Assembly: GCA_025054615.1 (NCBI GenBank)
Contig: JANWZO010000007.1
Span: 1 to 64,000 of the forward strand
DNA from: Kiritimatiellia bacterium
GTDB taxonomy: Bacteria > Verrucomicrobiota > Kiritimatiellia > CAIVKH01
DNA length: 64,000 bases
Reading direction: 5' to 3'
The notes below the pieces were generated by a model. It was not told where the DNA came from. It did no database searches and saw nothing but the letters and a program-made list of their open reading frames with translations. The position numbers were made by a program, and so were the translations under genes. Of the stretch, positions 1 through 64,000 are shown piece by piece (within the stretch, counting starts at the first letter, position 1; the number at the start of each line of letters is the position of its first letter).

Positions 1-255
1 TACGGAGTCAGAGTAACTGGCTGCACCGTTCACTTTGTCGATGAAGGCATGGATACCGGCCCCATCATCCTGCAGAAGACGGTTCCAGTGTACGACGATG
101 ATACGCCCGAACGGCTACACGCCCGGATCCAGGAGTTGGAACGCGAAGCCTACCCGGAGGCGCTCTCCTGGTTAGCCGATGATCGGCTCCGTATCGAAGG
201 CCGCCGCGTATTTGTTCGCCCGGCTGACGTCCAGAGCGAATCTCCAAATTCCTGA
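1..255 (+). CDS. purN: Phosphoribosylglycinamide formyltransferase, C-terminal part (partial, cut by window start)
   Basis: The reading frame is open from base 1 and ends with TGA at 253-255, giving the last 84 residues. PurN transfers a formyl group from 10-formyltetrahydrofolate to GAR in purine synthesis in the cytoplasm. The segment HFVDEGMDTGPI matches the end of the PurN catalytic core; its Asp corresponds to the catalytic Asp of the family (D144 in E. coli), and the C-terminal helix with PERLHARIQELE is typical. The catalytic Asn/His part lies outside the window. It converges on the CGS-like gene with a 79-bp gap that shows no obvious terminator. Confidence 0.88.
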   Translation, partial: YGVRVTGCTVHFVDEGMDTGPIILQKTVPVYDDDTPERLHARIQELEREAYPEALSWLADDRLRIEGRRVFVRPADVQSESPNS

Positions 256-334
256 GACAACTTCCGATTTCTGTCGGCAGAAAAATTCTATCTAAGTAGG
301 AAGGCGACTGCCGATGTCTGCTGTCCAATTCAGT

Positions 335-1822
335 TTAGCCGGTTGCCACGGCCAGAGCGCGGTCAAGCCGGTCGATGAGGTCGGCAGGCTCTTCCTGTCC
401 GACGGAGATTCGCAGCAGCCATCGCGATACGCCGCAGGCTTCCGCCCAGTCCAGTTCGTCGTAGTGTGCGAGTAGCGTAAACGGGCAACACAAGGTGAAT
501 GTGGTTCCCAAATTCGGCCCTTTGCAGAGTTCGACGGCATTGTAAAAGCGGGCGCTCGTGCGCGCCGGATCGCGCAAAACGAATGAGAAGAGGCCGCCAA
601 ATCCTTCGTTCGGCCGGCGGAAGCGGTCAAACCGATCCCGATCTTGGAACGCCGGGTAATAGACCGTCTCGACCGCTGGGTGATTCCTCAGCCAATCGGC
701 GAGGCGGAGAGCGGATTCGCTGGATTTCCGGATTCGCTGGTCGGCATCGCGGGAGAGGTCTTCGGCCACCACCACGGAGCCGCCCCAGATCACATCGTCG
801 GCCTCTTCCTCAAGCAATTCGCGGAGAAGAGGCGCAAAAGCGCTCGCGGGGTTGATCACCAACGAACCGAGCATCACGTCGCCCCGGCCGGTGAACCACT
901 TGGTGAGGCTGGTCACGAGCACATCTGCGGTCCGAAGCAGGTCGACATTCGTCCACATCGCGATGGTGTCATCGATGATGATGGGGAATCGATGTCGATC
1001 GGCGATGCGGCGAAGGGCTTCGAGGTCTGTGCTGATCAGGACGGGGTTCGAGGGAAACTCACAAAAGAGGGCCGCTGGCGCCTCGCCTTGACATTCCTCT
1101 GCCAGCTGCGCGACGTCAGTCGCGTCGGCTCGTGGGAGGAACAGATGGGGCGACCCAAAATCCTGGATGATTTTAAGCGTGTCGACGTAGGGAAATCCGA
1201 ATTGCACGATACACCGCCCGGGGGCCATCCGCTGCACAACGCGGAAGAGCGTGTAGATAGCGGACATTCCGCAGGAGAACAGTCGAACATCGCTCTCTCG
1301 AACACCAAGGGCGCGGGCGATTCGCTCGCGGATGATTCTTTCCGCCGCATCGCTCGGCGGTTCGGATTCCCCCTCAAGAAGGGCCTGCGCCTGGCGGGAT
1401 GAAAGGCCCTCTCCTGTATGGCGCCAATATTTGAGCGCCCACGTCGTGGCCTCGAGCGGAAACACCACAGCGAACACCCCGCGCCATGGTTTGACCTTTA
1501 CTGCAGAACCGCTCCAGCGACCGACCTGATGGGCGCAGCGTAAAGCCGCCTGCTCTGCGCGGTACAGGTGGCAGTCTTCGCCCTCGGCGCAAACTTCCCT
1601 CTTCGCCTCGAGAAAAAGGGTACGGCAGGCTGGCGGAATGACGAAACGCGGATAGCCCGCCTTCAGTTTGTCAATCACCCGAGGCCTTTTCTCCTCGTAG
1701 TCGATGACATCCTGCCAGGTTGGCAGGCAGACGGAATTGGCGTGCGGCAGGTCGGGCATGGGGGCGCCCAGGTCTTCCGGGCGGCAAAGGGGAAATCGGA
1801 GCAAATCGCGTGGCGAATTCAT
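335..1822 (-). CDS. Cystathionine gamma-synthase-like PLP enzyme (Cys/Met metabolism family, fungal-type architecture)
   Basis: A 495-residue fold-type I PLP enzyme. The PLP lysine is K308 in SLTKWF, preceded by the aspartate of IIIDDTIA (about 281-288) that should contact the PLP pyridine. Bacterial MetB and MetC have about 380-400 residues; here about 100 extra N-terminal residues carry a LPTWQDV...YEE...GYPRF pattern that I associate with fungal cystathionine gamma-synthases. The likely reaction is formation of cystathionine from an activated homoserine and cysteine, but other C-S lyase activities are possible. The ATG overlaps the Top6B stop (ATGA, 1819-1822), so the two are translationally coupled. 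Family call is strong; exact substrate is not. Confidence 0.8.
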   Translation of the reverse strand: MNSPRDLLRFPLCRPEDLGAPMPDLPHANSVCLPTWQDVIDYEEKRPRVIDKLKAGYPRFVIPPACRTLFLEAKREVCAEGEDCHLYRAEQAALRCAHQVGRWSGSAVKVKPWRGVFAVVFPLEATTWALKYWRHTGEGLSSRQAQALLEGESEPPSDAAERIIRERIARALGVRESDVRLFSCGMSAIYTLFRVVQRMAPGRCIVQFGFPYVDTLKIIQDFGSPHLFLPRADATDVAQLAEECQGEAPAALFCEFPSNPVLISTDLEALRRIADRHRFPIIIDDTIAMWTNVDLLRTADVLVTSLTKWFTGRGDVMLGSLVINPASAFAPLLRELLEEEADDVIWGGSVVVAEDLSRDADQRIRKSSESALRLADWLRNHPAVETVYYPAFQDRDRFDRFRRPNEGFGGLFSFVLRDPARTSARFYNAVELCKGPNLGTTFTLCCPFTLLAHYDELDWAEACGVSRWLLRISVGQEEPADLIDRLDRALAVATG

Positions 1823-3564
1823 CGCGTTTCGAGATGGGTCCGTTCCAACATTCGCTTCAACTCCGCCTCCACTCGCGCCTTTTCCGCATCAGACATCTTT
1901 AGAATTTCCTGAAGACCGAGCGCGAGATGGGGAATGTAGGTTTCGATATAGCTGCGTTTACGCGCGGCTTCGAGGTCCCTCTGGCGGCGCTTCAGAAAAA
2001 CAGCCAGCCGGCGCCCGCACTCCTGAAGGGCCAAGGTCATTTCTGACAGGATTTCGTCGTAAGAGGCGATTGCGTCTTTGCTTTCGCTGGTGAAGGGGAC
2101 CCAAACGCTCGCCATGTGGACGATGAGAACGACCGGGCCAAGCGGCAGCGCACCCTTGGGTTGGTTGAGGCCATAGGATTTCCAATTGACCCCGACCACC
2201 GCCTTTGTAATGGCACAAGCGCCAGGCTGATAGAGCAGCGGGACCCGGTTGGCAAACCTCAGGAGGCGAATCGGCTCCTCGTGCCCAAACTCGCCATGGG
2301 GATCCGATTCCCCGGGCCGCGCATAAGCCAGACCTGCCTCGATCTGGAATGGATTGCCCCGGTAGACGGCCGGTTCCCGTGTCACCGCTGTGTAAAAGTC
2401 CGCCTCGATTTCTTTCTGCAAACCGGCGAGGATCTGTGCCTCGCCGATGGGAGACAGGCAATCCGTTGGCGGCCGCATCAGTTTCGTCTCTTGGATCGCC
2501 TTGTATAAGGCCTGGACCTCGTGCGGCGGGATCCGCGCAGGGTTCGTCCGGGGATCGAGTCCTGCACGCTGGCAGATTTGCAACGCGGTTTGCTCACTGA
2601 CGCGCGAGAAATCCGAGGCCAGCGCCGAGCGCAGCGTTCGGGCTTCCGTGTCTTTCAACATCTGCATCAAAAGGCCCAGTTCGACGCCGTGCGGGTGAGG
2701 CATGATTTCGCGCGGGATTTTCGGTAGCTCGTCAACCGCGCGCCGATACGTCAGCACGGTGCGCTGCGGGCTGGCGCCAGCGTCCGGCCGGGCGGGATCC
2801 GCTTTCGGCTTGAGCGTCAATCGATAGTGCAACGTCAGGTGTGGGTTGACGATCGCGCATTGCTTGAGAAATTCGTCGACCGATTGCTTGCCGCGCTGGT
2901 ACTGGGCTTCCATTTCGATGGAGACTGACGTGCCATGCTCGTACACGCGCATTTCCCCGGCCGGGTTCCCTTCGGCGTCGACGTCTTGAAAGGCCGGCCT
3001 CCATTCGGTGGTCTCGTCGGACAGGATCACCGGCTTGTTGGCCCTTGTATCGATTTGCACCGCCATCCGATGGGCCAGTTTGCCCGACCGAATCTTGGAA
3101 AGAATCTGCACGGCGGATCCGGTGGTCAGTTGTCCATACATGCCTGCGGCGCTGATGCCGATACCCTGCTGGCCGCGCGACATGCGCAAGCGATGGAATT
3201 TGGACCCGTACAGCAACTTCGCGAAAATTTTCGGAATCTGCTGTTTGACGATGCCCGGACCATTGTCCGTCACTGTCACTCGAAACCGGTTGTCGGCGAG
3301 CTGATCGACCTCGACCAATATCTCGGGGAAAATCCCCGCCTCCTCACAAGCGTCCAGTGAGTTATCCACTGCTTCTTTTACGGCCGTCAGCAGAGCCCGG
3401 CGGGGAGAGTCAAAGCCGAGCAGATGGCGGTTTTTCAGAAAAAATTCGGAAACGGAAATGTCCCGCTGGCGAGCCGCCATCGATTCGGCCGTCTCGGGGG
3501 CCGGAGGATTCGCGGTACGCCTCGTCCGAGACGGCGACGAGCCTGACTGGTCCTCACGTTTCAT
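1819..3564 (-). CDS. top6B: DNA topoisomerase VI subunit B (type IIB ATPase subunit)
   Basis: A 581-residue protein with the whole Top6B architecture. The GHKL ATPase comes first: N-box EAVDNSLDAC (about 64-73), DNGPGI (100-105) and the glycine box RGQQGIG (130-136). An H2TH-like region follows (about 330-370), then the transducer domain with the conserved SYGLNQPKG segment that supplies the switch lysine, and a C-terminal helix. In archaea and plants this subunit drives strand passage for the Spo11-like Top6A nuclease subunit. No Top6A is adjacent: the upstream gene is a flippase 34 bp away and the downstream gene a PLP enzyme overlapping by 4 bp. It is clearly not GyrB, ParE or MutL. Confidence 0.92.
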   Translation of the reverse strand: MKREDQSGSSPSRTRRTANPPAPETAESMAARQRDISVSEFFLKNRHLLGFDSPRRALLTAVKEAVDNSLDACEEAGIFPEILVEVDQLADNRFRVTVTDNGPGIVKQQIPKIFAKLLYGSKFHRLRMSRGQQGIGISAAGMYGQLTTGSAVQILSKIRSGKLAHRMAVQIDTRANKPVILSDETTEWRPAFQDVDAEGNPAGEMRVYEHGTSVSIEMEAQYQRGKQSVDEFLKQCAIVNPHLTLHYRLTLKPKADPARPDAGASPQRTVLTYRRAVDELPKIPREIMPHPHGVELGLLMQMLKDTEARTLRSALASDFSRVSEQTALQICQRAGLDPRTNPARIPPHEVQALYKAIQETKLMRPPTDCLSPIGEAQILAGLQKEIEADFYTAVTREPAVYRGNPFQIEAGLAYARPGESDPHGEFGHEEPIRLLRFANRVPLLYQPGACAITKAVVGVNWKSYGLNQPKGALPLGPVVLIVHMASVWVPFTSESKDAIASYDEILSEMTLALQECGRRLAVFLKRRQRDLEAARKRSYIETYIPHLALGLQEILKMSDAEKARVEAELKRMLERTHLETR

Positions 3565-3598
3565 CGGCTCGGAAACGTAGTGGGAAACGGGCGGGTTT

Positions 3599-5149
3599 TC
3601 ACTTCAAAAGCGATCTATCGGCAGGACCTGCTTCCGGGCGATCCGGCTTCGGGCCGGGCCGGAACGGAAGTCGCTTCTGGATCACGCGGCGGTCGCTTTC
3701 GGTGAACACCAGGAACCAGAAACACGCGGAGAAGCCGAGCAGCAGGAGAAAGACGACCGCTAGTTTCATCCACAACGAGTCGGGTACGGTCACCAGTGCC
3801 AATGCTGCAAGGCACAACGCGGCCGCTGCGCCAATCCGACAGAATTCCCGCCCGCATCCGCGGGCGCGAGCGCCGGCGAGCCAGGCCGTCGCGCCGAATT
3901 CCGCGGCGGCTCGCAAAAGCCAGGTCGCAGCGGCCCCCTCGATCCCGAAACCGTGGATCAGCAGGCCGGCCAACGCCAGGTAGATCGGCAGTTCGACCGC
4001 GTGCAGCTTGGCTGTAAGGTCCGGGCGCCCGATGCCCTGCAGGAACGAGGCGGGCACAAACGCGAGGGAGTGCAGCAAAATGCCCGCTGCCAACCATCGC
4101 ATAACCGGCGCGCTCCGCAGCCCATATTCCGGCCCCAGCCACAGCGCCAGTCCTTCGGGGGCGAAGGCAACCAGAATCAACGTGGCTGGAAACATTAGCG
4201 CCAGGAGCAGGCGGACGCTTTGAGCCATCAGCCCGCCTGTTCCGGCCGGATCCGAACGATATTCCGCCGCAAATGCCGGAAACAAGACCGAGACCCAAGC
4301 GCGGGGAAAAATTAAAAGTTTCACAACGATTTCCGCAGACGTCGCATAAAACGCCACGTCCGACACGGCGCGGATCGCTCCGATCAAAAAGCGATCGATG
4401 TGGACCATCAACGGCTGCACGATGTTTGACACCGTCATCCAGCCGCCGAAGGAAAGAAGCCGGGGGGCGCCCTGCCGATCAAACGCCCAGGCGGAACGGA
4501 CGCCAGGCACGTACCGAAGACAGGCAGCGAAGTACAGGAGCCATTCCACGATTCGGCCGGCGAGGAGCACCCAGACGACGGCGAGCAGGTCCTGCCGGAA
4601 AGGCAACACGAGCAACGGCCCTGCAAACGTATATGCGCCCATCGGCATGCGAATCAGGTTGATGAGCGGAAATTTCCGGCAGGCTTCTAGCGCGCCGATC
4701 AGGCCGGTGACCGTGACCAACAGCGGAAGCGCCAGGGCCACCGAGCGAAACGATCGCAGCGATTCCGGTTGGAGGGGAGGGTCAATCGTGAGCACGTCCT
4801 CCACCAGCCAGGGCGACGCCGCGTAGACCAGCGCGCCTGCCGCCGCCCCGAGCCCCAGCATCATCATCATCGCGGTCCAGAAGGCCGCCGGCACCTCCGC
4901 GGGCGCGTGCTCGAGCTTCTCCGCGACAGTACGGGTCAGCGCTCGACCGAGGCCAAGATCGAAGATGCTGAAATAACCCACCACCATCCAAATCAGCGAC
5001 AGCAGGCCGAATCGCTCGTTGCCAAGCCCCCGAATCAAAAGAGGGATAGCCACCAGGGCGATCAGCATCGGCGCGCACAGGCCGATCAAGTTCCATACGG
5101 TGTGTCGGGCCAACTGGCGGCGCCGCACCGATGTCGTCCCGTTATCCAC
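3599..5149 (-). CDS. Polysaccharide flippase (Wzx/MATE-like, oligosaccharide flippase family)
   Basis: A 516-residue integral membrane protein with about 12-14 hydrophobic segments, starting with a basic N-terminus and NLIGLCAPMLIALVAIPLLI. The pattern FGLLSLIWMVVGYFSIFDLG with GRALTR is typical of the PST/Wzx exporter family, which flips lipid-linked sugar repeats across the inner membrane. The start is a GTG at 5147-5149, overlapping the end of the glycosyltransferase gene by 8 bp. With the GT4 and GT2 genes upstream it forms a small glycan assembly operon. The transported glycan cannot be deduced. Confidence 0.85.
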   Translation of the reverse strand: MDNGTTSVRRRQLARHTVWNLIGLCAPMLIALVAIPLLIRGLGNERFGLLSLIWMVVGYFSIFDLGLGRALTRTVAEKLEHAPAEVPAAFWTAMMMMLGLGAAAGALVYAASPWLVEDVLTIDPPLQPESLRSFRSVALALPLLVTVTGLIGALEACRKFPLINLIRMPMGAYTFAGPLLVLPFRQDLLAVVWVLLAGRIVEWLLYFAACLRYVPGVRSAWAFDRQGAPRLLSFGGWMTVSNIVQPLMVHIDRFLIGAIRAVSDVAFYATSAEIVVKLLIFPRAWVSVLFPAFAAEYRSDPAGTGGLMAQSVRLLLALMFPATLILVAFAPEGLALWLGPEYGLRSAPVMRWLAAGILLHSLAFVPASFLQGIGRPDLTAKLHAVELPIYLALAGLLIHGFGIEGAAATWLLRAAAEFGATAWLAGARARGCGREFCRIGAAAALCLAALALVTVPDSLWMKLAVVFLLLLGFSACFWFLVFTESDRRVIQKRLPFRPGPKPDRPEAGPADRSLLK

Positions 5150-6359
5150 GGTTGATTAGACTCCGAAAGGCCTCCTGATGCTGCCGTGCGATTTCCCGGA
5201 TGGCGTAGCGGGCGCGAACAGATTCGGCCGCGGCCAGGCCCAGGCGACGCGAGGCTTCTGGCTGCAGGAGGGCGTCGGCCATCGCGGTGCGCCATGCCGC
5301 CTCATCATAGGGCGGCAGCAATCTGCCGTCCTTGCCGTCGGTAATGATATCGGGAATGCCGCCCACATTGGAGGCGAAGGCTGGTAGTCCGCAGGCCATG
5401 GCTTCAATCAGCGCGAGGGGGTGCGCTTCGCTCTCCGAGGGAAACACGAAGGCGTCGGAGGCTTTGAGGTAGTCCGCTACACGGTCGGTATACCCCGTGA
5501 AGGTGACGCGGGGTTCGAGTTTATGCTCTGCGGTGAAGCGGCGCAGTTCCTCCTCACAGGAGAGAAATTGGCTGCCGCCCGCACCGATCAGCAACAAATG
5601 AATTTGAGGATACTGCGCGGCCAGTTCGCCAAATACGCGCAGCAGCCGCTCGAGCCCTTTCCCGCGGTTCAGCTTTCCCGAATAGGCGAAGACAAACTTG
5701 TTCTCTACGCCAAGGGTTTTTCGGAGCGTCTCGCGCTCTTGCGGCGCAGGTGGCGTGAAATTCCGGAACTCAATTCCGTTCGGGATGCGAAGGATTTTCG
5801 CGGGCGGGATTCCCCCCTCGATATATTCCTGCTCGATCACCCTTGAGATGGCGAGAAACCGGTCGGCGCGCAAGTACAGGGCATTTCGCGCGCCGATCGC
5901 GAGTCGGGCGGGCCAGGGGAGTTTGCGCGGAACGGCAGCGCCGGCAAAGAGGAAGGCGCCGGACCATTCGCCGCAAGCCTCGGACCTCAGGATGACGCGC
6001 TTGCGCAACAGGAGTGCGGCGATCACGCCCGCAAGCCCGAGCACGCGAAGTCCGCAGACGTAAATCACATCGAAGTGGTTGCGTTCGCGAATCAGCGTGG
6101 CGATCGCGCCTGGCAGCATCAGGTATTTGCCCCACCTCGGCGCGCCTGAGGGCCCGATCCGCCGCACGCGCACGCCATCCACCTCATCGATTGCCGGCAG
6201 CGTCCGTTCGTGCCGCCGCGTCAACACCCAGACGGGCGTTCCCAGCGCGAGCAATTCACGGGCCAGGAGCCGGGCATGGGTTTCTCCCCCGCCGACGCGA
6301 GGAAAAAAACTGCCGGTCAAGAGGCAAACCGATGGCTCACGACCCTGCTGTCCATTCAT
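5142..6359 (-). CDS. Glycosyltransferase family 4 (GT-B fold)
   Basis: A retaining GT4-type glycosyltransferase. The N-terminal Rossmann half has LTGSFFPRVGGGETHARLLA, with the glycine-rich acceptor loop. The C-terminal half has the donor-site segments FAYSGKLNRGKG, VTFTGY and FPSESEAHPLALIEAMACG, matching the family EX7E motif. It probably adds a sugar to a lipid-linked glycan at the cytoplasmic face. I chose the ATG at 6359; a GTG at 6380 in the same frame is possible, and neither has a clear Shine-Dalgarno sequence. It sits 30 bp or less after the GT2 gene and overlaps the flippase start, so it is part of one operon. Acceptor and donor are unknown. Confidence 0.87.
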   Translation of the reverse strand: MNGQQGREPSVCLLTGSFFPRVGGGETHARLLARELLALGTPVWVLTRRHERTLPAIDEVDGVRVRRIGPSGAPRWGKYLMLPGAIATLIRERNHFDVIYVCGLRVLGLAGVIAALLLRKRVILRSEACGEWSGAFLFAGAAVPRKLPWPARLAIGARNALYLRADRFLAISRVIEQEYIEGGIPPAKILRIPNGIEFRNFTPPAPQERETLRKTLGVENKFVFAYSGKLNRGKGLERLLRVFGELAAQYPQIHLLLIGAGGSQFLSCEEELRRFTAEHKLEPRVTFTGYTDRVADYLKASDAFVFPSESEAHPLALIEAMACGLPAFASNVGGIPDIITDGKDGRLLPPYDEAAWRTAMADALLQPEASRRLGLAAAESVRARYAIREIARQHQEAFRSLINRG

Positions 6360-6389
6360 TGTTTGCAGTGCGGCGGCCACTCGCCGCGA

Positions 6390-7097
6390 TTATATTTCAC
6401 GATCTACCGTCAACGGCGGAAGCCGCCGAGCCCGGTACCACATGAAACCGATCAAATCGAAGGTGGTGCGCGGCAGCCTCGACAAGTTCGTGTATTTCGA
6501 CCGTCCCGCCGGCCGCGGGCGATGATCCACCGGGATTTCCTCAATTGAGCGGCCGTGAAGCCGGAAGTACGCCCCCATGAAGCGGTGGACGCCATTGACG
6601 GGCGGCAGGTCCTCGCGGCACTCGCGCTTGAAGGCTTTCAGGCTGCAGCCCGTATCGCGCAGCCCGTCCCGCGTCACGAGATTGCGGATGGCGTTCCCGA
6701 TTCGCGAACCCACCCGCCGGGACCAGGTGTCGCGCCGTTTCGCCCGGTAACCGACGACGACGTCGACCGGCCCGACCCGCTCGACCAACCGCGGGATGTC
6801 TGCCGGATTGTTCTGGCGGTCCCCGTCGATCGTCACGAGGATTTCGCCTTTTGCGCGGGAAAGCCCCAGTAGCATGGCCGCCGATTGCCCGCGGTTTTGC
6901 TCCGAACGAATACCGCGGATGAAAGGATATTTTCGTGCCGCCTCAGTGATCCGGTCCCAGGTTCGATCGCGGCTTCCATCATCCACGAAGAGGACTTCGA
7001 ATGGACCGGCGCGGTCGGCTAGCGCGGCGCACTCCTCGGCGAGCGGAAGCACATTGTCTTCCTCGTTAAATACGGGAATGACAATCGAGTAGCGCAT
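6390..7097 (-). CDS. Glycosyltransferase family 2, dolichol-phosphate-mannose-synthase-like
   Basis: A GT-A glycosyltransferase of about 235 residues starting MRYSIVIPVFNEEDN, with VDDGSRDRT and the metal-binding DGDRQNN segment. The RSEQNRGQSAAMLLG stretch and RPRPAGRSKY near the end resemble polyprenyl-phosphate sugar transferases (DPM1/ArnC/GtrB-like). Unlike ArnC or GtrB it has no C-terminal transmembrane pair, so it resembles the soluble DPM1 type. Start: the ATG at 7097 begins the conserved IVIPVFNE strand directly; an upstream in-frame ATG at 7121 would add eight unconserved residues. It is the first gene of the run GT2-GT4-flippase-top6B-CGS-like; a double-palindrome repeat lies about 110 bp upstream. 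Confidence 0.86.
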   Translation of the reverse strand: MRYSIVIPVFNEEDNVLPLAEECAALADRAGPFEVLFVDDGSRDRTWDRITEAARKYPFIRGIRSEQNRGQSAAMLLGLSRAKGEILVTIDGDRQNNPADIPRLVERVGPVDVVVGYRAKRRDTWSRRVGSRIGNAIRNLVTRDGLRDTGCSLKAFKRECREDLPPVNGVHRFMGAYFRLHGRSIEEIPVDHRPRPAGRSKYTNLSRLPRTTFDLIGFMWYRARRLPPLTVDREI

Positions 7098-7205
7098 GAC
7101 TCGATCAAGGCAGAGTGGCAAGCAGGCGTCAAGGCGCGTCGTTCAGGCCTAAGCGGCCGGAGTCGGATGGTTTGCCGCCCCTAAAAGATGAGAAATCCAT
7201 TCCGA

Positions 7206-7261
7206 GAAATTTCCATGGCATGGAAATCGCGGCGAACTTTTTTTCCATTCCATGGAAATTT
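7206..7261. repeat. Dispersed double-palindrome repeat, copy 1
   Basis: Two palindromes of the form TTTCCAT-NNN-ATGGAAA (7210-7226 with spacer GGC; 7242-7258 with spacer TCC) are separated by 15 bp that end in a T-run. The whole 56-bp unit aligns with 21062-21116 at roughly 80 percent identity; the arms are exact and the spacers differ. It lies between phoH and the GT2 gene, both on the minus strand. The 212-bp gap around it holds no other gene. The function is unknown: it could be a protein-binding site, a paired RNA hairpin or a mobile repeat. Confidence 0.75.
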
Positions 7262-7309
7262 GGGGCCGGCCGGGGTTGATCTAGGCTTCCGGCTTATCGG
7301 GGGTGCAGG

Positions 7310-8269
7310 TCAGCCTTTCGCTGCGCGGTCGGCCCGGTAGGCCTGGATGATCTTTTGCACAAGGGGATGGCGGACGACGTCCGCTTCGGTCAGTTCGATG
7401 ATCGCGATGCCGTCGACGTTTCGGAGCGTCCGTTGCGCCTCAAGCAGGCCCGACGATTTGTGGGCGGGGAGGTCGACCTGCGTTAGATCGCCGGTGATCA
7501 CGCATTTGGAATCGAAGCCGAGCCGGGTGAGGAACATCAGCATCTGCTCCTCCGTGGTGTTTTGCGCCTCGTCGAGAATCACGAACGCGTGGTTTAGCGT
7601 GCGGCCGCGCATATAAGCGAGCGGGGCGACCTCGATCACACCGCGTTCCGAATATCGTTCGATCCGATCGGGGCTCATCATGTCGTAGAGCGCATCGTAC
7701 AGGGGTCTCAGATAAGGGAAGACCTTTTGTTGCAGATCCCCGGGGAGGAACCCGAGGCTTTCGCCGGCCTCGACCGCCGGGCGGGTCAGAATGATGCGGC
7801 TGACCTCGCCGCGGGTTAGGTCGGCCACCGCCATCGCCATGGCGAGATAGGTTTTGCCCGTGCCCGCGGGGCCGAGGCCGAACACAAAATCGTAGTTGCG
7901 GATTGCTTCGAGATAACGAAGCTGGCCGAAGGTGCGCGGGTAGATTGGCGGTTTGCCATCGGCGACCTCGATGCGCGCGGAGTAGAGCCGCTCGAGTTCA
8001 GCCTCGCGGCCATCGAGGAATGCCTGCACGGCATACGCGATGCCGGGCTCCCGCAAGGTGACACCCGACTGGCGCGCCACGCGCAGGATGTCGATCAGCC
8101 GGCAGACCCGTTCGACGGCCTCTTCGGGACCTTCGACCTTCAGCCACAGATCGCGCGAGGCAAGCCGCACACCGAATGCGGGCTCGAGTTTCCCAAGAAG
8201 TTCGCCACGGCGTCCGAGCAGCTCCTGGACTTCGCGGGCATTGTCGAAATGAAGAACGCGATCAGCCAT
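7310..8269 (-). CDS. PhoH-family RNA-associated ATPase (PhoL/YbeZ-like)
   Basis: A 319-residue P-loop protein. Walker A GPAGTGKT is at about 133-140 and the Walker B strand is VILDEAQN. The flanking LTRPAVEAGE, GFLPGDLQQK and VITGDLTQVDLP segments are hallmark PhoH motifs. An N-terminal KH-like region (about 1-75) precedes the ATPase, as in PhoL/YbeZ, proteins linked to ribosome maturation and usually co-encoded with ybeY. No ybeY follows here. Start: the ATG at 8269 gives the conserved beginning; it overlaps the end of the HIT gene by 8 bp, indicating coupling. Confident in the family, less in the precise cellular role. Confidence 0.9.
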   Translation of the reverse strand: MADRVLHFDNAREVQELLGRRGELLGKLEPAFGVRLASRDLWLKVEGPEEAVERVCRLIDILRVARQSGVTLREPGIAYAVQAFLDGREAELERLYSARIEVADGKPPIYPRTFGQLRYLEAIRNYDFVFGLGPAGTGKTYLAMAMAVADLTRGEVSRIILTRPAVEAGESLGFLPGDLQQKVFPYLRPLYDALYDMMSPDRIERYSERGVIEVAPLAYMRGRTLNHAFVILDEAQNTTEEQMLMFLTRLGFDSKCVITGDLTQVDLPAHKSSGLLEAQRTLRNVDGIAIIELTEADVVRHPLVQKIIQAYRADRAAKG

Positions 8270-8741
8270 CGAAATGCGGTTTGAGGCGCCTGTAGAGGTC
8301 GTCGAGGGCTTGCGGGATGACGGTGACATCCGCCAGAACCGGCATGATGTTGGTGTCGCCCACCCAGCGAGGGACCACGTGTTGGTGCAGGTGATCGCGG
8401 AGGCCGGCGCCGGCTGCCTTCCCAATGTTGAAGCCGATGTTGAAGCCATCCGGCTTCATGACCGCGCGAAGCACCTCAAGGCTCCTGGCCGTCAGGTCCA
8501 TCAATTCGATACGCTCCTCGCGGGTAAGGTCCCCCAGTTCCGCGACATGCCGGATCGGGCAGATCATCAGGTGGCCGCCGGTGTACGGGTATCGGTTCAT
8601 CACAATGGAGCACGTTCGACCCCGGAAGAGGAGATGGTTGCGCGCGTCTTCCGTCTCGGCGAATTTGCGGCACAGAAAACATTCCCCGTCTTTGGGGGCC
8701 AGGATGTATTCGATGCGCCAGGGCGCCCAAATATTGCTCAT
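8262..8741 (-). CDS. HIT-family nucleotide hydrolase/phosphorylase
   Basis: A histidine-triad protein of about 159 residues starting MSNIWAPWRIEYI, the usual beginning of the Ap4A phosphorylase-like bacterial HIT branch. The CxxC pair (FLCRKF region), the MNRYPYTGGHLMICP strand and the catalytic triad HLHQHVVP are present. Such enzymes cleave nucleoside 5'-phosphate derivatives such as diadenosine polyphosphates. Start: the ATG at 8741 begins the conserved WAPWR region; an upstream ATG at 8768 would add nine residues. It is coupled to phoH downstream and diverges from the secreted metallopeptidase-like gene, with about 60 bp for both promoters. Confidence 0.88.
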   Translation of the reverse strand: MSNIWAPWRIEYILAPKDGECFLCRKFAETEDARNHLLFRGRTCSIVMNRYPYTGGHLMICPIRHVAELGDLTREERIELMDLTARSLEVLRAVMKPDGFNIGFNIGKAAGAGLRDHLHQHVVPRWVGDTNIMPVLADVTVIPQALDDLYRRLKPHFDG

Positions 8742-8803
8742 GGGCGCGGCTTCCCGATCCGGGCACATTTGACGGAATCGAGCATTCCCTGCAGTCTATC
8801 GAC

Positions 8804-9700
8804 GTGGCTCCTGCAGTCAAGATGCCGGGCCGGTTGCCTGGACTTCGCGCGGTGTTCGTGGCCGCCGCCCTGCTGTCTGGTCTTGTGGGGACGCTTCTGC
8901 TCCGAGAGACCGCTGAAGAGCAGGGATGGGAGCCGGAGCTTTCCCCCTCGGCGCGGCGGATCCTCCTCGCGTCGGGCGCTTCTTTTGAAGCGGTGACCGG
9001 ACGGGCGGCCGTAGCCCAGGCGCCTGAGCGCACGCTGGCCGCCCAGTTGGCGGATGCGGCCGACTTTGCGGCAGCCGAAGCGGTCCGGCGCCTGGGCCTG
9101 TCTTCCCTAACGGCTCCGTTGCGGGTGATCCTCGTCCCTTCCGCCGGGGCGTGGGAAGAGTGGAGCTTTGCAGAAGGGTTTCGAGGCGACAGCCTGGCGA
9201 TCCACCTGAACGGGGAAATTCTTCTCAAGGGCGACGCATCTGATGCGGCTTGCATCGATCGGATTGCGCATGAAACCGTCCATTGGGCCATCAGCGCCGC
9301 ATACGGCAACCGAGTGCCTCTGTGGCTAGATGAAGGACTTGCCGGTTATTGGGGCAAATTGATTGCGCGAAGCTATTTTACGGCCCGGGGGATCCGGGCG
9401 GCGGTAATGGTCCCTGCGCTTTCCGACGAGAAATGGGAGCCGCTCGATCTCCTGACCGCGCGGACGAACTTGCCGGCGGACAGTGAATCGGCAAAAGTCT
9501 TCTACCGCGCGTCGGTCGAACTGGTGCGGGCGATTGAAGATCGAATCGGGACACATCGAATGCCCGATTTCATCCGCGCGGTAGCAGGCGGTCGCGATTG
9601 GCGCCAGGCGCTCGAGGAATTTTCCCACGGGGCGCCGCCGCGGCCGGTCGATCTGGAACGCGAGGTCCGCCTCGCCCTTCAGCAGGCTCATACATGGTGA
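8804..9700 (+). CDS. Secreted or anchored HExxH metallopeptidase-like protein (gluzincin-type, peptidase MA-like)
   Basis: A 298-residue protein with one N-terminal hydrophobic segment (about residues 15-33), so it is secreted or inner-membrane anchored. The core has HETVH at 156-160 and a downstream WLDEGLAGYW with Glu 177, the usual arrangement of zinc ligands and third glutamate in M1-like/peptidase-MA domains. The substrate is unknown. A GTG at 8804 starts the listed frame; an ATG at 8822 that removes six residues is a good alternative. The stop overlaps the holA start by 7 bp, so it is the first gene of the operon with holA, DUF3108, rfaE1 and kdsB. Confidence 0.7.
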   Translation: MAPAVKMPGRLPGLRAVFVAAALLSGLVGTLLLRETAEEQGWEPELSPSARRILLASGASFEAVTGRAAVAQAPERTLAAQLADAADFAAAEAVRRLGLSSLTAPLRVILVPSAGAWEEWSFAEGFRGDSLAIHLNGEILLKGDASDAACIDRIAHETVHWAISAAYGNRVPLWLDEGLAGYWGKLIARSYFTARGIRAAVMVPALSDEKWEPLDLLTARTNLPADSESAKVFYRASVELVRAIEDRIGTHRMPDFIRAVAGGRDWRQALEEFSHGAPPRPVDLEREVRLALQQAHTW

Positions 9701-10839
9701 AAGGCAAAAAATCGCTGGCGGTCGCGCCTCCGAAACGGGCGGAGGAAAACGCCATCTGGTTGTTTTTTGGGAACGACGAGGAATGCGTTGCCCGTAGCGC
9801 CGTTCAGCTCGTCGATTCGTTGGTCCCTCGCGAACTGCGGGACACCGAGCTGGAGACGGTCGACGGCCGCGCGGAAAATGCAGAGGAAGCCGTTGCAGCG
9901 ATTCGGCGCGTGCGCAGCGGGCTGGAGACGGTGGGGCTTTTCAGCACTTCGCGTCTGGTGTGGCTGCGCGATGCGACGTTCTTCCAGGACAACCGCGTGG
10001 GACGCTCATCGGCGGTCAAAGCGGAGGTCGCCGCGCTCGCTGATCTGATCAAATCGGGCTTTTGTCCGGGCAATCGCCTGCTGGTCACTGCGCTGTCGGT
10101 CGATCGGCGCTCAGCGTTTTTCAAGGCCTGCGAAGTGTATGGTGACGTGCGAGAGTTCGAGATCCCTGACAGGCCGCGCGAGCAGGAGGAATACGTCTGC
10201 GAGCGGATTCGGGAGATCGCAACTGGACTCGGCCTGGACCTCACCCACGCCGCGGTTGCGGCGCTGTATGGCAAGATTGGACCAGACACGCGGCGACTGG
10301 CCGTCGAACTCGAAAAGCTGCGCTGCTACAAAGGGGAGGAGCATCGGGTCACGGACGAGGACGTCCGGCGCATCATCTCCGCCGCGCGCGAAGCGGCCGC
10401 ATGGGATCTGGCGGATGCAGTGGGCGACAGGAATTTGGAACGCTCCCTCGAGACGCTGCGCCAGTTGTTGTTCCAAGGCGAGGAGGAATTCCTGCTCATC
10501 ATGGGCCTGCAATCGCGAATCAGTGAGCTCCTCATCATTCGCACGGCCCTTGATCAGGGGTGGATGGAGGTTGGCGGCAGCGACGCGTGGCCCCGGGCGG
10601 CATGGCGGGGGGCCGGCCCTGCGGAGGCTGTCTTCGGCGACCTGCCCGAGAAAATGCAGCCGGCGCAAATGAATCCCTTCCGCGCGGGCCGGCTGGCAAT
10701 TCAGGCGCGGCGCTATAAGCGAGCAGAGCTGCTGGAGGCGCAACGTATCCTGCTCGAAACGCACGAGGCGATGGTCCGCACGCCCACGCCACCCGACTTG
10801 CTGTTGGAAATGGCTCTGGTCAAAATCATTTCCAAATGA
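9694..10839 (+). CDS. holA: DNA polymerase III delta subunit
   Basis: A 381-residue HolA-like clamp-loader subunit. The AAA+-like fold starts at IWLFFGNDEE, without a Walker A as expected for delta; the segments LRDTELETVDG, GLFSTSRLVWLRDA and LLVTALSVDRRSAFFKA match the family. The C-terminal collar has ISAAREAAAWDLADAVGDRN and LIMGLQSRISELLIIR. Delta opens the beta clamp during loading. The ATG at 9694 overlaps the upstream stop, and its own stop overlaps the next ATG (10836-10839), so it is embedded in a coupled operon. An in-frame opening further upstream lies inside the preceding gene and is not used. Confidence 0.88.
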   Translation: MVKGKKSLAVAPPKRAEENAIWLFFGNDEECVARSAVQLVDSLVPRELRDTELETVDGRAENAEEAVAAIRRVRSGLETVGLFSTSRLVWLRDATFFQDNRVGRSSAVKAEVAALADLIKSGFCPGNRLLVTALSVDRRSAFFKACEVYGDVREFEIPDRPREQEEYVCERIREIATGLGLDLTHAAVAALYGKIGPDTRRLAVELEKLRCYKGEEHRVTDEDVRRIISAAREAAAWDLADAVGDRNLERSLETLRQLLFQGEEEFLLIMGLQSRISELLIIRTALDQGWMEVGGSDAWPRAAWRGAGPAEAVFGDLPEKMQPAQMNPFRAGRLAIQARRYKRAELLEAQRILLETHEAMVRTPTPPDLLLEMALVKIISK

Positions 10840-11699
10840 GAGCGACCCTCTCCATCACGATAGCGATTTGGGCTCTGTCGTTTCTGCTGCCGGCCTCCGG
10901 GTTGGCCGAGACGGGACGTCCTCAGCTTTGGTTCGAGGTGGGCGAGGAACTGCATTATCGCATTTACTGGGGAGTTATCTATGTCGGCGATTCGCACGTG
11001 ACCACGGAATGGATCGAGGAAGACGGAAGAACCTTGCTGCGCATTCGGTATCGGACCCGCAGCAATTCGTTTCTGGACCGCATCTATCCTGTGGATGACA
11101 CGATCGAAGCGGTTATTGAGCCGCATTCCTTTCTTCCCGTGCGCTTCGAAAAACGGTTGAGCGAGGGGCGCTATCGGGCCGACGAGGTCACGGTTTTCGA
11201 CCACGCTGCCGGCAAGGCGTATTGGACGAACCGTCGAAAGAACATCACGAAAGAATTTGATATCGAACCTGACACCAGGGATATCGTGACCTTCATGTAT
11301 TTCATGCGCCAGCGCGAATTCCTGCCGGGCGAAGAGGCCAGTTTTCGGGTGATGGCGGATGAAAAAATTTACGACCTGTTCATCAAAGCCGGTCCCGTTG
11401 AGACCCTGTCCATGCCGAAATACGGGAAGGTCAAGAGCATTCGGATCGTGCCGGAGGCTGCATTCCAGGGGCTGTTCGTAAGGAAGGGCAGGATGACACT
11501 CTGGGTGTCGCAAGACGCGCGGCGAGTCGCGACGCGGATCCAGGCGTCGGTGCCGGTGGCGAACGTGCATGTCAACCTGTATCAGGTACGCGGCCCTGGC
11601 AACGACTTCTGGGTGCAGGGAGGATCGAAATGGGCCGAGGATGGGGCGGGGGGAGATGCGCGCCGCCCGGAGACTGAGGATCTGGCCCATGTCGATTAG
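10836..11699 (+). CDS. DUF3108 family periplasmic protein
   Basis: A 287-residue protein with a cleavable signal peptide (ITIAIWALSFLLPASGLAE, about residues 7-25). The mature part begins LWFEVGEELHYRIYWGVIYVG, typical of DUF3108, and continues as an all-beta domain with FLPVRFEKRLSEGRY and LFVRKGRMTLWVSQDARR. The family is periplasmic and often sits near LPS or envelope genes; its biochemical role is unsettled. The start overlaps holA by 4 bp (ATGA), and the stop falls 11 bp inside the heptose kinase gene. Operon context with LPS-core sugar genes favours an envelope role. Confidence 0.78.
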   Translation: MRATLSITIAIWALSFLLPASGLAETGRPQLWFEVGEELHYRIYWGVIYVGDSHVTTEWIEEDGRTLLRIRYRTRSNSFLDRIYPVDDTIEAVIEPHSFLPVRFEKRLSEGRYRADEVTVFDHAAGKAYWTNRRKNITKEFDIEPDTRDIVTFMYFMRQREFLPGEEASFRVMADEKIYDLFIKAGPVETLSMPKYGKVKSIRIVPEAAFQGLFVRKGRMTLWVSQDARRVATRIQASVPVANVHVNLYQVRGPGNDFWVQGGSKWAEDGAGGDARRPETEDLAHVD

Positions 11700-12696
11700 C
11701 GTTTCTCGCGCACGCGCCATTACCGCTCGGTTCTCGCATCAGAAAGTCCTCGTGGTCGGCGACCTGATGTTGGACCACTACATTCATGGGCACGTCAGCC
11801 GTATTTCGCCGGAGGCGCCGGTGCCCGTGTTGCTGGTTGCCCGCGAGCACAGCGTGCCCGGCGGGGCCTGCAACGTCGCGGCGAACGTCCGCGCGCTCGG
11901 CGGCGCGGCCGCCGTTGCCGGCGTGATGGGGCGCGACGCGCACGGCGCTGCTCTGGAACGACTTCTGCAGAGCGCCGGAATCGAAACCCGAGCGGTGTTG
12001 CGGCTTCCGGGCCACCCCACGACCGTCAAGACGCGGGTGATTGCCGAACGGCAACAGGTTGTCCGCGTCGACTGGGAAAAACCGGCCCGTTTGAATGATC
12101 GGCAGCACCGGGAACTGGCCCGAAAAATCGAGCACGCCTTTGAAGGCGTGACGGCTGTGATTTTTGAAGATTACGGAAAGGGGGTTCTTACTCAACCCGT
12201 CGTGGATGCCGTCATGGCCGAGGCCCAACGGCGAGGCGTTCCGGTGGGCCTTGATCCCAAGGAAAACTATCAGCTCCGATTTGATGGACTTGCCCTCGCC
12301 AAGCCCAACCGGAAGGAAGCCTTCGCGCATGCCGGACTGCCGGATCCGGGCCCGAGGAATAATCCTACGGAAGATGTCGCGCTCCTGGAGGTGGCGAACA
12401 GGCTGATGGAAAAATGGAAACCAGCCCTGTTGCTGATCACGCTCGGCGCCCAGGGGTTACTGCTGGCCGAACGCGGCAAAAAGCCGTATCACGTCCCGAC
12501 TCGAGCAAGAGAAGTCTTTGACTTGAGCGGCGCGGGCGACACGGTGATCGCCACATGCATGCTGGCCTTGGCGGCCGGCGCCGACGCGCGTGCCGCCGCG
12601 GAGCTCGCTAATTACGCCGCCGGCGTCGTCGTAGGGAAGCTCGGGACTGCGACATGTTCGCGCGAGGAGCTGCTCGAGTACCTCGCCCGCGGATAA
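11689..12696 (+). CDS. rfaE1: D-glycero-beta-D-manno-heptose-7-phosphate kinase (single-domain HldE1/RfaE1 type)
   Basis: A 335-residue PfkB-family sugar kinase. It has VLVVGDLMLDHYIHGHVSRI with SPEAPVPVL and GGACNVAANVRALG, characteristic of the heptose kinase half of HldE, and the anion-hole/catalytic motif DLSGAGDTV near the end. It phosphorylates heptose 7-phosphate at C1 on the way to ADP-heptose for the LPS inner core. The nucleotidyltransferase domain of fused HldE is absent and should be encoded elsewhere. The ATG at 11689 overlaps the DUF3108 gene; kdsB follows 5 bp downstream. Together they supply two activated sugars of LPS core. Confidence 0.9.
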   Translation: MSISVSRARAITARFSHQKVLVVGDLMLDHYIHGHVSRISPEAPVPVLLVAREHSVPGGACNVAANVRALGGAAAVAGVMGRDAHGAALERLLQSAGIETRAVLRLPGHPTTVKTRVIAERQQVVRVDWEKPARLNDRQHRELARKIEHAFEGVTAVIFEDYGKGVLTQPVVDAVMAEAQRRGVPVGLDPKENYQLRFDGLALAKPNRKEAFAHAGLPDPGPRNNPTEDVALLEVANRLMEKWKPALLLITLGAQGLLLAERGKKPYHVPTRAREVFDLSGAGDTVIATCMLALAAGADARAAAELANYAAGVVVGKLGTATCSREELLEYLARG

Positions 12697-12701
12697 TCGC
12701 C

Positions 12702-13451
12702 ATGCGGGTCGCCATCGTCATCCCCGCCCGATACGGCTCCTCGCGATTGCCTGGGAAACCCCTGATTCAGCTCTGCGGCAAACCCTTGATCCAATGGGTT
12801 TGGGAGCGCGCTCGCCAAAGCCGACATGGCGAAACGGTGCGGATCGCGACGGATGATCCTCGAATCGTCGAGACCGTCCGCGCGTTCGGGGGGGAATGCG
12901 TGATGACCCGTCCTGACCACCCATCCGGCACGGACCGCATTGCCGAAGCAGTCCGGCATCTCGATCTCGATATCGTGGTGAATATCCAGGGGGACGAGCC
13001 ACTAATCGATCCGGGATTGATCGACAGCCTGGCCGACTCGCTCGCTCAAAATTCCGATTGGGATATGGCGACTGCGGCAACACCGATCCGGTCGGAAGGG
13101 GATCTTCGAAACCCTGCCGTCGTCAAGGTGGTCGTGGATGCTTGCGGTTGTGCCTTGTATTTCTCGCGAGAACCGATTCCCCATGTGCGCGATACGGTCG
13201 ACCCGGCTCAGATCCTTTCGCGCGGGTTGCATCGCCGGCACCTTGGGGTATATGCCTACCGCCGCGATTTTCTCGAACGCTTGGTCGCGACCCCGCCGTG
13301 CGAGCTGGAACTGGCAGAGAAGCTCGAGCAACTGCGAGCTCTCTACATCGGTGGGCGCATAGGTGTCCTCGCGACCGAACATGTCGGACTGGGGGTCGAC
13401 ACGCCCGACGACATTCCGCGCGCCGAGGCGGCCCTCCGCGCTCAGGCCTGA
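12702..13451 (+). CDS. kdsB: 3-deoxy-manno-octulosonate (Kdo) cytidylyltransferase
   Basis: A 249-residue CMP-Kdo synthetase. The N-terminal nucleotide loop is VIPARYGSSRLPGKPL, followed by RIATDD, the substrate-binding HPSGTDRIAEA and the metal-binding VVNIQGDEP; LGVYAYRRDFL and VDTPDD near the C-terminus complete the signature. It activates Kdo with CTP for transfer to lipid A. Start: the ATG at 12702 directly begins the MRVAIVIPARYG strand. It lies 5 bp after the heptose kinase and is the last gene of this plus-strand operon, converging on the TPR glycosyltransferase. Confidence 0.94.
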   Translation: MRVAIVIPARYGSSRLPGKPLIQLCGKPLIQWVWERARQSRHGETVRIATDDPRIVETVRAFGGECVMTRPDHPSGTDRIAEAVRHLDLDIVVNIQGDEPLIDPGLIDSLADSLAQNSDWDMATAATPIRSEGDLRNPAVVKVVVDACGCALYFSREPIPHVRDTVDPAQILSRGLHRRHLGVYAYRRDFLERLVATPPCELELAEKLEQLRALYIGGRIGVLATEHVGLGVDTPDDIPRAEAALRAQA

Positions 13452-13486
13452 CGAACACGAGCGCCGAACACGCGCCGAGAGACGGG

Positions 13487-13506
13487 CTGCGGCAATGGCG
13501 CCGCAG
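13487..13506. other. Hairpin between convergent genes (possible bidirectional terminator)
   Basis: CTGCGGC (13487-13493) and GCCGCAG (13500-13506) form a 7-bp GC-rich stem with a 6-nt loop in the 65-bp gap between kdsB and the convergent glycosyltransferase. No T-run follows on either strand, so it is only a candidate transcript end. Confidence 0.3.
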
Positions 13507-13516
13507 TAATCAGCGT

Positions 13517-15196
13517 TTATTCGGCGGCGCTCAGACTTGCTTCCAATTCGGCAAGGAGCTTCGCGGCGGATTCGCTAAGGGGACGGCGGGCCGCTGCCGC
13601 GCGGAGCGTGTCACGAGCGGCCCGAACGTCGCCGGCCCGCGCCAAACTCAATGCGAAATTGTAGGCCGCAAGCGGGTGTGTCGGCTCGACCTCTAAAACG
13701 GCCGCGAACGACGCAGCGGCCTCGCGGTAGGCGCCCAGCCGGAACAGCGCCTCGCCGCGGGCATGGAGGAGTGGTGCGAAATTCGGGCGTATGGCCAGCC
13801 CGCGATCGGTCATGCGCAACGCCTCCTCCGCCCGGTTGGCCTGCATCAGATGGACGGCCGCATTCGCGTAGTCGGTCGGGCGTTGGTCAGGGATCTGAAA
13901 TGGCCAGAAGACGATTCCCAGCGCGGCGAGCGCTAACACGATGGAAAGTCGGGGTCGCCCTGCGCGGAAATCGTCGGTAATGCGGCGAAGGCCGGCCGCG
14001 CCCAGCCCGAGGAAAAGAGGCGCAAGCGCGAGCCGATACCTGGCCGTGATGAACATGGCAACGAGGCTCAACACACCGGCGGCGGCCAGCGACCGGAGCG
14101 GCCCGGCTCCGCGGGCGCAAGCCAGGCCGACCAGTCCTGCCCAGCCGATCCAGGCGAAACTGGGCCACCAGCGGCTTTCGAACCAGCCCACCAGCAGTTG
14201 CGACAGTTCGACGAGTCGCAAGTCGTCTACATCCACGCCATGGAACACGAGGACAGCTTTGCGCAGCGCCAAACGCAGCGCGTCTGCCGGCCGTTCTCGC
14301 CAAAATTTCATCGCCTGTTCACTCCACCACGCGGAACTTTCCGCGCGAGACAGCTTGCGTCCGACAGCCTCCTCCGCAGCGCGGTGAGCGTCCTCGAGGA
14401 GGGCCCCAGCGGTCATTCGAAAGTTTCGGACCCGAACCGGGTGGCCGGTGGCTCGCTCGTGGTTCCCCATGTAGAAATTGAAGCCGCTATGCGTGGTGAG
14501 TCCGACGAACTGCCCTTCGATGCGCGCGTTGTGAACGGCAACAACCGCGATCGGGCCGGCGAATGCGAGAGCGAACGCCAGGAGATGGCGCAATGGAATG
14601 CTCCGCTCCCGCGCCGAGAGCGCCTCGGCCAGCGCCCACGCGGGCGCCATCAAAAGCCAGGCTGCCCAGCCGAGCGCGGATGTTCCCGCCAGCAGCCCGA
14701 GACCCAGCCAGCTCGCCGTGCGTTGGCGTTTGAAGCGGAGCGAGATCCAGGCGAAGAGGGCCGTGGCGAATGCGTTCAGCGTGTTGGGCATGGTCTGAAC
14801 CGAGTACGCAATTGCGACGGGATACATGGCGTAAAGCAGGCTCGCGAGGGCGGCCACGGGCGGGATCGCACCGAGCCGCGCGGCCGTCAGCGCGATGAGC
14901 GCGGCGGTCGCCGCGTCACACGCGATGCCGAAATACGCGGCGTTTTCCGCTCGGGGTCCTGTCGCGAGATAAATAAGGCGCAGCGCCCACGGGTAGAGCG
15001 GCATGTGGTCGAAAGCGCGGTCCGGAAAAAAAGGTTCCTGCGCGGCCCTGTGATAGAGGGCTCGGTCATGGCCGCCGGCGCCAGGGTTGGCGAGAGAGGA
15101 CTCAGCGAAGTCCGCAAAATATAAGCACCGCACGGCTGCAGCTAACACGGCGGACGCAACCGCGATCAATTTCACGGAACGACGAACGGTCGTCAT
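13517..15196 (-). CDS. Membrane glycosyltransferase (GT39/ArnT-like) with C-terminal TPR domain
   Basis: About 559 residues. The first 420 or so contain about 10 hydrophobic segments, with a conserved loop HMPLYPWALRLIY after the first helix that resembles GT-C lipid-sugar transferases of the PMT/ArnT clan, and FMAR-like FNFYMGNHERATGHP later. The last 120 residues have two or three TPR-like helical repeats (YANAAVHLMQANRAEEAL, PLLHARGEALFRLGAYREA, HPLAAYNFALSLARAGD). It probably transfers a sugar from a polyprenyl carrier outside the inner membrane. I chose the ATG at 15196; an upstream TTG at 15241 is less likely. It diverges from glpK. Confidence 0.72.
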   Translation of the reverse strand: MTTVRRSVKLIAVASAVLAAAVRCLYFADFAESSLANPGAGGHDRALYHRAAQEPFFPDRAFDHMPLYPWALRLIYLATGPRAENAAYFGIACDAATAALIALTAARLGAIPPVAALASLLYAMYPVAIAYSVQTMPNTLNAFATALFAWISLRFKRQRTASWLGLGLLAGTSALGWAAWLLMAPAWALAEALSARERSIPLRHLLAFALAFAGPIAVVAVHNARIEGQFVGLTTHSGFNFYMGNHERATGHPVRVRNFRMTAGALLEDAHRAAEEAVGRKLSRAESSAWWSEQAMKFWRERPADALRLALRKAVLVFHGVDVDDLRLVELSQLLVGWFESRWWPSFAWIGWAGLVGLACARGAGPLRSLAAAGVLSLVAMFITARYRLALAPLFLGLGAAGLRRITDDFRAGRPRLSIVLALAALGIVFWPFQIPDQRPTDYANAAVHLMQANRAEEALRMTDRGLAIRPNFAPLLHARGEALFRLGAYREAAASFAAVLEVEPTHPLAAYNFALSLARAGDVRAARDTLRAAAARRPLSESAAKLLAELEASLSAAE

Positions 15197-15296
15197 GAAG
15201 GAATCGTCAATCGCAGGCCCCTCGATGGCAAGTCCGCGCAAAAGAGCATCGCGCGCCGGCCGCGCTTATGACAGACTCCGGCCAGGAGGATGAGCG

Positions 15297-16805
15297 ATGA
15301 AGGCGGTTTTGGCGCTGGATCAAGGGACGACGAGTTCTCGAGCCATACTCTTCGACAAGTCGGGCCGAGTGATCGGCGCGTCGCAGCGCGAATTTCCCCA
15401 ACACTACCCCCAGCCGGGCTGGGTCGAGCACGACGCCATGGACATTTGGGAATCGCAACTGGATTGCGCCAAAAGGGCGATTCGCGAGGCTGGACTGAAC
15501 CCGCGAGATATTGCAGCGATCGGCGTCACCAACCAGCGCGAGACCGCGATCCTCTGGGACCGCTCTAGCGGGCGACCGGTTCATCGCGCCATCGTTTGGC
15601 AGGACCGGCGGACGGCCGAACTGTGTGAACGTCTCCGCCGTCGTGGGTTGGAGCCGTCCATTGCGCGGAAGACAGGCCTGAGACTTGACCCGTATTTCTC
15701 GGCCACCAAGGTCACATGGATGCTGGACCACTCGAAAAAATTGCGCCGCGACGCGGAAAATGGACGCGTGGCGTTTGGCACGGTCGATTCTTGGCTGGTT
15801 CACCAGTTGACCGAAGGCGGATTGCATGTGACTGACGCGTCGAACGCCAGCCGGACGCTGCTGTTCAACATCCGCACAGGTCGGTGGGATGCTGCGCTCT
15901 TGCGCCTTTTCGGCGTGCCGGCCCCGATGCTTCCTGCCGTGCGGGATTCGAGCGAGGTCGTGGGGGTCGTTTCCAAGCGGTGGTTTGGCGCCGAAATCCC
16001 GATTGCGGGCATCGCCGGCGACCAGCAGGCGGCGTTGTTCGGCCAGTTGGGGATTCGGCCGGGCCTCGTGAAAAACACGTATGGCACCGGCTTGTTCATG
16101 CTGATGAACACCGGGACCCGGCCCGTGTTTTCGCGCAACCGGCTGCTCACCACGGTCGCCTGGCGATTGAAGGGCGAGATGACCTACGCGCTCGAGGGCA
16201 GTGTGTTTATTGGGGGCGCCGCAGTCCAATGGTTGCGTGATGGTCTGCGGCTCATTCAGCGGTCAGCCGACATCGAGCCGCTGGCGGCGAGCGTGCCCGA
16301 TTCGGGCGGCGTCGTCCTAGTGCCTGCATTTACCGGTCTGGGAGCGCCCTACTGGGATCCGTATGCGCGCGGGACGGTGGTGGGCATCACGAGAGGAACC
16401 TCGGCTGCGCATCTCGCGCGCGCGACGCTCGAAGCCATCGCGCACCAATCGGCAGATGTGCTGGATGCAATGCGGAGAGATGCGCGGTTGACCCTTCGCG
16501 AGGTGCGGGTGGATGGCGGTGCATCGGAGAACAACCTGCTGATGCAAATCCAGGCGGATCTGGCGCGGGTGCCCGTCGTTCGGCCGGCCGTTCGTGAAAC
16601 GACGGCGCTCGGCGCGGCGATGCTGGCGGCGTTGGCAGTTGGATTTTGGCGCAATCTGCAGGAACTGGAACGGATCTGGGCGTTGGATCGCCGGTTCCGC
16701 CCCCTGCAGCCTGCCGCGGCATCTCGTAGGGCGCGGGAGCGATGGGCCGAGGCTGTTCGGCGTTCGCTGGGATGGGCGCGGGCAGGCGGCGGGGTCGGGC
16801 AGTGA
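15297..16805 (+). CDS. glpK: Glycerol kinase
   Basis: A 502-residue FGGY kinase. The ATP-binding start [30 protein letters not shown], the C-terminal FGGY signature ([20 protein letters not shown]) and [11 protein letters not shown] are all present, so it converts glycerol to sn-glycerol 3-phosphate with high confidence. The start ATG follows GGAGG-like bases (AGGAGGATGAGCG, 15283-15295). It overlaps glpD by 4 bp (GTGA, 16802-16805). No glpF facilitator or glp repressor is visible in the neighbourhood. Confidence 0.96.
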
Positions 16806-18367
16806 ATCGGGAGGAGGCGATTCGCCGGATTCGCGGCGAGCCGACGGAATGGGATGTCCTCGTAATTGGCGGCGGCGCCGCGGGGTTGGGCGCCGCGGTC
16901 GATGCTGCCGCCCGCGGCTATGCCACGGTTCTCGTGGAACAGCACGACTTTGCGAAGGGCACCTCGAGCCGGAGCACCAAACTCATTCACGGGGGCGTCC
17001 GCTACCTGCGCCAAGGCAACATTGCCCTTGTCAGGGAGGCGCTGCACGAGCGAGGCCTGCTGCGGCGTCTCGCGCCACATCTGGTGCGCGACCTCGGATT
17101 CGTCGTGCCGCTCTACGCATGGTGGGAGGGGCCCTTTTACGGGTTCGGTTTCAAACTCTATGATGCTCTGGCGGGCGATCTTGGCCTTGCGCCATCCCGC
17201 CGACTTTCGAAGCGCGAGACGCTGGCCCGCATTCCGACAGTTCGCGCAGAGGGTCTGCTCGGGGGCGTGGTTTACCACGACGCGCAATTTGACGACGCCC
17301 GCCTTGCAATTGTGCTGGCGCGGACGCTCCACGCCCTCGGCGGAGTGCCGCTAAATTATGCTCGCGCGATTCGTCTGCTCAAACGCCGCGGCCGCATTTG
17401 CGGCGCCGTGGTGCGAGATGAAGAGGATCCTGCCAAGCCAGTGTACGAAATCCGCGCCCGGGTCGTCATCAACGCGACGGGCGTTTTTGCGGACCGCATC
17501 CGCCGGTTGGACTGCCGCGGCGCGCAGCCGCTGGCGTCGCCCAGCCAGGGCGTGCACCTCGTTCTCGACCGGTCGTTCCTGCCCGGCGATGACGCGATCA
17601 TGGTGCCACACACCGAGGACGGCCGGGTGCTTTTTGCCGTGCCGTGGAAAGGGCGTGCGTTGATTGGCACGACCGATACGCCGGTTCGCCGCGCCGTACT
17701 CGAGCCGGTCCCGCTGGACGAGGAGGTCGATTACCTCCTCCGCCACGCGGCGCGCTATCTCGCCCGCGCGCCGACCCGCGATGACGTGCTGAGCATGTTC
17801 GCCGGCCTCCGCCCGCTTTTCGGGTCGCGAAAAGGCGCGCCGACGGCCGCGCTGTCGCGGGAACATTACATCGAAGTCTCGCCGTCCGGGCTGGTGACGA
17901 TCGTGGGAGGGAAATGGACCACCTACCGACGGATGGGCGAGGACGTCGTGACGCGGGCGGCCGAATCAGCCGGCCTGCCCAAGCGGGAGCCCGCCTCCGC
18001 CGATATTCCCCTTTTGGGCGCGCCAGCCATGGCGCCCGAACCAGGTCGGCTTGCGGACTACGGAACGGAGTCTTCGGAGATCGAAAAGTTGGAATCGGCC
18101 CAACAAAATCTCGCGGCGCCCATCCACCCGCGGCTGCCCTACTGTTTCTCACAGGTTTTGTGGGCGGTGCAGCGCGAAATGGCCCGCACGGTGGAGGATG
18201 TGCTGGCCCGTCGTACGCGGGCGCTGTTTCTGGATGCCCGGGCCGCCCTCGAGGCCGCGCCCGCCGTCGCGGAACAGCTCGCCGAAATGCTTACCAGACC
18301 GCGTTCCTGGGTGGATTCACAACTTGAAGAATTCAAAAAAATCGTTCAACGATACCTTCCATCCTAA
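16802..18367 (+). CDS. glpD: Glycerol-3-phosphate dehydrogenase (FAD-dependent, GlpD type)
   Basis: A 521-residue flavoprotein. The FAD dinucleotide-binding motif is [14 protein letters not shown] (about 19-32), followed by [15 protein letters not shown], the classical GlpD signature, and [11 protein letters not shown]. The C-terminal DAO cap and helical domain ([23 protein letters not shown]) are complete. It oxidises glycerol 3-phosphate to dihydroxyacetone phosphate and passes electrons to the quinone pool. A GTG at 16802 overlapping the glpK stop is the best start; an in-frame ATG at 16742 lies inside glpK. It forms a catabolic pair with glpK. Confidence 0.94.
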
Positions 18368-18402
18368 AAGGCGGTCGACGCATCACCAAAAGGAGGTATC
18401 GG

Positions 18403-19731
18403 ATGGCAAGCATTTTCAAAGCCTACGACATTCGCGGCATCTATGGGGAAACTCTGACCGATGAAATCGCGAGAAAGATCGGCCGGGCATTTGTAACCTT
18501 CCTGCGTTGCAAAACGGTGATCGTCGGGCGCGACATGCGGCCGCATTCGGAACCGCTGTTCCGCGCGCTGGCTGAGGGGTTGATGGAGCAGGGTGCGGAT
18601 GTCATCGACCTCGGACTCGTCTCGACCCCGATGTCTTATTATGCCAATGGGAAGCTCGGAGCGGATGCGAGCATCATGATCACGGCCTCGCACAATCCTG
18701 GCGAGTGGAACGGCTTCAAGCTTTGCCGCGAAAAGGCGATTCCGATCAGCGGCGCGACGGGCATCAAGGAACTCGAAAAAATCGTCGCCTCGGGCCAGTT
18801 TCCGGCGCCTTCCCGCCGCGGCTCGCTCAGCACCTATGACATCATCCCGGCTTACGTCGAGCGCATCCGTTCCTTTGCTAATTTCAAGCGCCCGCTCCGC
18901 GTTGCAATCGATTACGCGAACGGCATGGGCATCCTCGAAGGCCGCGTGTTGCAGGGCCTGCCCAACCTCTCGATCGACCCGTTGTTTGACACACTGGACG
19001 GCACCTTCCCCAACCACGAGGCCAACCCGCTCCACGAGGAAACGTGGGAACCCTTGCGCCACAAGATTCAAACATCCCGCTATGACGTCGCCTTGTATTT
19101 TGACGGAGATGCCGATCGGGTCGGCTTCATGGACGAGACGGGCCGGGTCGTGTCCAGCGACATGATTACGGCGCTCATCGCGCAGGAGATGCTCCGGAAT
19201 GCGCCAGGTTCTCCGATCTTTTACGACCTTCGCTCTAGTTGGGCGGTCAAAGAAGTGATCCAGGAACACGGTGGTCGCCCCATGATGTCTCGCGTAGGGC
19301 ATGCATTTATCAAACAGCAGATGCGCGAGGTCGATGCCGTCTTTGCGGGGGAACTGTCGGGGCACTATTACTTCAAGGAAAACTTTTACACCGAGAGCTC
19401 GGCGCTGGCGGCGATCTACGTTTGCAACCTGATCTCCCACTCGGACCGGCCCCTCTCCGAACTGATCCGGCCGATTCGGCGGTATTATGCCAGCGGCGAA
19501 ATCAATTCGAAAGTGAGCGACACGCAGGCCGTGCTGACTCGCCTCCGTGAAAAATACGGCGCGCACGGGCGCGTGATCGAACTGGACGGGCTTTCCGTCG
19601 AGTTCGACACGTGGTGGTTCAATGTTCGAGCATCAAACACGGAGCCTCTGGTGCGCCTGAATCTCGAGGCGAAGACACCGGACGAGATGCAACGGCGGAG
19701 GGACGAGGTCCTCGCGATCATCCGCGCCTGA
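18403..19731 (+). CDS. Phosphomannomutase/phosphoglucomutase
   Basis: A 442-residue alpha-D-phosphohexomutase. It begins FKAYDIRGIYG, has the active-site serine loop TASHNPGEWNG (Ser in ASHNP), the metal loop DGDADRVGF, the sugar-binding GELSGHYYF and the phosphate-binding RASNTEP near the end. The GEMSGH-type loop fits both mannose and glucose 1-/6-phosphates, supplying GDP-mannose or other activated sugars for the glycan genes in the window. It has a strong Shine-Dalgarno site (AAAGGAGG, 18389-18396) and starts 35 bp after glpD. Confidence 0.92.
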   Translation: MASIFKAYDIRGIYGETLTDEIARKIGRAFVTFLRCKTVIVGRDMRPHSEPLFRALAEGLMEQGADVIDLGLVSTPMSYYANGKLGADASIMITASHNPGEWNGFKLCREKAIPISGATGIKELEKIVASGQFPAPSRRGSLSTYDIIPAYVERIRSFANFKRPLRVAIDYANGMGILEGRVLQGLPNLSIDPLFDTLDGTFPNHEANPLHEETWEPLRHKIQTSRYDVALYFDGDADRVGFMDETGRVVSSDMITALIAQEMLRNAPGSPIFYDLRSSWAVKEVIQEHGGRPMMSRVGHAFIKQQMREVDAVFAGELSGHYYFKENFYTESSALAAIYVCNLISHSDRPLSELIRPIRRYYASGEINSKVSDTQAVLTRLREKYGAHGRVIELDGLSVEFDTWWFNVRASNTEPLVRLNLEAKTPDEMQRRRDEVLAIIRA

Positions 19732-19758
19732 TCGGGCGGCGCGAGGCTCTAAGAAGTC

Positions 19759-19772
19759 CCGGCTTCGGCCGG
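19759..19772. other. UUCG-loop hairpin between convergent genes
   Basis: CCGGC-TTCG-GCCGG is a perfect 5-bp stem closed by a stable UUCG-type tetraloop. It lies 28 bp after the phosphomannomutase stop, in the 136-bp gap before the convergent CYTH gene. No T-run follows, so it may only assist termination. Confidence 0.3.
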
Positions 19773-19867
19773 CTCGGAAACGCAGGTGAGTCGCCGGAAG
19801 GTACCCTTTTGCCCGGCACAGCCGGCCCGCTGGGTGCGCCCGATGGCAAACACTTTCCCGTGGCGCG

Positions 19868-20338
19868 CTATTTCCAGGTCGAGTAGGGATGGCGCGCGAG
19901 GTAGGCGTTATAAAATCGTTCGTCGCCGGTCACCTCCTCGCCCAGCCACTCTGGCCGCTCGATCTCCGTTTCCGTTGCCGGCAGTTCCACTTCGGCGAGG
20001 ATCAGACCGACATTCTCGCCGTGGAATTCATCGACCTCGAACAGGAGCCCGCCGCAGGGAACGACATGGCGAGTCTTTTCAATCCGGCCGGGCAAACAGA
20101 TATGCTCGAGCAAGAAGCGGGCCTCCTCGACAGGGATCGGATATTCGAACTCCGCGCGCGCCGCGCCGTGGCTGCGTCCCTTGATCGTGATCCATGCCGA
20201 GGCTCCCGCCATCCGAACGCGGACCGTGCGATCCGGATCGCCGCACAAATACCCTTGGAGGATCCGGACGGCGGAAATCGCGGCGGCCCGCCACGACGGG
20301 CTGCGGACGAGGAATTTTCGCTCGATTTCTTGTTTCAT
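19868..20338 (-). CDS. CYTH-domain protein (triphosphate tunnel metalloenzyme)
   Basis: A 156-residue single CYTH domain. It begins KQEIERKFLV, the ExExK signature that binds metal and triphosphate, and continues with ILQGYL, TVRVRMAG, WITIKGR, EFEYPI, and the closing VDEFHGENVGLILAEVEL. The short bacterial members hydrolyse inorganic triphosphate or thiamine triphosphate; substrate cannot be told from sequence. The ATG at 20338 diverges from hisB, leaving an 89-bp shared promoter region. Confidence 0.88.
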   Translation of the reverse strand: MKQEIERKFLVRSPSWRAAAISAVRILQGYLCGDPDRTVRVRMAGASAWITIKGRSHGAARAEFEYPIPVEEARFLLEHICLPGRIEKTRHVVPCGGLLFEVDEFHGENVGLILAEVELPATETEIERPEWLGEEVTGDERFYNAYLARHPYSTWK

Positions 20339-20427
20339 GCCGGCAAGCGGGAGAAAAAAAGACGGAGGCTGAGGGAACGCCTCGTTGCGTCTTCCAATTT
20401 TTCCAGCTCCGCATACTATCAGCCGCT

Positions 20428-21018
20428 ATGAAAAAACGCACGGCGCAAATCGCGCGCAAGACCCGGGAGACTGACATCCTCGTCGAGCTGGATTTGGACG
20501 GCGAGGGGCGCGCCAAGAACCAAACAGGCATTCCGTTCCTCGACCACATGCTGGACCTGCTGGCCAAGCATTCGTTGATCGACCTCCGCATCGAGGCGAA
20601 AGGCGACCTGGAGGTGGATTACCACCACACGGTCGAGGACGTCGGCCTTGCGCTTGGAGAGGCGCTCGACCGGGCTTTAGGCGATCGAGCCGGCATCAAC
20701 CGCTACGGATGGAGTCTTGTGCCGATGGACGAATCGCTCTGCCAGGTCGCGATCGACCTCGGCGGACGGCCGTATCTGGTCTACTCGCTCGCCACGAAGA
20801 AGCGGAAAATTCGGGATTTTGACGTGGATCTAATGGAGGAATTTTTTCGGGCCTTTGCCACGCAGGGCCGGATGAACCTACATATTGCCCAGCTTTACGG
20901 TCAGGAGCCGCATCACGCGCTCGAGAGCGTCTTCAAAGGGGTGGCGAGAGCCCTCTTGCAGGCGGTGACCCTCAACCCACGTGTAAAAGGTGTTCCCTCG
21001 AGCAAGGGCCGGCTCTGA
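20428..21018 (+). CDS. hisB: Imidazoleglycerol-phosphate dehydratase
   Basis: A 196-residue monofunctional HisB. It has FLDHMLDLLAKHS, the metal-binding DYHHTVEDVGLALG and the second HH motif GQEPHHALESVFKG, covering both halves of the duplicated fold. It dehydrates IGP to imidazole-acetol phosphate in histidine synthesis. The ATG at 20428 starts the conserved MKKRTAQIARKTRET; there is no convincing Shine-Dalgarno site. The histidinol-phosphatase domain found in enterobacterial HisB is absent, as usual outside that group. hisH follows after a 131-bp gap that contains the second double-palindrome repeat. Confidence 0.95.
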   Translation: MKKRTAQIARKTRETDILVELDLDGEGRAKNQTGIPFLDHMLDLLAKHSLIDLRIEAKGDLEVDYHHTVEDVGLALGEALDRALGDRAGINRYGWSLVPMDESLCQVAIDLGGRPYLVYSLATKKRKIRDFDVDLMEEFFRAFATQGRMNLHIAQLYGQEPHHALESVFKGVARALLQAVTLNPRVKGVPSSKGRL

Positions 21019-21061
21019 AGCGTGGCGAGAGGGAGGCGCGAGGTCGTTTTTTGTATGGGAT

Positions 21062-21116
21062 GAAATTTCCATAGCATGGAAACTTCGAAAAAATTTTTTC
21101 CATACAATGGAAATTA
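21062..21116. repeat. Dispersed double-palindrome repeat, copy 2
   Basis: Two TTTCCAT-NNN-ATGGAAA palindromes (21066-21082, spacer AGC; 21097-21113, spacer ACA) are separated by 14 bp containing an A6T6 run. It aligns over 55 bp with the copy at 7206-7261. It sits between hisB and hisH, 33 bp before the preferred hisH start, so it is transcribed with the his genes if they form one operon. Confidence 0.75.
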
Positions 21117-21149
21117 CTCCGTCGGAGCATGCGCGGGGAGGACCCAGCG

Positions 21150-21779
21150 GTGATTGGCATTCTGGACTACGAGGCTGGAAACCTCGGCAGCGTGACAAAC
21201 GCCTTTCGGTTTCTCGAAATTCCCGCACGGGTTGTGGCGGAGCCCTCAGCGCTGCGAGGTATTTCGGCAATGGTCCTGCCAGGTGTCGGCGCATTCGGCG
21301 ACTGTCTCGCCAAACTGCGCGCGCGGGGATTCGAGGGGCCAGTTCGGTCCTGGATTATGGAGGGCCGGCCATTTCTCGGCATTTGCGTGGGGCTTCAAGC
21401 GCTCTACGAGGGCAGCGAGGAGTCCCCGGGCGTTCCTGGTTTGGGCATTTTCCGAGGCGTGGTGCGGCGTTTTCCGGAGCGGCCGGACCTCAAGGTGCCT
21501 CAGATCGGCTGGAACAGTGTTCGGCAGGTAAAGCCGGATTGCCCCTTGTTCGCAGGGATTCCCGACGAATCGTATTTCTATTTTGTCCACTCCTACCGCG
21601 CGGAGGCCGGCGGGGACGAAGTGGCGGGAGTTGCGGACTATGGCGGGCCCTTCGCGGCGGCCGTGTGGCGGGACAATGTCCTCGCGATCCAATTTCACCC
21701 CGAAAAAAGCCAGAAGGTCGGTCTCGCGCTGTTGCAAAATTTTGCGGACTGGGCCTATGAGAGGACGGCGCCTCGATGA
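21150..21779 (+). CDS. hisH: Imidazole glycerol phosphate synthase, glutamine amidotransferase subunit
   Basis: A class I amidotransferase of about 209 residues. It has GILDYEAGNLGSV, the oxyanion strand PGVGAFG, the nucleophile in GICVGLQ, SYFYFVHSY, and the His-Glu pair in QFHPEKS. It supplies ammonia to HisF. Start: the GTG at 21150 has GGGGAGG (21135-21141) eight bases upstream, better than the ATG at 21129 inside that leader. The stop overlaps hisA (ATGA). hisF does not follow and must be elsewhere. Confidence 0.94.
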   Translation: MIGILDYEAGNLGSVTNAFRFLEIPARVVAEPSALRGISAMVLPGVGAFGDCLAKLRARGFEGPVRSWIMEGRPFLGICVGLQALYEGSEESPGVPGLGIFRGVVRRFPERPDLKVPQIGWNSVRQVKPDCPLFAGIPDESYFYFVHSYRAEAGGDEVAGVADYGGPFAAAVWRDNVLAIQFHPEKSQKVGLALLQNFADWAYERTAPR

Positions 21780-22513
21780 ACGTATTCATCATTTATCCCG
21801 CGATTGACATTCGGGCAGGGCACTGCGTCCGGCTGATGCAGGGCCGCTCGGATCACGCGACGGTGTACAGCAACGACCCGGTCGGCATGGCGAAACATTG
21901 GGAGAGCGAAGGGGCCAAGGCGCTGCACGTGGTCGATCTGGATGGCGCGTTTGAGGGGCGCTCAGTCCAGCATGAGATCATTGCGCGGATTATCCGGGCG
22001 GTGACGATTCCGGTGCAGGTGGGCGGTGGGCTTCGGACCGATGAAGATGTCGCCCGGCTGCTCGACGCTGGCGCTTCCCGCGTAGTCATCGGGACCCGGG
22101 CTTGGGCCGCGCCGGACGAGGTGCGAAAACTGATCGAACGATATGGCAAAAAAATTGCCATCGGCATCGATGCCCGCGGCGGGCTGGTCCAGATCAAAGG
22201 ATGGACGGAGACCACGAACGTCCGCGCCGTCGAGCTGGCCAGGCGGGCGGATGAACTGGGTGCTCAGACGATCATCACTACCGATACGGCGGTGGACGGC
22301 ACGCTGCGGGGAACGAATACGCTGGCGGTGGATGAAATCTGCATGGCCGTAAAGGCGCGCGTCATTGCGTCCGGCGGCATCAGCTCCGTCGCGGATGTGT
22401 TGTCCCTCAAGGCACTGGGCCGCGCCAACCTTGTTGGCGCTATCGTTGGGAAGGCGCTTTACGAGGGCCGCGTGACGGTTGCAGCGCTCAATAAGGCGGC
22501 CTCGACCCGCTGA
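21776..22513 (+). CDS. hisA: ProFAR isomerase (HisA)
   Basis: A 245-residue TIM barrel with IIYPAIDIRAGHCVRLMQG, the catalytic Asp in PAID and DTAVDGT, and the two phosphate sites QVGGGLRT and ASGGIS. It isomerises ProFAR to PRFAR. It overlaps hisH by 4 bp. The gene ends 4 bp before the convergent sppA, leaving no room for a separate terminator. Confidence 0.95.
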   Translation: MNVFIIYPAIDIRAGHCVRLMQGRSDHATVYSNDPVGMAKHWESEGAKALHVVDLDGAFEGRSVQHEIIARIIRAVTIPVQVGGGLRTDEDVARLLDAGASRVVIGTRAWAAPDEVRKLIERYGKKIAIGIDARGGLVQIKGWTETTNVRAVELARRADELGAQTIITTDTAVDGTLRGTNTLAVDEICMAVKARVIASGGISSVADVLSLKALGRANLVGAIVGKALYEGRVTVAALNKAASTR

Positions 22514-22517
22514 CGAA

Positions 22518-23570
22518 TCAGGGCGCCCAGAGGTAAAGGAATTTCGGACTTGCCATCAGCTCCCGAATCCATGCCGTTGGATGGATCGGTTTGCGGACGC
22601 TCATCAGCCAGCCCCACAGGTGAAGAGGCTCCTCATACCGGATGACCTTGATTTCGGGCACGCCAAGCAGTTCGGCGGTTTTAGCCATCACGTCTTCCCA
22701 GTATCCGATCTGGTCCACCAAGCCCAGCTCGAGTGCGCGGGGCGCCACAAATAGACGGCCATCCGCTAGAGTTCGGAGCTGGTCGGCGGGGATTCGGGAC
22801 CGATTTTGCGCGACGATCCCGAGAAAGTGTTCGAACATGTCATCGATCATTTCCTGAACCAGCCGACGCTGGGCCGGGTCGACCTCCTCGAACGGATTGA
22901 GCAGGTCCTTGTTGGGCCCGGATTTGATGGTCACGTCCCGGATTCCGAGTTTTTCACTCAAGCCCTTGATGTTGACGGTCTGCATGATCACGCCGATGGA
23001 TCCGAGGACAGTGGTCGGCTGTGCGATGAGCCAGTCGCCGGCCATGGAAATGTAGTAGCCGCCCGATGCGGCCAGGTCGCGCATGAAGATCACAACAACA
23101 CGATTTGTTCCGCTTTCGCGGAAATCCACCAGGGCTCGGTAGATTTCGTCGCTCGCGGTGATGCCGCCTCCAGGGGAGTCCACCTCGAGGAGGATCGCTC
23201 TAACATCCGGATCCGCCTTGGCTGCGCGAATTTGCGCGAGGACCGAGTCGACCATATTCAACGTCGGTCCGAACAACCCGTCTTCCACTTCGCGGAGGAT
23301 CAGCCCCTCGACCGCGATGCGTGCGACCTTTGTCTCGCCATTGCCGTAGGACCAGATCTCCTTCAGAGCGGGGAATTCGTCCACCGCCCGGTCGTGGATG
23401 GGATTGCGCAGTGCAATCTTCTGCTCCAGTGCGGAGGCCAAACTCAAAATGGCAATCAAGCCCGCCACGAGCAGCAGCAGCCCCAGGATTCCGGCGACCC
23501 AACAACCGATTCGAGATGACCTGCGATTCGTCGGGGGCGGATGTGGCAGGGGAGGGGGGTGCGCGTTCAT
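22518..23570 (-). CDS. sppA: Signal peptide peptidase SppA, short (67K-independent) form
   Basis: A 350-residue inner-membrane serine protease. A proline-rich cytoplasmic N-terminus precedes one transmembrane segment (about 22-46). The ClpP-like domain has EVDSPGGGITASDEIY, the catalytic Ser 169 in DLAASGGYYIS and the general-base Lys 221 in KSGPNKDLLNPFEE, giving the Ser-Lys dyad. Length fits the single-domain SppA of many bacteria rather than the 618-residue E. coli form. It degrades cleaved signal peptides in the membrane. It diverges from trpS with about 130 bp between the starts. Confidence 0.92.
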   Translation of the reverse strand: MNAHPPPLPHPPPTNRRSSRIGCWVAGILGLLLLVAGLIAILSLASALEQKIALRNPIHDRAVDEFPALKEIWSYGNGETKVARIAVEGLILREVEDGLFGPTLNMVDSVLAQIRAAKADPDVRAILLEVDSPGGGITASDEIYRALVDFRESGTNRVVVIFMRDLAASGGYYISMAGDWLIAQPTTVLGSIGVIMQTVNIKGLSEKLGIRDVTIKSGPNKDLLNPFEEVDPAQRRLVQEMIDDMFEHFLGIVAQNRSRIPADQLRTLADGRLFVAPRALELGLVDQIGYWEDVMAKTAELLGVPEIKVIRYEEPLHLWGWLMSVRKPIHPTAWIRELMASPKFLYLWAP

Positions 23571-23703
23571 GGGGTCAATCGTTAAGCGGGAACACCTGGA
23601 ATTTCAAGCCACTGCTGGAGACGAAGGCGCGCGCAGCCCCGACAGTCCGGCTTGATTGGTTGCGCGGCACTGCGCTACAAGACGCGGATTTCAAAGTTTG
23701 CTT

Positions 23704-24666
23704 ATGCGCATATTGTCCGGCATACAACCTTCCGGCCGGCTTCATCTCGGCAACTATTTCGGGATGATGCGGCCGGCGATCGAACTGCAGTCGCAGGGGG
23801 AGGCGTTTTATTTCATCGCCAATTACCACGCGCTGACGACGGTGAACAACGCCACGGCACTGCGGCAGGGTACGATGGACGTCGCGCTCGATTTTCTGGC
23901 CTGCGGCCTGGATCCCGAGCGGGCCACTTTCTATCGGCAGAGCGATGTCCCGGAGGTTACGGAGCTGGCATGGCTGTTGTCGGTGGTCACGCCGATGGGC
24001 CTGCTAGAGCGTTGCCATTCCTACAAGGACAAAATCGCCAAAGGGATTTCGCCCTCTCACGGATTGTTTGCCTATCCCGTCCTCATGGCTGCCGACATTT
24101 TGAGCGTGCAGGCGGATATTGTGCCGGTCGGTCGCGACCAGAAACAGCACGTCGAGGTGACCCGGGACATTGCGATAAAATTTAATAATGTCTTCGGGGA
24201 TGTTTTCCGTATTCCGGATGCGCAGATCCGCGAGGAAGTGGCAGTGGTGCCCGGGATTGATGGGCAAAAAATGTCGAAATCCTATGGGAATACCATCGAT
24301 ATTTTCGGTGACCCTAAGGAGGTTCGAGCCCGCATCATGCGGATCGTGACCGACAGCAAGACCGTGGCGGATCCCAAGGATCCGGAGACCTGCAACGTAT
24401 TCGCGCTCTTTAAGCTATTTGCCACGCCGGATGAGCGCGAAACGATGGCAGACCGATATCGCGCGGGCGGCCTGGGCTATGGCGAGGTCAAGAAGGCGCT
24501 TGTCGAGAAGTTTGAGGCGCACTTCGCGCCGCTGCGAGCCCGTCGAGCGGAGCTGGCGGCCAATTTGGATTATGTGGAGCAGGTGCTGCGTCGAGGCGCG
24601 GAACGCGCGCGCGCGGAAGCCCGGGCGACCCTCGCGAAGGCGCGCGCGGCGGCGGGACTTGATTAG
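23704..24666 (+). CDS. trpS: Tryptophan--tRNA ligase
   Basis: A 320-residue class I synthetase. It starts RILSGIQPSGRLHLGNY (HIGH-like motif LHLGN) and has the KMSKS loop GQKMSKSYGN; PSHGLFAYPVLMAADIL is the tryptophan pocket region. The ATG at 23704 begins the conserved strand; an in-frame ATG at 23656 is less likely. It opens the long plus-strand run to plsC; scpA follows after 3 bp. Confidence 0.95.
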   Translation: MRILSGIQPSGRLHLGNYFGMMRPAIELQSQGEAFYFIANYHALTTVNNATALRQGTMDVALDFLACGLDPERATFYRQSDVPEVTELAWLLSVVTPMGLLERCHSYKDKIAKGISPSHGLFAYPVLMAADILSVQADIVPVGRDQKQHVEVTRDIAIKFNNVFGDVFRIPDAQIREEVAVVPGIDGQKMSKSYGNTIDIFGDPKEVRARIMRIVTDSKTVADPKDPETCNVFALFKLFATPDERETMADRYRAGGLGYGEVKKALVEKFEAHFAPLRARRAELAANLDYVEQVLRRGAERARAEARATLAKARAAAGLD

Positions 24667-24669
24667 CGC

Positions 24670-25401
24670 ATGACCACCCGCGAGGAATACCACGTCCGGC
24701 TCGACGTCTTTGAAGGGCCGCTGGACCTGCTGCTCTACCTGATCAAGCGGGATGAGCTCGACATTTACAACATTCCGATCGAGCACATTACCCGCCAGTA
24801 CATGCAATATCTTGAGGCGATGCAGATGCTCGACCTCAACATCGCGGGAGAGTTCCTCGTCATGGCCGCGACACTGATGCTGATCAAAAGCCGGATGCTG
24901 CTGCCCGTCGAGGAGCGTCCCGAACTCGAGGCGGATGAAGAAGACCCGCGGTGGGACTTGGTGCGGCAGCTTCTTGAGTACAAAAAATTCAAGGACGCTG
25001 CGCTCCATCTTGAGAAACTGGCGCTGCAGCGCGAGGATGTGTTCGCGCGGGAGGGGGAGCATGTCGAGCTCGGTCCGGCGCCGGACGTCGCGCTGCGGGA
25101 TGTCAGCATTTTTGACCTGATCAGCGCATTCACGGAGGCGCTGAAAAAAGCCCCCAATGAAAACGTCGCGGAAATTTTCCAGGAGCAGTATACCGTAGCC
25201 GAAAAAATCGATGAGCTGAGCCGGTTGATGAAAGAGCGTCCTTCCCTCCAGCTCGGCGAATTGCTAGGGCGGATGCGGAGCCGGTATGAGATGATCTGCA
25301 CGTTCCTGGCGGTTTTGGAGCTGATCCGCCTCAAGGTGATCCGCGCCCGCCAGGAACACGCCTTTGGCGAGATCGAACTGGTCGCGGCGGATGCAGCATG
25401 A
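24670..25401 (+). CDS. scpA: Segregation and condensation protein A
   Basis: A 243-residue kleisin. The N-terminal domain has YHVRLDVFEGPLDLLLYLIK and IYNIPIEHITRQYM, AATLMLIKSRMLLP; the C-terminal winged helix has MICTFLAVLELIRLKVI. ScpA bridges the SMC heads with ScpB in chromosome condensation and segregation. It sits between trpS and scpB, with 15 bp to scpB. Confidence 0.95.
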   Translation: MTTREEYHVRLDVFEGPLDLLLYLIKRDELDIYNIPIEHITRQYMQYLEAMQMLDLNIAGEFLVMAATLMLIKSRMLLPVEERPELEADEEDPRWDLVRQLLEYKKFKDAALHLEKLALQREDVFAREGEHVELGPAPDVALRDVSIFDLISAFTEALKKAPNENVAEIFQEQYTVAEKIDELSRLMKERPSLQLGELLGRMRSRYEMICTFLAVLELIRLKVIRARQEHAFGEIELVAADAA

Positions 25402-25416
25402 GCAAGGAGATGTGAC

Positions 25417-26253
25417 GTGACGGGCGCAACCGTGTTGCCAGAACTTCGACAGATTATCGGCGCGCTCCTCTTCGCGGCGAAAGGACCGATAGGAGCCGGT
25501 GAGATTCGCCGCTGCCTTCGTCAGGTCGCGGAAGAGCGAGGAGGGAGTTACCGGGATTTTGCCGAACTTTCAGAGGAGGACATCCTTCGGGTCATTATGG
25601 AGGTTCGCGAGCAGCTTCGCGAAGCGCGGCTCGGGATCGTCATCAACGAGATCGCCTCCGGCTTTCGGATGGAGAATGATCCGGCATGCGGCCCTTGGCT
25701 GCGCGCGCAGTTGCAAAAGGGCCGGCCGAACCGCCTTAGCCGTCCGGCGCTGGAAACACTGGCCGTTATCGCCTATCGCCAGCCGTGCACGCGGGCGGAG
25801 ATTGAAGCGGTGCGGGGCGTCGCAGTGGACGCGATTCTTCGAAACCTGATGGACATGCAACTTGTCAGGATTACCGGCCGCAGCGAATTGCCGGGCCGAC
25901 CCTGGCTTTTTGGGACGACTCAGAAATTCCTGGAGTACTTCGGGCTCAAGGACATCCGGGATCTGCCCGGGATTGATGAATTGCGGCGGATGGAGGCTGA
26001 ACAAAAGGCCCGCGACGCCATTGAAGGGCCGGAGCAAGCGGCATCAGCCGGTGAATCGCCCGAGCTTGAATTGGAGCCGTCGGTAGCTGGCGCCTCAAAC
26101 ACGGCAGCCGATGCCCCTGAAATCTCCGTCGATACGATGGGCAGCAGCTCGGGGCACCATACGGACCCCGCAGACCTCAGCTATGGCGGTGACTCTGCCG
26201 GCGGCAGCGGTTCTACAGGGATCGAAAAGGAGGAAACCGATTCACCGCGATGA
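25417..26253 (+). CDS. scpB: Segregation and condensation protein B
   Basis: A 278-residue ScpB. Two winged-helix domains span about 1-185, with IIGALLFAAKGPI, SRPALETLAVIAYRQP, the invariant RGVAVDAILRNL and GRPWLFGTT. After about residue 190 an acidic and Ser/Gly-rich tail of 80 residues is low in complexity and looks disordered. The GTG at 25417 has AAGGAGA (25404-25410) six bases upstream. The stop overlaps the next ATG (26250-26253). Confidence 0.93.
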   Translation: MTGATVLPELRQIIGALLFAAKGPIGAGEIRRCLRQVAEERGGSYRDFAELSEEDILRVIMEVREQLREARLGIVINEIASGFRMENDPACGPWLRAQLQKGRPNRLSRPALETLAVIAYRQPCTRAEIEAVRGVAVDAILRNLMDMQLVRITGRSELPGRPWLFGTTQKFLEYFGLKDIRDLPGIDELRRMEAEQKARDAIEGPEQAASAGESPELELEPSVAGASNTAADAPEISVDTMGSSSGHHTDPADLSYGGDSAGGSGSTGIEKEETDSPR

Positions 26254-26894
26254 AGCGGCGACCGGTCAGAAAGTCGGCCCACAAGTCCTCCGCCGGCGGC
26301 GGCTCGGCGACCAGTGACAGCCGCATGGAGGCGTTGCGCCGGCGGATCGACGCCCTCGATGCTGAGATTGTCGCTTTACTCAACGAGCGGTGTAGGGTCG
26401 CCCGACAGATCGGCGAGATCAAGCGGGCCAACGGTGGGGCCCTTTATGTGCCGGAGCGAGAACAGGCCGTACTCGCGCGAATTCGGGAGCTGAACCGCGG
26501 GCCGATGGACGACCGCGCCCTTGAGGCGATTTATCGGGAAATCATGTCGGCGGCTCTTGCTGTCGAGGGGCCCTTGAAGATTGGCGTCGCCGGCGCACCT
26601 GGCAGCCCGGCGGCGGAGGCCGCGCGCAACCACTTCGGGGCCAGCGCCAAGCTCTGTTATGTCGACCAGCCGTCAAAAGCCGTGGAAGGTATTCGCCGGC
26701 GGCGATGGGACGCCCTCTGCATGACGGAACCGGATCTCCCTGCCGCCTGTGCCGATCTGCAGGCGGGACGGCTCCGAGTCTGCGCCCGGGTCGGCAAGGG
26801 CATATGCATCTTGGTTCGGAACGATGCGCCGCAACTGGGCGCCGAGCGCGGGCCGATTTCGGGTCGCGGCTCGGCGGATAAGGGGACAACGTGA
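26250..26894 (+). CDS. Chorismate mutase with a truncated, degenerate prephenate-dehydratase-like C-terminal part
   Basis: A 214-residue protein. After a basic, low-complexity N-terminus, residues about 25-90 form an AroQ chorismate mutase (MEALRRRIDALDAEIVALLN, then YVPEREQAVL). From about residue 105 the sequence resembles the start of prephenate dehydratase (LKIGVAGAPGSPAAEAARNHFG), as in P-proteins, but only about 110 residues remain instead of roughly 270. No TRF-type catalytic motif and no ACT domain are visible. I infer an active mutase making prephenate with a vestigial dehydratase part. It overlaps scpB and hisC and lies in an aromatic operon. Confidence 0.75.
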   Translation: MKRRPVRKSAHKSSAGGGSATSDSRMEALRRRIDALDAEIVALLNERCRVARQIGEIKRANGGALYVPEREQAVLARIRELNRGPMDDRALEAIYREIMSAALAVEGPLKIGVAGAPGSPAAEAARNHFGASAKLCYVDQPSKAVEGIRRRRWDALCMTEPDLPAACADLQAGRLRVCARVGKGICILVRNDAPQLGAERGPISGRGSADKGTT

Positions 26895-28000
26895 AGCTCA
26901 GAGACATCGCCAAACCGTGGGTTGGCTCGCTCGAGACATACCAGCCGGGAAAACCGATCGAGGAGGTCGCTCGCGAGCTGGGCCTCGGCGATCCATTGTC
27001 CATCGTGAAGCTCGCCTCGAACGAAAATGCGCTTGGCCCATCCCCGCGCGCCCTGGAGGCCATGCGCCTCGCAGCCGAGCGAATGCACCTCTACCCGGAC
27101 GGCGACTCGTATTACCTGCGGGAGGCGATCGCAAAGAAATTCGGCGTCTCACGGAACGAAGTATTTATTGGACATGGCAGCAATGAGATCCTCGCGCTCC
27201 TCGGCCACGCATTTCTCGAACCCGGCGTCAGCGCCGTGATGTCCGAGAAGGCCTTCATTATCTACAAGCTGGTGGCCGCGCTATACCAGGCGGAGGCCAT
27301 TGAAACGCCGGCGCGAAACCTCGGGCATGACCTGGATGCCATGCTGGCTGCCATCCGGCCCGACACGCGCTTGGTTTTCATAGCCAACCCCAACAATCCC
27401 ACCGGCACGTTTGTTGAGCCGGCCGCACTGGACCGATTTCTCGAGAGATTGCCGGCGCATGTGGCGGCGGTTGTGGACGAGGCTTACCTCGAGCTGCTCC
27501 CGCCGCGGCTTCAGCCGGACAGCATACGCCACGTGCGCACGGGCCGGAATGTGTTCGTGCTGAGGACATTTTCCAAAGCCCACGGGCTCGCGGGCCTCCG
27601 AATCGGTTACGCGATCGCGCCGCCTGACGGGATTGACCTTCTGAATCGCGTTCGGCAGCCGTTCAATGTGAATGCGATGGCACAGGCGGCGGCGCTGGCG
27701 GCGCTAGACGACGAGGATCACATCCGCCGGACCCGCGAGATGGTGCAGGAGGGCCTCGACCAATTGTGCCAGGGCCTCGCGGAGATGGGATTCGAATACG
27801 TGCCGTCAGCGGCGAATTTTCTGCTTGTGAAGGTCGGGAACGGGCGACGATATTTTGAAGCTCTGCTTCGGCAACGGGTAATTGTTCGCCCGGTGGACGG
27901 GTATGGCTTGCCGGACTACATCCGGGTGAGCGTTGGCACGCGCGATGAAAATGAGCGGTTTCTTGACGCTTTGGCGGCCGTTCGGAATCTGCCCGCCTGA
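26891..28000 (+). CDS. hisC: Histidinol-phosphate/aromatic aminotransferase
   Basis: A 369-residue class I/II aminotransferase. It has [49 protein letters not shown] and the PLP-lysine region [17 protein letters not shown]. The sequence is HisC-type. The context inside a chorismate mutase-DAHP synthase-TyrA run suggests it may act on prephenate or aromatic keto acids as well as imidazole-acetol phosphate. The GTG at 26891 overlaps the previous stop. The substrate preference is uncertain. Confidence 0.9.
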
Positions 28001-28038
28001 CCGCGTCCGGCCCGCTGCTGATAAGGGATGCAACGAAT

Positions 28039-29073
28039 ATGATCATCGTCTTGAAACCTGATGCGACGGCCGAACAAATCGCGGAAATCGAGCAAAACAT
28101 CCGGGATTGGGGTCTTCGCCCGCAGACCAGCAAGGGGACCGAACGCACGGTGATCGGGGTCATCGGCGATGAATCCCTCATTGCAAACAAGCCGCTCGAC
28201 GTCTTCCCGGGTGTGGAGTCAGTACTGCGAATTCAGAAGCCGTACAAGCTAGCGAGCCGGGAATTTCGGCCCGCGTCAACGAATATTGTGATCCCGTGGG
28301 GAAAACCTGGCGGCGAGCCGGTGGTGATCGGCGGAGATCAGGTGATCGTTGTCGGCGGTCCATGTTCGGTCGAAAAGCCGGAGGTCATGCTGGAGACCGC
28401 CCGTCACCTTATCGCTTGTGGCGCGCGTATGCTGCGAGCTGGCGCTTTCAAGCCGCGAACCTCGCCCTACGCGTTCCAGGGGCTGGGCGTTGAAGGGTTG
28501 CGCATTTTAGCGGAGATCCGACGGGAGACCGGTCTGCCGTTTGTCACGGAAGTCATGGACACGCGCGATGTCGAAATGGTGGCGGAGTTGGCGGATGTGG
28601 TTCAGATCGGCGCGCGGAACACCCAGAACTTTTCTCTGCTAAAGGCGGTGGGCCGCACCCGGACGCCTGTGTTGCTCAAGCGGGGCATCGCCGGCACCGT
28701 CGAGGAACTGCTGATGAGTGCGGAGTATATTTTGAGCCAGGGGAATGACCGGGTCATCCTGTGTGAGCGGGGCATTCGGACCTTTGAGAAGGCGACGAGG
28801 AACACACTGGATCTCAACGCGGTGCCGGTCCTCAAGAAGCTTTCGCATCTGCCGGTGGCGGTGGATCCAAGCCACGGCATAGGAATCGCGGAGTTTGTGG
28901 TTCCAATGGCCTTGGCGGGTGTTGCCTGCGGCGCCGACCTCCTGTTGGTGGAGATGCATCCAGAACCCCAAAAGGCGACTTCTGACGGCGCCCAGACGAT
29001 CAATCCCGAGCAATTTCGCCGCCTGATGGAAGGCGCCCGCGGCGTTGCCGCAGCGATCGGGAGGACGGTGTAG
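28039..29073 (+). CDS. aroF: 3-deoxy-7-phosphoheptulonate (DAHP) synthase, type I-beta
   Basis: A 344-residue DAHP synthase. An N-terminal ferredoxin-like regulatory domain (about 1-70, [18 protein letters not shown]) precedes the barrel with [39 protein letters not shown] and VDPSHG, including the metal Cys and His. It commits erythrose 4-phosphate and PEP to the shikimate pathway. The FL-type domain usually mediates feedback inhibition by aromatic amino acids. It follows hisC by 38 bp. Confidence 0.95.
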
Positions 29074-29079
29074 CCGGCG

Positions 29080-29961
29080 ATGCGGCGGGTCGCGATCATC
29101 GGGCTGGGTCTGATGGGCGGCTCGATCGGACTCGCCGCGAAGGCCCGCGGCCTGCCGTGGGAAATCGTGGGCTACACGCGAACCCCGGAACGCGCCCGCT
29201 TGGCGCTGCGCCGCGGCGCGGTTGACCGCCTCGCTTCCGGCCCGGCCGAAGCCGTTCAAGAGGCGGACTTATCGGTTTTTTGTGCTCCGGTAGAGACGAT
29301 CATCCGGCTGGTCCGGGAGGCGCGGCCTGGTTTCCGGGCGGGATCCGTGGTGACGGACGTGGCAAGCACGCGGGAGCAGGTGGACCGGGAGGTGCCGAAG
29401 ATCCTCCGCGGAACGGGCGCCCGATTTGTCGGGAGCCATCCGGTAGCCGGTTCCGAGCAGCAGGGGATCGAAGCGGCGCGGCCCGATCTCTATGAGGGAG
29501 CGGTTGTGCTTTTGACCGCCACGCGTCAATCAGCGGGTGCCGCCTTGTCCCGAGTTCGCTCGTTTTGGAGGGCTCTCGGTGCGAGCTGCCTGCGGATCGA
29601 CAGCGCGTCGCATGATCGAGTCCTTGCGCGTACGAGCCATCTACCGCACATGGTTGCGTCGCTTCTGGCCGCCACGGTGGGACGAGCGGGTGGGCGGCGG
29701 GACCTCGGCGCCTTTTGCGGGCGGGGATTTGCAGACACGACGCGGGTGGCCGAAGGCTCTCCGGAGGTCTGGTTGGATATCGTTCGCACAAATCGTTCGA
29801 ATTTGGCGGTAGAATTGCGGGCATTCGGAGAAGAATTGAACCACTTGATCGGCGCTCTGGAATCGGGTGATGATGGGGCTGTTTTGCAGGTTTTGGAACG
29901 AGGGCGCGAAGCGCGGCGCCGCCTCCTGGCCCGCCGGGCCCTTTCAAAGGAACGAGTATGA
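29080..29961 (+). CDS. tyrA: Prephenate/arogenate dehydrogenase
   Basis: A 293-residue TyrA. The NAD(P) site is RVAIIGLGLMGGSIGLAA at the N-terminus; VGSHPVAGSEQQGIEAA carries the substrate histidine, and HLPHMVASLLA and GRGFADTTRVAEGSPEVW follow in the helical domain. There is no ACT domain. It oxidises prephenate or arogenate towards tyrosine. It starts 6 bp after aroF and overlaps aroA by 4 bp (ATGA). Confidence 0.93.
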   Translation: MRRVAIIGLGLMGGSIGLAAKARGLPWEIVGYTRTPERARLALRRGAVDRLASGPAEAVQEADLSVFCAPVETIIRLVREARPGFRAGSVVTDVASTREQVDREVPKILRGTGARFVGSHPVAGSEQQGIEAARPDLYEGAVVLLTATRQSAGAALSRVRSFWRALGASCLRIDSASHDRVLARTSHLPHMVASLLAATVGRAGGRRDLGAFCGRGFADTTRVAEGSPEVWLDIVRTNRSNLAVELRAFGEELNHLIGALESGDDGAVLQVLERGREARRRLLARRALSKERV

Positions 29962-31283
29962 GTCAAATTTCCCAGAATGTGATCGTCGGACCTTCCAAGC
30001 CCCTGCAAGGGGAGATTGAGGTTGCCGGCGATAAAAGCATTTCGCACCGCGTCGCGATGCTCGCCTCGATTGCGAAAGGCGAGTCAGAAGTGCGCAACTT
30101 TTTGCAAAGCGAGGATTGCCTTAACACGCTGCGCGCCATGGAGGCGCTCGGCGCGCGCTCGTTCTTTGATCAAACAGGTGCGCTTCACATCCATGGCACG
30201 GGCGGAAAGCTGATTCAGCCCGCCGGCGTGTTGGACGTCGGCAATTCGGGAACCACGATCCGGCTGCTTGCCGGTCTGCTGGCAGGGCAGTCGGGGGTCT
30301 TCGAGCTCACGGGTGACGAATCCCTGCGTAACCGTCCGATGGCGCGAATCAAGGACCCCCTCGAAAAGATGGGCGCAAAGGTCGAGCTGACCGGCGAGCG
30401 GGGCACGGCGCCGATCCGGATTATGGGGGCCGAGCTGAAGGCCATTGATTACGTGCTTCCGGTGGCGTCCGCCCAGGTCAAGTCGTGCATCCTGCTGGCC
30501 GCCCTGTACGCGGAGGGCACCACATCCATTACGGAGCCCCTTCCCACGCGGGATCATACGGAGCGGTTGTTCAAGATGCTCGGTCTGCCGCTGACGGTTG
30601 TGGGAGACCACATGACGTTGACCGGGTTCGGCAAAAAGGGACCGGCCATTCAGGCGCGTTCCTTTGACGTGCCGGGCGATTTTTCATCGGCGGCGTTCTG
30701 GCTCGTGGCGGCTGCGGCACGAGAGGGTTCGCGGGTGGTGATCCGAAACGTGGGGCTTAATCCTCGGCGGACGGCCCTCTTGGATGTGCTCGCGCGGGCT
30801 GGCGCAAACGTACGCACCTATCCGGCATCAGGTTCAGACGCGGGCGAGCCCTATGGGGATATCGAAGTGACGGGCGGCTCGCTCCGAGCGGTTGAGGTGG
30901 GTGGCGCTGAAATTCCAAACTTAATCGACGAATTGCCCCTTGTCGCCGTTCTCGGTGCGCTTTCCGAGGGCGAGACCGTCATCCGCGACGCAGCCGAATT
31001 GCGTGTCAAAGAATCGGACCGCATTGCGACAATGGCGGCGAACCTCCGTCTGATGGGCGTGGAGGTTGAGGAAACGCCTGATGGAATGAGAGTCCGTGGT
31101 CCCGCCTTGCTCAAGCCTTCGGGCGCGCTCCGCAGCTATGGCGACCATCGCATCGCGATGGCGATGTCGATTTTGGCGGGATTCGCCGCGGAAAAAACGG
31201 TCATTTCAAACGTAGCGTGCGTGAGCACGTCATATCCAACCTTCTGGCAGGATTACCGGTCGCTGGGCGGGCATGTTGAGTGA
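29958..31283 (+). CDS. aroA: 3-phosphoshikimate 1-carboxyvinyltransferase (EPSP synthase)
   Basis: A 441-residue EPSP synthase. It has GDKSISHRVAMLASIAKGES, DVGNSGTTIRLLAGLLAG, SAQVKSCILLAALYAEG and the closing DHRIAMAMSILAGFA. The Shine-Dalgarno AAAGGA lies six bases before the ATG. It overlaps tyrA upstream and cmk downstream (11 bp), so the run is a coupled operon. It feeds chorismate synthesis and hence the mutase encoded upstream. Confidence 0.96.
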   Translation: MSQISQNVIVGPSKPLQGEIEVAGDKSISHRVAMLASIAKGESEVRNFLQSEDCLNTLRAMEALGARSFFDQTGALHIHGTGGKLIQPAGVLDVGNSGTTIRLLAGLLAGQSGVFELTGDESLRNRPMARIKDPLEKMGAKVELTGERGTAPIRIMGAELKAIDYVLPVASAQVKSCILLAALYAEGTTSITEPLPTRDHTERLFKMLGLPLTVVGDHMTLTGFGKKGPAIQARSFDVPGDFSSAAFWLVAAAAREGSRVVIRNVGLNPRRTALLDVLARAGANVRTYPASGSDAGEPYGDIEVTGGSLRAVEVGGAEIPNLIDELPLVAVLGALSEGETVIRDAAELRVKESDRIATMAANLRLMGVEVEETPDGMRVRGPALLKPSGALRSYGDHRIAMAMSILAGFAAEKTVISNVACVSTSYPTFWQDYRSLGGHVE

Positions 31284-31959
31284 CCGGGTGATTGCCGTTG
31301 CGATTGACGGGCCGTCGGCGTCCGGGAAATCAACGGTCGCGCGGCTCTCCGCTCGGGAATTGGGGTTTCTGTATGTGGATTCCGGCTCCCTCTATCGTGG
31401 ATTGACTTGGAAATGCCTTCGAGAAGGGGTGGATACGGGAAATCCGGAGGAGGTCGCCAAGCTGGCAAACCGCGTTCGATTCGACTTTTTCATCGAAGAC
31501 GGCGCGGTCCGATTCACCTTGGATGGAGAAGATCCAGGTCCCCAGATCCGTTCACTCCCGGTGCAGGAACGAGTCAGCGACGTAGCGGCGATTCCCGAGG
31601 TGCGTGCGCGAATCGTAGACCTGCTCCGGCAAACGACACGATTTGGCCCCGTTGTGATGGAAGGACGGGATATCGGGAGCGTCGTCTTTCCGGACACGCC
31701 GCATAAATTTTATCTCGACGCCGACCCGGAAGAGCGCGCCCGCCGCCGTCATCTGGAGTTGGCAGGGCAATCCGCAGGGTCGACGGTTGACACCGTACGC
31801 GAATCGTTGGAGAGGAGGGATCGGAAAGATTCGACCCGCAAAACCGCGCCCCTTCAAATTGCGGCCGGCGCCCGGATCATCGATTCGACGCACATGAAGG
31901 CGGAAGAGGTGGCGCGCATCGTGGTTGACCAGGTGCGCAGTGTCCGCTCCGAAACATGA
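31273..31959 (+). CDS. cmk: Cytidylate kinase
   Basis: A 228-residue CMP/dCMP kinase with the P-loop IDGPSASGKSTVARL, YVDSGSLYRGLTWKCL, VMEGRDIGSVVFPD and RRDRKDSTRKTAPL in the LID region. It overlaps aroA and plsC (ATGA at 31956-31959). The aroA-cmk pairing is common across bacteria. Confidence 0.95.
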   Translation: MLSDRVIAVAIDGPSASGKSTVARLSARELGFLYVDSGSLYRGLTWKCLREGVDTGNPEEVAKLANRVRFDFFIEDGAVRFTLDGEDPGPQIRSLPVQERVSDVAAIPEVRARIVDLLRQTTRFGPVVMEGRDIGSVVFPDTPHKFYLDADPEERARRRHLELAGQSAGSTVDTVRESLERRDRKDSTRKTAPLQIAAGARIIDSTHMKAEEVARIVVDQVRSVRSET

Positions 31960-32600
31960 CCGGTCCGGAATACAGCCCGCGCCTGTATCGGATTTGCCGG
32001 TTTCTTCTCACGGCCTTCTTCAAGCTTTACAACCGGTTTGAAGTCGCGGGCGCGTCCAACATTCCCTGCGAGGGCGGCGTTCTCCTCGCTGCAAATCACG
32101 CCAGTTTTCTTGACCCCCCAGCGCTCGGCTGCGCCGCTGCAGGACGGTTTGTACGATATCTCGCGCGCGATACGCTGTTTTCCAATCCCAAGGTCGGCTC
32201 TTTTCTTCTCCGACTAGCAGCGGTTCCTATCTCACGAGATAAAGGGGATGTCGCGGCGCTAAAAAAAGCGATCTCGCTGCTGAAGTCCGGCGAATGCGTC
32301 GGGCTTTTTCCGGAGGGCACACGCTCTCCTGATGGACGGTTGCAGCCCGCGAAACCCGGAGTGGGTTTTCTGGTCGCCAAAGCAGGCGTTCCGGTGGTGC
32401 CGGCCTATATCGATGGTACCTTTCGAGCGCTTTCCCGACACCACAAATGGATTCGGCCGGCCAAAATTCGGGTTGTCTTCGGTTCCCCGATTCAACCGGC
32501 TGAATGGGAATCGATGCCGGAAGCCAAGGACCGTTATGAACGGATCGGCGCCTTGGTCATGTCGCGAATCGCGGAGCTCGCGCCGAAGGATTCACGCTAA
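31956..32600 (+). CDS. plsC: 1-acyl-sn-glycerol-3-phosphate acyltransferase
   Basis: A 214-residue PlsC-type acyltransferase. Motif I is NHASFLDP (the NHx4D catalytic pair), motif II LARDTLF, motif III FPEGTRSPDGR and motif IV VPVVPAYIDGT. It makes phosphatidic acid at the inner membrane. It overlaps cmk and ends the ten-gene plus-strand run that begins at trpS. Confidence 0.93.
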   Translation: MTGPEYSPRLYRICRFLLTAFFKLYNRFEVAGASNIPCEGGVLLAANHASFLDPPALGCAAAGRFVRYLARDTLFSNPKVGSFLLRLAAVPISRDKGDVAALKKAISLLKSGECVGLFPEGTRSPDGRLQPAKPGVGFLVAKAGVPVVPAYIDGTFRALSRHHKWIRPAKIRVVFGSPIQPAEWESMPEAKDRYERIGALVMSRIAELAPKDSR

Positions 32601-32615
32601 TAATTCTATCTGTTT

Positions 32616-32670
32616 ATCGGTCAACAACTTGCGTTTACTCGCTACGCGCGCTGCTGAAAGCTTGACCGAT
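32616..32670. other. 9-bp inverted repeat after plsC
   Basis: ATCGGTCAA (32616-32624) and TTGACCGAT (32662-32670) are perfect inverted arms around 37 bp. They lie 16 bp after the plsC stop, followed by an AT-rich stretch with TATAAC (32682-32687). This may be a long terminator-like stem, an operator, or part of the promoter of the IspD-like gene. The TTGACC in the right arm could serve as a -35 element, but the spacing to TATAAC is only 14 bp. Confidence 0.35.
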
Positions 32671-32725
32671 GCGGGCCAATTTATAACAGTATTCTAACAT
32701 TTAGTAAGGATTGATTTTTCTTTCC

Positions 32726-33445
32726 ATGAGTGCATCGAGGGACCGCAAAACGGGACCGGCGAACAAATCGGCCTGGGCGATTCTTCTGGCGGGCGGCGAC
32801 CTGCCGGGATTCGGACCAGATATCGATCCGCTGTTCTTATCTTTGAAATCCCAACCCATCTTGTCGTACGCAATCTCGGCGGTCGAGCGGTGTCCGGAAA
32901 TTGAGCATGTCCTGATTGTAGCATCGCCGCCGCGAGTTGAGCGAATACGGGCCATGATTGGCATGTTTGGCTCTTCGAAGTGCAAAGCCATCATTCCGGC
33001 CGCGGGATCACGCGATGCAATGGTCCGAGCGGCTCTCCAATCTTTGGGCGAATCCAAACCCGCTTTCCTTGCGATTGTGGATGGCGCGATGCCCTTCGTC
33101 ACGGCCGACATGTTGTCGGAAACGGTTCGTTTGGCGAAGAAATACGGGGCAGCGTCCGCGGCGAATGAGATCACCGGGCCGATCGTCCGAACCGACCATG
33201 GTGCCAAGGTGACTGGCTGGTCGAACGGCTCTACCTGGTGGCGGACATCGGGTCCGCAGGCATTTCGCGTGGAAGTCCTGGAGAAGGCTTTGGAGTACGC
33301 GGCGAAGAAGAAACTGCAGGTGCCGGATGAAGCGTCTGCGGTCGTTGCGATGAAGCAGGATTTGCGGATTCTTCCGGTTCAGCAGCGGCTCATTCGGATC
33401 GAAACGCGCCCCGACCTCGCGCTGGCTGAGTTTCTTATGCGTTGA
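32726..33445 (+). CDS. IspD-like nucleotidyltransferase-fold protein with degenerate active site
   Basis: About 239 residues with the GT-A/Rossmann-like layout of IspD: LLAGGD at the N-terminus, PILSYAISAVERCP, ILIVASP-like VLIVASPP, IVDGAMPFVTADM and ALEYAAKK. Canonical IspD has GxGxR and a PK in the first loop, which bind CTP; here that loop reads GGDLPGFGPDIDPLFLSL and lacks both Arg and Lys. It may be an inactive or re-purposed relative, or act on another substrate. I chose the ATG at 32726; AAGGA lies 15 bases upstream. The gene stands alone. Confidence 0.6.
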   Translation: MSASRDRKTGPANKSAWAILLAGGDLPGFGPDIDPLFLSLKSQPILSYAISAVERCPEIEHVLIVASPPRVERIRAMIGMFGSSKCKAIIPAAGSRDAMVRAALQSLGESKPAFLAIVDGAMPFVTADMLSETVRLAKKYGAASAANEITGPIVRTDHGAKVTGWSNGSTWWRTSGPQAFRVEVLEKALEYAAKKKLQVPDEASAVVAMKQDLRILPVQQRLIRIETRPDLALAEFLMR

Positions 33446-33753
33446 CGCAGGCTGGCGATTCGGGGACCTCGTTATTTCCTCGATAAGAAGAAATTGAAAG
33501 GAAGCTGTTCCAAGGCGCTCGGAAAGAAAAGGTCGCCGGACGTAAGCACGCAAATAGATCGGTCGAAATAGGATAAGCCATCGTAGCGCCTGTAGCCTCC
33601 CGTTCAACATGCTCCACGAGCAGCATACAGTAGGCGCCCTGCGGCGGTTGTCCGTTGAGAAGTAATAATGCGCAGAGGAGATCAGTTACGAGGTCGACCC
33701 AGAATTTGATCTGGAGGAGTCACTGCTCTAAATAGTTATTGAGAGATCCTTTC
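33446..33753. other. Intergenic region without recognised gene
   Basis: About 300 bp between the IspD-like and DUF2059 genes. I see no conserved coding region. A short open end reading EISYEVDPEFDLEESLL followed by TAA (about 33680-33731) looks like the acidic tail of a protein but has stops immediately upstream, so it may be a gene remnant. Confidence 0.35.
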
Positions 33754-34284
33754 ATGAAACACGCAATTCCGGTTGTAACTGTTTTGCTTGTGGGTTGCCT
33801 GATCATGGGCGCGGCCGCGGGGCCGGCTCCCGATACCGCGCCATCCAAAACCGTTCTTGCCGAAGAATTGGTTGACCTGATGAATGTGGAAGAGTCCATC
33901 CGGAACGGCTTGGAGATGTCGCGAAAGGCGATGATGGCCCAGCTCGAGCAGGCTTCCGCGCGATTTGCTGGGAACATAAATTTTGAAAAAACTCGAGAGG
34001 TCCGCCAGCAGATTATGAGCCTGATCGAGCGCGAAATGGCCTGGGAAAAAATCAAAGGTGAGTTTGTGGCTCTCTATGCGAACCTTTTTTCGGAAGAGGA
34101 ACTCACCGGCCTGATCGAGTTTTACAAGTCGCCGGTTGGGGAAGCGTTTGTGCGAAAACAGCGGGAACTTATGCAGCGAAGTCTGGCTCTACACCAAAGG
34201 TTGATGGCGAATCTTCAACCCCAGATTCAACAGATCATTCGCGAGGCGCAGAAAGTGGCTGCCTCGCCCGATAAGGAGGAATGA
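33754..34284 (+). CDS. DUF2059 family secreted protein
   Basis: About 176 residues. An N-terminal signal (MKHAIPVVTVLLVGCLIMGA) has a Cys at residue 15, possibly a lipoprotein-like site. The mature domain is helical, with LYANLFSEEELTGLIEFYKSPVGEAFV, the core pattern of DUF2059. Its function is unknown. The ATG at 33754 has GAGAG about eight bases upstream. The FmdB gene follows after 3 bp, so the two are probably one unit. Confidence 0.8.
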   Translation: MKHAIPVVTVLLVGCLIMGAAAGPAPDTAPSKTVLAEELVDLMNVEESIRNGLEMSRKAMMAQLEQASARFAGNINFEKTREVRQQIMSLIEREMAWEKIKGEFVALYANLFSEEELTGLIEFYKSPVGEAFVRKQRELMQRSLALHQRLMANLQPQIQQIIREAQKVAASPDKEE

Positions 34285-34287
34285 CCT

Positions 34288-34533
34288 ATGCCGCTGTATG
34301 AATTCCATTGCAACGAATGCGGTCAGGAAATCGAACTGCTGGTTCGGTCCGCCGATTGGCGGGGGACTGCTTGCCCGCTCTGCGGCTCATCTAGGCTGGT
34401 GAAGAAGCTTTCGGTTTTTGCAGCCGGATCGTCTTCTTCCAAGTCGATGGGTGATTTGGCGACAGACAGCCCATGCTGCGGCGCTTCAGGCGCCGATGGA
34501 GCATGTTGCGGAGGTTCTTGCTCCTGGAACTGA
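34288..34533 (+). CDS. FmdB-family zinc ribbon protein
   Basis: An 81-residue protein beginning MPLYEFHCNECGQEIELL, the FmdB/CxxC_CxxC_SSSS signature, with the second pair CPLCGS. A Gly/Ser/Cys-rich tail (CCGASGADGACCGGSC) follows, adding six more cysteines. The ribbon binds zinc; roles proposed for the family include regulation, but none is certain. A strong AAGGAGGAA site lies at 34274-34282. Confidence 0.85.
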   Translation: MPLYEFHCNECGQEIELLVRSADWRGTACPLCGSSRLVKKLSVFAAGSSSSKSMGDLATDSPCCGASGADGACCGGSCSWN

Positions 34534-35443
34534 CTGGCCTTTTCCGCATCTGTCCTTAACCAGGGTGAATAGTTCCCTCATCGGGCGGGGAGGGCTCCAA
34601 TGGGCCGGAATTCCGATTCACCTGCCGCCGCGATCCTCTCGGTACGACCGCGGAATTTCCGAAGAGACCAGGCGAAAGAAGATGGGCGCCATCAACATGG
34701 TGACAACGCCCGTGATGACCGAGGTTGGGAAAAGGCGATGCCAATCAACCCTCAATCGGAGGGAATTTATCCACCATCGATTTCATGAAGTCTCGCGTGT
34801 TCTAAACAAAACCCTGATTGAGGGACTTCTCGCGGCCCAAGCGCGGCCGCCTACTACGACAAATTCCGTGAGGAATTCGAAAGCGACAGAAGCCGAAAAG
34901 TCACACCGATCGGCCAAATCGCTAGCATAGGGTCGACGCTGAATTCCGTCTTGGGCTCGGCGAAAAAATGGCGTCGAGGAGCCGTGGCTCCCGATACGGA
35001 AAGTTTGATCTTGAGGATAGCGGGTTTAGGCGACCATCTCGCGGCTGATCAGAAATCTCGCGGGAAAGTCGGCCATGACCACTTCGTATTCGGGCATGTC
35101 ACTGAGCGCGCTGAACAGTTGTTCAGCATAAACTAATCTCGCTGAACACGGCGTTAGGCCGCTAACAGGATCCAATCAAACGAAGGGTACGGCGGAGATC
35201 CCGTGACTTTCAGTAAGTCGAGGATATCGATCAGCTTCATCTCGGGCCAATGAAAGGCCGATGAAGAAACCAGTCGTGCGGATGGAGGCGCTAGAGGATT
35301 CTTAAAACGGGGAATTCCCCAATCGCTAGATTTCATTTTGGGATAAAGGCGGGTCGTAGTACTGGTTATTCCAGAGATTGGCGCTCAATCTGTTCAATGG
35401 GGCGGAGGGTTGCAGTTCTCGGCCTGGGTGATAAAGTGCCTCC
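34534..35443. pseudogene. Decayed 0.9-kb region with possible minus-strand gene remnants
   Basis: No intact gene is visible. On the minus strand around 34610-34720 a segment reads LFPTSVITGVVTMLMAPIFF and resembles the last membrane helix of a cation:proton antiporter. Around 35045-35160 another stretch ends AEQLFSALSDMP...FLISREMVA with a natural stop, but is interrupted upstream; a separate frame at 35154-35336 could be its displaced N-terminal part. The region is locally less GC-rich than its neighbours. I read this as remains of one or two genes, with low certainty about identity. Confidence 0.35.
35110..35127. other. 18-bp palindrome in the decayed region
   Basis: GCTGAACA-GT-TGTTCAGC is a perfect palindrome apart from the 2-bp centre. 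GCTGAAC recurs at 35141-35147, followed by GTTAGGC at 35153-35159. It falls inside a putative minus-strand coding remnant, so it may be accidental. Confidence 0.4.
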
Positions 35444-36322
35444 ATGCCTCGAATTCCACCTTGGATACGTCTCCGCATGAATGCGGAGAGCGAGTTTGCC
35501 CATGTTCATAATCTGATGGGCGACCTGGGGCTTCATACCGTCTGCAAAAGTGCCAAGTGTCCGAACATTCACGAATGCTGGGGCCGAGGCACGGCCACGA
35601 TGATGCTCCTGGGTAATCTCTGCACGCGGGCCTGTCGTTTTTGCGCGGTTCCGGCCGGACGGCCGCGTGGATTGGACCTGGATGAACCGCGGCGGGTTGC
35701 CGAGGCGGCCCGACGCATGAATTTGCGTCATGTGGTGCTGACGAGCGTCGCGCGCGACGACTTGCCGGATGGCGGGGCGGGCATTTTCGCGGAAACGATT
35801 CTGGCGATACGGCGCGAGCTTCCTGGCGCGACGATCGAGGTGTTGACGCCGGATTTCCAGGGCAATTTCGACAGTTTGAACCTTGTCCTCGATGCGAAGC
35901 CTGATGTCTTCAACCACAATCTGGAGACCGTCAAGCGACTGCAGGCGGCGATCCGTCCACAGGCCTCCTACGGCCGATCCCTCTCTGTGTTGCGGGCGGC
36001 GGCGCGTCGACCCGAACCCCCTGTGGTCAAATCGGGGCTGATGGTGGGTCTCGGAGAAACGGACGAGGAGATAACCGAGGCGATGCGCGATCTCTATGAG
36101 GCCGGTGTTCGTTTATTGACAGTGGGGCAATATCTGCAGCCCACGCGTGCTCATCGCCCCGTGGCGCGATATGTCGAGCCGGAGCGGTTTGCCGCGTATG
36201 AGCGAGAGGCCCGCGCCATGGGATTTCTGGGCGTCGCTTCTGGTCCGATGGTTCGATCATCCTACAAGGCCGAGGAGTTGTTGAAAGCGGCCCGGGAAGC
36301 CGCGAGTCTGGCCGCCCCCTGA
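35444..36322 (+). CDS. lipA: Lipoyl synthase
   Basis: A 292-residue radical-SAM enzyme. The auxiliary cluster cysteines are in VCKSAKCPNIHECW and the radical-SAM CX3CX2C is CTRACRFC; VLTSVARDDLPDGG and NHNLETV are diagnostic, and the C-terminal serine ligand lies in VRSSYKAEE. It inserts sulfur into octanoyl groups on lipoyl domains. No lipB is adjacent. A 10-bp gap to the acyltransferase suggests cotranscription. Confidence 0.95.
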   Translation: MPRIPPWIRLRMNAESEFAHVHNLMGDLGLHTVCKSAKCPNIHECWGRGTATMMLLGNLCTRACRFCAVPAGRPRGLDLDEPRRVAEAARRMNLRHVVLTSVARDDLPDGGAGIFAETILAIRRELPGATIEVLTPDFQGNFDSLNLVLDAKPDVFNHNLETVKRLQAAIRPQASYGRSLSVLRAAARRPEPPVVKSGLMVGLGETDEEITEAMRDLYEAGVRLLTVGQYLQPTRAHRPVARYVEPERFAAYEREARAMGFLGVASGPMVRSSYKAEELLKAAREAASLAAP

Positions 36323-36332
36323 GAGGAGGGAA

Positions 36333-37220
36333 ATGGCCAGCTATCTTGCGTATCGCGTGGCGTCGATCCTGGCGCGCGCGATGCCGCGGGGATGCGCGTA
36401 CTGGCTCGGTGTGCGGATTTCGGATCTGTATTACGCGCTGGATGCTCCCGCCCGGCGTGCGGTGGAGAGCAATTTGCAACGGGTGTTCAGCTATCGTGGC
36501 GTAGTTTTGTCACGAGACGCGAAGCGTGGATTGGCCCGGCAGACCTTTCGGTATTTTGGCAAATATATCGTCGATTTTTTTAGGGATGGCGGGCTCGGAA
36601 TCGAAGAGGTGGAGCGGCGGGTCAGCATCGAGGGCCGCGAGCGCCTCGAATCGGCATATGCCAGTAAGCGTGGAGTTGTCCTAGTGACCGCTCATCTGGG
36701 CAACTGGGAACTCGGAGGGGCCGTTTTGAGCGCACTCGGCTATCCGATCCATGCTGTCGAGGCGCCCCAGAGAATGCCCCGCTTGGAAAAACTCTTGCGA
36801 AGACAGAGGGAACGCCGGGGAGTGCACATCGTCCACGTCGGAAAATCTGCGCGGGTTCTGCTCAAGCGGCTGCGTGAGGGCCATTGTGTCGCTTTGCTGG
36901 CCGACCGAGATTTTTCCGGCGAACACGAAGAAACGCTATTCTTCGGAATGGCCACCCACCTGCCTCGCGGCGCGGCGTGGTTGGCTCACCGGGCCGACTC
37001 GCCGATTTTGCCGGTCTTCCTCATCCGCATGGTCGATGACACGTATCTGCTCCGCATCAAGCCTGCAATCGACCCCCGTGAGTCGCCCTCCGAGCGAGCA
37101 ACACATGAGCGCATCCGCGATGCGCTGGAAGAGGAAATCAGCGAAAATCCGCATCAGTGGTTTGTCTTCCGAGAATTCTGGAAAACCGACGTGCCTTTGG
37201 CGCCTTCGAGAAGGCCATGA
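36333..37220 (+). CDS. Lysophospholipid/lipid A acyltransferase (LpxL/HtrB family)
   Basis: A 295-residue membrane-associated acyltransferase. The catalytic HX4E is in VTAHLGNWELGG, preceded by a transmembrane start, with DRDFSG and LPRGAAWLAHR further on, typical of late lipid A acyltransferases. It probably adds secondary acyl chains to lipid A, though related enzymes acylate other lipids. GGAGGG at about 36325-36330 is a good ribosome site. The stop overlaps the next ATG. Confidence 0.87.
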   Translation: MASYLAYRVASILARAMPRGCAYWLGVRISDLYYALDAPARRAVESNLQRVFSYRGVVLSRDAKRGLARQTFRYFGKYIVDFFRDGGLGIEEVERRVSIEGRERLESAYASKRGVVLVTAHLGNWELGGAVLSALGYPIHAVEAPQRMPRLEKLLRRQRERRGVHIVHVGKSARVLLKRLREGHCVALLADRDFSGEHEETLFFGMATHLPRGAAWLAHRADSPILPVFLIRMVDDTYLLRIKPAIDPRESPSERATHERIRDALEEEISENPHQWFVFREFWKTDVPLAPSRRP

Positions 37221-37909
37221 AAACAGAGCGTTGTTGCGCCGTTGTTCCTGCTTTTTGCGAGGCCGCGACCATCGGGGGCGTGGTCTCGGGGCTTCGGCAG
37301 CTCGGGATTGACGTGATTGTCGTCGACGACGGCTCCAGCGACAGCACCGCGTCCGTCGCATCCGCGCACGGAGCCCACGTAGTTCGTCATGAGACCAATT
37401 CGGGCAAGGGAGCCGCCCTACAAACCGGTATTTCACTCGCCCTGGAGCGTGGTTACGACTGGATCGCCACGCTTGACGGTGACGGACAGCACGACCCTCA
37501 GGATCTTGCCACCCTGATGGAAGCCGCCGCCCGCATGGCCGCAGACATCATTTGTGGGAACCGGATGGCAAGTCCATCCGGCATGCCCTGGATTCGGAGA
37601 TTGACCAATCGGACGATGAGCCGATGGATCAGCCGCGCGGCCGGCAGTGACATTCCCGATTCGCAATGCGGATTCCGCCTCTACCGTGCGGAACTTCTGC
37701 GCCATCTGAGATGCGGATCAACGCGATTCGAATGGGAAAGCGAAATCCTACTCCGCGCGGCCGCTTCGGGCGCACGAATCATTTCAGCTCCCGTCCGCTG
37801 CATTTATGGCGGCGAACGGAGCAAGATTCGGCCGATTCGGGACACGCTCCGTTTCTGGCGAATGTGGCGACAAGTCTTGCGCGAACTTCGTCACTCCCGA
37901 AACCGGTAG
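37217..37909 (+). CDS. Glycosyltransferase family 2
   Basis: A 230-residue GT-A transferase with VPAFCEAATIGGVV, VDDGSSDST, NSGKGAALQTG, TLDGDGQHDP and DSQCGFRLYRAELL. This subgroup (DPG/dolichol-phosphate glucosyltransferase-like) uses nucleotide sugars and polyprenyl or lipid acceptors. The ATG overlaps the upstream stop (ATGA). Its 3' end overlaps the convergent regulator gene by 19 bp, so transcripts from both sides would interfere. Confidence 0.86.
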   Translation: MKTERCCAVVPAFCEAATIGGVVSGLRQLGIDVIVVDDGSSDSTASVASAHGAHVVRHETNSGKGAALQTGISLALERGYDWIATLDGDGQHDPQDLATLMEAAARMAADIICGNRMASPSGMPWIRRLTNRTMSRWISRAAGSDIPDSQCGFRLYRAELLRHLRCGSTRFEWESEILLRAAASGARIISAPVRCIYGGERSKIRPIRDTLRFWRMWRQVLRELRHSRNR

Positions 37910-38529
37910 CCGACGCCCCGGACCGTTTCGATCCACGAAGCCGCTTCCCCCAGTTTTTTTCTGAGCCCGGCCACTTGGACGTCCACAGCGCGATCCGTAA
38001 CGGGGTAATTTTCGCCGCGAACCCCGGCGACAATCTGGGTTCGGTTGAATACCCACCCGGGATGGCTCGCGAGGAAATGGAGGATTCCGAATTCCGTAAA
38101 GGTGAGTTTGGGCACCGCCCGGCCCTTGTAGAGCACTTCGTGGCGCCCGGGGTTGATGATGAAATCGTTGATCTTGAGGCAGGGCATGTTCGGCCTCGGC
38201 GAGGCCGGCGCCGCGCGCTTGACGGCCTGGACCGGAATTACACAGGAAGCTTCACTCTCGTTAGACGCTCCGATGGCGAGATTCACGGCGCCCGCGGGAT
38301 CCAGCCATAAAAGGAGAGGACGCGAATTCGAGGTCTCCCGCAGGGCTTCCAACACGCGCAGCCCTTGGTCGTCCGGCAACGTGAAAATGATCTGAACGCG
38401 CCCGGATTTCAGGTCGACAGAAGTGCGGCCGTCGGTCAGTCCCTGTTGATTGAATGACGCGCGGGCCTCCGGCAGATTCTCTGCTCGATTCTTTGAGGCT
38501 TTCGGCCTGCGCTGGCGAACCATGATCAT
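37891..38529 (-). CDS. OmpR/PhoB-type winged-helix regulator without a receiver domain
   Basis: About 212 residues. The last 95 form an OmpR-family DNA-binding domain (LTFTEFGILHFLASHPGWVFNRTQI, RAVDVQVAGLRKKLG, IETVRGVGYRF). The N-terminal 110 residues do not resemble a receiver domain and contain no DD...K arrangement; their identity is unknown. Start: the ATG at 38529 has AAAGGAG seven to eight bases upstream, better than the upstream in-frame ATG at 38628. It may respond to a ligand or partner protein instead of phosphorylation. Confidence 0.8.
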   Translation of the reverse strand: MIMVRQRRPKASKNRAENLPEARASFNQQGLTDGRTSVDLKSGRVQIIFTLPDDQGLRVLEALRETSNSRPLLLWLDPAGAVNLAIGASNESEASCVIPVQAVKRAAPASPRPNMPCLKINDFIINPGRHEVLYKGRAVPKLTFTEFGILHFLASHPGWVFNRTQIVAGVRGENYPVTDRAVDVQVAGLRKKLGEAASWIETVRGVGYRFRE

Positions 38530-38952
38530 ATTGAAACTCCTTTTTTCAAACTTGGAACTATTGCGATTTGAACTGTCGGGTTCACCCTTCGACCGGATCC
38601 ACGTGCACCGAGAAAGGAGAACCATCAATTAGATTGATTCGCAGAAATCATGCCACGATGCCCGACCGCCGGGTTCGACAACTCAATGCGCTGCTGATGA
38701 ACGAGTTAAGAAAAAACTATCGCAATTCGAAAATTTCCGGCGTGAACCATTTTGCTACCGAAAATGTAATTTGTTTCTGCCAAATCTACATCTTTGTAGT
38801 TCGGGACTGACGATATACGTTCGAGGACGGAAATGTTTGGAAAGCAGATTGGCGGAGCCGACCCGCCACGGGGATTCCGAAGCCGGGTCAATCGTTTTGC
38901 AAGTCAGGGGTGTGATCTCGTTCAGTCGGGATCAAATTGCCCGAGGTCGGAA
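38530..38952. other. Intergenic region, AT-rich, mostly without a recognised gene
   Basis: A 423-bp stretch between two minus-strand genes, with a lower GC content than its surroundings. It contains the regulator's ribosome site at the left edge and one small plus-strand reading frame (listed separately). Nothing else was recognised. Confidence 0.5.
38658..38810 (+). CDS. Short reading frame with an RbfA-like N-terminus (possible gene remnant)
   Basis: 50 residues beginning MPDRRVRQLNALLMNEL, which is the way ribosome-binding factor A often begins, followed by an AT-rich stretch with ISGV and IYIFV that could be the decayed central strands. RbfA normally has 110-130 residues, so this is too short to be functional. 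There is no ribosome binding site. It may be a fragment or chance similarity. Confidence 0.25.
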   Translation: MPDRRVRQLNALLMNELRKNYRNSKISGVNHFATENVICFCQIYIFVVRD

Positions 38953-39321
38953 TCAGAAATTCTCGCAGTAGGGGCAGAGCAAATGATGGCCTTTGGAAAC
39001 GCAGTGAAGACGTTCCCGAATGTCATGGGGCAGATCAAGAAATTGAATCCAGACGCGATAGCGGTTGATGCGGGGATCGAAACGACAGCCGACGACGGTG
39101 CCCGTACAAACAAGGTTCCCCATTTCGCCAGTCGGATGAGGATATTCGATAGAGGTCTCAAGAATAGTGAAAAGTTCGATGGGAGAATCGAGTTCGACCT
39201 GCAGGCCGAGAGGACAAATCCGCACTTGGTCGGTTTGGGTGACGGCGGCCGCGGATGAAGCCGATACCGTCACCCTAGGTTGTTCCCGGGAATACTCTGT
39301 CGCCGACATCCCAGTATTCAT
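38953..39321 (-). CDS. Small PilZ-like protein ending in a CxxC motif
   Basis: 122 residues. The beta-rich centre (VELDSPIELF, GNLVCTGTVVGCRFD, NRYRVWIQFLDLP) resembles a PilZ barrel, but the c-di-GMP-binding RxxxR and DxSxxG motifs are not evident. The end, HHLLCPYCENF, has a CxxC pair. The function is unknown. The gene is followed by the regulator region and preceded by the LptF/G-type permease gene on the same strand, 40 bp away. Confidence 0.55.
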   Translation of the reverse strand: MNTGMSATEYSREQPRVTVSASSAAAVTQTDQVRICPLGLQVELDSPIELFTILETSIEYPHPTGEMGNLVCTGTVVGCRFDPRINRYRVWIQFLDLPHDIRERLHCVSKGHHLLCPYCENF

Positions 39322-39361
39322 GTGATGAATCTACTGGTGAAACCGCTTGTGTCAAATGGCG

Positions 39362-40450
39362 TTATCGCATGCGGGCCACGAGAATTACTCCGATGACTAG
39401 GAACAGAACATTCGGCAGCCATGCCCCGAGAGCTGCTGGAATTACCATATTTTTCGCCATGGATAAGGCCACCTTGACAAGGACGAAATAGCTGAAGACG
39501 AGCCCGATCGAGAGGGTGACGCCGAGCAATGCGCCCTTGCGACCGGTTTGAGCGCCGAACGGGATGCCCAGGAGCGTAACGATAAGGCAGGTCCACGGTT
39601 CGGCGATCTTGAAGTGCATGTCGGCTCGGATCCGTGCCAAAGCGGCCGGGTCGCGGCGGCTGTTGACCTGCAAATATTCGTAGAGCTCGCGGCTCGTGAG
39701 AAATTCGGGCTCCTTGACCTCGTTTAGGAAGAAGTCCGGTGTTTCGGTCAATTGAGGCATCTCGCGCGTCAGGTAAAAGCGCGGAGCGCCGATGGGATTG
39801 CTGTCTGCGTCGTAGTCGCGCCACTCCAGCTCGCGAAGCCACCACCGTCCGTCCAACCAGCGCGCCTCCTTTGCCCGTGCTCGCCATTCATCGGACATGT
39901 CTTCCCGCTGCTGGGTAATCTCAACGTTTCGCATCAGGTAGGTTCTCACGTCGAATTCGCCGATGAGCCACGCTCTCCGCGCGGCCTGATTTTTGACAGC
40001 GACCTGGCGTTTGACATACACCAAATTCGGGTCCGCACGCTTTTGCTCCCGGACAAAATTTTTGCACCAGTAGGCCGCCTTTGGCCCAATGGTTTCGTGG
40101 ATGGCCGCGACAACCAGGCTGGCCAAAAGACCGACTGAGATGTAAGGCAGCATCAAGCGGGTTATGCTGATCCCGCAGGCCCGCATCGCCGTCAGTTCAT
40201 TGTTCTTGGTCAGACTGGACAGCGAGTAGAGGACGGCCAGAAAAAGGGAGATCGGAACGATTTGGACAAGCACAGACGGTAGAAGGACGGCGTAGTATTT
40301 CAGAATGAGCAGAGGCGGCGTGTTGCCGTCCAGAAAATCGGATAGGTTGTCGAAAAGATCAAATACGACGTACAGCAGGCAAAACGCCAGTAACACATAT
40401 ACAAAAGGCGTCAGGAACGTGCCCAGAAGATACCGGTCAATTAATTTCAT
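39362..40450 (-). CDS. LptF/LptG-family permease (LPS export ABC transporter subunit)
   Basis: About 362 residues. It has three N-terminal and three C-terminal transmembrane segments around a periplasmic beta-jellyroll region, as in YjgP/YjgQ. It starts MKLIDRYLLGTFLTPFVYVLLAF, and NELTAMRACGIS is the coupling-helix motif. With LptB it extracts LPS from the inner membrane; a partner subunit is not in the window. The ATG at 40450 begins the conserved KLIDRYL segment; a start at 40489 would add 13 residues. Length and order do not separate LptF from LptG safely. Confidence 0.9.
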   Translation of the reverse strand: MKLIDRYLLGTFLTPFVYVLLAFCLLYVVFDLFDNLSDFLDGNTPPLLILKYYAVLLPSVLVQIVPISLFLAVLYSLSSLTKNNELTAMRACGISITRLMLPYISVGLLASLVVAAIHETIGPKAAYWCKNFVREQKRADPNLVYVKRQVAVKNQAARRAWLIGEFDVRTYLMRNVEITQQREDMSDEWRARAKEARWLDGRWWLRELEWRDYDADSNPIGAPRFYLTREMPQLTETPDFFLNEVKEPEFLTSRELYEYLQVNSRRDPAALARIRADMHFKIAEPWTCLIVTLLGIPFGAQTGRKGALLGVTLSIGLVFSYFVLVKVALSMAKNMVIPAALGAWLPNVLFLVIGVILVARMR

Positions 40451-40504
40451 GCGCCACTTCAACCTATCCGGATTCGGACGGTGGCTCAAGGCGTGGCATC
40501 GCCT

Positions 40505-41785
40505 TCAGAAGGCGAGCTGAAAGCGAATCAACAGCAGGTCGGCCTCGCCGAGGTCCTCCACGCGAGCGCGAATCCAATTGATGGACGCACGAACAAGTGC
40601 ATTGACATACCAATTGACAGCGGCGCCGATGTTTCGGATGGCCCCGCCGAGAGGCGGCGCGCCGTCAAACTCGAGGTTCGACAACCGAATCGCCACTTCC
40701 CAGGCGCCGATCCCTCCTGAATCAAACGTGGTCGTTGGCTGAATCCCCCCTACAGTACCGCTCCTCGCGAGGTAGGGCCTGGTTTCCCCAGTCAGGGCGT
40801 AAGCCGCCTGGATATAACCGCCCTGATGGGCTTGCTCATCGCCGTCTGTGCTAGCTGTCGAAAGGACCCACTCGGCCTGTGCTGACAAAGAGCCGATGGT
40901 GGCGGCCGATTCGAGGCCGACGAGGATTATGTGGTCCGCGGGGAGGTTCGTTGCAGACAAAAATGGAGGGACCCATCGGTTTTCCGGCCGCGCGCGGAGA
41001 TCGAGGACGCCTTCCGGCGGTTCGCGAAGGCTCACTGCGGCGCCGATGTGGAACCAGCCCGAGGACGGAACATTGGTCAGCAGCAGAGTGGTCGCCCGCG
41101 CGGTGAGGCCGTAGCCGTCATCAGAGATGATCCGCCCGGTTTCATCTGTATCACGAAAGATGCCATAGGAGAGCGTCGCGCGTTCTCCGGCGAGTGTTCG
41201 GATCGTTCGGATGCCTGCATGGTAACCCGGATAAAATGCGCTCAACGCCCGTTCGGCGAAAACGATCGACGTGTTGGCGTTGAGCTCATCGAGTCCGAAG
41301 GGTTCCTGCTGGTGTCCGACCCGAACTGTTCCGAGAACAGGGATGTCCGAGAGGCCCGCATACAGGTTGCGTATTGCCGTACGGCCACCCGACAGATCCA
41401 CATGGGCAGCAAAATGTGTGCGGCTTGAAAGATCCCCATCGGCTTCCAACCAGAACCGTCTGAAATCAACCGTATTTCTGAAGGGGCCCTTCGACTCTTC
41501 AAGCGATTTGTCTGACGAGACAGGATACGACCAGTCGTTTTGAAAGCGGAGACCGAGCCGCAAGCGCAACCCCGATTCGGGTCGTCGGATTTCCAGCCGG
41601 TTATTCCAGACCACCGCGGCCCGGCCGGTCGTCGGCGGCATGGCGAGATCCTGCAATGGTCCGGTGGAGGAAGACATTTCCGGAGCGCTCGCCCCATTCG
41701 GGTCCAAGGCCAGGGCGCCGAAGCGACAGCCGATCATAATGAGGAGAACAAAGGAGAGAGACGTCCACCTGGGGATTTGGGCCAT
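40505..41785 (-). CDS. Outer-membrane porin, OprP/OprO-like
   Basis: About 426 residues with a signal peptide (SFVLLIMIGCRFGALA). Amphipathic beta strands fill the length, including RRFWLEADGDLSSRTHFAAHVDLSGG and VGHQQEPFGLDELNA, the latter characteristic of phosphate-selective porin (OprP/OprO) families. The end (LLIRFQLAF) finishes with Phe as expected for barrel insertion. The solute is unknown; no phosphate genes are near. The ATG at 41785 has AAGGG seven bases upstream and is preferred to 41791. Confidence 0.8.
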   Translation of the reverse strand: MAQIPRWTSLSFVLLIMIGCRFGALALDPNGASAPEMSSSTGPLQDLAMPPTTGRAAVVWNNRLEIRRPESGLRLRLGLRFQNDWSYPVSSDKSLEESKGPFRNTVDFRRFWLEADGDLSSRTHFAAHVDLSGGRTAIRNLYAGLSDIPVLGTVRVGHQQEPFGLDELNANTSIVFAERALSAFYPGYHAGIRTIRTLAGERATLSYGIFRDTDETGRIISDDGYGLTARATTLLLTNVPSSGWFHIGAAVSLREPPEGVLDLRARPENRWVPPFLSATNLPADHIILVGLESAATIGSLSAQAEWVLSTASTDGDEQAHQGGYIQAAYALTGETRPYLARSGTVGGIQPTTTFDSGGIGAWEVAIRLSNLEFDGAPPLGGAIRNIGAAVNWYVNALVRASINWIRARVEDLGEADLLLIRFQLAF

Positions 41786-41935
41786 GACCATACCCTTGTC
41801 AACGGTTTGGTTCCGAAGAGCAAGCGTGGAGTGATTTCCGGCTCCTTGCCCGCTGGCGCTTTCTGCGGCCGCAAAGTCTCTTGCGTTGCACAGCGGAGCG
41901 GGTCATGGTGTAACCACTAAGGAGTTTTGTGAGCC

Positions 41936-42988
41936 ATGAGCGAAACGCCGATCCTCGATTTCATTTTGGCGAATTACAAAAACTTCAACGCGCGCGCGAC
42001 CCGCGATGCGATGCTCGCCTACTGGCGTCATATCGAGAGGGGCGGGACCATGCTTTGGGCCGTTGCAGGGGCGATGTCATCGGCTCAACTGGGCATTACC
42101 TTGGCGCCGGCCATCCGGGAGGGGCTGATCCATGCACTTTCCGTGACCGGAGCCAACCTGGAGGAGTCGCTTTTCCGGCTCGTTGCCCACACGCATTACC
42201 GGGACTTCCCGGAATATCGGTATTTTCGCAAAGAGGACGACGCCAAAATTCTTGCGCAGCGAATGCGCCGCGTGACCGACACGAGCATCCCGGAAGACGA
42301 GGCATTCCGGGCCGTCGAAAAAATCATCGTGCCCATGTGGAAGGATGCGACGAAAAGAGGCGAACGAAGATTTTGGCACGAATATTTTTATGATTTGGTC
42401 CTTCGCCTGAAACGCAGCCAGTGCGACGGCAAACCCGAGGAATGCTGGTTGTTGGCGGCAGCGAAGGTTCGACTTCCGTTGTTGGTGCCCGGTTACGAGG
42501 ATTCCACCTTCGGAAATATATTTGCATCGTATGTAAAAACGGGGGAGTGCAGCGCGTCGATCGTAAAGTCGGGGATCGAATACATGGCGGAATTTTATGA
42601 CCGGTACGAAGAACTGTCCCGCGGGGCGGGATGCGGATTTTTCCAGATTGGCGGGGGAATTGCCGGAGACTTTCCAATCTGCGTGGTTCCGTCGATCAAA
42701 TACGACCTCCAAAAACCGGTCCGGCCCTGGGCCTATTTTTGCCAGATCTCCGACTCGACCACCTCCTATGGGTCGTATTCGGGGGCGACGCCGAACGAAA
42801 AAATCACATGGGACAAGCTCACGCCAGACACCCCTATGTTCGTTATCGAATCGGACGCGACGATCGTCGCGCCGCTCATTTTGCGCGCCCTCCTCGAGTG
42901 CAAAGCCTACCCGGCCGCTGCCCGGAAACGAATTGCTGCATTTGAGCGCGGGCAAAAATCTGCGCGAGCCGCGCATGCGGCGCGCTGA
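41936..42988 (+). CDS. Deoxyhypusine-synthase-like protein
   Basis: A 350-residue member of the DHS family. It shows GTMLWAVAGAMSSAQLG, the NAD-binding GIAGDFPI region, and the active-site neighbourhood TPNEKITWDKL, where the lysine aligns with the catalytic Lys of eukaryotic DHS (SWGKI). SDATIVAPLILRALLE is also typical. Bacteria lack eIF5A, and bacterial DHS-like proteins have been linked to homospermidine-type polyamine synthesis. AAGGAG at 41920-41925 supports the start. No spermidine or homospermidine enzyme is adjacent. Confidence 0.82.
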   Translation: MSETPILDFILANYKNFNARATRDAMLAYWRHIERGGTMLWAVAGAMSSAQLGITLAPAIREGLIHALSVTGANLEESLFRLVAHTHYRDFPEYRYFRKEDDAKILAQRMRRVTDTSIPEDEAFRAVEKIIVPMWKDATKRGERRFWHEYFYDLVLRLKRSQCDGKPEECWLLAAAKVRLPLLVPGYEDSTFGNIFASYVKTGECSASIVKSGIEYMAEFYDRYEELSRGAGCGFFQIGGGIAGDFPICVVPSIKYDLQKPVRPWAYFCQISDSTTSYGSYSGATPNEKITWDKLTPDTPMFVIESDATIVAPLILRALLECKAYPAAARKRIAAFERGQKSARAAHAAR

Positions 42989-43060
42989 AAGCCCTTCCGC
43001 CCGCGCGTCCTTGAAGTAACGGGGCGGTTGTCTGCGGGGCAGTACGTTGCTTGCAGATGA

Positions 43061-44467
43061 ATGACTGATGAAAGTCGGACTTCGTCCATGAATGAAATGA
43101 TTCACGTGACTCGGACGGATGGACCGGAGAAAACCCGACCCGTTCACCCGGTTTTTTCAGCAGTGGCGTGGCTGTGGAACACCGGCCGAGGCGTGCCAGG
43201 GTGGCTCGCCGTAGCCGGGTTTGTTGGATTGTCGGGGATCTTTTTCCTGCTGTTCGTGTTGATGGCCATCTACGGCATTCCCTGGGCAAAAATCATCTAT
43301 GCCGAGGCGCCGTATCAGAACTTTTTTCTGGGCTTGGCGTCGCTGTTCGCAGCATGGGTTGTTCACTCCGGCTGGCGCAGTCCTTGGACGACGTGGCGCA
43401 GGGTCAGCGGCAAATTCATTTTGTTTACATTGAGCCTTGCATTTTCATTCGCGCTTGGCGAAGTGGCCCTGCGGGCGATGCTCATCGTCAATCAGCAGCG
43501 GAATTCGCTCGACCGCCTGAAACAACTGCGGGAGATGGGGAAGAAATTGCCTGTGCGCAGTACCCATCCCATGGCGATCATCATCGAACCGAGCTACAAC
43601 GCCCGACTGGTTTACGAACTGAAACCAAACCTCGACATGCTTTTTGGACACCGGACTTTGAGGACCAACTCGGACGGCATGCGGGATGACCGGGATTACT
43701 CGACCGAAAAGCCCCAAGGCGTGATTCGGATTTTTGGGATAGGGGATTCCGGGATGTTCGGGTGGGGCGTCCATCAGAATCAGGAATACATGGCCGTCCT
43801 GAGGTCCAATCTGCAGGCCCGCGCGGACGGCCATCGGTATGAAGTCATGCACGCGGCCGTTCCCGGCTACAATACGCAACTCGAAGTGGAATCGCTCCGC
43901 GCCAAGGGACTCAAATACAAGCCGGACATCGTCATTGTCGGATGGTGCGACAACGATTTCTCGCTGCCATTCTTCATGCTGCAGAAGGAGAATTATTACC
44001 GTCGGGACGTGTCATTTTTGCATCTACTTCTGTTTCACCGCGAGCAGTTGATAACGATGATCGCGGGAGCACACTTTCGGGATATGAGGAATTTTGATCG
44101 AAACCAAGTGGTCGACGAGTTGCTTGCCGGCTCTGATATTCAGGGGGTCGAAAACGCCTTTCGTGAGCTCAAAGGTCTCGCCGAGACCAATCATTTCAAG
44201 GTGCTTGTCTTTGGGTCCATGCGGAAAGAGGCCGAAGAAATATGTTCGCGGGTCGGACTGCCGTACTTCAACCTCCGCACGCAAATTCCTGCAGACCGTC
44301 ATCCTCCTGAATGGGCCGTGCACTTCATGCACCCGCGACCGGAGGGCCATGCTGTTCTGGCGCGCTATTTGGAGCAGGAGCTTATTCGGCTCGGCTGGTT
44401 ACCTGCAGCACCCGCTGGTGTCGAGAATACAAACCGCGACTCCGCCGGCATGGCCTCCGGATCCTGA
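43061..44467 (+). CDS. Membrane-anchored SGNH/GDSL-type hydrolase
   Basis: A 468-residue protein. Three hydrophobic segments (about 47-75, 87-100, 112-135) precede a globular SGNH domain with the nucleophile block GIGDSGMFGWG, block III VIVGWCDND and the catalytic His in MHPRPEGHAV. Such domains remove or transfer acyl groups on polysaccharides or lipids; the substrate is unknown. Alternative start at 43088. The gene lies alone, convergent with the outer-membrane protein gene. Confidence 0.7.
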   Translation: MTDESRTSSMNEMIHVTRTDGPEKTRPVHPVFSAVAWLWNTGRGVPGWLAVAGFVGLSGIFFLLFVLMAIYGIPWAKIIYAEAPYQNFFLGLASLFAAWVVHSGWRSPWTTWRRVSGKFILFTLSLAFSFALGEVALRAMLIVNQQRNSLDRLKQLREMGKKLPVRSTHPMAIIIEPSYNARLVYELKPNLDMLFGHRTLRTNSDGMRDDRDYSTEKPQGVIRIFGIGDSGMFGWGVHQNQEYMAVLRSNLQARADGHRYEVMHAAVPGYNTQLEVESLRAKGLKYKPDIVIVGWCDNDFSLPFFMLQKENYYRRDVSFLHLLLFHREQLITMIAGAHFRDMRNFDRNQVVDELLAGSDIQGVENAFRELKGLAETNHFKVLVFGSMRKEAEEICSRVGLPYFNLRTQIPADRHPPEWAVHFMHPRPEGHAVLARYLEQELIRLGWLPAAPAGVENTNRDSAGMASGS

Positions 44468-44575
44468 ATCGAGCCCCGCATCGAGTGACGCCCTATCTCG
44501 TCTGATCAAAGCGGGGACTTCCATCCCTTTCAGGACAGCCCGCCCCCGGATACCTAGTGCTCAGACCGCGCCGGA

Positions 44576-45862
44576 TCAATGCGTCCCTAGCGAGCCATCG
44601 ATCCCCACCCAGACGGTATGAGCGCTATCTGGTGGGGCATCGCTCTCGTCATAATTGTATTGAAGTCGAATTCGCACGTGCTCTGAGGGCCGGAATGCGA
44701 CAAGAGGCGAAATTCGCCAGCGGTCGGCACGGAGCGGATCATCGTCGCGTTCAATCACGCCGGCATCATTTCCCGATGCATATTCGATCCGAAGCCCCGT
44801 CTCCCACCTCGGCAAGAATGACAAGGCAATTTGGCTATAGATGCCCCAATCGCGAATTGTTTCAGACGGAAAAGTCAAGTATTCGGATGCCAGCGGGATG
44901 GCCAATTCGCCGCACCTAAATTCGCGGCTCATAATCTCCGTTTGCCACCGTAGCCAACGCTCAGGCATTTGAGGGCCGGGCCGGTACAGATCCAACGAGA
45001 TGTCTGCGCCGTGAATTTGTGTTTCCCCGTCTTCGCTGGATGAATTGGGTCCCCACAAGGCTGAAATGCCGATTTTCAGCCCGGTCGTCTCTGAGTCGAT
45101 CACTTTCTGTTCAAACCGGCCGGAAAATAACAACTCGTCCACGGATTCGGGGTCGCGGATGATGGATGGGCGCCCGCCAACTGTCCCGCCGGCCATTGAG
45201 ATGAGGTGGATCTCGCCATCGTCTTCGCCTGTATGATCGTGATGGTTCGACTCGGGAACAGCATGGTGGAATTCATGGTCCGCTCCTAGAAAACTGATGG
45301 CTGAGGAGTGATCGGCATTTTGAGCGCCGAAGATGAGCAAAGGGGTTCCCGGCAATTGTGTTTGCCAAGCTACCCGCGCACCCGCCGACCGCAACCCTTC
45401 CGGGCCGAGCAAACGGGTGGCGATGAACGGCTGGTCAATCCAATCCCACGAATGAGGGTGCGTCGAATTGATCAGGCCAAATTCGGTGAGGTACTGTCCA
45501 ACCTTCAATTCGAGCGCATCGGACCCAAGGGCCGATGTCAAATACGCTTCCTCCAGCTCAACGTGATCCGCGTCGGCCACCACGTGAGCGGCGGCGAAAA
45601 ATGGATCGACCCTTCCTGAAAGGGAAATTTCAGCGCCTTGCAGGGTGAATCCGTTTTGTTTTGGGTCGTGTTTTCCGCTTTGAAACAGTTCGAGGTCAGC
45701 CGGATCGGCGGTCGAACCGCCGCCTGCAGCAAGAAGGTTCAAGGATAAATTGATCAGCGGTGATGAGGACGTGTCGGCTTGATGAGCCCGGCTGGGCATC
45801 TGAATCGCCAGCGCCCAGACGACTAAAGCAACGAGAATGTATTGATGAAGATGTCGAGTCAT
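44576..45862 (-). CDS. Outer-membrane beta-barrel protein with His-rich loop (metal-linked)
   Basis: A 428-residue protein with a signal peptide (ILVALVVWALAIQMPSRAHQ). Strands such as LEEAYLTSAL, ELKVGQYLTEFGLIN and ETGLRIEYASG are barrel-like. A loop around residues 200-225 is rich in His and acidic residues (HEFHH, NHHDHTGEDDGEIH), suited to zinc binding. It lies in a minus-strand cluster with a Fur-family regulator and a small Cys/His-rich protein. I infer a Zur-regulated metal uptake or scavenging role; it is too short for a TonB-dependent receptor. GGAG lies nine bases before the ATG. Confidence 0.65.
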   Translation of the reverse strand: MTRHLHQYILVALVVWALAIQMPSRAHQADTSSSPLINLSLNLLAAGGGSTADPADLELFQSGKHDPKQNGFTLQGAEISLSGRVDPFFAAAHVVADADHVELEEAYLTSALGSDALELKVGQYLTEFGLINSTHPHSWDWIDQPFIATRLLGPEGLRSAGARVAWQTQLPGTPLLIFGAQNADHSSAISFLGADHEFHHAVPESNHHDHTGEDDGEIHLISMAGGTVGGRPSIIRDPESVDELLFSGRFEQKVIDSETTGLKIGISALWGPNSSSEDGETQIHGADISLDLYRPGPQMPERWLRWQTEIMSREFRCGELAIPLASEYLTFPSETIRDWGIYSQIALSFLPRWETGLRIEYASGNDAGVIERDDDPLRADRWRISPLVAFRPSEHVRIRLQYNYDESDAPPDSAHTVWVGIDGSLGTH

Positions 45863-45897
45863 CTCAAAAACTCCGATAGGTGAGGGGTGAGTTTACT

Positions 45898-46302
45898 TCA
45901 AACCAACGTAGGCACCCGGCGAGAAAAGCCGGGCCCTATTCCAACGTAGATGGTTTGAATGCATCCGGGAGGCGCCCTCGGCCCCAAAGCGCAAAAGAAG
46001 CGACGCCGCGGAATGCTAAATTCGGGAAGGATCGGCGGAATTGAAATTTCAGAACGTCGGAAGCAAACAGGGTGCGCAGGGTCGTGTGCGAACAAAGCCG
46101 TCGCGAAAGCGAGAGCTTGGATGCAGAGCAAGCAGCATGTCTGGACGCACGGGGAGAAGGTGACTGGTACCACAAGAGGATCGCGGCCGCACTCCGAACC
46201 GCAGACATGAGTGTGCCCGAGGTGCGGATGGCTCCAAGGAATCAAGACAACAGCCCAGAACGAGAGGGCCACTATCGATCCGACCACGCGTTTGCCCATC
46301 AT
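45898..46302 (-). CDS. Small Cys/His-rich membrane or secreted protein in the Fur/Zur cluster
   Basis: About 134 residues: a hydrophobic N-terminal helix (VVGSIVALSFWAVVLIPW), then HPHLGHTHVCGSEC with four His/Cys candidates, then a second hydrophobic stretch with CVQTCCLLCIQ. The pattern resembles DUF2946-type proteins found beside metal transporters, but I cannot confirm membership. The ATG at 46302 overlaps the regulator's stop (ATGA), so the two are coupled. The tail after residue 90 is unremarkable. Confidence 0.5.
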   Translation of the reverse strand: MMGKRVVGSIVALSFWAVVLIPWSHPHLGHTHVCGSECGRDPLVVPVTFSPCVQTCCLLCIQALAFATALFAHDPAHPVCFRRSEISIPPILPEFSIPRRRFFCALGPRAPPGCIQTIYVGIGPGFSRRVPTLV

Positions 46303-46712
46303 CGCGAAAGCTTCCTTGATCTGTTCCGCCGGCTTCTTCTCGGGCTGGAGCAATCCAGGCACAGACCAACAAGCGTCAGTTCGTGCGATTCTACGGTGAA
46401 GCCTGGCGGCGCATAGGCAGCCAAGTCACCGGGACATCCCAGAATGTCCATCATCCGATCGCACGATCGGCAAAGAAAATGATGGTGATGCGTAAGGCCA
46501 GCAACTTCGTAGCGCGGGGGCGCTCCGGGAACCTCCACAGCCGTCAGTTTCTGGTCGGAGAGCAAATCTTTGATAGCTCTGTAAACTGTCGCGATTCCAA
46601 TTTCAGGGATTTTGCGCCGGGCCAACTCGTGAATTTCCCGGGGTGCCAGGGGGCGGCCGGCCTCGCGAATCGCCTCGACGATGGCCGCCCTTTGCTGAGT
46701 ACGACGTTGCAT
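46299..46712 (-). CDS. Fur-family metalloregulator (Zur/PerR-like)
   Basis: A 137-residue Fur-family protein. The winged helix has IVEAIREAGRPLAPREIHEL and IGIATVYRAIKDLLSDQ; the metal region has HHHHFLCRSC and a second Cys pair GLCLDC, giving the structural zinc site. The protein lacks an N-terminal arm, as in Zur and PerR. The downstream His-rich barrel gene favours zinc. The region just upstream has an imperfect palindrome that may be its own operator. It diverges from the TRAP operon. Confidence 0.85.
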   Translation of the reverse strand: MQRRTQQRAAIVEAIREAGRPLAPREIHELARRKIPEIGIATVYRAIKDLLSDQKLTAVEVPGAPPRYEVAGLTHHHHFLCRSCDRMMDILGCPGDLAAYAPPGFTVESHELTLVGLCLDCSSPRRSRRNRSRKLSR

Positions 46713-46718
46713 ATTTAT

Positions 46719-46734
46719 TGATATCCTATTGTCA
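46719..46734. promoter_or_regulatory. Candidate Fur/Zur operator
   Basis: TGATATCCTATTGTCA is an imperfect inverted repeat of TGAYA half-sites in an AT-rich stretch, 7 bp upstream of the Fur-family start. Fur-family proteins bind AT-rich inverted repeats and often repress their own gene. The match is by eye. Confidence 0.4.
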
Positions 46735-46864
46735 TTAATTTTTCAGGGCAAGCCTTTTGTGGCTTCGATGGATTTTGCAGAGGGGGAAATCCGAGCAACG
46801 GCTCAGCGCAGGGAAGCGCGAGGGAGTTAAACGTTTTGATTTTATAGCAAGTGAAACTGCCGCC

Positions 46865-46870
46865 TTGACA
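46865..46870 (+). promoter_or_regulatory. Candidate -35 element of the TRAP operon
   Basis: TTGACA fits the sigma-70 -35 consensus exactly. The best -10 at 17-bp spacing is only TAGCCA (46888-46893), a weak match. The stretch is AT-rich compared with the surroundings. Confidence 0.35.
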
Positions 46871-46909
46871 AATAATACTGATTTAACTAGCCATTACACA
46901 GTCCCCGCG

Positions 46910-46946
46910 GAGGGGCGCAACTGGTGCGCCCCTCTACCGGGCGGTA
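46910..46946 (+). promoter_or_regulatory. Structured leader of the TRAP operon (two hairpins before the ribosome site)
   Basis: GAGGGGCGCA (46910-46919) pairs perfectly with TGCGCCCCTC (46925-46934) around a 5-nt loop. A second palindrome TACCGGGCGGTA (46935-46946) follows at once. The AGGAGGAG site lies about 14 bases later. It lacks a T-run, so it is not a plain terminator; a 5'-stabilising stem or an RNA- or protein-controlled element is possible. Confidence 0.5.
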
Positions 46947-46970
46947 AAACGTGTGCAGGAGGAGAATAAG

Positions 46971-48053
46971 ATGCAACTAACCCGGCGTGAAATGATCAAG
47001 GGCGGTGTGTCAACGCTGGCCGGAACCATCGCCGCTAGCGCGCTCGCAACCATGGGCCTTCCAGCCCACGCGCAGGAAAAGAAGGCGGACAAGAAACCGA
47101 AGATCAAGTGGCGCATGCAGACCTATGCCGGAGCAGCGCTCGGTGAACATGTGATCAAGCCGTCGATCGACGCATTCAACATCGCGGCGAACGGCGAAAT
47201 GGTGATCGAGCTGTATTATGCGGACCAGATTGCGCCGCAGGGCGAGTTGGTCCGCGCCCTCCAACGAGGTATCCTCGATGCTGTACAGACCGATGAGGAC
47301 TCCGCCCAGTCGCCGGTGGACATCTCGATCTTTGGGGCCTATTTCCCCTTCGCATCCCAGTTCTCGCTTGATGTGCCGACGCTGTGGAATTGGTACGGGC
47401 TCAATAAGATCTGGGAGGAGGCCTATGCGAAGGTCGACAACGTCACCTTCCTCAGCATGGGCTCATGGGATCCCTGCAATTTCGCGACCACCAAGCCGAT
47501 ACGCTCCTTGGAGGATTTCAAGGGCCTGCGGGTGTACATGTTCCCGACCGGTGGCCAGTTCATGAAACGCTTCGGTGTCGTCCCCGTCTCGTTGCCGTAT
47601 GAAGACGTGCAGATGGCGATTCAAACGAAAGAATTGGACGGCGTTTGCTGGTCGGGCATTACGGAGGTTTACACGGTGGGTTGGGCGGACGTCACGAAGT
47701 ACTATCTGACCAATCCCATTTCCGGCGCTTGGGCGGGAGCTTATCTGGTCAACACCAAGAGCTGGGAATCCCTTCCCGAGCACCTCCGCATGCTATTCAA
47801 GCTCTGCATCGATTACTCGCACTACTATCGTCTGCACTGGTACTGGTGGGGCGAAGCGCACTATCGCGTGAAGGGCGGCAAATTGGAATTGACCTCGCTG
47901 CCGGAATCCGAGTGGAGCAAGGTCCGGCAGGCGGCGTACGAGTTCTGGGATGAAGCGGCCCAAAAGAGCCCTACGACGGCGAAGGTGGTTGAGATCATCA
48001 AAGAGTACAACCAGATCATGGAGAAGGCCGGACCGCCGTATCGATGCGCCTGA
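46971..48053 (+). CDS. dctP: TRAP transporter solute-binding protein (DctP family)
   Basis: About 360 residues. The N-terminus (LTRREMIKGGVSTLAGTIAASALATMG) looks like a Tat-type signal. The mature part has the DctP fold: WRMQTYAG, AFPFASQ-like AYFPFASQFSLDV, LEDFKGLRVYMFPTGG and GVCWSGITEVYTVGWADV. It binds an organic anion or related solute in the periplasm and hands it to the DctQM permease. The ligand is not predictable; the form is close to TakP-type proteins. The ATG at 46971 has AGGAGGAG upstream; an in-frame start at 46953 lacks this. Confidence 0.9.
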   Translation: MQLTRREMIKGGVSTLAGTIAASALATMGLPAHAQEKKADKKPKIKWRMQTYAGAALGEHVIKPSIDAFNIAANGEMVIELYYADQIAPQGELVRALQRGILDAVQTDEDSAQSPVDISIFGAYFPFASQFSLDVPTLWNWYGLNKIWEEAYAKVDNVTFLSMGSWDPCNFATTKPIRSLEDFKGLRVYMFPTGGQFMKRFGVVPVSLPYEDVQMAIQTKELDGVCWSGITEVYTVGWADVTKYYLTNPISGAWAGAYLVNTKSWESLPEHLRMLFKLCIDYSHYYRLHWYWWGEAHYRVKGGKLELTSLPESEWSKVRQAAYEFWDEAAQKSPTTAKVVEIIKEYNQIMEKAGPPYRCA

Positions 48054-48202
48054 TCTTGTACGGGCAGACCGGGATCAACTCAAGGGTCGGGGGCTCCGAA
48101 GTCCGTTCAGCCGCGACAAACTTGCTGTCCGCAAGGTCGACGATTCAGTTCGGGTCCTTCGCCCTTGATGAGCCAACCGGCAGAGCCCGATGGGAATTAA
48201 CT

Positions 48203-48243
48203 CCGGGCTGCGGATCCTATCGGATTCGCAGCCCGGCCTTTTT
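48203..48243 (+). terminator. Intrinsic terminator between the TRAP binding protein and permease genes
   Basis: CCGGGCTGCGGATCC (48203-48217) pairs with GGATTCGCAGCCCGG (48222-48236), a 15-bp stem with one G-U pair and a 4-nt loop, followed by CC and five T (48239-48243). It lies 150 bp after dctP and 75 bp before dctQ. Partial read-through would make more binding protein than permease. Confidence 0.8.
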
Positions 48244-48316
48244 GTTCGCCGTGCGCGGTACGACGCAAATCGACTTGTGCGTCGGATCTGCTGATTGAGA
48301 GCCTGAGAATCGACAT

Positions 48317-48880
48317 ATGAGCATGACCTATCCCGAGCATCCGCCATCCCCTAAGGGTGTGAAGCGCATGCCGGCCGTGATCTGTTGGTACGTCCGAATC
48401 GTAGACGCCTTGGGGAAGGGTGCCGGAGTTGTTGCGATGTTCCTAACCTTCGTCCTGTTAGGGATCCTGGTGGAGTCTTCGATTGCGAGACTGCTTTTTG
48501 GAGTCTCGCACATCTGGAGCGTGGAAATGGCGATGTTTACGATGACGGCCTATTACCTCCTCGGTGGCGCTCTTTCTGAACAGGACAACTACCACGTTCG
48601 GATGGACTTGTTTTACAATCGGCTCTCGCCCCGTGGGAAGGCGATCATTGATAGCATCACCGGACTTTGCGTGATCTTTTATCTATTCTTTCTGTTTACG
48701 GGCGCGGTCAGCAATACGCACTGGGCCTGGACGCACAAGCAGGTGAATTTTTCCGCGTGGGCGCCGCCCATGACGCCGATCAAGGTCATCATGTCTGTGG
48801 GCATCGGGCTGATGCTGCTTCAGGTCATCGCAACGTTCTTTCGCGATCTGGCCCGCGCGCTCGGGAGGTCGATCGAATGA
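48317..48880 (+). CDS. dctQ: TRAP transporter small permease (DctQ family)
   Basis: A 187-residue membrane protein with four hydrophobic segments. The conserved SVEMAMFTMTAYYLLGGALSEQDNYHVRMDLFYNRLSP segment, containing the ...HVRMDL... signature, identifies DctQ. It pairs with DctM in the inner membrane. The start at ATG 48317 lies 74 bp after the intrinsic terminator. The stop overlaps the dctM start (ATGA, 48877-48880). Confidence 0.9.
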   Translation: MSMTYPEHPPSPKGVKRMPAVICWYVRIVDALGKGAGVVAMFLTFVLLGILVESSIARLLFGVSHIWSVEMAMFTMTAYYLLGGALSEQDNYHVRMDLFYNRLSPRGKAIIDSITGLCVIFYLFFLFTGAVSNTHWAWTHKQVNFSAWAPPMTPIKVIMSVGIGLMLLQVIATFFRDLARALGRSIE

Positions 48881-50202
48881 GCTACGAACAAATTGCCCTC
48901 TTCATGTTCACCACGATGCTCGCCCTTCTGGCGACCGGCCAGCGCTTTTTTGGCGTCATCGGATTTGTGGGCATCGCCTCGGCGTTGCTGCTCTGGGGCC
49001 CTCAAACCGCGTCCATGCCCTTTGATGCGGCGATCACCACATTGAACTGGTACCCCCTTCTCACGCTGCCCATGTTCATTTTCATGGGGTACATGTTCGC
49101 CGAAACGGGGATCGCCAGCGACCTATACCGCATGTTTTACGTCTGGTCCGGCCGCTTGCCCGGCGGCTTGGCAATCGGGACCATCGCAATGATGGTCCTG
49201 ATCTCCGCTATCAATGGCTTGAGTGTGGCAGGTTTGGCGATTGGCGCGACCATCGCACTTCCGGAGATGTTGCGCCACGGCTATGACAAGCGGATGGTCA
49301 CCGGAGTCATTCAGGCGGGCAGCACGCTAGGGATTATTGTTCCGCCGAGCGTCGTGCTGGTGTTGTACGGGATGATCGCCCGCGTTCCTGTCGGGCACCT
49401 GTGGTTTGCCGGCGTGTTGCCGGGGCTGCTCATGGCATTTCTCTTTATTCTCTACATTGTGATCCGTTGCTGGATCAATCCCAAGATGGGCCCGCCCATG
49501 TCGCGCGAGGAGCTCGCTGCCATCCCATGGGTAGAGCGGATCAAGCTCCTCCGCGCCGGCATCATCCCGATGCTCATTTTCGCGGTCATGGTTCTGCTCT
49601 TTCTGGGCGGCGTCACCAGCCTGGTCGAGTCTTCCGGGATCGGGATGCTCTCCACGATCCTCGCCGCCTGGGCACGAGGAAAACTCAAGTGGAAGACGCT
49701 CGTTGAGGTCACCCGGAAATCGTTGGGTGTCAGTTGCGTCTTTATGTGGATCATCCAATCGGCCCTGTTGTTTTCAACCGTGTTTGACGGATTGGGCGCC
49801 GGCAAGGCCCTGGAGAATCTGTTTGTCGGGCAATGGCACCTGCACCCGCTTGCAATAGTGGCGTTGATGCAGGCTAGTTTCCTTTTGATGGGAATTTTCC
49901 TCGATGATACGGCCATGCTGGTGATTGTGGCGCCGCTTTATGTGCCTTTGATTCGCAAGCTCGGATTCGACCCGGTCTGGTATGGCATCTTGTACACGAT
50001 CACCTGTCAGGTCGCCTATCTGACGCCGCCGTTCGGCTACAACCTTTTCTTGATGCGCAGCATGGCGCCGCCGGAAATCACGCTGCGGGACATCTATATG
50101 TCCATCATACCGTTTGTTCTGGTGATGATTCTGGCCCTGATCATTATCCTGTTCGTGCCCGAAATCGCGACGGCGCTTCCGAAGTGGTATTTCAGCCGAT
50201 GA
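48877..50202 (+). CDS. dctM: TRAP transporter large permease (DctM family)
   Basis: A 441-residue polytopic protein with about 11-12 transmembrane segments, including LLTLPMFIFMGYMFAETGIA, INGLSVAGLAIGATIALPEM, AGSTLGIIVPPSVVLVLYG and LTPPFGYNLFLMRSMAP, the family hallmarks. It is the sodium-coupled transport subunit. It overlaps dctQ by 4 bp. Its end converges on the glutamine-synthetase-like operon 300 bp away. Confidence 0.93.
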   Translation: MSYEQIALFMFTTMLALLATGQRFFGVIGFVGIASALLLWGPQTASMPFDAAITTLNWYPLLTLPMFIFMGYMFAETGIASDLYRMFYVWSGRLPGGLAIGTIAMMVLISAINGLSVAGLAIGATIALPEMLRHGYDKRMVTGVIQAGSTLGIIVPPSVVLVLYGMIARVPVGHLWFAGVLPGLLMAFLFILYIVIRCWINPKMGPPMSREELAAIPWVERIKLLRAGIIPMLIFAVMVLLFLGGVTSLVESSGIGMLSTILAAWARGKLKWKTLVEVTRKSLGVSCVFMWIIQSALLFSTVFDGLGAGKALENLFVGQWHLHPLAIVALMQASFLLMGIFLDDTAMLVIVAPLYVPLIRKLGFDPVWYGILYTITCQVAYLTPPFGYNLFLMRSMAPPEITLRDIYMSIIPFVLVMILALIIILFVPEIATALPKWYFSR

Positions 50203-50507
50203 CCGGATCATCGGAGGTCTGATCGCAGGTCGTAGCCGCCGACCGCAGTCGAAAGAGATCGTCTGCCGTTAGCCTTGTGGAGGGGGCTCCGCACCCGACG
50301 GAACTAGACTTTGATTCGCCGACGTGGTCGGCCAGCCCGCTGCTGTTCGCGAGTCATGAGTCATGATCAGAGGACCCTGCTGGTTTATTCCTCAGCGGCT
50401 AATCAAATTTGAGCGGGTAAACCCGCCTACGACAGTATATGCGCCGCCTGCAGATGGGCGGCACACTTCGACAATGAACGTTCGATAGATTAAAACGCTT
50501 TGAGCGC
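50203..50507. other. Intergenic region between convergent operons, with two short hairpins
   Basis: No gene is seen. GCGGGT-AA-ACCCGC (50413-50426) and GCCGCC...GGCGGC (50443-50462) form two short GC-rich hairpins. Neither is followed by a clear T-run on either strand, so they are weak candidates for transcript ends. Confidence 0.4.
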
Positions 50508-51872
50508 CTAAATTTGCTCGAAATATCGAGCGCGTTCCCAATCGGTCACGGCGCTTTCGTAGGCGTCCATTTCGCTGTGGGCGGTATGAACGTAAAAATC
50601 AACCACAGCATCCCCGAGGACCGACCTGGCCAGTCGACTCTTGTCGAGGAGGTCGGCAGCTTCGCGAAGGGTTTTGGGAAGGGCTTTGAGATTCTTGTCG
50701 GTGTACGCGTTGCCCTGATACACCTCTCCACAATCGAGGTCTTCTTCGACGCCCGCCATTCCGGCAATGATCATCGCGGCAAAGGCAAGATACGGGTTTG
50801 CGTCGGCGCCGGGCATCCGGTTTTCGATTCGATAGGATGACCCGTGGCCGACCACACGGAACCCGGCCGTTCGATTGTCCATCGCCCAGACCATCTTCGT
50901 CGGCGCCCAGCTCATTGGCTGATAGCGTTTGTAGGCGTTGACAGTCGGCGCCATGAAATAGGACAGCTCCGGCGTGTACTTCAGCAAGCCTCCGAGGAAC
51001 TGTCTGAAAAACTTTGAGCCTTCGTTTCGCTTGGAATCCCAGAAGAGGTTTTTTCCGTCCTTCCAGATGCTGATGTGGATGTGACAACTGCTGCCGGCCT
51101 CTTTGCTGTTGTATTTCGGCATAAAGGTGACGCACTTTCCATGCCGGGCCGCGATTTCCTTAACGCAGAGCTTGAGGATGATGTGTTTGTCGGCCATCGG
51201 CAGGGGATCATCATACAAAATATTCAATTCGTGTTGGCCGCATCCCCATTCGCCCTTAGTTGTTTCCACGGCGATTCCGGCCGATTCCAACATGAGGCGC
51301 ATTTCGCGAAAAATCTCTTCGTCGCGCCCCGGCTGCAAAATGTGGTAGTCGATTCGGTATTCGCTAGAGGGGGCCAGCGCGGCGTATCCGCCCGCCTTGG
51401 CGCTTTGGTAAGTTTGGTTGAAGAGGAAAAATTCGAGTTCGCTCGCGGCCTTGCAGGATAGCGAATGGGACGCGAGCCGTTCGATTTGCCGGCGCAAAAC
51501 CGAGCGCGGGGCTTCTTCAACCAATTTCCCGTCGTGATGGTAGAGGTCGCAGAGTACGAGGGCGGTTCCCGTCTGCCAGGGTAGCGGCCGCGCAGAAGCG
51601 GGGTCAGGAACCATCGAGAAATCACCGAAGCCCTTGTCCCAATTCGCCAACTTGAAACCATCGACAGGGTCCATTTCCATGTTGACGACCAGCAGGTAAT
51701 TGCAGCCGTGGGTGCCGCCATCGAGGATGTGTTCGAGGAAGTAATGACCCGTGGCGCGCTTGCCCATCAAACGCCCCAGCACGTCAGGGAAGGCAACGGC
51801 GACGGTGTCGATTTCGCCGCTCTCGATCTTTTTTTTCAGCCAGCCGATGGGATCAGATGCGGATTTCTTCAT
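50508..51872 (-). CDS. Glutamine-synthetase-like gamma-glutamyl-amine ligase (PuuA/GlnA-like)
   Basis: A 454-residue type I glutamine-synthetase fold. Metal and glutamate residues lie in ASELEFFLF, GQHELNIL and GSSCHIHIS; the ATP-side RIENRMPGADANPYLA is intact. It lacks the adenylylation-loop tyrosine region of housekeeping GlnA and resembles gamma-glutamylpolyamine or gamma-glutamyl-alkylamide synthetases. It is the last of four coupled minus-strand genes with an amidotransferase, an Fe-alcohol dehydrogenase and an aldehyde dehydrogenase. I infer ATP-dependent ligation of glutamate to an amine or amino alcohol. Ten bp separate it from the aldehyde dehydrogenase. Confidence 0.8.
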   Translation of the reverse strand: MKKSASDPIGWLKKKIESGEIDTVAVAFPDVLGRLMGKRATGHYFLEHILDGGTHGCNYLLVVNMEMDPVDGFKLANWDKGFGDFSMVPDPASARPLPWQTGTALVLCDLYHHDGKLVEEAPRSVLRRQIERLASHSLSCKAASELEFFLFNQTYQSAKAGGYAALAPSSEYRIDYHILQPGRDEEIFREMRLMLESAGIAVETTKGEWGCGQHELNILYDDPLPMADKHIILKLCVKEIAARHGKCVTFMPKYNSKEAGSSCHIHISIWKDGKNLFWDSKRNEGSKFFRQFLGGLLKYTPELSYFMAPTVNAYKRYQPMSWAPTKMVWAMDNRTAGFRVVGHGSSYRIENRMPGADANPYLAFAAMIIAGMAGVEEDLDCGEVYQGNAYTDKNLKALPKTLREAADLLDKSRLARSVLGDAVVDFYVHTAHSEMDAYESAVTDWERARYFEQI

Positions 51873-51882
51873 GACTTCAGTA

Positions 51883-53319
51883 TCAAAGTGAAATATAGAC
51901 GTTTTTCAGTTCCGTATACCCCTCCATGGCGGCCATGCCGAGGTCGCGGCCGATGCCGCTTCGTTTGAACCCGCCGAATGGGGCCTCCACGTGAACACTT
52001 GAGTGACAGTTCACGCTCAAGACGCCGCTTTCAACGCGTTTCGCGACGCGGATGGCGCGTTTGAGATCATTCGTCCAAAGCGAGCCGCTGAGTCCATAAT
52101 AGGACTCATTGACCTCGCGGAGCATCGTTTCCTCGTCATCGAACGGCCTTACGCAGACCACGGGGCCAAACACCTCCTCTCGCCAGATTTCATCCGTGGT
52201 CTCGCAACCCAGTACGAGCGCAGGACTCAAGTAATATCCCTTTTCGTAAGGGCGATCTCCGCCGCAGGCAATCGATCGGCCAGCGGACCGCGCACGCTTT
52301 AGGAAGCCCTCAACGGATTCTCGCTGGTTCGCCGAGACCATCGGTCCCACCTGGGTTTCGGGTTTCGATGGATCGCCTACGGCAATACGCCGCGTGGCCG
52401 CTATGAATTTATGGACAAACTCATCAAAGACTTTTCGTTCGACGAAAATTCGGCTTCGTGCGCAGCAATCCTGTCCGCAATTGGCAAAAACGCTCATCGG
52501 CGAGGTCGAGGCCGCCTGATCCAGGTCCGCATCCGCAAAAATGATGTTCGGAGATTTGCCCCCCAGCTCGAGCGACACGCGCTTGATGTCCGGGGCAGAC
52601 ATCTGCAGGATTCGCGCCCCCACCTCCGTGGAGCCGGTGAACGAAATCTTCCGCACCAGCGGATGCTGAACCAATGCTTCGCCCAGCCTCGCGCCGGGAC
52701 CGGCGATGACCTGCAAAACGCCCGGAGGCAAGCCTGCCTCAAGGGCCAGCGCGCCGAGCCGGAGCGCGGTAACCGGTGAAAGGGTGGCCGGCTTGAGTAC
52801 AACCGCATTCCCTGCCGCGAGGGCGGGAGCGACCTTCCACGCGGTGATGGGGAATGGGAAGTTCCAAGGAACGATGGCCGCCACGACGCCCATCGGCTGG
52901 CGCAGGGTGAAGTCAAAACCGCCTCGGGCCACCGGAATGGTCTGGCCATAGAAGAGAGCGATCGCGCCAGCGTAATACTCGAAAATTCTCGCGCCCAGAA
53001 GGACCTCGTCACGAGAGTCGGAGATGGGCTTTCCAATATTCCGAGTCTCGAGTTGCGCCAACTCTTCCGCGTTCTCCCGGATCAATCGGGCGATGCGGAA
53101 GAGAATTTCAGCCCGTTTGCCGGGCGCGAGGTCTCGCCACCCCGCCTCAAACGCACGCTGGGCTCCGCGGACCGCGCGATCTACATCGGAAACCTCCGCA
53201 GCGGCGATCTCGCACCAGGTTTCCTCGGTTGCGGGATTCGTGAGCGGTGTAACTGCCCCTTTTTCGCCATCGACGAACTGGCCGTCGATGATCAATCGTG
53301 TTTCACATGGCTTGCTCAT
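51883..53319 (-). CDS. NAD(P)-dependent aldehyde dehydrogenase (BetB/PuuC-like)
   Basis: A 478-residue ALDH superfamily enzyme. The catalytic Cys is in FANCGQDCCARSR, the general-base Glu in VSLELGGKSPNII, and the NAD strand VVAAIVPWNFPFP is complete. Its closest type is betaine-aldehyde and amino-aldehyde dehydrogenases. In the operon it should oxidise the (gamma-glutamyl)amino aldehyde made by the alcohol dehydrogenase. It overlaps the Fe-ADH gene by 17 bp. The final YTELKNVYISL end is typical. Confidence 0.9.
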   Translation of the reverse strand: MSKPCETRLIIDGQFVDGEKGAVTPLTNPATEETWCEIAAAEVSDVDRAVRGAQRAFEAGWRDLAPGKRAEILFRIARLIRENAEELAQLETRNIGKPISDSRDEVLLGARIFEYYAGAIALFYGQTIPVARGGFDFTLRQPMGVVAAIVPWNFPFPITAWKVAPALAAGNAVVLKPATLSPVTALRLGALALEAGLPPGVLQVIAGPGARLGEALVQHPLVRKISFTGSTEVGARILQMSAPDIKRVSLELGGKSPNIIFADADLDQAASTSPMSVFANCGQDCCARSRIFVERKVFDEFVHKFIAATRRIAVGDPSKPETQVGPMVSANQRESVEGFLKRARSAGRSIACGGDRPYEKGYYLSPALVLGCETTDEIWREEVFGPVVCVRPFDDEETMLREVNESYYGLSGSLWTNDLKRAIRVAKRVESGVLSVNCHSSVHVEAPFGGFKRSGIGRDLGMAAMEGYTELKNVYISL

Positions 53320-54415
53320 AGAGTTTGCGAAGATCCTCTCGAGTTACCGGTACTGGATTGGTCAGGTGGCATGAATCGGCAAAAGCCTGGTCCGCGAGCT
53401 CGTCCAATTGGCTCTCCTGCACGCCCTGTGCGCGCAACCCGCCGCCGAGCCCAATGTCCTCCAGCAAGCCCCGGATGCGGTCAATCACCGCGGAGTCGGA
53501 CGGTTGGGGCAAATCCAGCGCGATCCCGACTCGGCGGTACAGGCCGGGTTTGCGCCGGGCGTTGAAGGCCATCACGTGGGGCAGGCAAAGGGCGTTGGCG
53601 GTGCCGTGGTGCAGCCCGCAAAGGCTCGAGAGAGGATGCGCCAGGGCATGGGTCGCGCCCAGATCCTTCTGGAAGGCAATCCCGCCCATCATCGCCGCCA
53701 CCAACATTTCGCCTCGCGCCTCGATATCGGCGCCATTCTTCACCGCGCGGGGAAGAGCGTTGTGGATGATTCGAATCCCTTCCAGCGCGATGCCATCGCA
53801 GAGGGGGTGATACACCGGAGATGTGAATGATTCGATGCAATGCGTTAGAGCATCCGCGCCTGTCGCTGCCGTAAGCCGCGGCGGCAGACCGACAGTCAGT
53901 TCCGGGTCCAGGATGGCCAGACTGGCCAGCAGCGAAGGATGGAAGATGACTACCTTTTTGCCGTTAAGGATGATCACAGAACTCCGGCCGACCTCGCTGC
54001 CTGTACCTGCCGTAGTCGGAATGGTCACGCACGGCGGAAGCCCGCTCCAATCCGCATTAAAATCGAATTCGGAGAGAGTTTTGTCGGGACGCTTAATTCG
54101 CAATCGTATCACCTTCCCAACATCGAGCGCACTTCCGCCTCCGAGCGCAATCACTCCGTCACAGCGATGGTCCCGATACGCGGCAAAAGCGGCCTCCACA
54201 TCGGATTCGGCGGGATTCGGTTGAACGCCGCTGAACACGGGATAGCGGCCCCGATTAATTTCGTCGAATCTTCGATAGGCCTCCGTTCGAATCAAGCCTG
54301 CGTCAGTAACCACAAGAGGCTGGCGCATCCCGAGGCGCTCCAGGCGCGCCGGAAGCTCCAGTAGGGCGCCAGGTCCGAAGAGAATCGATGTGGGAAAAGA
54401 AAACGATGCTTTCAT
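53303..54415 (-). CDS. Iron-containing (group III) alcohol dehydrogenase
   Basis: A 370-residue Fe-ADH. It has FSFPTSILFGPGALLELP at the N-terminus, the nucleotide loop ALGGGSALDVGKVI, TTAGTGSEVG, and metal ligands in GADALTHCIES, HALAHPLSSLCGLHHG. It oxidises a primary alcohol to an aldehyde with NAD(P). Coupled to an aldehyde dehydrogenase and a glutamyl ligase, it probably acts on an N-glutamylated amino alcohol or the free amino alcohol. The ATG overlaps the amidotransferase stop (ATGA, 54412-54415). Confidence 0.9.
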   Translation of the reverse strand: MKASFSFPTSILFGPGALLELPARLERLGMRQPLVVTDAGLIRTEAYRRFDEINRGRYPVFSGVQPNPAESDVEAAFAAYRDHRCDGVIALGGGSALDVGKVIRLRIKRPDKTLSEFDFNADWSGLPPCVTIPTTAGTGSEVGRSSVIILNGKKVVIFHPSLLASLAILDPELTVGLPPRLTAATGADALTHCIESFTSPVYHPLCDGIALEGIRIIHNALPRAVKNGADIEARGEMLVAAMMGGIAFQKDLGATHALAHPLSSLCGLHHGTANALCLPHVMAFNARRKPGLYRRVGIALDLPQPSDSAVIDRIRGLLEDIGLGGGLRAQGVQESQLDELADQAFADSCHLTNPVPVTREDLRKLYEQAM

Positions 54416-55164
54416 GAAGAGAATTTCCTACACAGATTGGCGAAATTTTTCAGGATTTTCGGTCCTTCTGGGGTGGGCCGAAGCTCGGACAGCCGTTCAT
54501 CGATGTCGAAGTCGCATCGATCCCGCCACGTCTGCCGACGGGGCTCCCAGATGAAGCGGAGGATATCTGGGTCATGCTCGGGATGGAATTGAACTCCTCG
54601 CAGAACATCGCCGTAACGGAAAGCCTGAATGGGAGTTTGGCGTCCGCTCGCAAGAAGCGTTGCGCCCGCGGGCATTGTTTGAACCGAGTCTTGATGGCTC
54701 TCCATGGCTTCAAATGAGAGGGGGACGCCCTCGAATAATGGATCGAGCCGCCCCTCGGGTGTCAATTCGATGGTGGTGTTTCCGAGTTCGACGCCGGCCG
54801 GATCGCGCCCGACCTTTGCTCCGAGGGCGACGCCGAGCAGTTGGTGACCATAGCAGACCCCCAAGAATGGAATTCGAGCCTGTTCGCAACGCAAAATCAC
54901 GTCCACCAAGCGCTCGTTGAAGCGGTCGCGCGCCCAAGCGTCTCGTGGCGAGCCGCTGATAATGACGCCCGCCGTGCTCGGTCTGAATACGGCCTCGGCC
55001 ACATCCTCTCCGGCGGGCACGACGACCGGCTCGAGTTCCGGCAGGCCGCGCAAAAACCGTGCAAACCATTCTCCAACATTGCGCAACGGATGAGGGTTCG
55101 GGTAAGCAGGTGACCATTCGACAGCATCAATAATGATGATGGTGCGTCGAGTCGGTGACGGCAT
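54412..55164 (-). CDS. Class I glutamine amidotransferase-like hydrolase (GuaA-N/IpuF-like)
   Basis: A 250-residue GATase1 domain with the nucleophile elbow GVCYGHQLLG, IISGSPRDAW and the His-Glu pair QFHPEHDP. There is no fused synthetase. In gamma-glutamylation pathways a hydrolase of this type removes the glutamyl group in the last step; it is GMP-synthase-like in form rather than the classical PuuD fold. It is the first gene of the operon and diverges from sdaA with 226 bp for two promoters. Alternative: an orphan amidotransferase of another pathway. Confidence 0.78.
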   Translation of the reverse strand: MPSPTRRTIIIIDAVEWSPAYPNPHPLRNVGEWFARFLRGLPELEPVVVPAGEDVAEAVFRPSTAGVIISGSPRDAWARDRFNERLVDVILRCEQARIPFLGVCYGHQLLGVALGAKVGRDPAGVELGNTTIELTPEGRLDPLFEGVPLSFEAMESHQDSVQTMPAGATLLASGRQTPIQAFRYGDVLRGVQFHPEHDPDILRFIWEPRRQTWRDRCDFDIDERLSELRPTPEGPKILKNFANLCRKFSS

Positions 55165-55268
55165 AGGGCGCGGACTGTATCAAAATTTTTTCCCGTCGCA
55201 AGAATCTGAAAGTGACAAGCGGTTCCGACACACCGCGTCGTAAACTAAATAGAGCAAGAATATGTGCT

Positions 55269-55284
55269 CACCTCGGCTCAGGTG
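55269..55284. promoter_or_regulatory. Inverted repeat in the divergent promoter region
   Basis: CACCT-CGGCTC-AGGTG is a perfect 5-bp inverted repeat with a 6-bp spacer, 105 bp upstream of the amidotransferase start and 107 bp upstream of sdaA. A second, looser pair CAACGC...GCGTTG lies at about 55329-55359. Both are candidates for operators of a regulator not encoded nearby. Confidence 0.25.
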
Positions 55285-55390
55285 CCGCCATCATGTAGGA
55301 ACCTAGATTTTGACCATGAGAAAGCATCAACGCTGGCTAATCGGCCACCTCGGCGTTGATGGCCGTTTAGATACGGGGTAGATTTTTCTT

Positions 55391-56686
55391 GTGATCGTTG
55401 AAACCAGCGTCTTCGACATCTTCAAAATCGGGATTGGGCCATCGTCGTCCCATACGATGGGACCCATGCGCTGCGCTCAGCTTTTCCTCGAGGCGCTTTC
55501 GAAAAATGGCGCGCCGTCCAGAATCCGCGTTCGCCTGCACGGTTCACTAGGCGCGACAGGCCGAGGGCATGCCACCGACCGTGCGCTTGCCCGCGTGTTA
55601 CCGGCGGATGTGTTTCAGCCGGATCGGGATATTGAATGGTTGCCGGATACTCCGAATCTGCCTCATCCGAATACGTTGGACCTCATCGCTCAAGACGCTG
55701 AAGGGCGTACCCTTCTGGAACAGCGCTATGTCTCCGTCGGCGGTGGGCTGGTTGAACAGGTGATGCCGGATGGATCGCGTGTCCGAGATTATCCGTTTGT
55801 GCCAGCGAGGCCAGTGTTCCGCGTGAGTTCCGCCGCGGAAATTTTGCAGATTTGCGCCGAAAAGGGATTGAAATGGTCGGACATTCAACTCGCGAATGAG
55901 GCGCTTTCTCGTGAAGAGGTTTTCGCGAAACTCGAGACTATCTGGAAAACCATGCGGGAGTGCATTCAGCGAGGCATTTCGACCGAGGGGCTCCTGCCGG
56001 GCCCGCTCAATGTGCGGCGGCGCGCGCCCGCCGCCTACCGGCGGTTACTTGAGCAGGCCGGGTCCTCGGTCCCGCTTCGTGATCCCATGGAATTGCGCGT
56101 GCACGCCTACGCGCTCGCCGTGAATGAAGAGAATGCGGCAGGCGGTACAGTCGTTACGGCGCCCACCAATGGCGCAGCGGGTGTTGTGCCCGCTTCCTTT
56201 GCGGCCTGCCAGGATGCCTATGGGTTCACCAGTGAACAAATCGCCCGGGGTCTCTTGACGGCGGCGCTGATCGCTGGGTTGATCAAACTCCACGCTTCGC
56301 TGTCCGGCGCCGAGATGGGTTGCCAGGGCGAGGTAGGCTCGGCCTCGGCCATGGCGGCAGGCGGCTTGACGGAAATGTTCGGCGGAACCCCGGCTCAGGT
56401 GGAAATGGCCGCCGAGATCGCGCTCGAACACCACCTCGGGATGACCTGCGACCCTGTAGGGGGCCTCGTCCAGATTCCGTGTATCGAACGAAATGTGATG
56501 GGCGCCGTAAAGGCCCTCCATGCGGCGACTTTGTCGCTGAATAGCGATGGCACTCACCGTATCTCGCTCGACCAGGCGATCGCGGCGATGCGCGAGATCG
56601 GCCTGAACATGCACGCGCGGTACAAGGAGACGGCTCAGGGCGGCCTTGCCAAGGTCCTCGTTGACGAGTCGCATGTGAAGTGCTGA
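55391..56686 (+). CDS. sdaA: L-serine ammonia-lyase, single-chain iron-sulfur type
   Basis: A 431-residue [4Fe-4S] serine dehydratase. The beta-domain start is SVFDIFKIGIGPSSSHTMGPM; the alpha domain has VTAPTNGAAGVVPA, SGAEMGCQGEVGSASAMAAG and TCDPVGGLVQIPCIERN, which carry the cluster cysteines. It converts L-serine to pyruvate and ammonia. The start is GTG without a clear ribosome site. The divergent position beside the amino-alcohol operon may indicate that a glycine/serine product is disposed of as pyruvate, though that link is inferential. Confidence 0.95.
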   Translation: MIVETSVFDIFKIGIGPSSSHTMGPMRCAQLFLEALSKNGAPSRIRVRLHGSLGATGRGHATDRALARVLPADVFQPDRDIEWLPDTPNLPHPNTLDLIAQDAEGRTLLEQRYVSVGGGLVEQVMPDGSRVRDYPFVPARPVFRVSSAAEILQICAEKGLKWSDIQLANEALSREEVFAKLETIWKTMRECIQRGISTEGLLPGPLNVRRRAPAAYRRLLEQAGSSVPLRDPMELRVHAYALAVNEENAAGGTVVTAPTNGAAGVVPASFAACQDAYGFTSEQIARGLLTAALIAGLIKLHASLSGAEMGCQGEVGSASAMAAGGLTEMFGGTPAQVEMAAEIALEHHLGMTCDPVGGLVQIPCIERNVMGAVKALHAATLSLNSDGTHRISLDQAIAAMREIGLNMHARYKETAQGGLAKVLVDESHVKC

Positions 56687-56741
56687 AGCCGATCCGAGCA
56701 TTCCTAGCTCGAACAAAACCGCGACCTTTCGCGGGCAGGCG

Positions 56742-56757
56742 ATCGTGATTTCACGAT
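56742..56757. other. 16-bp palindrome between convergent genes
   Basis: ATCGTGA-TT-TCACGAT is a perfect palindrome apart from a 2-bp centre. A nearby stem CCGCG...CGCGG (56719-56734) precedes it. They lie between sdaA and the convergent 848-residue membrane protein gene; no T-run follows. Either a transcript end or a binding site is possible. Confidence 0.35.
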
Positions 56758-56806
56758 GGCCGGGCATGAAGCCGGAACAAAATCCCGCCCCAAGAACGCT
56801 CGCTGT

Positions 56807-59353
56807 TTATTCCAGCCTCGTTAGCCGAATTTGGCGGAGCGCCACTCGGCCTTCCCCGCGATAATCAAACGCCAGCAGGAAGGGCTGATTTGATGGAACG
56901 CGGACCGTGAAGGATGTGGTCGGATCCTGACGCATTTCGGCTCGCCCGATTTCCTGCCCTTCCGGACAGGCTGCGATCCAGATGCCCCCGATTCCCGAGA
57001 GATTCGAGTCCGTCTCAGACTCGATTCGCACCTCGTAATGCCCCGGCGCCAGGGGCAGCTTCGGTCCGTAAAAGACGATGCCGCGCCGGTCGCGCTCCGG
57101 AATAAAGACCACGCTGCCAGACTGCACGTCAATGTGTCCGGCGTGAAAGAAGATGGGCGCGGGAAGGGTAAGCGATTCGCCGGGTTCGAGCAGCTTCCAC
57201 GAGCCGGCGGTGAGGAGCAGCGTATCGACGTCGACTCTCCCCTCGGCTGCGTCGAGAGAGGCGGAAATGAGGGCCGCGCCTTCAAACTGTCCCGCGTCCA
57301 CTTCGATCCACCTCCACGCTGGCCAGTCGACGGAGGCGTCCACGCTCCCGATAGACGAGCCCCCGATCAGGCGGTCGATTCGCAAAATGCCGTGGCCACG
57401 GCATCGGATCAGCCATCTCATCTCGGGAAGATGGCGAGTTGAGATTGGCGAAATGTCGATGCGGTGATCTGCCTCCAGGATCGCGAATGCTTTGTTTGAC
57501 GCATCGGGATCATTTTCGGTCGGGGCTGTCGACGGCTGTTGACGCTCGGCTTCGATCCGACGCGCCGGGAAATGGATCGACCAATCAGGGAGGGTGATGG
57601 ATCGAACTTCTGCTGTAGGCAGAATACGAAATGCCCAAACTGGACCATCCTGCTCAAGCAATTCCAGCCGGGGATGGGTCAACAGGGCTTGGAGGGCCGT
57701 TGTCACCGGGAAGGGCGCCACTTTTTCCGGATACATGTCTTCATGCAGAAGGATGTAACCAATTCCTCGGCTGATCAGGTGATCCAACTGCTCGTCCGTC
57801 GCGTGTCCGAGGTTGAGGGAGCGGTATCGCTCAAAAACGTCTCGGACATAATCCTGCGGCACAAACGGGCGATACCCGTTGATCATGCGTATTCGATATA
57901 ACGACGCATAATATTGGTATACGGAGGCGTAATGCGAATCGCCCGGCCATATGGGCAAAATGATCGCGCGAGGTTTTCGAGCGCGGCTCTCTGCATCCGC
58001 CGCAACGGACGCATAGGCCCCGTTCCGATGGTCAACCAGGCTCAATAGCGGCTTGGTCTGGAAGTAATATTCAATTGCAAGCCCGGCCGCGATGGCCGCG
58101 ATGACCCAACGAAATTTTTGCCTAAATGAATCCCAGCCGAGCTGAAGTACAGCCGCGATGCCGACCGCCATCAACGAAGGCAGCAGCAGGTAAATCTTCG
58201 CCGGCTGGCGGATCATCTTGTAACCCGGGATGAATTTCCGTGCCGCGGTGAAGAAGCGGCCCTCCCACGGGCTGAAAGGTCCGAGGGCCAGCAAAATGAT
58301 GCCCGTGATACCAAGTGCGATGAGAACCATGAGGACCGCTCTTCGAATTGATTCCGCATCGCGCTTACGAAACGCGGTCCAAATGGCCACACCGACGCCA
58401 AGGGCGAGAACCGCTGTCGCTAGATAGCCAAAATAAATGTGGCTTGAGACGACCAAATCCTGCCACGACCAAAGTCCTTCGGCCTTAGGCGAGAACAGAG
58501 CGACCTCCTGGATTCGTCGGCCTCCCGCCGCTTGCGTTTGCTGAATGTGCCGCGTTCCCAGTTTGGTCTGCGCGAGCGCGACGAGAGCCAGCAATGCAAC
58601 GGGAACCAGCGCCAGAACAAGCTTCCGCCACTCCGGAAAACTCCGCCATGCGAAACCGGGCCGTTGCGTAAACGCGACCAAGCACCAACAGGGAGTGATC
58701 CACACGCTGAAGAAAATGGCGTGGGTGTCCGTGGTTCCTGCGAACAAAATGGCGAGCCCCGCCAGCCAGCCTCCGACCGATCGGCTTTCCCGTACGGCGA
58801 TGTCCAATCCGTACAGCAGCATCGGGATAAAGCTCATGCCCAACCCGGCGGGGCTGCCCCCAAACAGTTGAATCCACATGTAGGGCAGTAGGAGTGGCAT
58901 AAGCGCGGCCGTCAGCGCGATTCCGTCGGAAGCCGTATACCGGCGGGCGAGCCGCCACGTGAAAAAGCAAGCCACCCACAGGGCGAGAAAGCAGGTAGCA
59001 TTCCAAGCGACGGCGCGATTTCCGAGTCCGTAGAAAATCGAAAAGGCCAGCGAGTAGGGCACATAATATGAGCCCGGTCTCCACCGCTGCGCGTCATCCC
59101 CCGTGTTGAACTCGTAGACATTGTAAAAAAAGGGCGTCTGCCCGGCGAGGAAATCGCTGAACAACCACATGTAGTAAAGGAATTGCAGGTGATCGCCGGG
59201 AAACATGTGGACGATCTGATGATCCAGATTGTGCCGCTTCATCGCGCCCGCCGGAATCGCGTCGCCGAAGTATTCGGGTAGCGGCCACGAGATGGCGGCC
59301 CACACGAGAGCGGTGAGCAGCAAAGACGCGAAAAGGGTTTTCAAGGTGTTCAT
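56807..59353 (-). CDS. Very large membrane protein with C-terminal soluble domain (glycosyltransferase-like, unclassified)
   Basis: About 848 residues. The first 430 or so hold about 10-12 hydrophobic segments, with an early loop HLQFLYYMWLFSDFLAGQTPFFYN reminiscent of YfhO or GT-C membrane enzymes. The last 400 are soluble and beta-rich, with PILPIWPGDSHYASVYQYY-type and DVQSGSVVFIPERDRRG stretches. I cannot assign a family with confidence. The ATG at 59353 overlaps the upstream stop (ATGA); an in-frame TTG at 59365 is less likely. It is the last gene of the NHL/GT-like/this run. A role in surface-glycan building is a guess. Confidence 0.65.
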   Translation of the reverse strand: MNTLKTLFASLLLTALVWAAISWPLPEYFGDAIPAGAMKRHNLDHQIVHMFPGDHLQFLYYMWLFSDFLAGQTPFFYNVYEFNTGDDAQRWRPGSYYVPYSLAFSIFYGLGNRAVAWNATCFLALWVACFFTWRLARRYTASDGIALTAALMPLLLPYMWIQLFGGSPAGLGMSFIPMLLYGLDIAVRESRSVGGWLAGLAILFAGTTDTHAIFFSVWITPCWCLVAFTQRPGFAWRSFPEWRKLVLALVPVALLALVALAQTKLGTRHIQQTQAAGGRRIQEVALFSPKAEGLWSWQDLVVSSHIYFGYLATAVLALGVGVAIWTAFRKRDAESIRRAVLMVLIALGITGIILLALGPFSPWEGRFFTAARKFIPGYKMIRQPAKIYLLLPSLMAVGIAAVLQLGWDSFRQKFRWVIAAIAAGLAIEYYFQTKPLLSLVDHRNGAYASVAADAESRARKPRAIILPIWPGDSHYASVYQYYASLYRIRMINGYRPFVPQDYVRDVFERYRSLNLGHATDEQLDHLISRGIGYILLHEDMYPEKVAPFPVTTALQALLTHPRLELLEQDGPVWAFRILPTAEVRSITLPDWSIHFPARRIEAERQQPSTAPTENDPDASNKAFAILEADHRIDISPISTRHLPEMRWLIRCRGHGILRIDRLIGGSSIGSVDASVDWPAWRWIEVDAGQFEGAALISASLDAAEGRVDVDTLLLTAGSWKLLEPGESLTLPAPIFFHAGHIDVQSGSVVFIPERDRRGIVFYGPKLPLAPGHYEVRIESETDSNLSGIGGIWIAACPEGQEIGRAEMRQDPTTSFTVRVPSNQPFLLAFDYRGEGRVALRQIRLTRLE

Positions 59354-61434
59354 TGATCGATCCAATCAGTAATAATTCCGTCGCCCTCTGCCGGTCTCAC
59401 GTATACTTCGATTTCAGCAACCGTCCAATTTCGATTGGTTTGCGGCTCCGCGATTTCGATGCGGATTCCCGTGGCGCGTACGCGATGTAAAGGAATCGAC
59501 TGCACGGCGCGTCCATACCGGGGCCGGCCCCAAACCAATTCGAACTTGTCAAGCCGGGCGGGCACGATGGTCTCGTTTCCCTCCCGCGAATCGGGCGCTA
59601 GGCAAAGGATGCGATATGCAAATGGGATATCATTCCTATGGCGTCCTTGAACTAAGACAAGTCGACTGAGCTCAAAAGGCCGGCCCCATTCGACAGCCAG
59701 GCACTCGTCTCCCTTCATCAGATGGGGCGTGGTCCACTCTGTTGAGAGGTCACCATCAACCAGCTCAAAAGCGGACTCTGAGCTCGCGCTAGCGTGGACC
59801 CGTATTCGGCGCGAATTGATTTTCCGTTCGGCCGGGTCATATCCGCCGCCGTGGAAATCATAATAAATTCGAAATTCCCCTGCCGTTGCGATTTGAGAAG
59901 TGACTCCATGCAGATTTAGATGTCGTTCAAACACTTCCGGTTTCAAAAATCGGATCCGATCGGTCAACACATAGGCCAGCGGCTGGCCATCCCAGACCTG
60001 CTCCACATAAGGAATTGGCCAGTTGGGAAAACGTTCATTCTGAGGTTGGGCGCACGGGATCTCGCCGCCGGACTGCCAGTGGATTCGATACGCGGCTCCA
60101 AAGGAGGCAACAGCGCGTCGAATGCCGAGTTCGCGCAAGGTGTTGAGCGCGGGGACGAGGTCAGGGATGGAAGCGCGTTCAGCGGGAAATGTCGGATGCT
60201 GCCAGATCCGATTAAGGCGAATGGCCCCTGCTGCATTCGATGTGGTTAGCGCTAGAGCAGCTAATACAACTATTAGCCGCATGCGACGCGTCCGAGCGAC
60301 GACCTCGCCGACCAGATAAGGGAACATCGTCGCCGCCGGTAACAGATAACGGAAACTGCTGCTCGTTGCCCGTTCAGACGCCGCAAATATAGCGAGATTT
60401 GCCGCGAACACGAGCCACGGCAAGTCGCGGGCGCTCAGCCCTTCTCTTCCGGCGCCATGCGTTCGAAGCGCAGAGCGGATCCGCAATGCCGGGAAAAGCA
60501 GTAGGAGTAACGCGAGGGCTGGCCCATGGGTGCGCGCAAGCCAATCGTGGCCTCCGGAGAGGACCGGCTGGTCTGGGAACGGGCACAGGCGCCATCCGAG
60601 CGCCGCAGGTAGCGTGTGGGACAAAGTCGGTTCCCAGATCCATTTCAGGGCGCTGGACCAGGAACGCTTCTGTTCAACCGCTTGGTGCGCGCCCGGCTGC
60701 GTCCATTTGGCGGCTGCATAAGGGATCAGTCCTACGCACAAACCCAGTACAAAAGCGCAAATGGCGCCGGCCAGTCGACGGAGCGGTACGCGGAGAAAGG
60801 CCACTACGGCGGACGGAGCCACATAGACCGCAAACAATTGATGAGCCGAAAAGCCGATCCCGCCAAGAAGTCCCATCATGGCGCACCCCAGCCTGGGCAT
60901 CCGCTCCGCGAGCAGCCCGAGCGCGATCACGCTGAAGCCGGCTGCCATTAGAAAGGCATAGCCAGGCATGCAATACATGCTTTGCACCATCAGCACGTAG
61001 GGGGAGGGCACCAGAATCAGCAGCAAGGCGGCGGCGCGAGAATGCAGGTCGGGCAAGAGTCGGACAGCGAGCCACACGCTCACCGCGAGACCCACAGTTT
61101 GAAGGGCGAGCAGGGGAATTCGGGCGCCTTGGGCGTCGGGCGTCAGCAAATGCGCGAACGGGGCGATGAGATAGGATTCCACCGGGAAAAGATAGGGCTG
61201 CGCATGGAACAACAGCGGTCGCGCACCCTCCCGGATCTCACGCGCCATTAATGCGGAGATGCTTTCATCAGAACTCGGTTGGAGCACGCGAAGACTGATC
61301 GACGCGTTGACAAAACGCAAGTAGCCGCCTGCCCCTGCCGCGAGAAGAAGCAGGGCGGCATAGGCGGCAAACGTCTTGCGCGGGCAGCTCCATATCGCGC
61401 GGAGTCCCCTATGATGGAAGTAATCGAAGGCCAC
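59350..61434 (-). CDS. Polytopic membrane protein with C-terminal discoidin-like (F5/8 type C) domain
   Basis: A 694-residue protein. About the first 430 residues hold 9-11 transmembrane segments with a conserved region HAQPYLFPVESYLIAPFAHLL near the first extracellular loop, as in GT39/GT-C-like enzymes. The final 160 residues are soluble and end with FELVDGDLSTEWTTPHLMKG, LSRLVLVQGRH and IRIEIAEP...WTVAEIEVY, matching a discoidin/F5/8-C beta sandwich that binds sugars or surfaces. The start is a GTG at 61434. It overlaps the next gene by 4 bp and follows the NHL gene by 41 bp. Catalytic role unproven. Confidence 0.65.
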   Translation of the reverse strand: MAFDYFHHRGLRAIWSCPRKTFAAYAALLLLAAGAGGYLRFVNASISLRVLQPSSDESISALMAREIREGARPLLFHAQPYLFPVESYLIAPFAHLLTPDAQGARIPLLALQTVGLAVSVWLAVRLLPDLHSRAAALLLILVPSPYVLMVQSMYCMPGYAFLMAAGFSVIALGLLAERMPRLGCAMMGLLGGIGFSAHQLFAVYVAPSAVVAFLRVPLRRLAGAICAFVLGLCVGLIPYAAAKWTQPGAHQAVEQKRSWSSALKWIWEPTLSHTLPAALGWRLCPFPDQPVLSGGHDWLARTHGPALALLLLLFPALRIRSALRTHGAGREGLSARDLPWLVFAANLAIFAASERATSSSFRYLLPAATMFPYLVGEVVARTRRMRLIVVLAALALTTSNAAGAIRLNRIWQHPTFPAERASIPDLVPALNTLRELGIRRAVASFGAAYRIHWQSGGEIPCAQPQNERFPNWPIPYVEQVWDGQPLAYVLTDRIRFLKPEVFERHLNLHGVTSQIATAGEFRIYYDFHGGGYDPAERKINSRRIRVHASASSESAFELVDGDLSTEWTTPHLMKGDECLAVEWGRPFELSRLVLVQGRHRNDIPFAYRILCLAPDSREGNETIVPARLDKFELVWGRPRYGRAVQSIPLHRVRATGIRIEIAEPQTNRNWTVAEIEVYVRPAEGDGIITDWIDQ

Positions 61435-61475
61435 CGCGTTTGCAGTTTACGCTCCGCGATCGCCTTGCACAATTT

Positions 61476-63434
61476 TCAAAGCCTTTGTTCGGCAGACGTC
61501 GGCTCGGCGGGCGTCCCGCTGATTTGTATCCAGGAGATCGGTTGCCGGCCGGGCAACGAAATGACCCAATTTTCCGATCCGGACTCGGATCGGGTGGTCA
61601 CCAGCCGATACTGCTCCAGAGAGCCGTTCACGTGAGTTACGAGCATGTAACTGTCATCCGGGTTGTTTGGATCGAGAGCGATCGACAGATCCGGCGAGCG
61701 GCCAAGCCCGGTGAAATGGATGACCGCGTGGCCGCGCGGTCCCGGTTGCGCGTGGTAGGCAAACGGAACCGGGACATCGAAAACCCCGTGATTCTTAAAC
61801 TGGCCCACCCACAAATTTCCACTGAGCACGACGGTTCGCGAGATCTGGGTTTTGTAAATTTGACCCGACTGAGTCCTCAATAGAACCGCGCTGAGAGCGA
61901 ATTCATAGCCGGGTTCGTCAAATCGCAGGCTGTTCGGGTCGAGCGCGACAAACCGGACGTGCATGATCGGGTCGACCACGTCGTCGCGGCTGTGGATCAA
62001 GATCGCGCGCGAATCGGCAGCAAGCATGGGCACGCGCCGTGTCAGCTCATCAAACGCCAGGGCGTCGTCCAAGTGGGCGTCTGAGAAGCCGCCTAAATCC
62101 AATAGCGGCCTTAGAAAGTCGGGCGCTGCAGGCGGCACTTTGCGAATCGCCCCCTCGGATTGGCAAACCGCGCGCTGCATCCGGTCCAAGTGGGTGGGGA
62201 AGGCCGCGTCCGGAATGAATTGCAGCACCTTGCCTTGGCCGTCTGACGTAACCACGAGTCGTCCTCCCGCTCCATCCCATGCCACCGACTCAATTGGGCC
62301 GAGTTTCTCGGCAATGACATCAACACGGTCAGCCTCGGGGTCGACCAGACTCAGACGGCCTTTTTCCTCCGCCACGACAATCCGTCCATCCGGGAGCACG
62401 CAGACGCCTTCCGGAGATTGAAAGGTCATCCGACTGGCTCCTTCGCGGAGATGACGGGCCCGCAAATCGATCCATCCGAGGGTCCCGTTGACCTCGTCTG
62501 TGTAAATGGCGAATGATCCATCTTTTGAGAACGCGATTGAGGAAAAACCCGCCATTGGCCGCATGACGGGCACCCACCAGCGACCTTGAAGGTCACGATA
62601 AACCAACGCTCCGCTGAAAAACCCGCCAGATCCGGCCGACTCTGCGGATGAGCCTGCCAGCAAGAGCTCCCCGGTATCTCGCACGGCGATGGATTCCCAT
62701 TGGATGTTGGTGTTATTTCCGGGTACGGAAATGATTTCCACCGCCCCCGGTTTCCCTTGTTCGTCCATTTGGATCGCGATCACCCGTCCACCGGGCCTGT
62801 CCTCGACAACGTACAGGCGGCCCTGGCCGTCCATGGCCAAGCCCTCCGGATTGCGGATCGCCGCGATCCTTCGGGGGGAGCCACGGGAGGAATCAACCAG
62901 TCGAGTGGTCGTTTCGATGACCGTCCTCACTCGCCCGCGTCGATTGATCATCACGATTCGATTGGCCGCCTCGTCCGCGACGTATAGTGCGCCCGTACGC
63001 GGGTCGATTGCTACTCCATCCGGGCTCTTCAGTCCCTCGGCGGTCACCAGGGTACGGAATGTGGGCACGGGCAGCGCCGGACGCGGTGGAGGGGCCACAG
63101 AAGCCCGCGTGACAATCCCCGTCACCACTTGCACCTCGGCGTCACGGGCAACGGCCTCCATTTCAGCGGCCATTTCCTCAACAGCCTGTTCAAGCTCCTT
63201 CGACTTAATGCTGGCCAATCTCGGCAAAACTTCTGGCGCAAGGGCGTCGGGAATCACGACCCGGGCTGGCGTGCGCGGACGTCCACCGCGAGCTATTTTG
63301 TTGTATTCCTCGGACAGTTGAGGACCCGCAATGACGAACAGCAACCCCACCACAGCCAGCGGCAGCGCAAAAAGCCCCGCGGTCGACCAGAAATCCGGAT
63401 CCCGCAGGAATTCGAATCGTTTCTTCCCAGCCAT
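61476..63434 (-). CDS. Membrane-anchored NHL-repeat beta-propeller protein
   Basis: A 652-residue protein. One transmembrane segment (about 18-38) anchors it, followed by a charged helical linker (73-98). NHL/SMP-30-like propeller blades run through about 125-430: SPDGVAIDPRTGALYVADEAANRI, NPEGLAMDGQGRLYVVED, SPEGVCVLPDGRIVVAEEKGRLSLVD, WDGAGGRLVVTSDGQGKVL. The remaining 220 residues form another beta domain. Enzyme activity is unlikely; ligand or protein binding is probable. It starts 26 bp after agmatine deiminase and leads the three-gene envelope run. Confidence 0.75.
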   Translation of the reverse strand: MAGKKRFEFLRDPDFWSTAGLFALPLAVVGLLFVIAGPQLSEEYNKIARGGRPRTPARVVIPDALAPEVLPRLASIKSKELEQAVEEMAAEMEAVARDAEVQVVTGIVTRASVAPPPRPALPVPTFRTLVTAEGLKSPDGVAIDPRTGALYVADEAANRIVMINRRGRVRTVIETTTRLVDSSRGSPRRIAAIRNPEGLAMDGQGRLYVVEDRPGGRVIAIQMDEQGKPGAVEIISVPGNNTNIQWESIAVRDTGELLLAGSSAESAGSGGFFSGALVYRDLQGRWWVPVMRPMAGFSSIAFSKDGSFAIYTDEVNGTLGWIDLRARHLREGASRMTFQSPEGVCVLPDGRIVVAEEKGRLSLVDPEADRVDVIAEKLGPIESVAWDGAGGRLVVTSDGQGKVLQFIPDAAFPTHLDRMQRAVCQSEGAIRKVPPAAPDFLRPLLDLGGFSDAHLDDALAFDELTRRVPMLAADSRAILIHSRDDVVDPIMHVRFVALDPNSLRFDEPGYEFALSAVLLRTQSGQIYKTQISRTVVLSGNLWVGQFKNHGVFDVPVPFAYHAQPGPRGHAVIHFTGLGRSPDLSIALDPNNPDDSYMLVTHVNGSLEQYRLVTTRSESGSENWVISLPGRQPISWIQISGTPAEPTSAEQRL

Positions 63435-63460
63435 AGTGCCCTATTTAACTTAAGCAGGCT

Positions 63461-64000
63461 CTATGCCAGCGTCGGCTGCTCGCGAGTTAGACAATGGATT
63501 GCGCCGAGCCCCCACACCAAATCCACGGCGTGGATGCCAATTACCGGTCGGTCGGGGATGAGCTCGGCAAGGATGCCCAGCGCGATCCGGTCGTTGGCAT
63601 CGTTGAAGGTCGGAACCAATACCGCGGAATTGCAAATGTAAAAATTGGCGTAGCTGGCCGGCAGACGTTGTCCGCGGAACCGAAGGGGATCGGGCATGGG
63701 CAGGGCAACCGCCTCCAGCCGGGACCCATCCTCCAGCCGCATATCCCGCACGCGCTCCCAGTTCTCCTCGAGGGAGCGGTAGTTCTCATCGGCGGGATTT
63801 TTTTCGCGAACGAGAACGACCGTTTTGGGGTTGACGAACCGACAGAGGTCGTCGACGTGCCCGTGCGTGTCGTCTCCGGCGATGCCCCGCCCGAACCACA
63901 AGACATTTTTCGCACCAAAATAGCGCTCAAAGACGGCGGCCCAATCCCTCTTCGAAAACCCTGGGTTTCGGCACTGGACCTCCTGGTCCATCAGGCATTC
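63461..64000 (-). CDS. aguA: Agmatine deiminase/peptidylarginine deiminase family, C-terminal part (cut by window end)
   Basis: The reading frame is open to base 64000, giving the last 179 residues. The catalytic cysteine is in LGAIHCLTREQP, and the substrate-binding GDDTHGHVDDLCRF contains the His/Asp pair of the guanidine-group deiminases. AguA converts agmatine to N-carbamoylputrescine and ammonia. The N-terminal half and the start are outside. It is on the same strand and 26 bp from the NHL gene. Assignment to agmatine rather than peptidyl arginine follows its resemblance to AguA-type sequences. Confidence 0.85.
   Translation of the reverse strand, partial: ECLMDQEVQCRNPGFSKRDWAAVFERYFGAKNVLWFGRGIAGDDTHGHVDDLCRFVNPKTVVLVREKNPADENYRSLEENWERVRDMRLEDGSRLEAVALPMPDPLRFRGQRLPASYANFYICNSAVLVPTFNDANDRIALGILAELIPDRPVIGIHAVDLVWGLGAIHCLTREQPTLA

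Follow-up and report, generated by a model that had tools for sequence, protein, structure and literature searches.

The window analysed here is the whole of a 64,000-nucleotide stretch of DNA from a Kiritimatiellia bacterium. Between positions 50508 and 55164 it carries, on the minus strand, four intact and tightly packed ORFs whose Pfam scores lie far above the cut-offs, and the first-pass annotation had assigned all four to the right families. In order of transcription, they encode a class-I glutamine amidotransferase (GATase)-type hydrolase, predicted to act on gamma-glutamylglycine (54412 to 55164; PF00117, 78 bits); an Fe-dependent alcohol dehydrogenase (Fe-ADH), a predicted gamma-glutamylethanolamide dehydrogenase (53303 to 54415; PF00465/PF25137, 147/173 bits); an aldehyde dehydrogenase (ALDH) predicted to convert the gamma-glutamylated aldehyde to gamma-glutamylglycine (51883 to 53319; PF00171, 563 bits); and a glutamine synthetase (GS)-like ligase, a predicted ethanolamine gamma-glutamylase (50508 to 51872; PF00120, 347 bits). 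The hydrolase and Fe-ADH genes overlap by 4 bases, the Fe-ADH and ALDH genes by 17, and 10 bases separate the ALDH and ligase genes, a spacing as in a compact operon.

Right about the four genes, the earlier description was nevertheless incomplete, as it left out a convergent set of TRAP transporter genes and a divergent serine dehydratase gene, both kept with the operon in a second genus (locus L091, below). The TRAP genes lie on the plus strand at 46953 to 50202 and code for an EtoX-type substrate-binding protein, a predicted ethanolamine binder (46953 to 48053), an EtoV-like small permease, DctQ (48317 to 48880; PF04290, 74 bits), and an EtoW-like large permease, DctM (48877 to 50202; PF06808, 226 bits), whose start overlaps the dctQ stop. 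The L-serine dehydratase gene, also on the plus strand (55391 to 56686; TIGR00720, 479 bits, above the cut-off), would provide an exit to pyruvate. No shared operator or conserved promoter motif was found between the region upstream of the TRAP genes and that between the hydrolase and serine dehydratase genes, and searches for Rfam elements and tandem repeats found none. Just 5′ of the binding-protein gene, an inverted repeat has perfectly matched 10-base arms around a 5-base loop (GAGGGGCGCAACTGGTGCGCCCCTC; 46910 to 46934, plus strand); no counterpart was seen in L091. A gene for a Fur/PerR-family regulator (PF01475; 46299 to 46712, minus strand) is divergent from the binding-protein gene. 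We did not adopt it as the regulator of the locus because it was not found beside the conserved block in L091.

The same four-gene order was found outside this genome, in another genus of its family (L091, genome G006; 63 to 81% identity) and in a Verrucomicrobia metagenome-assembled genome (MAG) (L011; 43/56/64/61% identity), showing that the arrangement is not due to chance. In G006, the TRAP, ligase, ALDH, Fe-ADH, GATase and serine dehydratase genes are kept as one block with 63 to 88% protein identity, the serine dehydratase at 79%. The flanks are not conserved, and at the DNA level the block corresponds to about 46995 to 56690 of the window. In the stretch of L011 examined, neither a TRAP nor a serine dehydratase gene adjoins the enzyme operon.

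Comparison of the TRAP binding protein with the PDB gave 479 bits for Csal_0678 of Chromohalobacter (4UAB and 4XF5), the next structure scoring 61. The protein has a Tat-like signal, and an ATG at 46971 is possibly its true start. Csal_0678 is an ethanolamine-binding protein in which Glu220 serves as platform residue (PMC12410723), and it is devoid of the Arg that TRAP binding proteins usually have, the residue that selects for carboxylates (PMC4646407). In the window protein, E238 occupies the position of the platform Glu, the correspondence with Glu220 being positional and deduced from construct numbering, and Y195 that of the usual Arg. The protein also aligns closely with eto-type proteins. 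Phaeobacter EtoX binds ethanolamine with a Kd of 7.9 μM (PMC10132767). Its plasmid-borne homologues form one group at 54 to 62% identity, followed by a drop to about 27%, and several members of this EtoX-type group adjoin GS, ALDH and Fe-ADH genes. Relative to the eto-type systems of Paracoccus, Marinovum and Chelatococcus, identities are 57 to 61% for DctP, 36 to 42% for DctQ and 60 to 63% for DctM. The system is predicted to be an importer of the ethanolamine type. On a Chelatococcus plasmid, an EtoX-type TRAP system is found near EutBC (L007, 1398 to 3570 and 4963 to 7948). This proximity is an independent pointer to ethanolamine, the same type of importer possibly feeding a different ethanolamine route there.

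Catalytic residues of the enzymes were assigned by motif. The hydrolase has C104-H194-E196 and the ALDH has C285/E251; the metal ligands of the Fe-ADH are D188/H192/H256/H270, with Asp and His conserved in the eto-cluster homologues. The roles of these positions in catalysis or metal binding follow those of reference enzymes. The Fe-ADH is 42 to 44% identical to its eto-type counterparts (44% to that of Paracoccus). The ALDH shares 49% identity with that of an Arthrobacter GS cluster and only 33% with the Paracoccus eto ALDH. The hydrolase scored below all NCBIfam amidotransferase cut-offs. Among structures, GMP-synthase amidotransferase subunits match it better than gamma-glutamyl peptidase 1 does (9k7i, 6e-17); the distant likeness to this peptidase, suggestive only, is the nearest clue to function for this putative gamma-glutamylglycine hydrolase.

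The ligase is 43 to 46% identical to eto-type ligases; its closest PDB entries are 11zs and 5dm3, with canonical GS far behind. Its nearest relatives come from Limisphaerales and other Verrucomicrobiota MAGs. In the tree, it groups with ligases from amine-catabolic clusters: the window ligase, that of G006 and four Verrucomicrobiota MAG sequences form one clade (100/99), and the alphaproteobacterial eto ligases form a separate one (100/99). At a threshold of E ≤ 1e-130, the ligase was present in 2 of 346 genomes from the class and in 2 of the 388 phylum genomes sampled, counts that include the source genome itself (G000). A search of 38 relatives recovered EtoX from these same two genomes, and none was detected in the source genomes of the closest ligases (L009 to L012 and four others). 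This patchy distribution suggests gain or frequent loss.

On these grounds we hold, with considerable confidence, that the locus serves ethanolamine catabolism of the eto, or gamma-glutamyl, type. The substrate would most likely be ethanolamine, and the products glycine and glutamate. The TRAP system would bring ethanolamine into the cell, and the ligase would join it to glutamate at the expense of ATP to form gamma-glutamylethanolamide. The Fe-ADH would oxidize the free alcohol of this intermediate to the aldehyde, and the ALDH would convert the aldehyde to gamma-glutamylglycine. The class-I GATase-type hydrolase would then release glycine and glutamate, the latter to be recycled. Glycine would probably be converted to serine by serine hydroxymethyltransferase (SHMT), and the divergent serine dehydratase would yield pyruvate and ammonia. 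Genes for SHMT and glycine decarboxylase are present at other sites in the genome. The sequence of glycine, serine and pyruvate is suggested by the linkage in two genera, as the serine dehydratase gene is conserved with the block in the second genus and the flanks are not. Gene content, intact catalytic motifs, an ethanolamine-type binding protein and conserved linkage form the basis of this reading; from them we infer the substrate of each enzyme and the serine exit.

The first-pass annotation had proposed that an amino alcohol is glutamylated, oxidized twice and released by hydrolysis. This chemistry is well supported as a prediction: it fits all the evidence and gains strength from the adjoining ethanolamine-type transporter. 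Ethanolamine, then one candidate substrate among several, agrees with the data, and the choice can probably be narrowed to it. Several observations count against the eto-type reading. The hydrolase and the ALDH are not orthologues of those of Phaeobacter and Paracoccus, the enzyme operon of L011 is without adjoining TRAP and serine dehydratase genes, and transporter and enzyme genes are convergent, with no shared operator found.

The same chemistry might serve another amino alcohol, alaninol, serinol or 3-aminopropanol, with alanine or another amino acid as the product, which we regard as improbable. IpuC-type ligases use related amines, and Paenarthrobacter IpuC is a 37% homologue of the window ligase; moreover, 4XF5 presumably shows Csal_0678 again, bound to a ligand of the alaninol type. 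However, the ethanolamine-associated ligases are closer to the window ligase than IpuC is, the adjoining serine dehydratase suits glycine as a product more than alanine, and homologous binding proteins have been reported with ethanolamine as ligand (PMC10132767, Kd of about 7.9 μM; PMC12410723). Still less credible is a polyamine operon similar to Puu, in which a putrescine-type amine would be glutamylated and oxidized. The ligase and the ALDH do resemble PuuA- and PuuC-type models below cut-off, but the ligase reached only 240 bits with the gamma-glutamylputrescine synthetase model (cut-off, 650), the operon is without a flavin oxidase, the Fe-ADH requires an alcohol, which glutamyl-putrescine does not have, and the transporter linked to the operon belongs to the ethanolamine type. 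That the ligase is an ordinary, ammonia-using glutamine synthetase beside dehydrogenases for an unrelated alcohol is just as implausible: although PF00120 has just one further match in the genome, that match, on contig 3, may cover ammonia assimilation, and the ligase falls below the NCBIfam cut-offs for GlnA (267 versus 429) and type III GS (262 versus 470), clusters with amine-catabolic ligases and has a conserved linkage to an ethanolamine-type transporter.

The gamma-glutamyl route to ethanolamine breakdown, our preferred reading, had been put forward as a distinct, undescribed version. That claim does not hold, as a pathway made of ligase, Fe-ADH, ALDH, hydrolase and TRAP transporter has been described for the eto-type operon of Phaeobacter sp. 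MED193 (EtoX/V/W, ETAGA, GAADDH, GETADH and GGAH; Westermann 2023, PMC10132767); for Streptomyces, a short-chain-dehydrogenase version is on record (PMC6529630). The single Phaeobacter operon encodes an RpiR regulator, a gamma-glutamylglycine amidohydrolase, the small and large TRAP permeases and EtoX, followed by ethanolamine gamma-glutamylase, gamma-glutamyl-aldehyde dehydrogenase and gamma-glutamylethanolamide dehydrogenase; its proteins were raised on phosphorylethanolamine, and the pathway figure is labelled as predicted (PMC10132767). That paper calls the genes close relatives of a set whose function had been demonstrated in A. tumefaciens and C. salexigens (Vetting et al. 2015, cited in PMC10132767); elsewhere, the C. 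salexigens pathway is called an in silico prediction (PMC6529630). Clusters in the published Phaeobacter order were found in Paracoccus denitrificans (L003) and Marinovum algicola (L006), the Paracoccus hydrolase belonging to PF05013 (FGase).

The window shares with the eto-type system the families of the TRAP transporter, the GS-like ligase and the Fe-ADH, as well as an ALDH and a hydrolase, so that all steps are present. In contrast, its hydrolase is a class-I GATase in place of the FGase-family enzyme of the Paracoccus counterpart, its ALDH comes from another subfamily, its ligase belongs to the separate Verrucomicrobiota clade, transporter and enzyme genes are convergent and not in one operon as in Phaeobacter, and a serine dehydratase is attached but no RpiR regulator. 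In Streptomyces coelicolor, the cluster combines GlnA4 with a short-chain dehydrogenase, an ALDH and a glutamine amidotransferase (PMC6529630). It resembles the window in its GS-like gamma-glutamylethanolamide synthetase, alcohol-type dehydrogenase, ALDH and glutamine-amidotransferase-type hydrolase, but it has the short-chain enzyme in place of the Fe-ADH, and a permease or no transporter in place of TRAP. The Puu and isopropylamine/alaninol (Ipu) pathways, offered earlier as the comparison, are not the nearest relatives, the eto type being closer. Puu has a GS-like ligase, an ALDH and a class-I GATase-fold hydrolase in common with the window, but uses a flavin oxidase on the amine where the Fe-ADH is predicted to act on the alcohol. 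Ipu shares glutamylation, alcohol oxidation and hydrolysis, but its ligase is only about 37% identical and acts on another substrate; we know of no link between Ipu and a TRAP-type transporter. As for the Eut pathway, EutB (PF06751) was not found in the genome by a search that was positive in the E. coli control. Plasmids of Allomeiothermus and Thermomicrobium (L004 and L005) carry the ligase with a short-chain dehydrogenase, the latter plasmid with an additional gene annotated as ethanolamine permease; these represent the short-chain-dehydrogenase version of the gamma-glutamyl ethanolamine pathway outside Actinomycetes.

What sets the locus apart is confined to its hydrolase family, ALDH subfamily, gene arrangement and lineage. 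FGase (PF05013) was not found in the whole genome, and the class-I GATase takes its place; the genome is 95% complete, so that the absence of FGase and EutB is not absolute. FGase hydrolases were seen in the alphaproteobacterial clusters and may be dispensable for an eto-type pathway. When ligase loci were tallied by searching within 6 kb for proteins similar to a few queries, a basis on which "none" may mean undetected or a contig end, the Fe-ADH occurred with FGase in nine loci, all alphaproteobacterial, and with a GATase in L011 and L013 (Bryobacterales); most of the remaining loci pair short-chain dehydrogenases with C26 or GATase hydrolases. There may be a Verrucomicrobiota-like version of the pathway, in which a GuaA-like class-I GATase replaces the FGase-type enzyme as gamma-glutamylglycine hydrolase and, with an Fe-ADH, a patchily distributed ethanolamine TRAP system and a dedicated serine dehydratase, makes up a compact ethanolamine-to-pyruvate module; we consider the chances for and against this proposal evenly balanced.

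Ethanolamine derived from phosphatidylethanolamine of broken-down membranes is an abundant source of carbon and nitrogen. A literature search for a gamma-glutamyl ethanolamine pathway in Verrucomicrobia returned nothing relevant. Known from Alphaproteobacteria, Chromohalobacter and Streptomyces, the pathway would through this locus reach a lineage close to Verrucomicrobiota. The locus suggests which hydrolase family performs the last step where FGase is missing, and leaves the basic picture of the chemistry unchanged. It also has value for annotation, as such genes are otherwise labelled just "glutamine synthetase", "Fe-ADH" or "GATase".

At the other end of the window, an ORF at 338 to 1822 that matches a PLP enzyme, and not an A subunit, adjoins a gene for a topoisomerase VI B subunit (1822 to 3564, minus strand; Topo-VIb_trans, 191 bits), here in a bacterial genome; topoisomerase VI is known mainly from archaea and plants.
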